A stretch of 42,408 bases of DNA from positions 1-42,408 of the forward strand of contig WGFM01000003.1 in the NCBI GenBank assembly GCA_015492245.1, read 5' to 3'. Numbering within the stretch: position 1 is the first letter of the stretch; each line of letters opens with the position of its first letter. The stretch comes from Deltaproteobacteria bacterium. Lineage in GTDB: Bacteria > Desulfobacterota > GWC2-55-46 > DRQE01. A model generated the notes under the pieces. The model was not told the DNA's origin. It searched no databases and saw only the letters and a program-made list of their open reading frames with translations. Positions 1 to 42,408 of this stretch are shown here, piece by piece. A program made the position numbers and the translations under genes.

Positions 1-1
1 A

Positions 2-334
2 TTCAGCCCCCGGTGGGACCCACGGTGTGCCCTCTGTGTTGTGATGGCATCAGGTGGGTATCCGGGTAGCTACCAGAAGGGCCTGCCCATCGAGGGGATC
101 GAAGAGGCAGAGTCCATGGAGGATGTCCACATCTTCCACAGTGGCACAGCCATGGAGGATGACAGGGTGGTTACAGCAGGCGGAAGGGTCTTGAGTATCA
201 CGGCCCTGGGCAGAACCATAGAAGAGGCAAAGAAGAGGTGCTATGGTGCGGTTGAGTGTGTAAGCTGGGAAGGCGTGCACTACAGGAAGGATATAGGAGA
301 TAAGGCACTAAAAAGGCTCAAACAAGGAGGATAA
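2..334 (+). CDS. purD: Phosphoribosylamine-glycine ligase (GAR synthetase), C-terminal part
   Basis: This is the 3' end of a gene that begins before the window; the frame is open from base 2. PurD joins phosphoribosylamine and glycine using ATP in purine synthesis. About 110 residues remain, covering the end of the ATP-grasp core and the C-terminal GARS domain. Visible family landmarks are the VVMASGGYPGSY block, a GGRVLSITALG stretch and a YRKDIG motif near the end. An in-frame GTG and ATG at 41-46 lie inside this conserved block, so they are not the true start. purE follows 8 bases later, so the two form part of a purine operon. Family assignment is firm; the missing N-terminus cannot be judged. 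Confidence 0.93.
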   Translation, partial: FSPRWDPRCALCVVMASGGYPGSYQKGLPIEGIEEAESMEDVHIFHSGTAMEDDRVVTAGGRVLSITALGRTIEEAKKRCYGAVECVSWEGVHYRKDIGDKALKRLKQGG

Positions 335-342
335 TAGACGAG

Positions 343-840
343 ATGGAAAGACCACTTGTGGGAATCCTTATGGGCAGTGATTCTGACCTGCCTGTTATGC
401 GTGAGTGCGCAGCGGTGCTCGAGGAGTTTGGCGTACCCTATGAGATGACCATATCCTCTGCACACCGCACACCTGAAAGAACGAAGGAGTTTGTCGAGGA
501 GGCCGAGAAGAAGGGCACAAGGGTTTTCATTGCAGGGGCAGGGCTTGCGGCCCACCTTGCAGGGTTTGTTGCAGCCCATACGACACTGCCTGTCATAGGT
601 GTGCCCCTTGAGGCAGGCCCGCTTAAGGGCATGGACTCGCTACTTTCCACTGTGCAGATGCCGCCAGGAGTGCCTGTTGCAACCGTTGCCATAGGCAAGG
701 CAGGTGCAAGGAATGCGGCTGTGCTTGCAGCCCAGATACTGGCAACAGAGGATGCAACGCTCAGGCAGAAACTGAAAGAGTACAGAAGAAGGCAGGCAGA
801 AAAGGTCAGAGAAAAGGCAGAAGCAGTTGAGAAAGGATGA
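343..840 (+). CDS. purE: N5-carboxyaminoimidazole ribonucleotide mutase
   Basis: PurE moves the carboxyl group of N5-CAIR to carbon 4 in the purine pathway. The 165-residue protein matches the usual class I length. It opens with the GILMGSDSD phosphate-binding motif, followed by ISSAHRTPER (with the catalytic-region His) and GAGLAAHLAGFVA; the AGPLKGMDSLLSTVQMP stretch is also typical. The C-terminal 30 residues are a charged, probably helical extension. The ATG lies just behind a GGAGG sequence inside the end of purD, which suggests translational coupling. The last 14 bases overlap the next gene. purK is not in this window. Confidence 0.96.
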   Translation: MERPLVGILMGSDSDLPVMRECAAVLEEFGVPYEMTISSAHRTPERTKEFVEEAEKKGTRVFIAGAGLAAHLAGFVAAHTTLPVIGVPLEAGPLKGMDSLLSTVQMPPGVPVATVAIGKAGARNAAVLAAQILATEDATLRQKLKEYRRRQAEKVREKAEAVEKG

Positions 841-1450
841 GCCCTTGCCAGCCCTCCTGGTAGATGATGTCGATAAGGCTGCCCCACAGCTTAAGAGTGT
901 CTTCGCAGGAGGTGGCATAATAGCCTATCCCACAGAGACATTCTATGGCCTCGGGGTAGACCCCTTCAGGCCCGAGGCCCTGGAAAGGCTCTTTACGCTC
1001 AAGGGTAGAGCAAGGGGGAAACCCGTCCTTGTGGTTATAAGAGATGCCTCCTCTCTCCACAGCCTTGTGGCAGATATACCACCCTGTGCAGCCTCCCTTA
1101 TGGAGCGCTACTGGCCTGGCCCGCTCACCCTCATCTTCAGGGCAAAGAAGGGGCTGCCGGCACTGCTTACAGGGGGCACAGGCAGGATCGGGGTGAGGCT
1201 TTCGAGCTCGCCAATCACCCGAAGACTCCTTGAGATACTCCACTCTCCCCTTACCTCCACAAGTGCCAATCCCTCTGGCAGGGAGCCTGCACAGGACTAC
1301 AAAGAGGTTCTGGAATACTTCGGCGATGGTGTGGATGCAGTCATAAAAGGTGATAGGCTCGTGGCAACTCTACCTTCGACCGTGGTGGATGTAACAGGTG
1401 AAAGGCCTGTTGTCATAAGAGAAGGAGCAGTAAGGATAGAGGGGCTTTAG
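827..1450 (+). CDS. Threonylcarbamoyl-AMP synthase (Sua5/YrdC/YwlC family)
   Basis: The family makes threonylcarbamoyl-adenylate from threonine, bicarbonate and ATP, the first step of the t6A37 modification of ANN-decoding tRNAs. The 207-residue protein is the short single-domain form without the C-terminal Sua5 domain. Landmarks are IIAYPTETFYGLG near residue 33, the K-x-R-x3-KP element in KGRARGKPVLVV, YWPGPLTLIF, the VRLSSSP block and the STSANPSG motif that binds nucleotide. The start is a TTG overlapping the end of purE by 14 bases; no in-frame ATG or GTG lies before the conserved region. It is convergent with rsmB. Family call is strong; whether to name it tsaC or ywlC is a convention. 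Confidence 0.9.
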   Translation: MRKDEPLPALLVDDVDKAAPQLKSVFAGGGIIAYPTETFYGLGVDPFRPEALERLFTLKGRARGKPVLVVIRDASSLHSLVADIPPCAASLMERYWPGPLTLIFRAKKGLPALLTGGTGRIGVRLSSSPITRRLLEILHSPLTSTSANPSGREPAQDYKEVLEYFGDGVDAVIKGDRLVATLPSTVVDVTGERPVVIREGAVRIEGL

Positions 1451-1503
1451 CCGCTACGATTTCCTTACAAGGCCTGAATAGACCGTAAGAGAGACAAGAT
1501 GGT

Positions 1504-2880
1504 TTATTCTATCCTTTTAAGCCTTGCTGCAAAGAAGCCATCGAGGGAATCCCTGTGGGGAAGGGTCTTGAGAAAGCCTTCGGCCGTTACAAGCCTTCTG
1601 CATCCTTCGGGTAGAAATGGGGCAGCAGATTGGAGTGCGAACCCCCTGGTCTGGCGGAGGAACCATCTTATCACCTCCTCCGTCTCTTCTGGCTCCAGGG
1701 TGCACACAGAGTAGACAAGCCTTCCCCCTGGCCTCAGAAGCATCGAGATGTTGGAGAGTATCTCCTGCTGGCAGGCGGCAGAAGAGGCTATATCCTCGGG
1801 TCTTCTTCTCAGCTTTATATCCGGGGTTCTCCGTATGGTGCCAAGTCCCGTGCACGGGGCGTCTATCAGGATGGCATCGAAGCCCTCTTCAGGTATGGGT
1901 GTCTCCTCCATACCCTTGAGGCTGAACTGGGGTGTAAATGTCCTTCCATCTGCAAGAAGGGGTCTTATTATATCCATGCCGAATCTTCTTGCCAGGGCCT
2001 CCACCTTCTTAAGCCTCGTTGGATGGCTATCCATTGCCACAACAAGCCCCTGGTTCTCCATGAGCTGGGCCATGTGGGTTGTCTTGCCACCCGGGGCACT
2101 GCACACATCGAGTATGTTTTCACCCTCACATGGCGCCAGAATAAGGGGGATGAGCTGGCTTGCCTCGTCCTGTATGTAGTATCTTCTGTCAACGGGCCTC
2201 AGCCTTGTGCGGCATCTTTCTGTAACCACAACCCCACAGGGTGAAAACCTTGAGGGCAGTGCCTTCATGCCATCCTTTTCGAGCTCTTCTACAAGGCCAT
2301 CTCTTGTTGTAACGAGGGTGTTTACCCTGAGGGTTGTGGGTGGTGGGGTGAGGTTTGTCCTGCAGAGCTCCATCGTCTCTTTGAGGCCGTATCTATTAAG
2401 CCACCTCTCAACGAGCCACTGGGGATGAGAGAAGATTACCGAAACATACCTTACAGGCTCTCTCTTTATGGAGGGGAAGGGCACGGTGTCTCTTCCCCTC
2501 TGGGCGGCCCTCAGGACGGCATTTACAAAGCCTGCCTTCCTCTGGCCAAGGGGTTTTACAAGTTCCACAGTCTCTGATACGCAGGCATGGGGAGGTATAC
2601 CCCTGAGAAAGTAGAGCTGATATATACCGAGCCTTAAGGCACAGAGCACTTTTGCCTCGAGTTTGCGGGTGGGGAGCCTGGAGAATCGTTCTATTATCCA
2701 GTCTATCTTTATCTGCCAGCGCAGGACCCCGTAGACAAGCTCTGTAACGAGTGCACGGTAGGGTCTGCCGACTGTGGGAAGCTTCTCTTCAAGAAGGATG
2801 TCCGCATAGGAGCCTCTGGTCTCAACCCTTACCAGTATCTGGTGGGCGAGCTCTCTGGGGTTGGGGTGTGGATGTGTCAT
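1504..2880 (-). CDS. rsmB: 16S rRNA (cytosine-967 C5) methyltransferase
   Basis: RsmB methylates C967 of 16S rRNA with S-adenosylmethionine. The 458-residue product has the family's layout: an N-terminal NusB-like RNA-binding domain (roughly residues 1-140) and a C-terminal Rossmann methyltransferase. The SAM-binding motif ILDVCSAPGGKTTHMA is clear. Both cysteines of the m5C mechanism are visible, one in DAPCTGLGTIRRTPD and the catalytic one in VYSVCTLEPEE. It is transcribed alone on the reverse strand, divergent from rseC. There is no Shine-Dalgarno sequence before the ATG, and a good promoter sits immediately upstream, so its mRNA may be leaderless. Confidence 0.94.
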   Translation of the reverse strand: MTHPHPNPRELAHQILVRVETRGSYADILLEEKLPTVGRPYRALVTELVYGVLRWQIKIDWIIERFSRLPTRKLEAKVLCALRLGIYQLYFLRGIPPHACVSETVELVKPLGQRKAGFVNAVLRAAQRGRDTVPFPSIKREPVRYVSVIFSHPQWLVERWLNRYGLKETMELCRTNLTPPPTTLRVNTLVTTRDGLVEELEKDGMKALPSRFSPCGVVVTERCRTRLRPVDRRYYIQDEASQLIPLILAPCEGENILDVCSAPGGKTTHMAQLMENQGLVVAMDSHPTRLKKVEALARRFGMDIIRPLLADGRTFTPQFSLKGMEETPIPEEGFDAILIDAPCTGLGTIRRTPDIKLRRRPEDIASSAACQQEILSNISMLLRPGGRLVYSVCTLEPEETEEVIRWFLRQTRGFALQSAAPFLPEGCRRLVTAEGFLKTLPHRDSLDGFFAARLKRIE

Positions 2881-2889
2881 GTCTTTAAG

Positions 2890-2917
2890 AGTTTACCATC
2901 CAGAAAGTTGGTGTCAA
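2890..2917 (-). promoter_or_regulatory. Sigma-70-type promoter of rsmB
   Basis: On the reverse strand, TTGACA is followed after 16 bases by TAAACT. The -10 box ends only 9 bases before the rsmB ATG, which puts the predicted transcription start at or within about 3 bases of the start codon. Confidence 0.6.
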
Positions 2918-2977
2918 ACAGTAAAAGCCCCCCATGGGGTATTGAAAATGCCCATCCCTGTCTGATACCATGAAGGT

Positions 2978-3403
2978 ATGGAGGAGACGGGTACAGTCAT
3001 AGAGGTAAGAGAAGACACGGTGCTCATAAGGACCGAGAAGAAGAGTGCCTGCGAGAGCTGTGCATCGAGGGAGCTATGCCACAGCGTTACAGAGAATGAA
3101 GTGATCCTCGAGGCCATCAACCCTGTGGGTGCAAAGAAGGGAGACAGGGTGGTATTCACAGTAGGTGCAACAACCCTTGTGAAGGCAGGCCTTCTGGTCT
3201 ATCTCTTTCCCCTTGCTGGGTTCTTGGCAGGGGTTGTGGCAGGCCAGCTCCTGGGAGATGCACTGCCATCTGTGGACAAGGACATCTTGTCCGCATTCCT
3301 CGGGTTCGGTATTATGGCACTGGTCTTCGCTGGGGTAAACCTATACAGCAGGAGAAAAGAGAAGCTCAAGGAATACATGCCACAGGTGATAAGGATTGTC
3401 TGA
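2978..3403 (+). CDS. rseC: RseC/SoxR-reducing-system family membrane protein
   Basis: The 141-residue protein has the RseC plan: an N-terminal cytoplasmic domain with clustered cysteines (C25, C28, C34 in the ACESCASRELCHS stretch) and two transmembrane helices (about 70-92 and 105-125) joined by a short loop. In enterobacteria RseC is linked to sigma-E control and to reduction of SoxR through the Rnf/Rsx complex; here no rnf, rpoE or soxR gene is visible, so that role is not implied. The ATG is preceded by GAAGGT. smpB begins one base after its stop codon. Family assignment is good; function in this organism is unknown. Confidence 0.82.
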   Translation: MEETGTVIEVREDTVLIRTEKKSACESCASRELCHSVTENEVILEAINPVGAKKGDRVVFTVGATTLVKAGLLVYLFPLAGFLAGVVAGQLLGDALPSVDKDILSAFLGFGIMALVFAGVNLYSRRKEKLKEYMPQVIRIV

Positions 3404-3404
3404 T

Positions 3405-3869
3405 ATGGGTATAAAGCTTGTATGTCAGAACAAGAAGGCAGCCCACCAGTACTCAATAGAGGAGAGATACGAGGCAGGTATAAGCCTCAGGGGTGATGAG
3501 GTTAAGTCTTTGAGGGCCGGCAGGGCCAATATAAACGATAGCTATGTGAGGATTACAGGGGGTGAGGCATTCCTCATAAATGCCCACATAAGCCCCTATG
3601 AAAAGGCCGATGGCTTTGGCGAAAAAGAGCCCCGCAGGGCCAGAAAACTCCTTCTGCACAAAACAGAGATAAAGAGGCTTGCCGGCAAGACAGAACAGAA
3701 GGGCTATACACTCATACCGTTGAGGCTCTATTTCAAGGATGGCAGGGCAAAGGTGGAGATAGCCCTTGCAAGGGGGAAAAAACTGCACGACCGCAGAGAG
3801 GCGCTCAAGAAAAAGACTGTGGACAAGGAGATGGAACGGGCCCTTAAGATGCGCATTAGAAGAGGTTGA
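3405..3869 (+). CDS. smpB: SsrA (tmRNA)-binding protein SmpB
   Basis: SmpB binds the tRNA-like part of tmRNA and brings it to stalled ribosomes for trans-translation. The 154-residue protein shows the OB-fold core (NKKAAHQYSIEERYEAGISL, GDEVKSLRAGRANINDSYV, NAHISPYEKAD) and the basic C-terminal tail (REALKKKTVDKEMERALK) that enters the empty mRNA channel. I chose the ATG at 3405 over a TTG nine bases upstream because the family begins close to this point. The gene directly precedes its RNA partner ssrA, a recurrent pairing, and the ssrA promoter begins within its last codons. Confidence 0.96.
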   Translation: MGIKLVCQNKKAAHQYSIEERYEAGISLRGDEVKSLRAGRANINDSYVRITGGEAFLINAHISPYEKADGFGEKEPRRARKLLLHKTEIKRLAGKTEQKGYTLIPLRLYFKDGRAKVEIALARGKKLHDRREALKKKTVDKEMERALKMRIRRG

Positions 3870-3894
3870 ATAAAACACAGAGTGATGGTAGAAT
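3866..3894 (+). promoter_or_regulatory. Promoter of the tmRNA gene
   Basis: TTGAAT and TAGAAT are separated by 17 bases. The expected transcription start, 7-10 bases after the -10 box, coincides with the inferred 5' end of tmRNA. The -35 box overlaps the end of smpB, so ssrA can be transcribed independently. Confidence 0.65.
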
Positions 3895-3903
3895 GTAGAT
3901 GAA

Positions 3904-4260
3904 GGGGGCGACGGGTTTCGACGGGTTGTATTGATGCTGAGGGAAGCATGCCGAGGTCTGCCACCTCGTAAAACAGGCAGAAGCAGAATAACTGCCGAAG
4001 AAAACTACGCACTGGCTGCTTAATAGCCCAGCCAGCGCCCCTTATCTTCCCTTCCCGCGGGATGTAGGGGGCGTCGGTCTATGCGGGATAGCCACCAGGG
4101 GGTGTCCGAAACCCCAGGTGGCGAAACCCTTTTCGGACCCTTCCTCCACCTGCCCTGCCTGTGGGACAGGGGCGGAAGGTATCAGGTACACAGGCTAAGT
4201 ATGTAGATGCCCTCAGCTGAAACATCCCGGACGTGGGTTCGACTCCCACCGCCTCCACCA
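3904..4260 (+). ncRNA. ssrA: Transfer-messenger RNA (tmRNA)
   Basis: tmRNA rescues ribosomes stalled on broken messages and adds a degradation tag. The ends pair as a tRNA acceptor stem: GGGGGCG at the start with CGCCTCC before the encoded ACCA, with one G-U pair. The 5' part contains the family's GACGGGTTTCGACGGG block and GCATGCCGAGGT; the 3' part ends in a T-arm with GGGTTCGACTCCC. After the usual AATAACT context, the resume codon GCC (3994) opens a nine-codon frame, AEENYALAA, closed by tandem TAA TAG. ALAA is the standard ClpXP recognition end, and clpP and clpX lie in this window. The 3' end is a common integration target, and an AT-rich island follows it. Confidence 0.95.
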
Positions 4261-4302
4261 TTGTTTAACCTTAGTCCTTAACTGTCGAGCATGTATGAGT
4301 TA

Positions 4303-4339
4303 AGACATGTCTCTATTTTTAAATCTTAAAAGATTTAAA
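4303..4339. repeat. Two adjacent palindromes downstream of ssrA
   Basis: A perfect 10-base palindrome (AGACATGTCT, 4303-4312) is followed five bases later by an inverted repeat with 10-base arms, TTTAAATCTT and AAGATTTAAA, separated by AA (4318-4339). A T-run precedes the second one but none follows it, so it is not a textbook intrinsic terminator for ssrA. It could be a two-way terminator between ssrA and the convergent methyltransferase gene, or part of an insertion boundary. Confidence 0.55.
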
Positions 4340-4406
4340 GGTTAGATAGGGGAAAGGAACAGCGTTTATAATACATAATAAAATACTTATTACTTTCGAA
4401 ATGTGG

Positions 4407-5006
4407 TTAAACCATATCTTTTAGTAGTGCATGTTGTAAATGTTTCTTCTGTGGACCAATCTTTTTGCCTATGAGATTTCTTATATCTACTACAGCACCA
4501 TGGTTTATGAAAACTTCATAGAATTTCTGAAAGTTTTTCCCCCAGTAAATCATAGCACATGCCATTGGCGCACCTTTACCACCATTCTTTCCATTTTCTA
4601 GAAACTTGAGCCGTGTATCGTACAGAAAGCAGATTGCTGTAGCCTTACCAAATACGTATTTTTTCCAGTGTGTGGTGTTTGGAGCTACTGGTACTAATGC
4701 AATGACTTCTGAATCGTACTTTTCATGTGCCATCGCGCAACGGAGGAGCCAATCCTTAATTGTGGTACCATGTTTTCTGTCTATTCCATAGGGTGGATTT
4801 ACATATATTGTAGGGTAATTCCAAGACTCTTTCAGCCCATTGTGTTGTGGTGGCATGTACTCAACCTCTGCATCAACTATAGAGTACTTGCTGGAACATG
4901 GATCGAGAGCAATCTTTCCCCCAAATACTTTCTTTACAGCTTCTACATATTTAGGGGGTGTCCCCCAGTCTTGACTTTTTGTGTTTATTGTCCGTCCGGC
5001 TGTCAT
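4407..5006 (-). CDS. Putative DNA adenine-N6 methyltransferase (phage Dam-like)
   Basis: The 199-residue protein resembles the phage-type DNA N-6-adenine methyltransferase family. It has DWGTPPKYVEAV near the start, a DPCS element at 35-38, and the catalytic NPPY motif at 70-73, the signature of enzymes that methylate an exocyclic amino group. The start codon overlaps the stop codon of the upstream endonuclease-like gene (ATGA), so the two are translationally coupled. Expected role: protecting host DNA at the site cut by the partner. The gene is clearly richer in A and T than the flanking chromosome, which suggests horizontal acquisition. Target sequence is unknown. Confidence 0.75.
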   Translation of the reverse strand: MTAGRTINTKSQDWGTPPKYVEAVKKVFGGKIALDPCSSKYSIVDAEVEYMPPQHNGLKESWNYPTIYVNPPYGIDRKHGTTIKDWLLRCAMAHEKYDSEVIALVPVAPNTTHWKKYVFGKATAICFLYDTRLKFLENGKNGGKGAPMACAMIYWGKNFQKFYEVFINHGAVVDIRNLIGKKIGPQKKHLQHALLKDMV

Positions 5007-6160
5007 TTTAGAATATAACCCCAGTTCTTTTTTTGTAATAATGAAATTTCTTCCTTCATCTCATCTATAGAACTGTCCGCTGGAGAAATTATGTTTAGCC
5101 ATGACTCTATCCTGCTGCGATATTCCTTGAAATACCTGTTCAATTCAGCATCTGCATGGCTATCCATTTTAACCTTGGTGAAGCAGTTTTTCTTTTTATC
5201 TTTCGAATAGCTCTCAATGAAGGCAGAACGAACATATCCATAGCACTTGCTAGGGTTTATTATGAGTTCTTCGACAAACTCTGTAATACCTTTGTCTGTA
5301 AGAAATATTAGCCAATCGTAAGACTGAGCAAGAACTTTTAGTTCTTTATTGTGATTCTCCGAGGTAAACCAGTTGCCATGATTGCTAACTACCCCTACTG
5401 TCAAAATAAAGTGTTTCAAAAGAGCAGGAGCATCAGAGCAAATGACCTTTCGTAATAAGGTATGGTATGGCTCTGTATATAGCACTTTTCCATTGTCTTC
5501 ATATATAATACCAAATAATTGACCATCTGGTGTCCGCACTTTTTGTAACGAGGATACTGCTTTTGCCACATAAGAGCCTTGCTTTGCCTTTTCTATTGTT
5601 TGTGGCCCCTTCTTTGTTCCTTCTTCAACACCTACTCTTTTGCATTCAAAAATTCCATACGGCTTTAAATGTTGTTCAACAATAGAAATAGTGATGCTAC
5701 GCTCATCTATGTTTTCAATTGTTGCAACTAAGCGAGAATGCCTTGAGCAAGCAATAGTACAAGCATTTCGGATTATACCGTCTTTCGATAGTAGGCTGTT
5801 AGATACTTTACCAAAATGGATAAAGTTGCCTTTTTCTGAAAGTTCTTTCATTATCCTATGCGCTGTTATAGATTTGTTATAGTTATTTATTTTGATGTTG
5901 TATTCAGAAAGGATAGGATGAAGAGAAAACTCTACATTGTGTGTGATGTCAGGATTGCCAAACTCAGGAATTTTGGTTTCGATAGAAAGTGATTTGCCTA
6001 AGCCCCATGATTTTAGAAGATAGAAAGTTATAATTTCTACTATTGTTCCAAGAGCCCTGCCAGCGGCTTTTTTAGAGTCTTGAGCGTAACCAAAAACTTT
6101 TTCTGTTAATATTTTTTGTAAATGGTCTACCGAATCGTAGGACATGCCAAGTTTTTCCAT
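5003..6160 (-). CDS. Putative type II restriction endonuclease
   Basis: The 385-residue protein has no family I can name with certainty. Several things point to a PD-(D/E)xK nuclease. A GNPDI element lies at 69-72 and a hydrophobic strand ends in FECKRVGVEEG with E172-x-K174, followed by a conserved-looking KGPQTIEKAKQG stretch. The gene is directly coupled to a DNA adenine methyltransferase. The distance between PD and ExK is long (about 100 residues), so the first acidic ligand may be another residue. The ATG at 6160 has only a weak ribosome site. Composition is AT-rich, like its partner. Alternative: a DNA-binding accessory protein of the same locus. Confidence 0.6.
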   Translation of the reverse strand: MEKLGMSYDSVDHLQKILTEKVFGYAQDSKKAAGRALGTIVEIITFYLLKSWGLGKSLSIETKIPEFGNPDITHNVEFSLHPILSEYNIKINNYNKSITAHRIMKELSEKGNFIHFGKVSNSLLSKDGIIRNACTIACSRHSRLVATIENIDERSITISIVEQHLKPYGIFECKRVGVEEGTKKGPQTIEKAKQGSYVAKAVSSLQKVRTPDGQLFGIIYEDNGKVLYTEPYHTLLRKVICSDAPALLKHFILTVGVVSNHGNWFTSENHNKELKVLAQSYDWLIFLTDKGITEFVEELIINPSKCYGYVRSAFIESYSKDKKKNCFTKVKMDSHADAELNRYFKEYRSRIESWLNIISPADSSIDEMKEEISLLQKKNWGYILK

Positions 6161-6600
6161 TATTTGCTCTAACCAGATTGTAAGCTTTTTATAGCGTTTT
6201 GTTTTTTAGCTATCTTAAGCTTTGCCATTCTTGTCGCTATTTAGCCTACTTGTTCGATGGTTAACCCTCTACGATATCGAATCTCCATATGGGATTGTAT
6301 TGAAATATTACAAACAAAATCATAAGGATTCGCACCTATTTTGTCAAGATAGAAGCTACTTCTTTCAAAAATAGCTTTTATCTCCGAAAGATAAAGCAAA
6401 CATTAAAAGTGGCCAGTTTGTTTTATAAAAATGGGTAAAAGGATTCTTTATAAGCAATTAGAGCCATGGTGTCAGGGAACACCCAACTATTTGATAATAA
6501 AAGACTTTTTGGTGTGCGGTCTTGGTAGGACTGCACTCGAGCATTAGGGTCTAACATTTTCCATCGGACTTTAATAAACCTTATTTCATCATTTCTATTT
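6161..6600. other. AT-rich intergenic stretch upstream of the restriction gene
   Basis: About 440 bases hold no convincing gene. The only notable open frame is a 38-codon ATG frame at 6431-6547 on the plus strand, without a ribosome-binding site. The low GC matches the restriction-modification genes and contrasts with fbp. It should contain the reverse-strand promoter of the restriction locus. I see no copy of the tmRNA 3' end, no integrase and no clear direct repeat. Confidence 0.6.
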
Positions 6601-6604
6601 ATTC

Positions 6605-6632
6605 TTGACAGAATATCTATCTGGGATATACT
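6605..6632 (+). promoter_or_regulatory. Sigma-70-type promoter of the fbp operon
   Basis: TTGACA and TATACT are 16 bases apart. The predicted leader is about 65 bases and ends in a strong GGGAGG ribosome-binding site. This marks the return from the AT-rich island to the chromosomal operon. Confidence 0.7.
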
Positions 6633-6705
6633 GAAAAGGCAGACCCCCGCAGAGAAGGTCTCTTGATGTTTGTCTAAAACAAATTTTTACAGGGAGGCGA
6701 TAGAT

Positions 6706-7812
6706 ATGGCAAAAGAGGAAAAGATTACCCTCAGCGTTATCAAGGCTGATATTGGAGGTTTTGTGGGGCATACAAATATACATCCCGATATACTCCATGC
6801 AGCCAAGGATAAACTCAACAATGCAAAGGAACAGGGTATTGTCAAGGATTTTCATGTCTTAAGATGTGGTGATGACCTTGAACTCATAATGACCCATACA
6901 AAGGGGTGTGATAACACAGAGATACATGAGCTCGCATGGAATGTGTTCAGCGTGGGCACAGAGATAGCCAAGGAACTCAAGCTCTATGGGGCAGGCCAGG
7001 ATCTGCTGAAGGACGCATTCTCTGGCAATGTGAAGGGTATGGGCCCAGGGGTTGCGGAGATGGAGTTTACCGAAAGAAAGAGCGAGCCCCTGCTCGTATT
7101 CATGGCAGACAAGACCTCACCAGGGGCATGGAACCTGCCACTTTACAGGATGTTTGCAGACCCCTTCAACACGGCAGGACTCGTCATAGACCCGAAGATG
7201 ATAGATGGCTATACCTTCAAGGTTGTGGATGTAAAGGACGGAAGAGCCGCAACCATAGAGACCCCGAAGGAATCCTATAAACTTCTTGCACTCATAGGCT
7301 CTACCTCAAGATACATGATCTCCTCTGTATACCGCACATCGGATGGAGAGATAGCCGCAGTTGCCTCCACACAGAAGCTCTCCTTCATAGCAGGCAAGTA
7401 TGTGGGCAAGGATGACCCTGTTATGGTGGTAAGGTGTCAATCTGGCTTCCCTGCGGTGGGTGAGGCGCTCGAGCCCTTTGCCTTCCCACATCTTGTGGAG
7501 GGATGGATGAGGGGTTCCCATGTGGGCCCCATAATGCCGGTGCCCTTCTACGAGGCAAACCCCTCAAGGTTCGACGGGCCACCAAGGATCATATGCGCAG
7601 GTTTCCAGCTGGCTCACGGTAGACTCATAGGCCCGCATGACATGTTCGACGACCCGAGCTTCGATGGAACAAGACGCCTTGCAGACAAGGTTGGCGAGTA
7701 CATGCGGCGCCATGGCCCATTCCAGCCACATCGCCTGCCCGACGAGGAGATGGAATACACCACACTGCCTGAGGTAATGAAGTCCTTAGAGGATAGATTC
7801 GAAAAGATCTGA
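6706..7812 (+). CDS. fbp: Fructose-1,6-bisphosphate aldolase/phosphatase (class V FBPase)
   Basis: This bifunctional gluconeogenic enzyme condenses triose phosphates to fructose 1,6-bisphosphate and removes the 1-phosphate. It is typical of archaea and deep-branching thermophilic bacteria. The 368-residue protein has the expected length. It shows the N-terminal metal site (KADIGGFVGHTNIHP, with D15 and H22), the DD pair at 56-57, and the KYVGKDDP block at 231-238, where Y232 and K235 match the spacing of the family's Tyr and Schiff-base Lys. The ATG at 6706 follows GGGAGG; a longer frame upstream adds 12 unlikely residues. The stop overlaps the next start by one base. Its presence suggests autotrophic or gluconeogenic life at raised temperature. 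Confidence 0.93.
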   Translation: MAKEEKITLSVIKADIGGFVGHTNIHPDILHAAKDKLNNAKEQGIVKDFHVLRCGDDLELIMTHTKGCDNTEIHELAWNVFSVGTEIAKELKLYGAGQDLLKDAFSGNVKGMGPGVAEMEFTERKSEPLLVFMADKTSPGAWNLPLYRMFADPFNTAGLVIDPKMIDGYTFKVVDVKDGRAATIETPKESYKLLALIGSTSRYMISSVYRTSDGEIAAVASTQKLSFIAGKYVGKDDPVMVVRCQSGFPAVGEALEPFAFPHLVEGWMRGSHVGPIMPVPFYEANPSRFDGPPRIICAGFQLAHGRLIGPHDMFDDPSFDGTRRLADKVGEYMRRHGPFQPHRLPDEEMEYTTLPEVMKSLEDRFEKI

Positions 7813-8837
7813 TGAGGAAAACCAGAGGCCCTGCTATCCCCTGTGGCAAGCTTCCCACAGGAGAGCTTGAAAGACTGCTTAAAAGGTATGCCACAAGAAA
7901 AGACCCTTCTGTTATCATAGGGCCTGCCATAGGACTGGACTCCGCTGCCGTAAAGGTAAGTAAGAAAGTATTGCTACTTAAGACAGACCCCATAACCTTC
8001 GTGGCAGAGGATATAGGACTCTATGCCCTCCATATCAATGCCAACGACATAGCGGTTATGGGCGGAAGACCAAGATGGTTCCTTGCCACCATACTACTGC
8101 CAGAAGGCAGAACCACACTTAAGGATGCCGAGAGGGTCTTCAGGCAGATAAGTCGTGCCGCAGAGGATGTGGGTGTTACACTATGCGGAGGACATACAGA
8201 GGTAACCCCGGCAGTGAATACCACCGTTGTGGTGGGGCAGATGATCGGAGAGGTGGAAAGAAGGGGGCTTGTCTCCTCACAGGGGGCAAGACCAGGAGAT
8301 AGCCTCATAGTAACAAAGGCGGTTCCCGTTGAGGCACTGAGTATCCTTGCAAGGGAGAAGGCGGAAGAGATTGAAAAGCTCGTCTCCAGAACTACCATAA
8401 CAAGATGGAAGAGGTTTGTTAAAAGACCCGGAATAGGGGTTATAAGGGATGTGGAGGTTGCAATGAGGGTTACAAGGCCCCATGCCATGCATGACCCCAC
8501 AGAGGGGGGACTCTCCATGGGCCTTTATGAGATGGCACGGGCATCAGGTGTGGGTATGGAGGTATACGGCGACAGGATACCCATCATCAAAGAGGCAGAA
8601 AGGGTGTTCGACTATTTCGGGGTGGACCCCATGGGACTCATAGCATCGGGCACACTGCTCATGGCGGTAAGTCCAGAGGATGCAGAAAGGGTTGTAAGGG
8701 AACTCGAGAGGGCGGGTATTCCTGCAACAGTTGTGGGCAGTGTAAAATCGAAAAAATATGGTATAACTATTATAGAGGGTGGTAAGAGGAGACCTCTCAG
8801 GATATACGAGAGGGATGAGATAACGAAGGTACTGTAA
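7812..8837 (+). CDS. AIR synthase-related / HypE-like protein
   Basis: The 341-residue protein belongs to the PurM/HypE/SelD/ThiL superfamily, whose members bind ATP across a dimer interface. Landmarks are the GLDSAAV stretch with a substrate-phosphate-type Asp, KTDPIT, HINANDIAVMGGRPRWFLAT, GVTLCGGHTEVTP and HDPTEGGLSMGLYEMA. It lacks the C-terminal Cys-bearing tail that defines HypE, so it is probably not a hydrogenase cyanide-transfer protein. No hyp or pur neighbours are present. It is coupled to fbp by a TGATG overlap and stands before a zinc-ribbon protein and AmrS. Superfamily is clear; the reaction is unknown. Confidence 0.78.
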   Translation: MRKTRGPAIPCGKLPTGELERLLKRYATRKDPSVIIGPAIGLDSAAVKVSKKVLLLKTDPITFVAEDIGLYALHINANDIAVMGGRPRWFLATILLPEGRTTLKDAERVFRQISRAAEDVGVTLCGGHTEVTPAVNTTVVVGQMIGEVERRGLVSSQGARPGDSLIVTKAVPVEALSILAREKAEEIEKLVSRTTITRWKRFVKRPGIGVIRDVEVAMRVTRPHAMHDPTEGGLSMGLYEMARASGVGMEVYGDRIPIIKEAERVFDYFGVDPMGLIASGTLLMAVSPEDAERVVRELERAGIPATVVGSVKSKKYGITIIEGGKRRPLRIYERDEITKVL

Positions 8838-8857
8838 AGAGCGGAGGTTTGTCTGCC

Positions 8858-9346
8858 ATGACCAGAAGATACTCACCAAGAAAGGCGATAGATACAGAGA
8901 AGGACCCATATCTTCTGAAGGAAGAGCCAGAAGATATGACCATGTGTTCAGAATGCAATATTATATACCGTAACAAGAGATGGCGCCTTCCGGAACAGGA
9001 GGAGCTTGAAAGGAAAGAAGGATTCAAAAAGGGGCTGTGTCCTGCCTGTCAGAAGATAAGGGACAGGTTCGTTGGTGGATATGTAACACTCAGGGGAGAC
9101 TTCCTCAGGGAGCACAAGGAGGAGATACTGAATCTTCTCAGGAACAAGGAGGAAATCGCGCGCCACACCAACCCCCTTGAGAGGATAATAGAGATAAGAG
9201 ACCTTGGCGACACTGTGGAGATAAGCACCACCACAGAAAAGTTCGCCCAGCGTATAGGCAGAATCCTCCATAAGGCATTCCACGGAGAGGTGGAATACAA
9301 GTGGAGCGATGATGTGAAGATAGCAAGGGTTCTATGGAGGCGGTGA
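8858..9346 (+). CDS. BCAM0308-like zinc-ribbon protein
   Basis: The 162-residue protein has a two-part layout. An N-terminal region carries a zinc-binding pattern of two CxxC pairs (C30/C33 and C61/C64). A C-terminal alpha/beta region (GDTVEISTTTEKFAQRIGRILHKAFHGEVEYKWSDD) recalls parts of NMD3-like RNA-related proteins and the BCAM0308 family. Function is not established. The ATG at 8858 is preferred to a TTG at 8849 because the GGAGG at 8843-8847 is properly spaced only for the ATG. It sits six bases before amrS in the same operon, which hints at a shared process. Confidence 0.65.
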   Translation: MTRRYSPRKAIDTEKDPYLLKEEPEDMTMCSECNIIYRNKRWRLPEQEELERKEGFKKGLCPACQKIRDRFVGGYVTLRGDFLREHKEEILNLLRNKEEIARHTNPLERIIEIRDLGDTVEISTTTEKFAQRIGRILHKAFHGEVEYKWSDDVKIARVLWRR

Positions 9347-9352
9347 GAGTGG

Positions 9353-10369
9353 ATGCACAGGGCAGGGCTGTGGAAAACCCTCAAGGATGACACTGTAGAG
9401 TGCAACCTCTGTAACTTCAGATGCCACATAAGAGAGGGAAAAAGAGGTATATGTGGCGTAAGGGAAAACCTGGGAGGAACACTTTACAGCCTTAACTATG
9501 GAAAACTCATCGCCCAGCATGTAGACCCCGTAGAGAAGAAACCCTTCTTCCATTTTCAGCCTGCCTCATACTCCTATTCGATAGCAACGGTGGGATGCAA
9601 CTTCAGGTGCCTCCATTGCCAGAACTACGAGATTTCCCAGATGCCAAAGGAGAAAGGGGGGATAATCCTCGGTGAGGATGCAACCCCTGAAGAGGTTGTA
9701 GAAAGTGCCATGGAGACAGGCTGCAAAAACATATCCTACACCTACACAGAGCCCACCGTATTCTTCGAGTTCGCAATGGACTGTGCAGAGCTTGCACAGA
9801 AGGAGGGGCTCCGTAATCTGTTCGTTACAAACGGCTACATGACCATAGAGTGTATCGAACAGATGGTAGGCCTGATAGATGGCTGCAATGTGGACCTGAA
9901 GGCATTTACAGATGAGTTCTACAGAAAGGTCTGTGGAGGGGCAAGGCTTGGGCATGTGCTGGAAAGTATCGAGGCGATGCACAAGGCAGGTATATGGGTG
10001 GAGGTTACAACCCTTGTAATCCCTGGCCATAACGACAGTGAGGAAGAACTGCGCAATATAGCAAGGTGGCTCAATTCTGTTGGTCCAACCATACCGTGGC
10101 ACATAAGCGCATTCTATCCTGCCTACAGGATGACCGATGTGCCCCCCACCCCGAGGGAGACCCTCCATATGGCAAGGAAGATAGGGATGGAAGAGGGATT
10201 GCGGTATGTGTATACTGGCAACATCCCTGGAGATGTGGGTGAGTCCACCCATTGCTACAGCTGTGGCAGGCTCCTCATAGAGAGATACGGCTTTTTTGTC
10301 AGGGCAAACCACACAGAAGACGGCAGGTGTCCTGATTGTGGGGCTGTGATAGATGGGGTTGAACTTTAG
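9353..10369 (+). CDS. amrS: AmmeMemoRadiSam-type radical SAM enzyme
   Basis: AmrS is a radical SAM enzyme usually found with AmrA (AMMECR1-like) and AmrB (Memo-like); its exact product is not settled. The 338-residue protein has the radical SAM cluster motif CNFRCLHC (C82, C86, C89). N-terminal cysteines (C17, C20, C24, C34) and a C-terminal CYSCG...CPDCG set probably hold further metal. The NISYTYTEPTVFFEFAMD, NLFVTNGYMT and NVDLKAFTDEFYRKVCGG stretches are characteristic of this branch, distinguishing it from pyruvate formate-lyase activases. AmrA and AmrB are not in this window. Confidence 0.87.
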   Translation: MHRAGLWKTLKDDTVECNLCNFRCHIREGKRGICGVRENLGGTLYSLNYGKLIAQHVDPVEKKPFFHFQPASYSYSIATVGCNFRCLHCQNYEISQMPKEKGGIILGEDATPEEVVESAMETGCKNISYTYTEPTVFFEFAMDCAELAQKEGLRNLFVTNGYMTIECIEQMVGLIDGCNVDLKAFTDEFYRKVCGGARLGHVLESIEAMHKAGIWVEVTTLVIPGHNDSEEELRNIARWLNSVGPTIPWHISAFYPAYRMTDVPPTPRETLHMARKIGMEEGLRYVYTGNIPGDVGESTHCYSCGRLLIERYGFFVRANHTEDGRCPDCGAVIDGVEL

Positions 10370-10384
10370 AAAGGAGGTCTTCAG

Positions 10385-10693
10385 ATGCTCGTAGAGTTCA
10401 GCATTGTGCCCATAGGTCGGGCTGAGAGTATGGGCGATGAGCTTGCAAGGGTCTTGAGGCTCGTGGATGAGAGCGGGCTTCCTTACAGGGCCGGCCCCAT
10501 GGGAACGGTGGTGGAGGGCCGCTGGGACGAAGTGATGGCGCTTGTAAGAAGATGCCACGAAGAGGTGCTTGCCACCTCCCCCAGGGCTATAACCACCATA
10601 AAGATAGACGACAGACCATCCAAACCCATGGACAGAATAGAAGAAAAAATCAGGTCTGTGGAGAGGCGATTGGGACGGGAACTGAGGAAATAA
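10385..10693 (+). CDS. MTH1187/YkoF-type thiamine-binding-like protein
   Basis: A 102-residue single-domain ferredoxin-like fold protein of the MTH1187 (DUF77) family. Family marks are the start MLVEFSIVPIGRAESMGDELARVL, the GLPYRAGPMGTVVEGRWDEVMALVRRCHE block and the strand AITTIKIDDRP. Structures of relatives bind thiamine-like ligands, but the physiological role is unclear. A GGAGG lies 7-11 bases before the ATG. Its C-terminus overlaps the probable start of rtcA, so translation of the two is likely linked. It is part of the fbp-to-methyltransferase operon. Confidence 0.85.
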   Translation: MLVEFSIVPIGRAESMGDELARVLRLVDESGLPYRAGPMGTVVEGRWDEVMALVRRCHEEVLATSPRAITTIKIDDRPSKPMDRIEEKIRSVERRLGRELRK

Positions 10694-11733
10694 TAGAGAT
10701 AGACGGAAGCACAGGCGAGGGGGGTGGGCAGGTCCTGAGGACCTCGCTGACCCTTTCGGCCATCCTTTCAAGACCTGTGAAGGTATACAATATAAGAGGG
10801 GGCAGGAAGGGTGGAGGGCTCAGGGAACAGCATCTTCGCGCCATCCAGGCCACAGGAGAACTCGTAAGAGCAAGCCTGAAGGGGGCCGAGCTCGGCTCAA
10901 ATGAAATCGTGTTCTGTCCCCGTGGCATGGTGGACAGAGGAGAGTTCCGTATAGAGCTCGGAACAGCTGGTTCTGTGGGGCTTGTCTTCCAGACCGTGTT
11001 TGTGCCCCTTTCGTTCCACAGAGACTGTAGTCTTGTGATAAAAGGCGGCACCCATGTGCGATGGAGCCCTGTGGCAGACTACATAGGCGAGGTCTTCCTG
11101 CCAGCGGTAGAGAGGATGGGACCTAAGGCAGCCATGGAGGTGTCAAGATGGGGCTTCTACCCCAGGGGTGGAGGCATCGTAAGGTTTGCAATCAGGAAGG
11201 CAGGCCTGCCACTGAAACCGATAAATGTCATGGAAAGGGGAAGGCCCGAAAAGATATATTTAATAGTAAAAGCAGGCGGTCTGCCAGAAGATGTCGTCAT
11301 GAGAGGTGTAAGAAGGGCAACCGAGAGGCTCGATAAAGAGGGGTTCACCAACATCGAGGTGGACTCGGGCCAGGTTGGGTCTGCAGGAAGGGGTATGTAT
11401 ATGTTTCTTCTTGTAGAGTATGAAAATATAAGGGCAGGTTTTACAGCCCCTGGCGAGAGGGGTAGAAGGGTAGAGGCCCTTGCAGATGAGCTTGTAGATG
11501 GGTTCACAGGGTATGCACGCATGGAGGGGGCTGTGGATATACATCTTTCTGACCAGCTGCTTCTCTATATGGCGCTGGCAGAAGGTATGTCCCGGCTATC
11601 CACCCCTGCCATCACAGAACATGCCAGAACCAATGCCTCTATCATAGAGAGGTTTCTGCCAGTAAGATTCGAGTTCTCAGAAAGGGCCCGCAGCCGGGTT
11701 GTAAAGGTTGAAGGTGTGGGCTATAGAGTATAA
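10669..11733 (+). CDS. rtcA: RNA 3'-terminal phosphate cyclase
   Basis: RtcA converts RNA 3'-phosphate ends to 2',3'-cyclic phosphates through an adenylated enzyme. The conserved protein begins at IEIDGSTGEGGGQVLRTSL and continues with GGGLREQHLRA, RWGFYPRGGG and the nucleotidylated-His region SDQLLLYMALA...TEHARTN. Length (about 350) fits. The start is uncertain: no ATG, GTG or TTG lies near the conserved N-terminus. I mark ATT at 10669 because it is preceded by GGAGAGG with five bases between GGAG and the codon. Alternatives are ATA at 10690 or 10693, or an ATG at 10552 that would add 39 residues before the marked start, encoded out of frame over the upstream gene. rtcB is not in the window. 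Confidence 0.88.
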   Translation: MGTGTEEIIEIDGSTGEGGGQVLRTSLTLSAILSRPVKVYNIRGGRKGGGLREQHLRAIQATGELVRASLKGAELGSNEIVFCPRGMVDRGEFRIELGTAGSVGLVFQTVFVPLSFHRDCSLVIKGGTHVRWSPVADYIGEVFLPAVERMGPKAAMEVSRWGFYPRGGGIVRFAIRKAGLPLKPINVMERGRPEKIYLIVKAGGLPEDVVMRGVRRATERLDKEGFTNIEVDSGQVGSAGRGMYMFLLVEYENIRAGFTAPGERGRRVEALADELVDGFTGYARMEGAVDIHLSDQLLLYMALAEGMSRLSTPAITEHARTNASIIERFLPVRFEFSERARSRVVKVEGVGYRV

Positions 11734-11754
11734 ACCTAAGGAGGTCTGATACAG

Positions 11755-12219
11755 GTGATACTGAAGATTTCTCTGTTCCTTCATGTGATAGCTGCCATAT
11801 TCTGGATAGGTGGCATGCTCTTCCTGACACTCGTTGTTGCCCCGTTTCTCAAGACCCTCGAGCTTGAGAAGAAAAGGGAGATATACCAGGTTGTGGGCAC
11901 GAAGTACAGGTTCTGGGGCTGGATAGCACTCGTTATACTCGTTGTAACAGGCCCTGTAAACCTCTACTATCTGGGTGTAACCCCGGATATGCTCTTCGAT
12001 GCATCATTCTACACCACACCCTATGGCAGAAGGGTGCTGGAAAAGATAGGCCTTGTTGTTGTTGTGCTTGTATCCAGTGTGCTCCATGACTTCTGGTTCG
12101 GCCCTGGGGCGAGGTCGTCCCAGAGTTATTCCAGGATAGCCATGATACTTGGCAGGGCAAACCTGTTGATAGCCCTTGCCATAGTTGTACTGGCAGTTAT
12201 GATGAGAACAGGTGGATGA
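11755..12219 (+). CDS. CopD-like four-helix membrane protein
   Basis: A 154-residue integral membrane protein with four predicted helices (about 5-28, 50-72, 88-108 and 132-150). The first helix contains HVIAAIFWIGGMLFL, a hallmark of the CopD/copper-resistance D superfamily. In other organisms such proteins are linked to copper import or to heme-type membrane electron transport, but the short form here has no proven role. It starts at GTG behind a GGAGG and overlaps the next gene by four bases (ATGA). Copper use is plausible given the CuA-type enzyme and Sco protein further along, but no direct link is seen. Confidence 0.72.
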   Translation: MILKISLFLHVIAAIFWIGGMLFLTLVVAPFLKTLELEKKREIYQVVGTKYRFWGWIALVILVVTGPVNLYYLGVTPDMLFDASFYTTPYGRRVLEKIGLVVVVLVSSVLHDFWFGPGARSSQSYSRIAMILGRANLLIALAIVVLAVMMRTGG

Positions 12220-12782
12220 TGGCTCACAAGTTCAGCCCACAGAGTATAGAGAGGCTTCTTTCAGACGAGAGGTATAGCCACATAAAGCCACATCAGTTTT
12301 TGAGAGACTGTGGACTCGAAAGGGACATGCAGGTGGCAGATGTGGGCTGTGGCCCGGGGTTTTTCACAATTCCTGCATCCAATATCGTGGGCAGAGGCGG
12401 GCTTGTCTATGCGATAGATGTGCAGGAAGAGATGATAAGGATGCTGAAACGAAGAACCAGGAGAAAGAACATAGTGCCCATCGTATCCCAGGAGCACAGG
12501 ATACCACTCGATGCACGAAGCGTTGACTTCGCACTCCTTGCCTATGTGCTGCACGAGGCAGAAGACAAGGGACGGTTCCTGAAAGAGGTAAAGAGGATTA
12601 TGAAGAAGGGGGCATGTCTTGTTGTGCTCGACTGGAAGAAGAAAAGAGAGAAAGACGGGCCGCCCTTCCATGAAAGGCTTCCCCTGAGGGAGGCCAGAAG
12701 GCTGGTGGCCGAGGGCGGGTTCTCCATGGACAGGGTTACATCCTTTGGCACTTCCCATTACATCATTTCTGCGATAAAATAA
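12216..12782 (+). CDS. Class I SAM-dependent methyltransferase (UbiE-like)
   Basis: The 188-residue protein is a single Rossmann-fold methyltransferase. Motif I is VADVGCGPGFFTIPA (about residues 38-52), followed by the acidic residue ending strand 2 in VYAIDVQEEMIRML. The motif IV-like region is DFALLAYVLHEAEDKGRFLKEVKRIMKKG, and LVVLDWKKKREKDGPP is post-motif. It resembles small methyltransferases grouped with UbiE; the substrate cannot be read from sequence. Two ATG codons in tandem form the start, the first overlapping the stop of the CopD-like gene. It ends the operon that began with fbp. Confidence 0.82.
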   Translation: MMAHKFSPQSIERLLSDERYSHIKPHQFLRDCGLERDMQVADVGCGPGFFTIPASNIVGRGGLVYAIDVQEEMIRMLKRRTRRKNIVPIVSQEHRIPLDARSVDFALLAYVLHEAEDKGRFLKEVKRIMKKGACLVVLDWKKKREKDGPPFHERLPLREARRLVAEGGFSMDRVTSFGTSHYIISAIK

Positions 12783-12810
12783 GATTCCCTGATGTATTAT
12801 AATTATAAAG

Positions 12811-12839
12811 TTGTTTTACTCACGAACCTCTGGTATCTT
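12811..12839 (+). promoter_or_regulatory. Candidate promoter of the DUF2065-SpoIID-queA operon
   Basis: TTGTTT and TATCTT are separated by 17 bases. The -10 box ends 11 bases before the ATG of the DUF2065 gene and no Shine-Dalgarno sequence is present, so the transcript could have almost no leader. An A/T-rich TATAAT at 12798-12803 is a second possible -10 box but lacks a good partner. Confidence 0.42.
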
Positions 12840-12850
12840 GAACTCTGGAT

Positions 12851-13045
12851 ATGGCGCTTATATTCAGTGTGATAGGGGTAATACTCATACTCGAAGGCAT
12901 ACCCTACTTTGCCTTCCCCGGTAGAATCAAAAGGTGGGCACTCACCATAGCCACTGTGCCCGACAGGGAGTTGCGCATCATGGGTATAATATCCATGGCA
13001 TCCGGTATAGTTGTGCTCTATCTTGTGAAGTATTACATGAGATGA
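12851..13045 (+). CDS. Small DUF2065 family membrane protein
   Basis: A 64-residue protein with two predicted helices and the DUF2065 (YjeT-like) pattern: an N-terminal helix ending in ILEGIPYFAFPGRIKRW, a short PDRELRIMG turn, then a second helix ending near the C-terminus. Function of the family is unknown; in proteobacteria it often sits near hflKC, which is not present here. The stop codon overlaps the start of the SpoIID-like gene (ATGA). No ribosome-binding site precedes its ATG. Confidence 0.8.
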   Translation: MALIFSVIGVILILEGIPYFAFPGRIKRWALTIATVPDRELRIMGIISMASGIVVLYLVKYYMR

Positions 13046-14189
13046 GAACAGAAACAACCACAGTATCCATAAAGAGGGCCTCACTGATAGTTCTTTCTGT
13101 ACCCATATTTTTCCTCTCCGGTTGCGCAGGCAAGGGGAAGCCCCCTGTGCCAGAAAAGGGGGTAAGGCCAGAGGTCGAACAGACGGTAAGGATACTCATA
13201 AAAGAGGGAGCCAAGAGGCTCCGCATAGAGGGGGCAGAAGAGGAAAGCCCCGTTACAGTGTCCTACCGAAGGGATGGCTCTGTAAGGCTTAACGGCAGAA
13301 GGGTGTCTCTACCCATAAGGCTTCATCCTGATAGAGAGTTTATCCGAATAGAACGCAAACCCTACCGCGGCATGATAGAGATAGACACAGATGACAGGGG
13401 TCTTAGGGTTGTGAACGAGCTCGGCCTTGAGGACTATGTGGCAGGTATCATAAATAGCGAGGTCTCGAGCAACTGGCACATGGAGGTGCTCAGGGCACAG
13501 AGTGTTATAGCGAGGACATACGCCATCTACCAGAAGAGAAAGCGAGAGCATCTTTCCTACCACCTTACGGCAACCAACATGCACCAGCTCTACGGTGGTG
13601 CCCACAGGGAAGACGAAAGGGTGATTCGTGCGGTAAGCTCCACCCGTGGGGAGGTTCTCTTCTACAGGGATGAGCCCGTGCTTGCAGCATATCACTCCAA
13701 TGCAGGGGGTATTACAGAATATGCAAGGGAGGTGTGGTCAAAGGACTATCCATACTTAAGGCCGGTAAAGAGCAGATACGACTCTCTTGCCCCAAACTAC
13801 AGGTGGGAGGCCTACATAAAGGCAACCACCATAGAAGATGCCCTCCACAGGGCTGGCCACAGGCTCACGGTTCCTGTGGCCATAGTCGTCAAGAAGAGGA
13901 CATCAACAGGCAGGGCGAAGAGGGTTGGCATAAGAGATGCCTATGGCAGGACCATCGTGCTGAAGGGCGAGGAGTTGAGGAGACTGCTCGGCTACGGGGT
14001 CATAAAGAGCACGCTTTTCAGTGTGAAAAAGAGGGGCAGGTTCTTTGTCTTCCAGGGCAGGGGCTCAGGCCACGGGGTTGGCCTCTCCCAGTGGGGTGCC
14101 AGGGGCATGGCAGAGAGGGGATACTCCTACAGGGAGATACTGAGGCACTACTATCCAGGCACCAGAATAAAGAGGATATATCAAAGGCC

Positions 14190-14193
<4 letters not shown>
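13042..14193 (+). CDS. SpoIID/LytB-domain lipoprotein
   Basis: SpoIID-type proteins are lytic transglycosylases acting on peptidoglycan stripped of stem peptides; outside spore formers they are thought to act in cell-wall remodelling or separation. The 383-residue protein starts with a lipoprotein signal with lipobox LSGC at about residues 25-28, so it is probably membrane anchored. The SpoIID core follows: LEDYVAGIINSEVSS with the likely catalytic Glu, HMEVLRAQSVIARTYA, TNMHQLYGG, AYHSNAGGITEYA and the final GRGSGHGVGLSQWGARGMAERG. The ATG overlaps the stop of the DUF2065 gene and its own stop overlaps queA, so translation is coupled throughout. Confidence 0.88.
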
Positions 14194-16331
<2,138 letters not shown>

Positions 16332-16332
<1 letters not shown>

Positions 16333-16661
16333 TGGTGTTACATGTATTACCGGTTTCAGTGGCATATGCACAGGGTGGTGGCGCAGGTGGGGCCGCGTCG
16401 TTCTTTTCCATGATCCTGCCTTTTATAATCCTGCTCCTCATATTCTACTTCTTCCTTTTTCGTCCACAGCAGAAGAGTGCACAGCGCCATGAAGAGATGC
16501 TGAAGGGTCTGCAGAGGGGGGATACCGTAGTAACCCGCGGCGGACTCTATGGCAGGATAGTAAACATAAAGGATGACATAGTTACTCTCGAGGTTGCCGA
16601 TAATGTGCGTGTCAGAATAGAGAAACAGGCTGTCCTTAAGAAGAAGGGCCAGTCCTCTTAA
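16332..16661 (+). CDS. yajC: Preprotein translocase accessory subunit YajC
   Basis: YajC is a small membrane partner of SecDF-YidC. The roughly 109-residue protein has a short N-terminal segment, one transmembrane helix (FFSMILPFIILLLIFYFFLF) followed at once by the signature RPQQKSAQRHEEMLKGLQRGDTVVTRGGLYGRI. The start is read as the second of two tandem ATG codons, because GGAGG ends four bases before it; the first ATG would be too close. The N-terminal stretch is more Ala/Gly-rich than usual but otherwise ordinary. Confidence 0.93.
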
Positions 16662-16700
16662 AACACTCTTTTCTGTATAATCCATTAAAGGAGAGCCATA

Positions 16701-18287
16701 ATGAGGAGTATCCTGTGGAGAGCCCTGCTGCTGGGTGGATTTACGCTGTTTGCACTTGTGTTGTTCCTGCCGTCCACCCCTGCATCCAGGTATCTGCCTG
16801 ATTTCTGGGCAAACAACATACCAAGGATAAACCTGGGCCTTGACCTTCAGGGCGGAATGCATCTTGTGCTCGATGTGGACCAGGCGAAGGCCGTTGAGAA
16901 CTATACCCAGAGGATTTCGGTCAACATGGAAAACCTGCTCGATGAGAAGGCGTTGCCCTACATCGAGGTGGAAAGGGTGGACGAGGCAGGCATAGTGATA
17001 AGATACGAGGGCTCGGAGACCGGCAGAGAGATAAGGGAACTCGTCTCGGGAGAATACCCCATGCTCGAGGTATCAGAGGAAGACCCTGGCAGGCTTCTCC
17101 TGAGGCTTCCAGATGAAGAGGTGAAGAGGATAAAGGACTGGGCGACCACACAGGCCCTTGAGACGATAAGGAACAGGATAGACAAGTTCGGTGTGGCAGA
17201 GCCTCTCATACAGCGTCAGGGCGAAAGAGAGGTGGTGGTGCAGCTGCCTGGCCTCAAGGACACTGAAAGGGCCATAGCCCTTATAGGCAAGACAGCGGTG
17301 CTCGAGTTCCGCCTTGTAGACGATGAGCATGACCCCTACAGGGCGATGGAAGAGGGGCCACCCTTCGGGCTGGATCTCCTCTACCAGAGAAGGGAAGACC
17401 CCTCCACAGGCAGGATAGAGAGGATACCCTACCTTGTGAAAAAGGAGGTGCTCCTTACCGGAGACCTCCTCTACGATGCAAGGGTTGCCTTCGATTCCCG
17501 TTTCAACGAGCCCTATGTCTCCCTTACATTCGACTCCACCGGGGCCCGTATATTCGAGCGTATTACTGCAGAGAATGTTGGCAAGAGGCTTGCCATAATA
17601 CTGGACGGCAATGTCTACTCCGCCCCTGTGATAAGGGAGAAGATAGCAGGCGGAAGGGCAAGCATTACAGGGGGGTTCACCTATGAGGAGGCGGTAGACC
17701 TTGCCATAGTCCTGAGGGCAGGTGCCCTTCCAGCGCCTGTCAACATCGTGCAGAATGTTACGGTTGGGCCAACCCTGGGCAGGGACTCCATAGAGGCAGG
17801 CATAAAGGCCATGGTGCTGGGAGGCCTCCTGGTGCTCGCCTTCATGATATTCTATTACAGGCTTTCCGGGATAATCGCGGATGTAGCGGTTACACTCAAC
17901 ATCATAATGCTTCTCGGGGCGATGGCATGGTTCGAGGCCACACTCACCCTGCCGGGTATTGCAGGAATACTTCTTACCATCGGCATGGGTGTGGACTCCA
18001 ATGTGCTCATCTTCGAGAGGATAAAGGAGGAGCTTCGTACCGGGCGAACCCCGAAGTCCGCGGTGGAGTCAGGCTATGACAGGGCATGGTGGACCATCGT
18101 GGACTCCCATGTAACGACCCTCATAACGGCGGCCGTATTGTTCCAGTTCGGCAGCGGGCCCATAAAGGGTTTTGCCGTAACATTGAGCCTGGGTATACTC
18201 ATAAACCTCTTTACAGCCCTTGTTGGAACAAAACTGGCATTCGACATACAGACAACAAGGTGGCGTGTGGAGAGATTGAGCATCTGA
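16701..18287 (+). CDS. secD: Protein translocase subunit SecD
   Basis: SecD is an RND-type membrane protein that uses the proton-motive force to help complete protein export. The 528-residue protein has an N-terminal helix, the GLDLQGGMHLVLDVD (D1) motif, a large periplasmic P1 region, then the membrane half with VGPTLGRDSIEAG, GIAGILLTIGMGVDSNVLIFERIKEELR (D4, with the functional Asp) and the C-terminal helices. A GGAGAG lies before the ATG. It is followed 14 bases later by secF. Confidence 0.97.
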   Translation: MRSILWRALLLGGFTLFALVLFLPSTPASRYLPDFWANNIPRINLGLDLQGGMHLVLDVDQAKAVENYTQRISVNMENLLDEKALPYIEVERVDEAGIVIRYEGSETGREIRELVSGEYPMLEVSEEDPGRLLLRLPDEEVKRIKDWATTQALETIRNRIDKFGVAEPLIQRQGEREVVVQLPGLKDTERAIALIGKTAVLEFRLVDDEHDPYRAMEEGPPFGLDLLYQRREDPSTGRIERIPYLVKKEVLLTGDLLYDARVAFDSRFNEPYVSLTFDSTGARIFERITAENVGKRLAIILDGNVYSAPVIREKIAGGRASITGGFTYEEAVDLAIVLRAGALPAPVNIVQNVTVGPTLGRDSIEAGIKAMVLGGLLVLAFMIFYYRLSGIIADVAVTLNIIMLLGAMAWFEATLTLPGIAGILLTIGMGVDSNVLIFERIKEELRTGRTPKSAVESGYDRAWWTIVDSHVTTLITAAVLFQFGSGPIKGFAVTLSLGILINLFTALVGTKLAFDIQTTRWRVERLSI

Positions 18288-18301
18288 AGGAGCCTTAAAA
18301 G

Positions 18302-19243
18302 ATGGACATAATAAAGGGTAGAATATTCGACTTCATGGGCAAGCGAAAGATTACCTTCGTCGTCTCCACGGTGCTTGTGCTGGTGGGGCTTGTTGCAGCC
18401 ATAAGCATACCGCTGGGCAGGGCGAACCTCGGCACAGACTTTGCCGGTGGCATCGCCATGCAGTTGAGGTTCGAGAAACCTGTGGAGATAGACAGGGTGA
18501 GGGGGCTTCTGAAAGAGGGCGGCTTCGAGGACGCAAACCTGCAGGAGTTTGCAGACCCCACAAAGCTCCTTGTAAGGGTCAAGAGGACGGAGGACCTGAG
18601 GGGTGCAACGAAGTCCATTGAGTCCCTATTTCGCCAGAATATGCAGGACAACCCCTTCACCCTGGACTCTGTAACAGAGGTTGGCCCAACGGTGGGCAAG
18701 AAATTGCAGAAGGATGCCCTGTGGGCCATAACCATAGCCCTTGTGGGCATACTCATATATGTGGCATGGCGTTTCGAGATGAGGTTCGGCGTGGCGGCGG
18801 TGGCGGCCACCTTCCACGATGTGCTGGCAGTGCTCGGCCTCATCTATATTCTGGACAAGGAGATAAACCTCCTTATAGTTACGGCCCTCCTCACCATAGC
18901 GGGATACTCGCTTACAGACACGGTGGTCGTCTTCGACAGGATAAGGGAGAAGCTGCGGGCAACCACAAAACAGAAGGAAGGCCTCGTGCCCCTCATAAAC
19001 AGAAGCATAAGCGAGGTGCTTGGCAGAACCATCGTTACATCTGGCACCACACTGCTTGTGCTGGTGGCACTGCTTCTCATGGGTGGCGAGGTCATACACG
19101 ACTTTTCTCTCACCCTCTTCTTTGGTGTCATTGTGGGCACCTATTCCTCCATATTCGTTGCAAGCCCCATACTTCTTCTCTGGAAGGGCAGGGGCAAGCT
19201 CATAAAGGATGAGAGCCTCCTTGAAGAGGGCAGGGGAATCTGA
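18302..19243 (+). CDS. secF: Protein translocase subunit SecF
   Basis: SecF is the partner of SecD. The 313-residue protein has the normal plan of an N-terminal helix, a small periplasmic domain, and five further helices. Family marks are NLGTDFAGGIAMQLRF, VGPTVGKKLQKDALWAI, FHDVLAVLGLIYILD, TIAGYSLTDTVVVFDRIREK and RSISEVLGRTIVTSGTTLLVLVAL. It starts 14 bases after secD behind AAGGAG and ends 13 bases before the preferred kdsB start. Confidence 0.97.
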   Translation: MDIIKGRIFDFMGKRKITFVVSTVLVLVGLVAAISIPLGRANLGTDFAGGIAMQLRFEKPVEIDRVRGLLKEGGFEDANLQEFADPTKLLVRVKRTEDLRGATKSIESLFRQNMQDNPFTLDSVTEVGPTVGKKLQKDALWAITIALVGILIYVAWRFEMRFGVAAVAATFHDVLAVLGLIYILDKEINLLIVTALLTIAGYSLTDTVVVFDRIREKLRATTKQKEGLVPLINRSISEVLGRTIVTSGTTLLVLVALLLMGGEVIHDFSLTLFFGVIVGTYSSIFVASPILLLWKGRGKLIKDESLLEEGRGI

Positions 19244-19256
19244 TATATTGGGCTCG

Positions 19257-22455
<3,199 letters not shown>

Positions 22456-22469
<14 letters not shown>

Positions 22470-23436
22470 GGTGGCAGACTCCATTAAGGACATAGCCCGA
22501 AGGGTTCTCGATATCGAGGCGGAAAGCATAAGGGCACTCGTTGAGCGTGTGGACTCGAGCTTCGAGCATGCCGTGGAGCTGATACTTGGAACCACGGGAA
22601 AGGTTGTCGTAACGGGCATGGGCAAGAGTGGAATCATCTGCCAGAAGATAGCCTCCACCCTTGCCTCAACGGGCACTTCTGCCATATTCCTGCATCCTGC
22701 CGAGGGGGCCCATGGAGACCTGGGGGTCCTGATGAAGAACGATACGGTCATAGCACTTTCCAACTCTGGCGAGACGGAAGAGATAATAATGATGCTGCCC
22801 CTTGTGAAGAGGCTCGGCCTCGGGCTCATTGCCATGACAGGCCGTCCCTGCTCCACCCTCGGTAGATACGCCGATGTGGTCATAAACACCGCCGTGAGGG
22901 AGGAGGCCTGCCCCCTGGGGCTCGCCCCCACCGCCTCCACAACGGCAGCCCTTGCAATGGGCGATGCACTTGCCGTGGCACTCCTCGAGAGGCGTGGCTT
23001 CAGGGAAGAGGACTTTGCGGTCCTCCACCCTGCAGGCAGCCTTGGCAGAAAGCTCATGAAGGTCAAGGACCTCATGCATACAGGCGCGGCCATACCAGGG
23101 GTTGGGCCACAGACAGAGATGAAGGATGCGATCCTCGAGATGACCGCCAAGAGGCTCGGTATCACAGGGGTCTTCGAGGCCGAAAGGCTCGTGGGTGTCA
23201 TAACGGACGGGGACCTGAGAAGGGCACTGGAGAGGGGCAACGATGTGCTGAAGAAGAAGGTAAGCCAGGTCATGACCCGTAACCCGAAGACCATAGGGGA
23301 AGAGGCCATAGCAGAATCGGCACTCAGGCTCATGGAGGAACACCAGATAACGGCCCTCTTCGTGGAATCACGGGATGGGCAGAAAGTGGTCGGGGTGGTG
23401 CACCTGCACGACCTCATAAGGGCAGGGGTGTTGTAA
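22456..23436 (+). CDS. kdsD: Arabinose-5-phosphate isomerase (KdsD/KpsF)
   Basis: KdsD isomerises ribulose 5-phosphate to arabinose 5-phosphate, the first committed substrate of Kdo synthesis. The 326-residue protein has an N-terminal SIS domain (VVVTGMGKSGIICQKIASTLASTGTSAIFLHPAEGAHGDLG, ALSNSGETEEIIMMLP, ALAMGDALAVALLE) and two CBS modules (from about residue 205). It starts at GTG, overlapping kdsA by 14 bases; a second GTG at 22471 is possible. With kdsA and kdsB nearby, three of the four usual Kdo genes are present; kdsC is not seen in the window. It ends the long plus-strand gene train. Confidence 0.93.
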
Positions 23437-23471
23437 AAAGAGTTTTTTCGTTAAAAAACCTTAAAAAATGC

Positions 23472-23500
23472 TTGACAAGGGTTTTCATAAATGCTAAATT
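23472..23500 (+). promoter_or_regulatory. Promoter of the porin gene
   Basis: TTGACA and TAAATT are 17 bases apart. The transcript would have a leader of about 210 bases before the porin ATG. The leader (to 23717) is purine-rich in its middle and ends in AAGGAGG. A 77-codon open frame inside it begins at the -35 box and is unlikely to be real. Confidence 0.62.
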
Positions 23501-23717
23501 CATTCAAACTTTACTATCTTTTTGCAGATATAAGGAGCAATATTACCGATTTACTAACCCATTGAAAACCCTTGAAACCTTGAAGAACAACAGAGGAAAG
23601 AGAGGTGAGGAAGAGGAGAGAGAAGATCGTTGTGGCTCTACAGGGCATGGAAGAAGGTTATTCAGACCCTTCTATAAACCGACAAATAAAAAATTCTTGA
23701 GGTAAGGAGGTTGGAAG

Positions 23718-25061
23718 ATGAAGAGATTACTGGCAATTGTTTTTGCTCTAATAATGGGGCTTGCATGGACACTGCCCTCTCTGGCCGTGGAGTTCAGCGG
23801 GCAGTACAGGCTGAGAGGCGAGTACAGGGACAATGCAGACTTTAGGGATGGTTCGGGTTATGGGGACGGCAAGGCATTCTATGGGCAGAGGATAAGGCTT
23901 ACGGCGAAGGCAAACCCAACGGACGATGTGAATGTGAAGATAACCATACAGGACACGAGGGAGTGGGGCGAGTTCTCAAACCCCAATGGCGGACCAAGGC
24001 TGACAGAGGTGAACAGCAGTGCAACTGAGCACAACTACGAGCTCGACATCCACGAGGGCTACCTCCAGATAGACAACATATTCGGCTCCCCCCTGGCGGT
24101 GAGGGTAGGCCGCCAGGAGCTGGTATACGGAGACCAGAGACTCATAGGAGCCTTCGGGTGGTCGAACAACGGCCGCAGCTTCGATGCCATGAAGTTCATG
24201 TACACAAGCGATGCCTTCGATGTGGACTTCTGGACATCGAAGATACAGGAGAACGGCACAAACAACGACCAGGACTTCTACGGCGTGTATGCAACGGTTA
24301 AGACCATACCCAACTTCCTGCTCGACCTCTATGTGCTCCTCGTCAACGATGGCAGCAGTCAGGCAACATTCAACAACACAGGCACAATAACAGGTGTGAA
24401 CGACACAAACCTCTGGACCTACGGTGTAAGGGCAAAGGGCAAGGTTGGTCCTGTTGACTTGACCGTCGAGGTGCCCTTCCAGACAGGCGATATGGAGGTT
24501 ACCGGTGGTTCCGACTACGACATAAGCGCCTTTGCATACGCGATAGATCTGGGCTATGCCATACCCGGTGCCCCAATGGCTGCAAGGATAGGTGGACAGT
24601 ATGTATTCGCAAGTGGTGATGACAACCCAAACGATACGGACATAGACACCTTCTCCAACCTCTACCCCACGAACCACCTGCACTATGGCTATGCAGACCA
24701 GCAGGGCTGGAGGAACATCAAGGCATGGAACCTGAATGCAAGCGCAAAGGTAACCCCCAACACCACCGTGAAGCTCGACTACTGGGACTTCTCACTCGAT
24801 GAAGAGGCAGACTGCTGGTATGGCGCTGGCAACTGGATGAACGCTTCCTGCACAGGTGTGCGTGGTGCAAACTCCGCATGGGATGACGATGTGGGTAGCG
24901 AGGTAGACATAACAGTGAAGCACAAGTACAACAACTCTGTGAGCTTCCTTACCGGTTACTCGAGGTTCTTCGCAGGCGACAGGCTGGATGACGCCCTGGG
25001 TGCCGGCACAGATGCCGACGATCAGGACTGGGCATACTTCCAGGTGCTGGCCAACTACTGA
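23718..25061 (+). CDS. Outer-membrane beta-barrel porin (alginate-export-like)
   Basis: The 447-residue protein has a Sec signal peptide (about residues 1-23, cleaved after LPSLA) and then alternating strand patterns throughout. It shows VEFSGQYRLRGEYRDN, an LDIHEGYLQIDNIFGSPLAVRVGRQELVYGDQRLIGAF stretch typical of alginate-export-family porins, and a C-terminal strand ending in an aromatic residue (LANY) as expected for BAM insertion. Many Asn, Asp, Gly and Tyr residues fit a barrel. Family likeness does not mean alginate is the substrate. It has its own promoter and a strong terminator. It lies directly before the heme-copper module but is separately transcribed. Confidence 0.78.
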   Translation: MKRLLAIVFALIMGLAWTLPSLAVEFSGQYRLRGEYRDNADFRDGSGYGDGKAFYGQRIRLTAKANPTDDVNVKITIQDTREWGEFSNPNGGPRLTEVNSSATEHNYELDIHEGYLQIDNIFGSPLAVRVGRQELVYGDQRLIGAFGWSNNGRSFDAMKFMYTSDAFDVDFWTSKIQENGTNNDQDFYGVYATVKTIPNFLLDLYVLLVNDGSSQATFNNTGTITGVNDTNLWTYGVRAKGKVGPVDLTVEVPFQTGDMEVTGGSDYDISAFAYAIDLGYAIPGAPMAARIGGQYVFASGDDNPNDTDIDTFSNLYPTNHLHYGYADQQGWRNIKAWNLNASAKVTPNTTVKLDYWDFSLDEEADCWYGAGNWMNASCTGVRGANSAWDDDVGSEVDITVKHKYNNSVSFLTGYSRFFAGDRLDDALGAGTDADDQDWAYFQVLANY

Positions 25062-25086
25062 GCCTCAAGCAACCATAACAATAGAG

Positions 25087-25124
25087 GGGCGGCTTCCCTT
25101 CGAGGGAAGGCCGCCCTTTTTTTT
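25087..25124 (+). terminator. Strong intrinsic terminator after the porin gene
   Basis: A GC-rich hairpin pairs GGGCGGC with GCCGCCC and TTCCCT with AGGGAA, with one bulged G and a three-base TCG loop, followed by eight T residues. It separates the porin from the oxidase-like operon. Confidence 0.93.
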
Positions 25125-25229
25125 GTTCTGCCCGGAAGGGGTGTGTTGAAACCAGGGGCACGGGCCGGGCAGGCAGGAATTCTTCTTGTTTTACAGAAAG
25201 AAAGATGGATTAAAATTCTTTAAGAAAAG

Positions 25230-25275
25230 CTGACAAATGTCATTTACCATGGATGTGGCATGGAGTAAGCTTCTC
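25230..25275 (+). promoter_or_regulatory. FNR/HcpR-like operator and promoter of the heme-copper operon
   Basis: A palindrome TGAC-N4-GTCA (within CTGACAAATGTCAT, 25230-25243) resembles binding sites of CRP/FNR-family regulators, especially the HcpR type. Exactly 24 bases later comes AGCTTCTC (25268-25275). The Sco operon promoter has the same octamer at the same distance from its own box. If the palindrome sits at -41.5, the -10 hexamer is TAAGCT at 25266-25271, a weak box suited to activation. Confidence 0.6.
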
Positions 25276-25306
25276 TTTAAACTTACTGGAAAGGAGGGAG
25301 GGTGCC

Positions 25307-25450
25307 ATGGCAAATGGTGATAATTTCTGGAAGAGGCTCTACGACAACATGTGGGCACTGCTTGTGCTCGGCCTGGGGATACCGATAGTGGTATACACAG
25401 TGTGGGGAATGATAGAGATTTTAAATGTTCCCAGCCTGCCGGTAAATTAG
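25307..25450 (+). CDS. Small single-helix membrane protein of the heme-copper operon
   Basis: A 47-residue protein with one predicted helix (about 16-38, ALLVLGLGIPIVVYTVWGMI) and charged or aromatic ends. The ATG lies behind a strong AAGGAGGGAGG, and subunit II follows 22 bases later. An in-frame upstream start at 25253 would overlap the operator region and is rejected. Small one-helix subunits accompany many heme-copper enzymes, so an accessory subunit is likely. I do not recognise a named family. Confidence 0.68.
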   Translation: MANGDNFWKRLYDNMWALLVLGLGIPIVVYTVWGMIEILNVPSLPVN

Positions 25451-25472
25451 CCAAAAAACAGGAGGTGGAAAG

Positions 25473-25997
25473 ATGGCTTTAGAAAAACCAGAGAAGGATT
25501 GGTGGAAGCCGCTAACAAAGGACGAGAGGATATGGATAGCGGTGGCGCTCGTATGGATGCTTATATCTTTTTTCTACATGCCCTATGCTCACATAGCAGG
25601 TTCACAGAATCCTCCTGATGAGACATACAGGGTAAGCCCGGAGCAATTCTCAAGCCTTGTCGATGCCATGGTCGAGAAATATCAGGTTGGTGAGGAACAG
25701 GGTGTTCCTGTTGTGCATCCCGACCCTTCAGAGCCTGTGTATCTGAAGAGCAGTATGTGGGAGTGGTATCCCATACTCGAGCTCGAGAAGGGCAAGACCT
25801 ACAGGATTCATCTGTCCTCTGTGGACATACAGCACGGGTTCTCGCTTCTACCGTTGAACCTCAATCTGATGGTTCTACCCGGTTACGACTATGTGATGGA
25901 GATAACCCCCATGGAAAGTGGTGAGTACCATATAGTGTGCAACGAGTACTGTGGTCTGGGGCACCATCTCATGGTGGGCAAACTATATGTAAGATAA
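25473..25997 (+). CDS. CuA-containing heme-copper enzyme subunit II (B-family-like)
   Basis: Subunit II accepts electrons, normally from cytochrome c, at a two-copper CuA centre and passes them to subunit I. The 174-residue protein has one N-terminal transmembrane helix (about 20-38) and an external cupredoxin domain. All CuA ligands are present: H121, then C156, C160, H164 and M167 in CNEYCGLGHHLM, with the 35-residue spacing from H121 to C156 found in ba3-type subunits. Short length and a single helix also match the B family. It lies directly before subunit I. Presence of CuA argues for an electron supply from a periplasmic carrier. Confidence 0.88.
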   Translation: MALEKPEKDWWKPLTKDERIWIAVALVWMLISFFYMPYAHIAGSQNPPDETYRVSPEQFSSLVDAMVEKYQVGEEQGVPVVHPDPSEPVYLKSSMWEWYPILELEKGKTYRIHLSSVDIQHGFSLLPLNLNLMVLPGYDYVMEITPMESGEYHIVCNEYCGLGHHLMVGKLYVR

Positions 25998-26007
25998 GGG
26001 AGGTGGC

Positions 26008-27516
26008 ATGATGGCAGAGTTTAGAACATGTCCCGAGACGGGGCTGAAGATAGAAAGAAACGCAGAGAACCTCATAAAATGGAATGTGGGAATAGCCGTG
26101 GCACTGCTTGCCGTAGGGGGGCTCTTCGGGCTTCTCATGGCTCTTACACGCTGGCCGAGTGTCCATCTTCTGCCAGCAGATTTTTACTACCGCTTCCTCA
26201 CACTGCACGGTATAGATGCACTCCTTGCATGGGTACTATTCTTCGAGATGGGCCTTATTTACTTCACATCTGTGGTGATATTGAACTCAAGGGCTGTGTG
26301 TCCAAGGATTTCATGGCTCGCCTTCGGGTTGATGCTCGTCGGCGGTGTACTCATAAACATAGTGGTGCTGCTTGGAAAGGCAGATGTAATGTTCACCTCC
26401 TATGTGCCCCTGAGGGCAGACCCTCTCTACTACATAGGGGTGATACTGTTTGCCGTTGGAGCACTAATAGTGTTCATACTCTTCTTTGCAAATATAATCA
26501 ATGCCAGAAGGGAAGGTGCCTATGATGGCACGCTGCCGCTTGGCACATTCGGCCTTCTTGCAGCATCCATAATAGGTGTTGTTACATTGCTCCATGGTGC
26601 GGTGATAATGATACCCACCCTTCTGTGGAGCATGGGTATACTGCCAAGCCTCGATGCCAGTGTGTACAGGCTCATATTCTGGGGCCTGGGACACCCGAGC
26701 CAGCAGATAAATGTGTGCGCCATGGTGGCGGTGTGGTACATGACGGCATACCTGGTGATGGGTGCAAAGCCTGTGAACGAGAAGGTCTCGAGAACGGCAT
26801 TCGTCCTTTACATACTCTTCATAAATGTGGCAAGTGAACACCATCTCCTGGTGGACCCGGCACTCAGCACATGGCACAAGATAGTGAACACGAGCTATGT
26901 GATGCACCTTGCAGTCTTTGCAAGCATGATACACGCCTTCTGTGTGCCAGCCTCCTTCGAGTCCACACTGCGTGAGAAGGGCTACACCGCAGGGGCATTC
27001 GAGTGGCTCAAGAAGGTTCCCTGGGGGAACCCGGCGTTCTCGGCCGTAGCGCTCTCCATAGTCATATTCGGTTTCCTTGGTGGCATAACAGGTGTGGTCT
27101 TCGGCACAGAACAGTTCAACATGATACGCCACAACACCTTCGCCATACCAGGACACTTCCACGGCACAGTGGTGGGAGGCACCACACTTGCCTTCATGGG
27201 CTTCACATACCTCATGTTGCCCACCATATTCCGCCGCAAGCTCATACTCGAAGGCTGGGCAAAGGCACAGCCCTATGTGTTCGGTATAGGGGTTAGCATA
27301 CTCTCCATAGGCATGATGGCCGCAGGTTCCTTCGGCGTGCCGAGGCGCCACTGGGACATAACATTTGCAGGGGCATCGTTCCCCTACGCGTTCGATCCAT
27401 CGATAGATGTGTTCATGACCATGGTGGGACTCGGCGGAGTCCTTGCAGCAGCAGGTGGAGTGATGTACATAGTGGTGGCACTTGGCTCCATATTCAAGGG
27501 CGAGAAGGTGGCATAA
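26008..27516 (+). CDS. Heme-copper superfamily subunit I lacking the active-site tyrosine
   Basis: A 502-residue membrane protein with about 12-13 helices. It contains the six metal-binding histidines of the superfamily: H67 and H385 for the low-spin heme, H383 for the high-spin heme (in PGHFHG), and H229, H278 and H279 for CuB. The HHLLVDP and PGHFHG contexts are like the B (ba3) family. The helix that normally reads HPxVY reads HPSQQ, so the cross-linked Tyr is Gln (Q233). The position used for Tyr in cbb3 enzymes, six residues before H278, is Ile. NO reductases also lack this Tyr and carry Glu at the same offset. NO reductase is therefore a strong alternative to oxygen reductase. A second ATG at 26011 is better spaced from GGAGG. 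Confidence 0.85.
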   Translation: MMAEFRTCPETGLKIERNAENLIKWNVGIAVALLAVGGLFGLLMALTRWPSVHLLPADFYYRFLTLHGIDALLAWVLFFEMGLIYFTSVVILNSRAVCPRISWLAFGLMLVGGVLINIVVLLGKADVMFTSYVPLRADPLYYIGVILFAVGALIVFILFFANIINARREGAYDGTLPLGTFGLLAASIIGVVTLLHGAVIMIPTLLWSMGILPSLDASVYRLIFWGLGHPSQQINVCAMVAVWYMTAYLVMGAKPVNEKVSRTAFVLYILFINVASEHHLLVDPALSTWHKIVNTSYVMHLAVFASMIHAFCVPASFESTLREKGYTAGAFEWLKKVPWGNPAFSAVALSIVIFGFLGGITGVVFGTEQFNMIRHNTFAIPGHFHGTVVGGTTLAFMGFTYLMLPTIFRRKLILEGWAKAQPYVFGIGVSILSIGMMAAGSFGVPRRHWDITFAGASFPYAFDPSIDVFMTMVGLGGVLAAAGGVMYIVVALGSIFKGEKVA

Positions 27517-27537
27517 AAAACCAAGGAGGTAGTAACC

Positions 27538-27669
27538 ATGACCGAGAGAGATAAAGACAAGATGGAAGCGCCAGGTGTCTTCATACTGGCTTTGATATTC
27601 CTTGTGCTATTCATAGTTATATGGTTCATGCACCACAAGTGGCTTACACAGCTCTGGCCAATAGGTTGA
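27538..27669 (+). CDS. Small single-helix protein (subunit IIa-like)
   Basis: A 43-residue protein read from ATG to TGA behind AAGGAGG. It has a charged N-terminus (MTERDKDKMEAPG), one helix (about 14-31) and an aromatic, basic end (HHKWLTQLW). Size, topology and position next to subunit I resemble the one-helix subunit IIa of ba3-type oxidases, but identity to that family is an inference. It is the last gene before a 195-base gap. Confidence 0.66.
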   Translation: MTERDKDKMEAPGVFILALIFLVLFIVIWFMHHKWLTQLWPIG

Positions 27670-27710
27670 AGTAGAGCCAAGGAAGATACAGGGAAGATAG
27701 ATGGAACACC

Positions 27711-27759
27711 GGAAAAACCACACTTTCCTCGTGGGAAGATATGGAGGGTGTGGTTTTCC
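27711..27759 (+). repeat. Large inverted repeat between the two respiratory operons
   Basis: GGAAAAACCACAC (27711-27723) pairs with GTGTGGTTTTCC (27748-27759), with one unpaired A. Inside the loop a second small hairpin forms between TTCC and GGAA. No T-run follows, so it is not a standard intrinsic terminator. It could stop or protect the end of the subunit I transcript. Confidence 0.6.
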
Positions 27760-27801
27760 CTGTTTCAGCCATATACTGCCCCACCACCAGCAATCCCCTT
27801 C

Positions 27802-27847
27802 TTGATAAAAATCATACAATAGAGTATCTTTACTATGTTAGCTTCTC
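27802..27847 (+). promoter_or_regulatory. FNR-like operator and promoter of the Sco operon
   Basis: TTGAT-N4-ATCAT (27802-27815) differs from the FNR consensus TTGAT-N4-ATCAA at one base. After 24 bases comes AGCTTCTC (27840-27847), the same octamer at the same distance as in the heme-copper operon promoter. A TACAAT overlapping the end of the box could be a competing -10 element. Confidence 0.65.
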
Positions 27848-27864
27848 AAGGAGGGAGTATTGGT

Positions 27865-28695
27865 ATGAAGATGGGCTTTGTAGCAGTGCTTGTGGTTGCA
27901 CTGGTGGTTCTGAGCCAGGCGGACCTCTGGGCTGAAAGGGGCAGGGGGTGGCAGAGTGCAGACACCCTGAAAGAGGCCTTCCGCAATGCCGAGACAAAAG
28001 AGGGCAGAAAGGTTGATGACATCGAGCTCTTCGACGAAGAGGGCAGGAAGTTCCGCCTGTACGGATACATCGAAGACGGCAGGCCCCTTGTGGTGGCCTA
28101 CATATACACGAAGTGCCAGAGCGTGTGCCCCCTTATAACCCAGTCCATGGAGAAGACGCTGATAGATGCCCGTGCAGAGTTCGGCGACAGGTTCAATGTG
28201 ATACTCCTCGGGTTCGATACAGAGAACGACACCCCTGAAAGCCTCCGTGAGTTCAGAAAGAGATACGGTGGAGACTTCATAGTATTCGCAGGAGGCACAA
28301 AGGAGAATATGAAAAGGCTTCTTCTGCAGACAGGCTTTTACTACAAGAAGCGGGAAGACGGGATGTTCGACCACCTCGACATGGTGACGGTGCTCTCGCC
28401 AGAGGGAAGGATATACAAACAGATATTCGGGATAAGAAGGAACGGAGACCTTCTCTTGAAGACACTGCGCCGATTCTACGAGGGCTCACCACCACCGCTT
28501 TCGCCTGCGACACTTCTTGAGAGGGTGAAGTATCTCTGCTACCGCTACGACCCTGCAACAGGCAAGTATGTGTTCGACTACTCCGTGGTTGCAGGCGCCC
28601 TCATCCAGCTCGTCATAATGGTGGCCATAGTGATGCTCGTGTGGGGCGGGCGTATAAAGGCGTTTGCAAGAAGAATACTGAAGAGAGGAGATTAG
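27865..28695 (+). CDS. SCO1/SenC-family copper chaperone with C-terminal anchor
   Basis: Sco proteins deliver copper to, or reduce, the CuA site of subunit II. The 276-residue protein has an N-terminal signal or anchor (about 5-23), a thioredoxin-like domain with the copper-binding CxxxC in YTKCQSVCP and the distal His in FDHLDMVTVLSPEGRI, and an extra C-terminal helix (about 240-262). The ATG is preceded by AAGGAGGG. It is well placed to mature the CuA centre encoded upstream. The cytochrome b fusion follows 13 bases after its stop. Confidence 0.88.
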   Translation: MKMGFVAVLVVALVVLSQADLWAERGRGWQSADTLKEAFRNAETKEGRKVDDIELFDEEGRKFRLYGYIEDGRPLVVAYIYTKCQSVCPLITQSMEKTLIDARAEFGDRFNVILLGFDTENDTPESLREFRKRYGGDFIVFAGGTKENMKRLLLQTGFYYKKREDGMFDHLDMVTVLSPEGRIYKQIFGIRRNGDLLLKTLRRFYEGSPPPLSPATLLERVKYLCYRYDPATGKYVFDYSVVAGALIQLVIMVAIVMLVWGGRIKAFARRILKRGD

Positions 28696-28708
28696 ACCAG
28701 AAAGGGCG

Positions 28709-30202
28709 ATGGAGAGAGGAAGAGCTGAAAGGCTCTACATAAGGCTCGAGTCCCTGATGAACAGGGAGAGCCCCTTCAACCCGTTTCTGCACCTGGGTGC
28801 CATAGGGATACTGCTGCTGTGGGTGATACTGTTCAGCGGTATATACCTCTTCATATTCTACGAGATAAGCCTGGAAGGGGCATACAGCTCTGTCGAGTAT
28901 GTAACAAACAGGCAGTGGTGGCTCGGCGGCATAATGCGGAGCCTCCACAGGTATGCATCAGATGGGCTCGTGCTGGTTACACTGCTCCATGCGTTCAGGG
29001 TCTTTATATTGAAGAGATACTACTTCTGGCGTGCCTTCGTGTGGGTTACAGGAGTGGCGACACTGTGGCTCATATGGATAAGCGGTATATTCGGCTACCT
29101 CATGGTATGGGATACGAAGGCCCAGCTGATAGCCTTCCTCTCGGCAAGGCTGCTCGAGAGCCTGCCTGTGCTGGGAATACCCGTGGGGCTGAATTTTGCG
29201 GTGGAAAGGCTGTTGTCGGACCAGTTCTTCTACATAGTGCTGTTCATACATTTCTCAAGCATTGTGGTCATAACACTGCTTCTTGCACTACACCTCGACA
29301 GGATTTCACTGCCCGAGATAACCCCACCACGCCCCATACTGTGGGGAGTGCTCCTGGTGTTGCTCGGTATGGCGATCGCGAGGCCAGCCGTAAGTGATGC
29401 CATGGCAGACCTTAAGAGGCTTCCAGTGGATATAACTCTCGATGTCTTCTACATGTTCGTGTATCCACTGTTCAACCATCTGTCAGAAGCGATGATATGG
29501 GCACTGCTGGTGGGTCTCACAGCACTCGTTGCAGCCGTGCCATGGCTTGGAAGAGGCAGAAGAGATGAGCCCGCAAGGGTGGTGGAGACCCTCTGCGTGG
29601 GCTGTGAACTATGCATGAAGGACTGCCCCTATACGGCCATACAGATGAAGGAAAAAGAGGGGCTTGTTGTGGCAGAGATTACAGACAAGAGGTGTGCAGC
29701 CTGTGGCATATGCATGGGAGCATGTGAATACAGCGCCGTAGAGCTTGGCACACTCAGGGAAGAGGCAATATACGAGAGGATAGAGGCCCTGTGCGATGGG
29801 CTGAAGGAAGAGACGGAAGCACCAAGGGTGATGGTGTTTGCCTGCAGGTGGGGGGTGGAGGCAGAAAGACTGCTCGGGGACAAAAAGGGTGTGGCCCTCT
29901 TGAGCCTTGAGTGCATAGGGATGGTGCAGTCAAGGATGGTGGATGTTGTGCTCCACAAAGGGGTGGATGGCCTCGTGTTCGCAGGTTGCAGAGAAGGAGA
30001 CTGTGCCTATAGAAGGGGTAACACCTACTTCACACAGAGGCTCGAAGGCATAAGGCCACCAGTGATAAAGCCGGGAGGTCCAGCAGGAAAGAGGATAAGG
30101 ACACTCTGGTTCTCTGCAGAAGAAAAGGAGGCGTTCCTCGAAGAGTTCGGGGCATTCATGGAAGGACTCGAAAAGGAGGAGGAAAAGGGTGAGCCGGTTT
30201 AG
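28709..30202 (+). CDS. Cytochrome b / 2[4Fe-4S] ferredoxin / FlpD (MvhD) fusion protein
   Basis: A 497-residue three-part electron-transfer protein. Residues 1-280 form a cytochrome b-type membrane domain with two pairs of heme ligands, H80/H94 and H181/H195, each 14 residues apart as in bc-complex cytochrome b. Residues 290-345 hold two [4Fe-4S] sites (C296, C299, C302, C306 and C329, C332, C335, C339). Residues 372-450 match the FlpD/MvhD hydrogenase iron-sulfur domain, with C379, C402, C427 and C432 and the GVDGLVFAGCREGDC signature. MvhD normally links hydrogenase or ferredoxin-type donors to heterodisulfide reductase. Here it could carry cytosolic low-potential electrons into the membrane. 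The start ATG is 13 bases after the Sco gene. Confidence 0.86.
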   Translation: MERGRAERLYIRLESLMNRESPFNPFLHLGAIGILLLWVILFSGIYLFIFYEISLEGAYSSVEYVTNRQWWLGGIMRSLHRYASDGLVLVTLLHAFRVFILKRYYFWRAFVWVTGVATLWLIWISGIFGYLMVWDTKAQLIAFLSARLLESLPVLGIPVGLNFAVERLLSDQFFYIVLFIHFSSIVVITLLLALHLDRISLPEITPPRPILWGVLLVLLGMAIARPAVSDAMADLKRLPVDITLDVFYMFVYPLFNHLSEAMIWALLVGLTALVAAVPWLGRGRRDEPARVVETLCVGCELCMKDCPYTAIQMKEKEGLVVAEITDKRCAACGICMGACEYSAVELGTLREEAIYERIEALCDGLKEETEAPRVMVFACRWGVEAERLLGDKKGVALLSLECIGMVQSRMVDVVLHKGVDGLVFAGCREGDCAYRRGNTYFTQRLEGIRPPVIKPGGPAGKRIRTLWFSAEEKEAFLEEFGAFMEGLEKEEEKGEPV

Positions 30203-30716
30203 ACTCGTTGCAACCCTTGTTGCCATGTTCCTGCCCGTGGCGCTGTTTTCGGCAGTGCCCTATTCGTTCTACCAGAGGAATGACGCCCTTTTGAAGGTGG
30301 CGTTCAAGACCAGTGGCAAGAGAATCGTAGAGTGTGATGAGAAGGGGCGAATAAAGGAGATGGCAGAAATCTATCGAAGGAGCATAAAGGAGGGCAAAGG
30401 GGCAAAGATAGACCTCTCGGAGCTCGCCAAATGCCCACCACAGAGGCATCCAGTAACAGTAAGACTCGAGATAAACGGCAAGGTTGTGCTACACAAAGAA
30501 TACCGGCCAGGAGGCGTAAGAGACGACCTCTCCTCCTATGTATACGAGGAGATTCCCCTCAAGGCCGGCCCATACAGTATAAGGATAACCATGTGGGACA
30601 GGAAAGGCGAAAAGATGCCAGCCTACTCCCTTGAAGAAGAACTGCCCCTTGAGCCCGCAGCAGTGGCTGTAATAGGGTTCGACCCGGTAAATGGCGGGTT
30701 CGTCCTCTACAGATAA
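30189..30716 (+). CDS. Unrecognised N-terminally anchored protein
   Basis: A 175-residue protein with one hydrophobic N-terminal segment (about 6-24, an uncleaved anchor or signal) and an otherwise soluble, charged domain that would face the periplasm. Two Cys residues (in VECDEKG and AKCPPQ) could form a disulfide. The strand-rich C-terminal half (VTVRLEINGKVVLHKEY, GPYSIRITMWDR) suggests a beta-sandwich. The GTG start overlaps the cytochrome b fusion by 14 bases behind GGAGGAGG. It closes the operon. No family is recognised; context suggests a partner of the respiratory module. Confidence 0.7.
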   Translation: MSRFRLVATLVAMFLPVALFSAVPYSFYQRNDALLKVAFKTSGKRIVECDEKGRIKEMAEIYRRSIKEGKGAKIDLSELAKCPPQRHPVTVRLEINGKVVLHKEYRPGGVRDDLSSYVYEEIPLKAGPYSIRITMWDRKGEKMPAYSLEEELPLEPAAVAVIGFDPVNGGFVLYR

Positions 30717-30732
30717 CCCCTGTTTTTTGTTA

Positions 30733-30761
30733 TTGCCAATCCAGTGGAAATTACATATAAT
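30733..30761 (+). promoter_or_regulatory. Promoter-like sequence upstream of tRNA-Leu
   Basis: TTGCCA and a perfect TATAAT are 17 bases apart. The expected start is near 30768, upstream of an intrinsic-terminator-like hairpin, so transcripts from it would have to pass the hairpin to reach the tRNA. Confidence 0.55.
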
Positions 30762-30785
30762 TAATGACATACGGGTTTCATGGAT

Positions 30786-30811
30786 TCCCTTTGTATGTCA
30801 AAGGGATTTTT
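30786..30811 (+). terminator. Intrinsic terminator before tRNA-Leu
   Basis: TCCCTTTG and CAAAGGGA form a perfect eight-base-pair stem with a five-base loop, followed by five T residues. It probably ends the respiratory operon, 70 bases after its last stop codon. Confidence 0.8.
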
Positions 30812-30829
30812 AATATCGAAAGAGTCTGG

Positions 30830-30914
30830 GCGAGAGTGGCGGAACCTGGCAGACGCGCCAGACTTAGGATCTGGTGGTAAAACCGTGGGGGTTCGAGTCC
30901 CCCCTCTCGCACCA
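30830..30914 (+). tRNA. tRNA-Leu (anticodon UAG)
   Basis: The 85-base gene folds as a class II tRNA. The acceptor stem pairs GCGAGAG with CTCTCGC and is followed by an encoded ACCA. The anticodon arm CCAGA-CTTAGGA-TCTGG gives anticodon TAG, reading CUA. A long variable arm lies before the T-arm (GGGGGTTCGAGTCCCCC). The tig gene begins 35 bases downstream. Confidence 0.96.
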
Positions 30915-30949
30915 CACAAGAAGACAAACAGGAGAAAGGAGAATCAAAG

Positions 30950-32212
30950 ATGAAGATAGAGGTAGAGGATATAAGCCCGGTAATGAAACGGCTCACCATA
31001 GAGGTGCCCCAGGAGGAGGTTGCAGAACTCGTAGACAGCCTCTACAGGGAGCTGAAAAAAGAGGTGGCCATAGAGGGTTTCCGTAAGGGCAAGGTGCCAG
31101 AAAGTGTGCTGCGCCAGAGGTTCGGCAAAAGGGTGATGAGTGATGTGGCAAAGAACCTTGTGGAAAGAACCTACCCGGAGGCCATGGGAGAAAAGGGCTA
31201 TAAACCTGTATCTGCTCCTGATATAGAAATCAAGATGTGCGAAGAGGGAAGCCCCTTCACCTATACAGCGCTTGTGCAGATAAGACCCGTTGTGGATGTA
31301 AGGGGCTATGAGGACATAGAGTGCGAGAAGGTAGAGGTGGAGGTTACAGACGAGGATGTGGAGAAAAGCCTGGAGCAGCTCCGCCAGAGCTACGGAGAAT
31401 TCCAGGAGGTGGAAAGGGAGGCATGTAAGGGTGATATGGTGGTAGTGGATGTGGAGCTATCGAGTGGTGGTGAAAGACTCGAGGGCGGGGCAAAGGGCTA
31501 CAGATTCATACTCGGCGAGAGTGCAAGGTTTCCAGAGTTCGATACCACCACAGAGGGGCTCGAAAGTGGAGATACCGCAAGCTTCAAGAAGAGCTTTCCA
31601 GAGGGCTACCACGACAAGCTCGTCGCAGGTAAAGAGGTGGAGTTCCATATAACCGTAAGATCCGTGAAGGAGAAGGTTCTGCCAGCCCTGGACGACAGGT
31701 TTGCAAAGACAGTGGGGTTCGATACCATCGATGAGCTCAAAGACAGGGTAAGGGAAGAACTCCTGCGGGCCAAAGAGAAGGTGGAAAAGGATAGAATCAG
31801 AGGCGAGATCATGGACAAACTCATGGAGGAAAATCCATTCGATATACCACCTTCACTTGTGGACAACTACTTCAGGCAGATAGTAAGCAATATAATGGAG
31901 GGTGTGAGAAAGGGTGTCATAGACCCTGCCCAGCAACCCCTTAACTCAGAAGAGTTCAAGGCCCGTTACATGGGGGTTGCGGAAAAGCAGGCAAGGGGTG
32001 ATATAATACTCGATGCCATAGCAGAAAAAGAGGATATAGCCGTATCCGACGAAGAAGTGGAAGGGCTCATAAAGGATATGGCAGAACGCAGGGGAGAGAG
32101 CCCCGAGGAATTAAGAGAGAATCTCCTAAATGCTGGCATCATGGATGCGATAATGGATGGTATGAGGAGAGAAAAGGTATTCGACTTCTTGCTCAAGGGA
32201 GGTAATAAATGA
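30950..32212 (+). CDS. tig: Trigger factor
   Basis: Trigger factor is the ribosome-bound chaperone and prolyl isomerase that meets nascent chains. The 420-residue protein has the N-terminal ribosome-binding domain with its signature [17 protein letters not shown] (about residues 44-60). A central FKBP-like isomerase domain begins near residue 150 ([14 protein letters not shown]), and a helical C-terminal chaperone domain follows. A strong AAGGAGAA lies before the ATG. The stop overlaps the clpP start, giving the widespread tig-clpP-clpX-lon arrangement. Confidence 0.96.
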
Positions 32213-32793
32213 CACTCGTCCCCATAGTAGTGGAACAGACAGGCCGGGGTGAAAGGGCCTACGATATATACTCGAGGCTTCTCAAGGACAGGATAATATT
32301 CCTCGGCACCCAGATAGACGACAATGTGGCAAACCTGATTATAGCGCAGCTGTTGTTTCTTGAATCAGAGGACCCGGAAAAGGACATCTTCGTCTATATC
32401 AACTCACCTGGTGGGCTTGTAAGCGCCGGGCTTGCCATATACGATACCATGCAGTATGTCAGGCCCAATGTGTCCACCATATGTATGGGACAGGCTGCAA
32501 GCATGGGAGCCCTGCTCCTTGCAGGAGGCTCGAAGGGAAAGCGATATGCCCTGCCGCATTCAAGAATCCTCATACACCAGCCACTGGGTGGGGCACAGGG
32601 ACAGGCAACGGACATAGACATACAGGCCCGCGAGATCCTCAGGCTCAGAAAGGAGCTCACAAAGATACTCTCGAAACACACAGGACAATCGATGGACAGG
32701 ATCCACAGGGATACAGAGCGGGATTTTTTTATGACTGGTGAAGAGGCCAGAGAGTATGGTATAATAGACGAGGTAATAGAAAAGAGAACCTGA
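32209..32793 (+). CDS. clpP: ATP-dependent Clp protease proteolytic subunit
   Basis: ClpP is the serine peptidase barrel that works with ClpX. The 194-residue protein has all catalytic residues: S98 in [15 protein letters not shown]123 in [10 protein letters not shown] and D172 in DTERDFFM. The [19 protein letters not shown] oxyanion-region motif is intact. It starts within the tig stop codon (ATGA). With ClpX it would degrade proteins carrying the tmRNA-encoded ALAA tag seen in this window. Confidence 0.97.
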
Positions 32794-32805
32794 CGGAGGG
32801 TTCGT

Positions 32806-34071
32806 ATGGCAGGTAACAAGAAAAGAGGAGGAAACGGATACTTGACCTGTTCGTTCTGCAACAAGAGGCAGGATGAGGTTAGAAAGCTCGTTGCAGGCCC
32901 AATGGTCTACATCTGCGACGAATGCATAGGACTGTGCAACGACATAATTGCAGAGGAATACGAAAGGGAGGAGTTCTCGAGAAAACACCGGGCCATACCC
33001 AAGCCCGTGGAGATAAAGAGGATACTTGATGAGTATGTAATAGGCCAGGAGCATGCAAAGAAGGTGCTCAGTGTTGCAGTATACAACCACTACAAGAGGA
33101 TAGAGAGCAGGGCATCCTTTGGAGGGGTGGAGATACAGAAAAGTAACATCCTGCTTCTCGGTCCAACAGGATGCGGAAAGACCCTTCTTGCCCAGACCCT
33201 TGCAAAGATCCTCAATGTGCCCTTTACCATAGCAGATGCCACAACCCTTACGGAGGCAGGTTATGTGGGTGAGGATGTGGAGAACATCATACTGGGGCTT
33301 TTGCAGAATGCAGAATACGACATAGAGAAGTGCCAGAAGGGAATAGTCTACATAGACGAGATAGACAAGATCAGCCGGAAGGGCGACAGCCCCTCTATAA
33401 CGAGGGATGTATCCGGCGAAGGGGTGCAGCAGGCACTCCTCAAGATAATAGAAGGCACCATAGCCAATGTGCCGCCAAAGGGAGGTAGAAAACACCCCCA
33501 GCAGGAGTTCCTCCAGGTGGACACCACCAACATACTCTTTATCTGTGGCGGTGCGTTTACAGGCATAGATGAGATAATAAAACAGCGGATAGGCAAAAAG
33601 AGCCTGGGCTTCCGCTCGCCAGAGGCAGAGCCCATAAAGGACGAAATATCGGCCATACTCCATCAGGTGGAGCCAGAAGACCTCATGAAGTATGGGCTTA
33701 TTCCAGAGTTCATGGGGAGACTTCCGGTCATAGCGGTGCTCGATGAGCTCGATGAAAAGAGCCTTGTAAGGATACTCACAGAGCCGCGAAACGCCCTTGT
33801 CAAACAGTACCAGAAGCTCTTTGAGCTCGAAGGGGTGAAGCTCAAGTTCACAGATAGTGCCCTGTCATCCCTTGCCAGAGAGGCCATGAAGCGAAAGACA
33901 GGAGCAAGGGGGCTTCGCTCTATACTGGAGTCTGTGATGCTCGATACCATGTATGAGCTGCCATCACTCACTAATGTGAAAGAGTGCATCATAAACGAGG
34001 ATGTAATCGTTGGAAAGGGCAAACCCATCCTGATCTACGAAAAACACCATAAAGAGGCAGGCACTGCCTGA
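32806..34071 (+). CDS. clpX: ATP-dependent Clp protease ATP-binding subunit ClpX
   Basis: ClpX unfolds substrates and feeds them to ClpP. The 421-residue protein has the N-terminal zinc-binding domain (C15, C18, C37, C40), the Walker A motif GPTGCGKT at 119-126, Walker [11 protein letters not shown], a GVQQALLKI sensor region, and the IGF-equivalent loop IGKKSLGF that docks on ClpP. It lies 12 bases after clpP. Length and motifs are normal. Confidence 0.97.
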
Positions 34072-34143
34072 TGCCCCTTCCCCTCTTCTGGCACTTTACC
34101 TTGACTTGTATAAACCCTAAACTATCCATAGGAGGAGATTAGC

Positions 34144-36573
34144 TTGGTGGAATATAGAGACAGGGATAATACACTGCCACTTATACCGTTGAGGGATATA
34201 ATCATATTCCCTTCCATGGTGGTGCCCCTTTTTGTGGGAAGGGATAAGTCCATAAAGGCCCTCGATGAGGCCATGAGTGGCGAGAAGACCATATTCCTCG
34301 CCGCTCAGAAACAGGCAAAGACGGACAACCCCACACCAGATGACATATACCGTGTGGGCACCATAGGAACGGTGCTGCAGCTGTTGAAACTGCCCGATGG
34401 CACTGTAAAGGTGCTTATTGAGGGCAGAAAGAGGGCAGAGATAAGAGGGTTCGTGGAAGAGGAAGAGTACTTCCTCGTTGAGGTTGAGGAACTTACAGAC
34501 GAGCCCTATGACAAGGATGTGGAGGTGGAGGCCCTTGTAAGGTCTGTCATAAAGGGCTTCGAGGACTATGTAAAACTCAACAAGAAGGTGCCCCCAGAGC
34601 TTCTGATGAGTGTGGCCTCCATAGACGAGCCCGGCAAACTGGCAGATACCATGATAACCCACCTTACTGTGAAACTCGAGGAAAAACAGAAACTTCTTGA
34701 GACGATGGACCCTGTAAAGAGGCTTGAAAGACTCTATGCACTGCTCGAAGGTGAGATAGAGATACTCGAGGTGGAGCAGCGTCTTCGCCAGAGGGTCAAG
34801 AAGCAGATGGAAAAGACCCAGAAAGAGTATTATCTCAGCGAGCAGATGAAGGCCATACAGAAAGAGCTTGGCGAGAAGGACGAGTTCAAAAGCGAACTAC
34901 AGGAACTCGAAGACAAGATAAAACGCAAGAAGATGAGCGAGGAGGCAAAGAAGAAGGCCACCCATGAGCTTAAGAAACTGAAGCTCATGCCCCCCATGTC
35001 TGCAGAGGCAACGGTGGTGAGAAACTACATAGACTGGCTTGTGAACCTGCCATGGAAGGAGTACACAGAGGAGAAGAAGGACATAAAGGAGGCAGAGTGT
35101 ATACTCGATGAGGACCACTATGGGCTGAAGAATGTGAAGGAAAGGATCATCGAGTACCTTGCGGTAAGAGGGCTTGTCAATGAGATGAAAGGGCCCATAC
35201 TCTGTCTTGTCGGCCCCCCGGGTGTGGGCAAGACATCTCTCGCGAAGAGTGTTGCAAGGGCAACGGGCAGAAATTTTGTGAGGGTCTCCCTTGGTGGTGT
35301 GAAGGATGAGGCAGAGATACGGGGACACAGAAGGACATACATAGGCTCCATGCCGGGTAAAATCATACAGTCCATAAAGAAGGCAGGCTCGAGCAACCCT
35401 TTGATACTGCTCGACGAGGTGGACAAGATGAGCCATGACTTCCGTGGAGACCCTGCAAGTGCGCTCCTTGAGGTGCTTGACCCCGAGCAGAACCATACCT
35501 TCAACGATCACTACCTGGATTGCGACTACGACCTCTCAAAGGTTATGTTCATAACCACGGCAAACTCCATGCAGGGTATACCCTATCCGCTACTTGACAG
35601 GATGGAGATAATAAGGATACCAGGCTACACCGAGCAGGAGAAACTCCACATAGCAGAACAGTTCCTTATACCGAAGCAACTGAAATACCATGGGGTTACA
35701 TCTGACAATGTGGACTTCACAAGGTCTGCCATACTTGCCATAATAAGACGCTACACACGAGAGGCAGGTGTAAGGGAGCTGGAACGCCAGATTGCAGGGG
35801 TCTTGAGAAAGATAGCGAAGGTTGTAATAAAGAAGGGTAAGGATGCCAGGATCAAGGTTACATCGAAGACACTCCTTAGATACCTCGGTGTGCCAAGGTA
35901 TCGTTACGGCAGGGCAGAAGAGAAGGATGAGGTTGGTGTGGCCCTGGGGCTTGCGTGGACAGAGGCTGGCGGAGAGATACTGGCAACAGAGGTGGCCCTG
36001 ATGCCTGGTAGAGGCAAGCTCACCATAACGGGTAAGCTGGGCGATGTGATGCAGGAGAGTGCACAGGCAGCACTTACATACATAAGGAGCAGGGCGGCAA
36101 GCCTGGGACTGGAAAGAGAGTTCTACCAGAAGCTCGACATACACATACATGTGCCAGAAGGTGCCATACCAAAGGACGGCCCATCTGCAGGTATAACCAT
36201 GGCAACTGCCATAGCATCGGCACTGCTCAAGATACCGGCGAGAAAGGATGTTGCCATGACAGGAGAGATAACACTCAGGGGAAAGGTGCTGCCAGTGGGT
36301 GGACTCAAGGAGAAGATACTTGCAGCACACAGGGCATCGGTAACCACCGTCATAATACCCAAGGAGAACGAGAAGGATATTAAAGAGATACCTTCACAGG
36401 TGCTCAAGAGACTCAACATAGTGCTGGCAGAACACATGGACGAGGTCCTCTGCAATGCCCTCAGGGTCAAGAAGAAAGAGGAAATATTCAAGGAAATGGA
36501 CGAAGACGGTGAGTTCGTGAAGAGAAAAGACGCAGACAGAACAGGCGGAGACGATGTGGTCATAAGACACTGA
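34144..36573 (+). CDS. lon: ATP-dependent protease Lon
   Basis: Lon degrades misfolded and regulatory proteins in the cytoplasm. The 809-residue protein has an N-terminal substrate domain ([23 protein letters not shown]), a coiled-coil region, the AAA+ module with [13 protein letters not shown] and [10 protein letters not shown], and a C-terminal protease domain. The catalytic Ser (about 681) lies in PKDGPSAG and the Lys (about 724) in [12 protein letters not shown], the same 43-residue spacing as in E. coli. The start is TTG at 34144 or GTG at 34147 behind GGAGGAG. A TTGACT/TATCCA pair at 34101-34128 is a weak promoter candidate. Confidence 0.97.
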
Positions 36574-36596
36574 TGCTTCCCGCAGGTTGTGCTCAC

Positions 36597-36625
36597 AAAG
36601 GGGCTGGGGGAATTCCAGCCCCTTT
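36597..36625 (+). terminator. Intrinsic terminator after lon
   Basis: AAAGGGGCTGG pairs with CCAGCCCCTTT around a seven-base loop. The stem's own TTT end is followed by CTTAT, giving a short T-rich tail. Confidence 0.85.
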
Positions 36626-36644
36626 CTTATGCAAATCAAAGGCC

Positions 36645-36674
36645 TTGAAAAGTTGGACAGAACCCCTTTATACT
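36645..36674 (+). promoter_or_regulatory. Promoter of the lipid kinase operon, with a leader hairpin
   Basis: TTGAAA and TATACT are 18 bases apart. The roughly 60-base leader contains a perfect hairpin AGAGGG-TGAA-CCCTCT (36695-36710) just before the AAGGTGG ribosome-binding region, which could affect message stability or translation. Confidence 0.55.
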
Positions 36675-36739
36675 GATAGTCTCTGGTATTTAGAAGAGGG
36701 TGAACCCTCTATTTACAGTCGAAAGAAGGTGGACTTTAG

Positions 36740-37618
36740 TTGAAGGTAAGGTTCATACTTAACCCGACCTCTGGCAGGGCCATAGGGCTTGAGGCACTCA
36801 CAGGGGTGGTAAGGAAGGTATTCTCATCCCGCAGGGGAATATTCGAGGTAAGGCTGGCGAGGGATGACCTTCATACCAGAAGCCTCTCCGAGGAGGCAGC
36901 CAGGCTTGGCTACAATTATGTCTTTGCATGTGGTGGTGATGGAACGGTGCACCAGGTTGCCTCCTCACTTGTTGGCACACCCACGGTGCTGGGTATAGTG
37001 CCAGCTGGCTCTGGCAATGCGCTGGCAAGGGCGATGAACATACCACCGGACATAGAGCAGGCCGTGGCAGTTGTAAAGAAGGGTAGAATTATCAATATGG
37101 ATGTGGGCTCTGTTGCACAGAGGTTCTTCTTTACAACAGCAAGCCTGGCCATCGAGGCACGAATATGCAAGACCTACAACAGCCTGCCTACAAACCCCAG
37201 GGGGATTCTGCCATACATACCCATAACACTCTTTGAATATCTGAGATACCATCCCCAGTCTGTTACGGTGAAGACCACTGATAGAACACTGAGGGTAAAA
37301 CCACTTCTGTTCACAGTGGCCAACACACCCATCTTCGGTGGTTCCTTCGTCGTATCCCCCTACTCAGAACCCTACGACGGAGTGTTTGAAGTATGCATCG
37401 TCGATGAGGTATCATTTATGGGAGGGCTTGCCACAGGGCTCCAGCTTTTGAGAGGAAGGCTCCACAGATCAAGACACTACCGCAGCTTCGAGATAGGAGA
37501 GATGGAGGTTGAGCGATCGAACGATGGCCTCATACAGCTCGATGGAGAACCCGTGATGGCACCAGCAAGGCTTGAGTTTGTGGTGCTCCCAGGGGCGTTG
37601 AGGGTATGGGCATATTGA
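36740..37618 (+). CDS. Diacylglycerol kinase-like lipid kinase (DAGK catalytic domain)
   Basis: The 292-residue protein belongs to the DgkB/YegS lipid kinase family, which phosphorylates diacylglycerol or related lipids. It starts with FILNPTSGRA, has the nucleotide-binding FACGGDGTVHQVASSLVGTPTVLGIVPAGSGNALARAMNIP, and a C-terminal domain with NTPIFGGSFVVSPYSEPYDGVFEVCIVD and QLDGEPV. Start is TTG. A role in phospholipid turnover is likely; the exact lipid is not readable. The GH15-like gene follows 18 bases later. Confidence 0.87.
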   Translation: MKVRFILNPTSGRAIGLEALTGVVRKVFSSRRGIFEVRLARDDLHTRSLSEEAARLGYNYVFACGGDGTVHQVASSLVGTPTVLGIVPAGSGNALARAMNIPPDIEQAVAVVKKGRIINMDVGSVAQRFFFTTASLAIEARICKTYNSLPTNPRGILPYIPITLFEYLRYHPQSVTVKTTDRTLRVKPLLFTVANTPIFGGSFVVSPYSEPYDGVFEVCIVDEVSFMGGLATGLQLLRGRLHRSRHYRSFEIGEMEVERSNDGLIQLDGEPVMAPARLEFVVLPGALRVWAY

Positions 37619-37636
37619 AAAAGGAGGGTTGGAACG

Positions 37637-38866
37637 GTGGCAGACAACATCCCTGTCCTGTCAGGACGAAGATTCAGAGACTTGGGCCCCAGAGAGAAAC
37701 TCCTCGTTGCATATACCCACCTTGAGGAACTAAGACAGCTAAACGGTGGCTACATAGCCTCTCCATACAGTGGAGAGGATGGTGGGAACAGATACGATGT
37801 GTTCTGGCTCAGGGACATAATGTATGCCACCTACGCAAACGAGTACATAGGCTCCTACGACAAGATGGTAGAGAGCTACAGGCTGATACTCAACATATTC
37901 CAGAAGTACAGACACAAGATTTCAAGCGGGGCAAGAAAGCGGCACTACCTTGGCAGCTGTGCCGACGAGGTGATACACGCAAGGGTGCATCCTGTAACAC
38001 TCGAGGAGATAACGAGCGAGTGGGGACACCACCAGCTCGATATTTTCGGCCTCTTTCTCTACAAGACAGGAGACCTGATAAAGAAGGGCTTCAATGTGCT
38101 GGGCACAGACTATGCAGAAACCCTGATACTCTTAAGAGACATCGTGCTCTATCTTACCACCGTAAGGTGGTACTCCGACCCTGACTTCGGCGTATGGGAA
38201 GAAGGCCCGGAGGTGCATTCCTCAAGCGTGGGCTCTGTTCTTGCAGGGCTTACCATGTGGCACGATGATGGATACTATCATCACAAATACAAACATCAGG
38301 TGGAACTATACAGGTATCTTCCTGTTCCCCAGGAGTTCATAGAGGTGGGCAGGAGGGCACTTGATGAGTTGTTGCCCCGTGAGTCAGATAGCCGCCCCTA
38401 CGACCTCGCACAGCTGAGCCTCATATGGCCCTACAATATAGTTACAGAGGGACAGGCCCACAGGATACTTAAGAATGTAGAAGACAACCTGGTAAGAGAA
38501 AGAGGGGTTGTAAGGTATCCAGGAGACCTCTTTCAGAATGCAAACCCTGACTCACCAGAGGGTAACGAGGCACAATGGCCGCTGGGGTTTGCATGGCTCA
38601 GCATAGTCTACTCGAAACTTGCCTACAAGGCGATAAGACGGATGGGTGATATGTTCGGAAAACCCACCGAACTCATAGAGAAGGCACGCTACTACCTTTC
38701 GAGACTCGAAGATGTGATGACCCCTGATGGAAAGGTGCCAGAGCTGTACAGTGCTGGCAGGATGAACCAGAATGTGCCCCTTGCATGGGCGCAGAGCTTC
38801 TATGTGATAGCCAGCCAGAGCCTTGAGCGTATATACGAGCTAACAGGCGAGGTTCGAAAGATATGA
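37637..38866 (+). CDS. Glycoside hydrolase family 15-like protein
   Basis: The 409-residue cytoplasmic protein resembles the (alpha/alpha)6 barrel shared by GH15 glucoamylases and phosphorylase-kinase regulators. Landmarks are RYDVFWLRDIMYATYA near residue 55, DFGVWEEGPEVHSSSVGSVLAGL with a likely acidic catalytic residue, RYPGDLFQNANPDSPEGNEAQWPLGFAWLSIVYSKLA, and NVPLAWAQSFYVIASQ. There is no signal peptide. It may act on internal alpha-glucans, but activity is not certain because some relatives are only regulators. GTG start behind AAGGAGG; overlaps the transporter gene by four bases. Confidence 0.78.
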   Translation: MADNIPVLSGRRFRDLGPREKLLVAYTHLEELRQLNGGYIASPYSGEDGGNRYDVFWLRDIMYATYANEYIGSYDKMVESYRLILNIFQKYRHKISSGARKRHYLGSCADEVIHARVHPVTLEEITSEWGHHQLDIFGLFLYKTGDLIKKGFNVLGTDYAETLILLRDIVLYLTTVRWYSDPDFGVWEEGPEVHSSSVGSVLAGLTMWHDDGYYHHKYKHQVELYRYLPVPQEFIEVGRRALDELLPRESDSRPYDLAQLSLIWPYNIVTEGQAHRILKNVEDNLVRERGVVRYPGDLFQNANPDSPEGNEAQWPLGFAWLSIVYSKLAYKAIRRMGDMFGKPTELIEKARYYLSRLEDVMTPDGKVPELYSAGRMNQNVPLAWAQSFYVIASQSLERIYELTGEVRKI

Positions 38867-39714
38867 ACCCTGTATCAAGAAGGGCAACGCTTTTGAACAT
38901 AGGAGCAAATGCCTTTCTTTTTGCAATAAAGCTATGGGTTGCCCTCCTTTCTGGCAGTATAGCACTGCTTTCTGACTCCTTCAACTCACTTCTCGATACC
39001 ATAGCCTCTGTGGCCATATTCATATGTGTCAAGATTTCAGACAAGGAGGCGGACGAGGGGCATCCCTTCGGGCACTCAAGGGCAGAGCCCATTGCAGGCA
39101 TAATTGTGGCCATATTCGCGGGTATCCTTGGTTTCGAGATAGTAAAGACATCCATAGAGAGGCTTATGGTTGGAGACCATGTAACCGTTACAACCGCAGC
39201 CCTTGCGGTGCCGCTTATAACCATAGGGCTGAAGGGTTACATGGCCTGGTACTTCAGGAAGGTGGGCGAGAGGGTGAAAAGCCCGGGAATAATCGCAACC
39301 AGCGTGGATTCCCTCTGTGATGTGCTGGTAGCGGTGGTGGTCATAGCAGGGCTTGTGGGTGTAAAACTGGGATACGAATATTTCGATGCCCTTGTGGGAT
39401 TTGCTGTGAGCATATGGATAGTATACACAGGTTACAGGATAGGCATGGAGAATATAGACTACCTCATGGGCAAGGCCCCACCAGAAGAACTTCTGCAGGA
39501 GATAAGGGCATCGGCACTATCTGTCGCAGGGGTTGTAGACACGAACACCATAAAGGCACACTATGTGGGTCCCTTCATCCATGTGGAAATCCATGTGGAG
39601 GTGCCAAAGGATATCTCCACCTATGAGTCCCACAGGATAGGCAACGAGGTGGAAAGGGCGATAGAGAAGATAGGCTCCATAGAGAAGGCATTCGTCCATA
39701 TAGACCCGGTATGA
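38863..39714 (+). CDS. Cation diffusion facilitator transporter (predicted Mn-type)
   Basis: CDF proteins export divalent metals in exchange for protons. The 283-residue protein has six predicted helices and a C-terminal cytoplasmic domain with HVEIHVEVPKDISTYESH. The metal site is readable: helix 2 gives N41 and D45 (NSLLD) and helix 5 gives D149 and D153 (DSLCD). An Asn/Asp plus Asp/Asp set without His is the pattern of manganese exporters such as MntE, whereas zinc members usually have His in helix 5. HPFGHSRAEPIAG is the family motif after helix 2. Metal identity is inference. Confidence 0.88.
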   Translation: MNPVSRRATLLNIGANAFLFAIKLWVALLSGSIALLSDSFNSLLDTIASVAIFICVKISDKEADEGHPFGHSRAEPIAGIIVAIFAGILGFEIVKTSIERLMVGDHVTVTTAALAVPLITIGLKGYMAWYFRKVGERVKSPGIIATSVDSLCDVLVAVVVIAGLVGVKLGYEYFDALVGFAVSIWIVYTGYRIGMENIDYLMGKAPPEELLQEIRASALSVAGVVDTNTIKAHYVGPFIHVEIHVEVPKDISTYESHRIGNEVERAIEKIGSIEKAFVHIDPV

Positions 39715-41303
39715 GCACTTATTCATTCATAGACAGGCTCGACAAGGAACAGAAAGATGCCGTAAAGAGTGTTGCCCCACACACCCTTGTTGTGGCAGGG
39801 CCTGGCAGTGGCAAGACCACGGTGCTTACGGCAAGGTATCTCAAGTGTCTCGAAGAGGGCCGTGGCCCCGAGACCATCTGTGCAATAACATTTACCAGCA
39901 GGGCAGCCCTCCAGATGCGCCACCGTATAGAGGCCGCCCTTGGTAGCCCCGTGAGGCTCCCATATGTGGATACATTCCACGGGCTGGCCCTCAGGGTGCT
40001 CAAGAAGATAAAGACCTTCAGGCTCTATGGAAGAGAAGAGACCGTGGAGATACTGGGAGAGCTGGGAATAAAGAGGCCTCTAAGGATGGCCGAAAGGCTC
40101 TCCCTTATAAAGAACATGGCCATAGAAGAGCCATCCGAAGAGGAGAGAGAGACACTCAGGCTATATACACAGGAGCTTGAGCGCAGAGGCGCCCTTGACC
40201 TCGATGACCTTCTCCTGGAGATTTCAGAGCTTTTGAAAAAGGGTGATGGCCCCTTTTTCTCTCATCTGCTTGTGGACGAGTTTCAGGATATAAACCCACT
40301 GCAGGCATATCTTATAAGGCTTTTTGTAGGACAGGGCTCAAGGCTCTTTGCCATAGGAGACCCTGACCAGTCCATATACGGGTTCAGGGGGGCCAACCTC
40401 GATGGCTTCCTCGGTTTTACAGAGAGTTTCCCGGGCTCAAGGCTTGTAACCCTCAAGCGAAACTACAGGTCCAGTGAGACCATAGTGGCCTCTGCAACGA
40501 GTGTCATAGAACACAATACCAGAAGGATTGCCCACCCTGTTGAGGCCGTAAGGAAGGGGGGAGAGAAGATAAAACACATAAGGGTAGGTAACGATAGGGA
40601 AGAGGCAGAGTTCGTTGCGAGTCAGATAGAGAGCCTTATGGGAGGACTATCCAGTATCAGCTCAACACACCATGGCTGCCACTATACCTTCTCTGATTTT
40701 GCGGTGCTCTTCAGAACCCACAGGCAGATACTCCTTTTCGAGGAGGTCTTCAGGGCCTCTTCCATACCCTACAGGGTGGTGCGCCCTCCACAGGGGATGA
40801 GGATGGTGGTAGAAGGCCTCAAGACCATGGAGGATATAACCCCGGAGGCTATCGCCGGGCTTGTGGAGAGCTGCGCTGTGGCAGAAGAGCTCGCAGGGTT
40901 TGTGCTGACGCTCGCAAAAGAGTGTGCCACAACCGAGGAGCTTACAGAAAGACTCCTGCTCATGGATACACCAGATGTGGCAGGCATAGAGGCAGACAGG
41001 GTTACACTCCTTACCCTTCATGCTGCAAAGGGGCTTGAGTTCAAGGTGGTCTTCGTTGCAGGTTGCGATGATGGGCTCATACCCCTTCGAGGCGAAGAGA
41101 TGGAGGAGGAAAGAAGGCTCTTCTATGTTGCCATGACCAGGGCAGCTGAAAGGCTCTATCTTACAGGTGCAGAGAGAAGAAGACTCGGTGATGGCCCATT
41201 CAGGAAAAGCCCCTTCATAGATGAGATACCAGGGGCGTTCATAGAGGAGCTTTCTCTACAACGCAAAAGAAGACGCCCCTTCCAGAAGGGGCTGTTCGAT
41301 TAG
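39711..41303 (+). CDS. Compact UvrD/Rep-type superfamily 1 helicase
   Basis: A 530-residue DNA helicase with all SF1A motifs: GPGSGKT (30-36), AITFTSRAALQMRHRI, the DTFHGLALRVL stretch, LLVDEFQDINPLQ (187-199), AIGDPDQSIYGFRGAN (214-229), LKRNYRSS, TLHAAKGLEFKVVFVAG (435-451) and RRLFYVAMTRAAERLYLTG. It is about 150-200 residues shorter than UvrD, Rep or PcrA. The shortage lies mainly between YRVVRPP (about 354-360) and VTLLTLHAAKG (431), where domain 2B normally sits, and at the C-terminus. Start overlaps the transporter stop (ATGA). Role in repair is likely but the specific pathway is unknown. Confidence 0.88.
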   Translation: MSTYSFIDRLDKEQKDAVKSVAPHTLVVAGPGSGKTTVLTARYLKCLEEGRGPETICAITFTSRAALQMRHRIEAALGSPVRLPYVDTFHGLALRVLKKIKTFRLYGREETVEILGELGIKRPLRMAERLSLIKNMAIEEPSEEERETLRLYTQELERRGALDLDDLLLEISELLKKGDGPFFSHLLVDEFQDINPLQAYLIRLFVGQGSRLFAIGDPDQSIYGFRGANLDGFLGFTESFPGSRLVTLKRNYRSSETIVASATSVIEHNTRRIAHPVEAVRKGGEKIKHIRVGNDREEAEFVASQIESLMGGLSSISSTHHGCHYTFSDFAVLFRTHRQILLFEEVFRASSIPYRVVRPPQGMRMVVEGLKTMEDITPEAIAGLVESCAVAEELAGFVLTLAKECATTEELTERLLLMDTPDVAGIEADRVTLLTLHAAKGLEFKVVFVAGCDDGLIPLRGEEMEEERRLFYVAMTRAAERLYLTGAERRRLGDGPFRKSPFIDEIPGAFIEELSLQRKRRRPFQKGLFD

Positions 41304-41363
41304 GCTCCTGCAAGGAACAGAAAACCTGTATTCTGGGAGCAGGCTGATTTAAGGAGAGACACT

Positions 41364-41912
41364 CTATAGCCTTGCAAGCACACCCCGATTTATTCTCTCT
41401 GCGGTCTCTTTGCCCGCGAGGAGTTCTGCAAGGGTGAATGCGAACTCAAGGGCCGTGCCAGGCCCCTGACTTGTTATTATATTGCCATCCACACATACCC
41501 TGTCATCACAGAGGATGGCCTCACCAAGCTCTTCCCTTACGGTGGGATGAGAGGTAATCCTTCTACCAGAGACTATACCAGCCTCCTTGAGCACCGTGGG
41601 GGCTGCGCATATGGCGGCTATGTATCTTCGGGAAGCAGCGTGTGTTCTTACAAGCTCAACTACACGGGGGTCTTCTCTCAAGTTCTCTGTGCCCTTCGCA
41701 CCACCTGGAAGCACCACCATGCGGAACTCCTGGCCCAGCACATCATCAAGGGTTGTATCTGCAAGCACCCTTACCCCACATCTGCCTGTTACAGGGCCTT
41801 CGGTGGTGGATGCCACCACCACATAGAGCCCGGCCCTACGCAGTATGTCCACCGTGGCAAGGGCCTCTATCTCTTCAAAGCCAGGGGCGAGTATCAAAAG
41901 CACATCCTTCAT
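41364..41912 (-). CDS. DJ-1/PfpI family protein (YajL-like)
   Basis: The 182-residue protein matches the DJ-1/ThiJ branch in length and motifs: GFEEIEALATVDILRRAG with the conserved Glu (14-15), VVLPGGAKGTENLRED, the nucleophile elbow AAICAAPTVL with C102, and TSQGPGTALEFAFTLAELL. Family members act in protection against oxidative or carbonyl stress, or as glyoxalase or amidase relatives; the activity is not settled. It stands alone on the reverse strand, convergent with the helicase gene. No Shine-Dalgarno sequence is present and a perfect promoter ends eight bases before the ATG. Confidence 0.88.
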   Translation of the reverse strand: MKDVLLILAPGFEEIEALATVDILRRAGLYVVVASTTEGPVTGRCGVRVLADTTLDDVLGQEFRMVVLPGGAKGTENLREDPRVVELVRTHAASRRYIAAICAAPTVLKEAGIVSGRRITSHPTVREELGEAILCDDRVCVDGNIITSQGPGTALEFAFTLAELLAGKETAERINRGVLARL

Positions 41913-41920
41913 GATGATTA

Positions 41921-41948
41921 ATTATACACCCTCTGATAGGCCTGTCAA
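41921..41948 (-). promoter_or_regulatory. Perfect-consensus sigma-70 promoter of the DJ-1 gene
   Basis: On the reverse strand TTGACA and TATAAT, both exact consensus, are 16 bases apart. The -10 box ends eight bases before the start codon, so the predicted transcription start is at or next to the ATG. Confidence 0.78.
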
Positions 41949-41958
41949 ACATAATGAC

Positions 41959-41987
41959 TTGACTTTTGGGACAAATAATTTTAGATT
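41959..41987 (+). promoter_or_regulatory. Candidate promoter of the truncated endonuclease gene
   Basis: TTGACT and TAGATT are 17 bases apart, about 62 bases before the ATG of the gene at the window edge. The -10 match is only moderate. Confidence 0.38.
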
Positions 41988-42049
41988 TCCCCTTAGGGAT
42001 ATGATATTCATGTATTAATAAAGTCTAAGGTGGCTTGCCCGGACAAGAT

Positions 42050-42408
42050 ATGGTGAAGCACTCAACACACAAAGAAATAGAAGAACTTGAACTCGTGCAT
42101 CTTGAAAGAATACGATATTGTTTTCTGGATAATATAGACGATATAATAAGCGGATTGCAATCGAGGCTGGAAATAAAGAACGACTGGTATAATCAATTTA
42201 TCTCTACCAAAAAGAATAGAGCCTCCGACATGGAAACGGGAGCGGAAAGGATATTCCACTATATCTTTTCACATACCATGAGACATCCCAATTCATCTCC
42301 AGTCGGTGCAGACCTTCTGTATGAAACATTCGACTCCTTTGTGCATATAGATGTTAAGACAGTATCGGAGTCCAACTGGGATGATTATAAAGGCAAAGTT
42401 GCAGTTCA
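42050..42408 (+). CDS. Putative restriction endonuclease, N-terminal part (runs off the window)
   Basis: The frame is open from ATG to the end of the window, 119 complete codons, so the C-terminus is missing. Near the end a PD-(D/E)xK-like core is visible: SSPVGADLLYETFDSFVHIDVKTV, with D88, then D101 and K103 on a hydrophobic strand. This arrangement is typical of type II restriction enzymes. The N-terminal 80 residues are helical and charged. Composition is richer in A and T than the neighbouring chromosome, as in the 4.4-6.2 kb restriction locus. A GTG at 42053 is an alternative start; no clear ribosome site is seen. A methyltransferase partner should lie beyond the window. Confidence 0.58.
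   Translation, partial: MVKHSTHKEIEELELVHLERIRYCFLDNIDDIISGLQSRLEIKNDWYNQFISTKKNRASDMETGAERIFHYIFSHTMRHPNSSPVGADLLYETFDSFVHIDVKTVSESNWDDYKGKVAV

Follow-up and report, generated by a model that had tools for sequence, protein, structure and literature searches.

The operon listed in Table 1 very probably encodes an eNOR-type nitric oxide reductase, as predicted from sequence, family and model. It was found in the window, i.e. the whole stretch of 42,408 nucleotides analyzed here. The protein, while useful, is an ordinary representative of the eNOR family. Two features go beyond the descriptions that we found in the literature, namely a conserved cytochrome b-ferredoxin-FlpD partner of the enzyme and paralogues of subunit I devoid of CuB ligands.

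Metal site of subunit I

The subunit I gene starts with ATG, codes for 502 aa and matched the Pfam model COX1 with 226 bits (E 9.7e-67). In an alignment with the ba3 oxidase of Thermus thermophilus, the histidines H67, H229, H278, H279, H383 and H385 corresponded one for one to the ba3 ligands H72, H233, H282, H283, H384 and H386, so that all heme and CuB ligands are retained, while the position of ba3 Tyr237 was taken by Gln233. The ba3 ligands, Tyr237 and the channel sites mentioned below are given in the established numbering of ba3. Residue 272, located six residues before the CuB histidine pair, where cbb3 enzymes carry Tyr, is Ile. A preceding sequence-only reading of this DNA had named the six heme and CuB histidines, a Gln at the position of the cross-linked Tyr and an Ile at the alternative cbb3 position, all of which were confirmed by the alignment. 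Gln233 was invariant in an alignment of 38 family members, and Gln occupied the site in approximately 100 sequences from many phyla, these being all close relatives recovered that cover it. A sequencing error or chance as the origin of Gln233 can therefore be excluded.

Relatives, phylogeny and predicted fold

Of 63 genomes belonging to the class of the host, 45 gave a match at E <= 1e-20; most of them possess a copy that is 59-72% identical, some match via the distant paralogue devoid of CuB ligands only (see below). A scan of named genomes yielded 493 related stretches. The best 80 of these 493 loci all exhibited Gln at the site and belong to MAGs labelled Deltaproteobacteria, to Nitrospirota, Nitrospinota, Alpha- and Gammaproteobacteria and Accumulibacter as well as to Gemmatimonadota, Aquificota, Bdellovibrionota and Leptospiraceae. 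Named relatives with Gln residing on plasmids were detected in Defluviimonas (54% identity), Thermomicrobium roseum (51%) and T. thermophilus (45%). Maximum-likelihood analysis united the Gln proteins in one clade (support 98/94), from which the Tyr-bearing B-family enzymes as well as sNOR, aa3 and cbb3 were separated. We relied on the tree for this separation only, because several comparators reside on long branches. Clustering inside the canonical oxygen reductases, named in the sequence-only reading as speaking against its proposal, was not observed in this tree.

An AlphaFold2 model built from 38 family members reached a pLDDT of 88.1 and a pTM of 0.91. Its best matches among solved folds were 7deg, a heme-copper oxidase dimer (TM 0.90), and T. 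thermophilus ba3 (TM 0.87); the predicted fold of subunit I is ba3-like. A single proton channel is expected of an eNOR. According to the alignment, two sites of the K-channel are kept, Tyr244 (ba3 Tyr248) and Ser306 (ba3 Ser309), and two are changed, ba3 Thr312 to His309 and ba3 Tyr244 to Val240. Tyr244, Ser306 and His309 were invariant in the family alignment. In subunit II, Glu18 is conserved to 99% among 79 homologues and might be the counterpart of Glu15, the residue at the channel entry of ba3.

Three loci, two on T. thermophilus plasmids (L030, L031) and one of Aquificota (L069), carry Lys at the position of His385 within the motif GHFKGT or GHFKAT. This replacement of the second low-spin heme ligand suggests a His/Lys ligation in these eNORs.

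Assignment to eNOR

The eNOR family is reportedly that of Hemp and Gennis in 2008 and of Murali et al. in 2024. It is defined by a Gln replacing the Tyr of subunit I and by a cupredoxin subunit II immediately upstream, while the same position is occupied by Glu in cNOR and qNOR, by Asn in sNOR and CuANOR and by Asp in gNOR (PMC8756737). PMC11388526 cites Murali et al. 2024 for NO reductase activity of eNOR. In the window, Q233 aligns with ba3 Y237, the gene of a CuA cupredoxin subunit II directly precedes that of subunit I, and the Gln clade stands apart from the Tyr-bearing B-family oxygen reductases. As the characterised R. marinus eNOR and those of Natronomonas and Ardenticatena were absent from the retrieved sequences, the assignment is based on the marker residue and on the relatives from Thermus and Thermomicrobium.

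Other identities were rejected by the same position: sNOR or bNOR because of Gln instead of Asn, gNOR because of Gln instead of Asp, and a B-family oxygen reductase because Q233 is located where the comparators from Haloarcula, Deinococcus and Geobacillus have Tyr. A cNOR or qNOR was dismissed on account of Gln instead of Glu, the CuA subunit upstream and the ba3-like fold. The sequence-only reading had proposed either an NO reductase that derives from the B family and has a CuA subunit or an otherwise non-canonical enzyme. Its former proposal agrees with the position of the Gln clade outside the Tyr-bearing B family, with ba3 as closest fold and with the published eNOR marker; the latter is superfluous, since the eNOR family already has a name and has been characterised biochemically.

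Genes of the eNOR operon

Table 1. Position of the eNOR operon and its putative operator in the window.
Feature	Position	Strand	Evidence or remark
TGACAAATGTCA, putative operator of the CRP/FNR type (DNR/HcpR-like)	25231..25242		ca. 65 bp 5' of the first operon gene
47-aa one-helix protein, likely small subunit	25307..25450	+	relatives directly 5' of subunit II in 73 of 77 loci
Subunit II, membrane-anchored cupredoxin with complete CuA site	25473..25997	+	NCBIfam CoxB, 3.5e-11
eNOR subunit I, heme and CuB ligands, Gln233 at the Tyr position	26008..27516	+	ORF, Pfam, alignment, tree, model
43-aa one-helix protein	27538..27669	+	sequence and comparison with homologues
SCO1/SenC copper chaperone	27835..28695	+	Pfam SCO1-SenC, 1.6e-14
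Cytochrome b N-terminal domain, two [4Fe-4S] motifs and FlpD (MvhD-like)	28709..30202	+	Pfam Cytochrome_B, Fer4, FlpD
175-aa membrane-anchored exported protein, end of operon	30189..30716	+	homologue after the fusion in most loci

The window contains, in this order, the genes for the 47-aa protein, the CuA subunit II, subunit I, the 43-aa protein, SCO, the cytochrome b-ferredoxin-FlpD fusion and the 175-aa protein. By analogy, the 47-aa product is likely a small subunit in a position like that of ba3 subunit IIa. The CuA ligands of subunit II (His121, Cys156, Glu158, Cys160, His164 and Met167) were 100% identical in 79 aligned homologues. In members from proteobacteria and Thermus, the helix corresponding to the 43-aa protein is fused to subunit I at its C-terminal end. 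Loading of CuA/CuB is likely performed by the SCO1/SenC protein, and the 175-aa protein gave no match to Pfam or NCBIfam models. The operon is widely conserved: among 50 loci with enough flanking sequence, subunit II was present in all 50, SCO followed subunit I in 46, and the cytochrome b fusion was located downstream in 42. Defluviimonas has the gene order of the window with an inserted cyoE.

The fusion protein conserves His 80, 94, 181 and 195, which are suited to two b hemes, together with eight cysteines in the ferredoxin part and four in FlpD. None of five loci of Tyr-bearing B-family enzymes contained the fusion, and in a limited comparison with the literature we found no description of it as a part of eNOR operons. 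Tentatively, one could see in it a module dedicated to electron input into eNOR or to coupling, through which NO reduction by a CuA-type NOR would be connected with the quinone pool and with electrons of low-potential ferredoxin or of Hdr/thiols, though we consider this rather doubtful. To our knowledge, there is no NO reductase with such a link. The conserved fusion partner is a testable lead on the electron supply of eNOR.

Putative operator upstream of the operon

The box TGACAAATGTCA is the sole TGACN4GTCA of the window; with 0.57 occurrences expected by chance it is not significant alone, and a count of TGAC-N4-GTCA in the genome did not reveal clear significance either. A comparison of 76 loci disclosed TGAY-N4-RTCA in 38 of 76 slots upstream of eNOR, corresponding to 1.67/kb vs 0.12/kb elsewhere in the same loci, an enrichment that is not a formal probability because related sequences contribute several counts. 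Control palindromes were encountered in 0-3 loci. Putative boxes of the CRP/FNR type (TGAC-N4-GTCA) are enriched before eNOR operons, which is convincing only in the cross-locus comparison. The motif resembles the NO-linked HcpR site TTGACnnnnGTCAA and the DNR site TTGATnnnnATCAA (PMC1274295). In the host genome one match to the Crp helix-turn-helix family was obtained, and the exact box was not found near the d1, second eNOR or nar loci, which does not support a regulon shared by these loci. In Thermus, eNOR is followed by genes for an Rrf2 regulator and a DUF542 (ScdA-like) protein; like the boxes, these genes point to a nitrogen-oxide context.

Subunit I paralogues devoid of CuB ligands

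Some loci harbor a second subunit I which keeps the heme histidines and one CuB histidine and has lost the CuB histidine pair (HH to IY, LF or similar); approximately 8 residues are missing before the last heme ligands. Such genes were detected in L048, L049, L052, L053, L057, L058, L069, L082, L094 and L104 and in the host itself (C6:59707-61065; L122:9707-11065). The paralogues constitute a supported sister clade of eNOR and are located directly 3' of it in about 10 loci. Our literature search did not retrieve a published description of subunit I paralogues without CuB ligands. The host copy adjoins a 137-aa mini COX1-like membrane protein (C6:58566-58979, minus strand, L122) and is followed by an ORF for a regulator resembling the Rrf2 family.

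Nitrogen oxide genes of the host genome

The heme-copper enzymes of the host genome comprise an A-family oxidase (aa3), a cbb3 CcoN, two eNOR operons and one sNOR. Its seven COX1 matches include neither cNOR nor qNOR; eNOR and sNOR are the sole heme-copper candidates for NO reduction. The second eNOR operon (C12:150139-154400, L121), whose subunit I is 68% identical to that of the window, adjoins an sNOR-type pair of CuA protein and subunit I, forming a double NO reductase locus. The sNOR subunit I (C12:152481) has the motif GHILMN with Asn and is 35% identical to a protein of Ruegeria pomeroyi DSS-3 (GHVFIN), a genus formerly named 'Silicibacter'. 'Silicibacter' is among the listed holders of sNOR (PMC8756737).

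NarG was detected over the cut-off. A d1-heme cluster (C25:43083-48703, L120) contains NirN, a 411-aa d1 protein without heme c, a cupredoxin ORF, a NirJ-like radical SAM protein and NirF; its heme-c-fused d1 protein is closest to NirN, the 411-aa one to NirF. No canonical cd1 NirS carrying a fused heme c turned up in the host genome, so that the nitrite reductase of the host may be a split or atypical form. The models for NirK and NosZ gave only matches below the cut-off in this genome. For this reason we do not claim complete denitrification, and the lack of canonical NirS together with the weak NirK match makes the NO source of the host uncertain. The host is an uncultured denitrifying-type bacterium, for which NO reduction is a plausible need given NarG, the d1-heme cluster, the eNORs and the sNOR.

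In routine annotation, enzymes like eNOR are taken for cytochrome oxidases; the labels of the plasmid homologues read 'cbb3-type' or 'b(o/a)3-type'. N2O-capable genomes are missed in consequence. The host genome, being without cNOR and qNOR, would score as unable to reduce NO despite two eNORs and an sNOR.

Proposed reaction and alternative explanations

Substrate, product and proton route are those that we infer from the family. Electrons would enter from a periplasmic carrier at the CuA centre of subunit II and pass by way of the low-spin heme (His67/His385) to the high-spin heme (His383) and CuB (His229, His278, His279), where two NO would yield N2O and water. The Tyr which serves oxygen reductases as the fourth electron/proton source for O-O cleavage is replaced by Gln233, and the two-electron reduction of NO would have no need of this Tyr. 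Protons would probably be delivered from Glu18 of subunit II through a modified K-type channel.

Subunit I shares its fold and metal ligands with the oxygen reductases of the B family, and the enzyme might reduce oxygen by use of a relocated Tyr as in cbb3, having lost only the usual one. Tyr268 and Tyr297, which according to the alignment are invariant in the family and not Tyr in ba3, could be proposed for this role, the more so as a single helical turn separates Tyr268 from the cbb3 position. We regard this as improbable, however, since the cbb3 position itself is Ile272, the Gln clade is set apart from the Tyr-bearing enzymes, the host already possesses aa3 and cbb3 oxidases, and NO reductase activity is reported for eNOR (PMC11388526).

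It is still less credible that the protein is a heme-copper reductase paralogue without catalytic function or with a role as a sensor. Sister paralogues without the CuB histidine pair exist, some of them directly 3' of eNOR, hence degeneration does occur nearby in the family; yet the metal ligands of both subunit I and subunit II are all conserved here, and SCO as well as the small subunits are retained. The least credible explanation is an NO dismutase converting 2 NO to N2 and O2, which we hold to be extremely improbable. The only point in its favour is that we are dealing with a non-canonical, NO-related heme-copper enzyme, whereas the NO dismutases known to us derive from qNOR and do not have a CuA subunit, and the window enzyme is ba3-like and has one. 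A nitric oxide reductase of the eNOR type remains our preferred reading.

Comparison with known systems

The window enzyme shares with eNOR the Gln at the Tyr position, the six histidine ligands, the CuA cupredoxin subunit II immediately upstream, the B-family origin and, possibly, remnants of a K-type proton channel. Differences pertain to sequence and operon detail only: the C-terminal helix is encoded by a separate gene, and the operon contains the cytochrome b-ferredoxin-FlpD fusion. The Gln-bearing 'cbb3-type or b(o/a)3-type oxidase subunit I' proteins of T. thermophilus and Thermomicrobium roseum (45-51% identity, motif GHGAQQ) are likewise preceded by a small protein followed by a CuA-type subunit; unlike the window operon, they have no cytochrome b-FlpD gene in the flanks examined, and the Thermus protein carries Lys at the position of the low-spin heme ligand His385. 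With T. thermophilus ba3 of the B family, the enzyme has the fold, the heme and CuB ligands and the CuA subunit in common, but ba3 Tyr237 is replaced by Gln, Y244 by Val and T312 by His. The sNOR of the Ruegeria pomeroyi DSS-3 type, of which the host genome harbors a copy (C12:152481), also is a B-family-related NOR with a CuA subunit; it differs by Asn at the Tyr position and forms its own branch with a support of 100/100.
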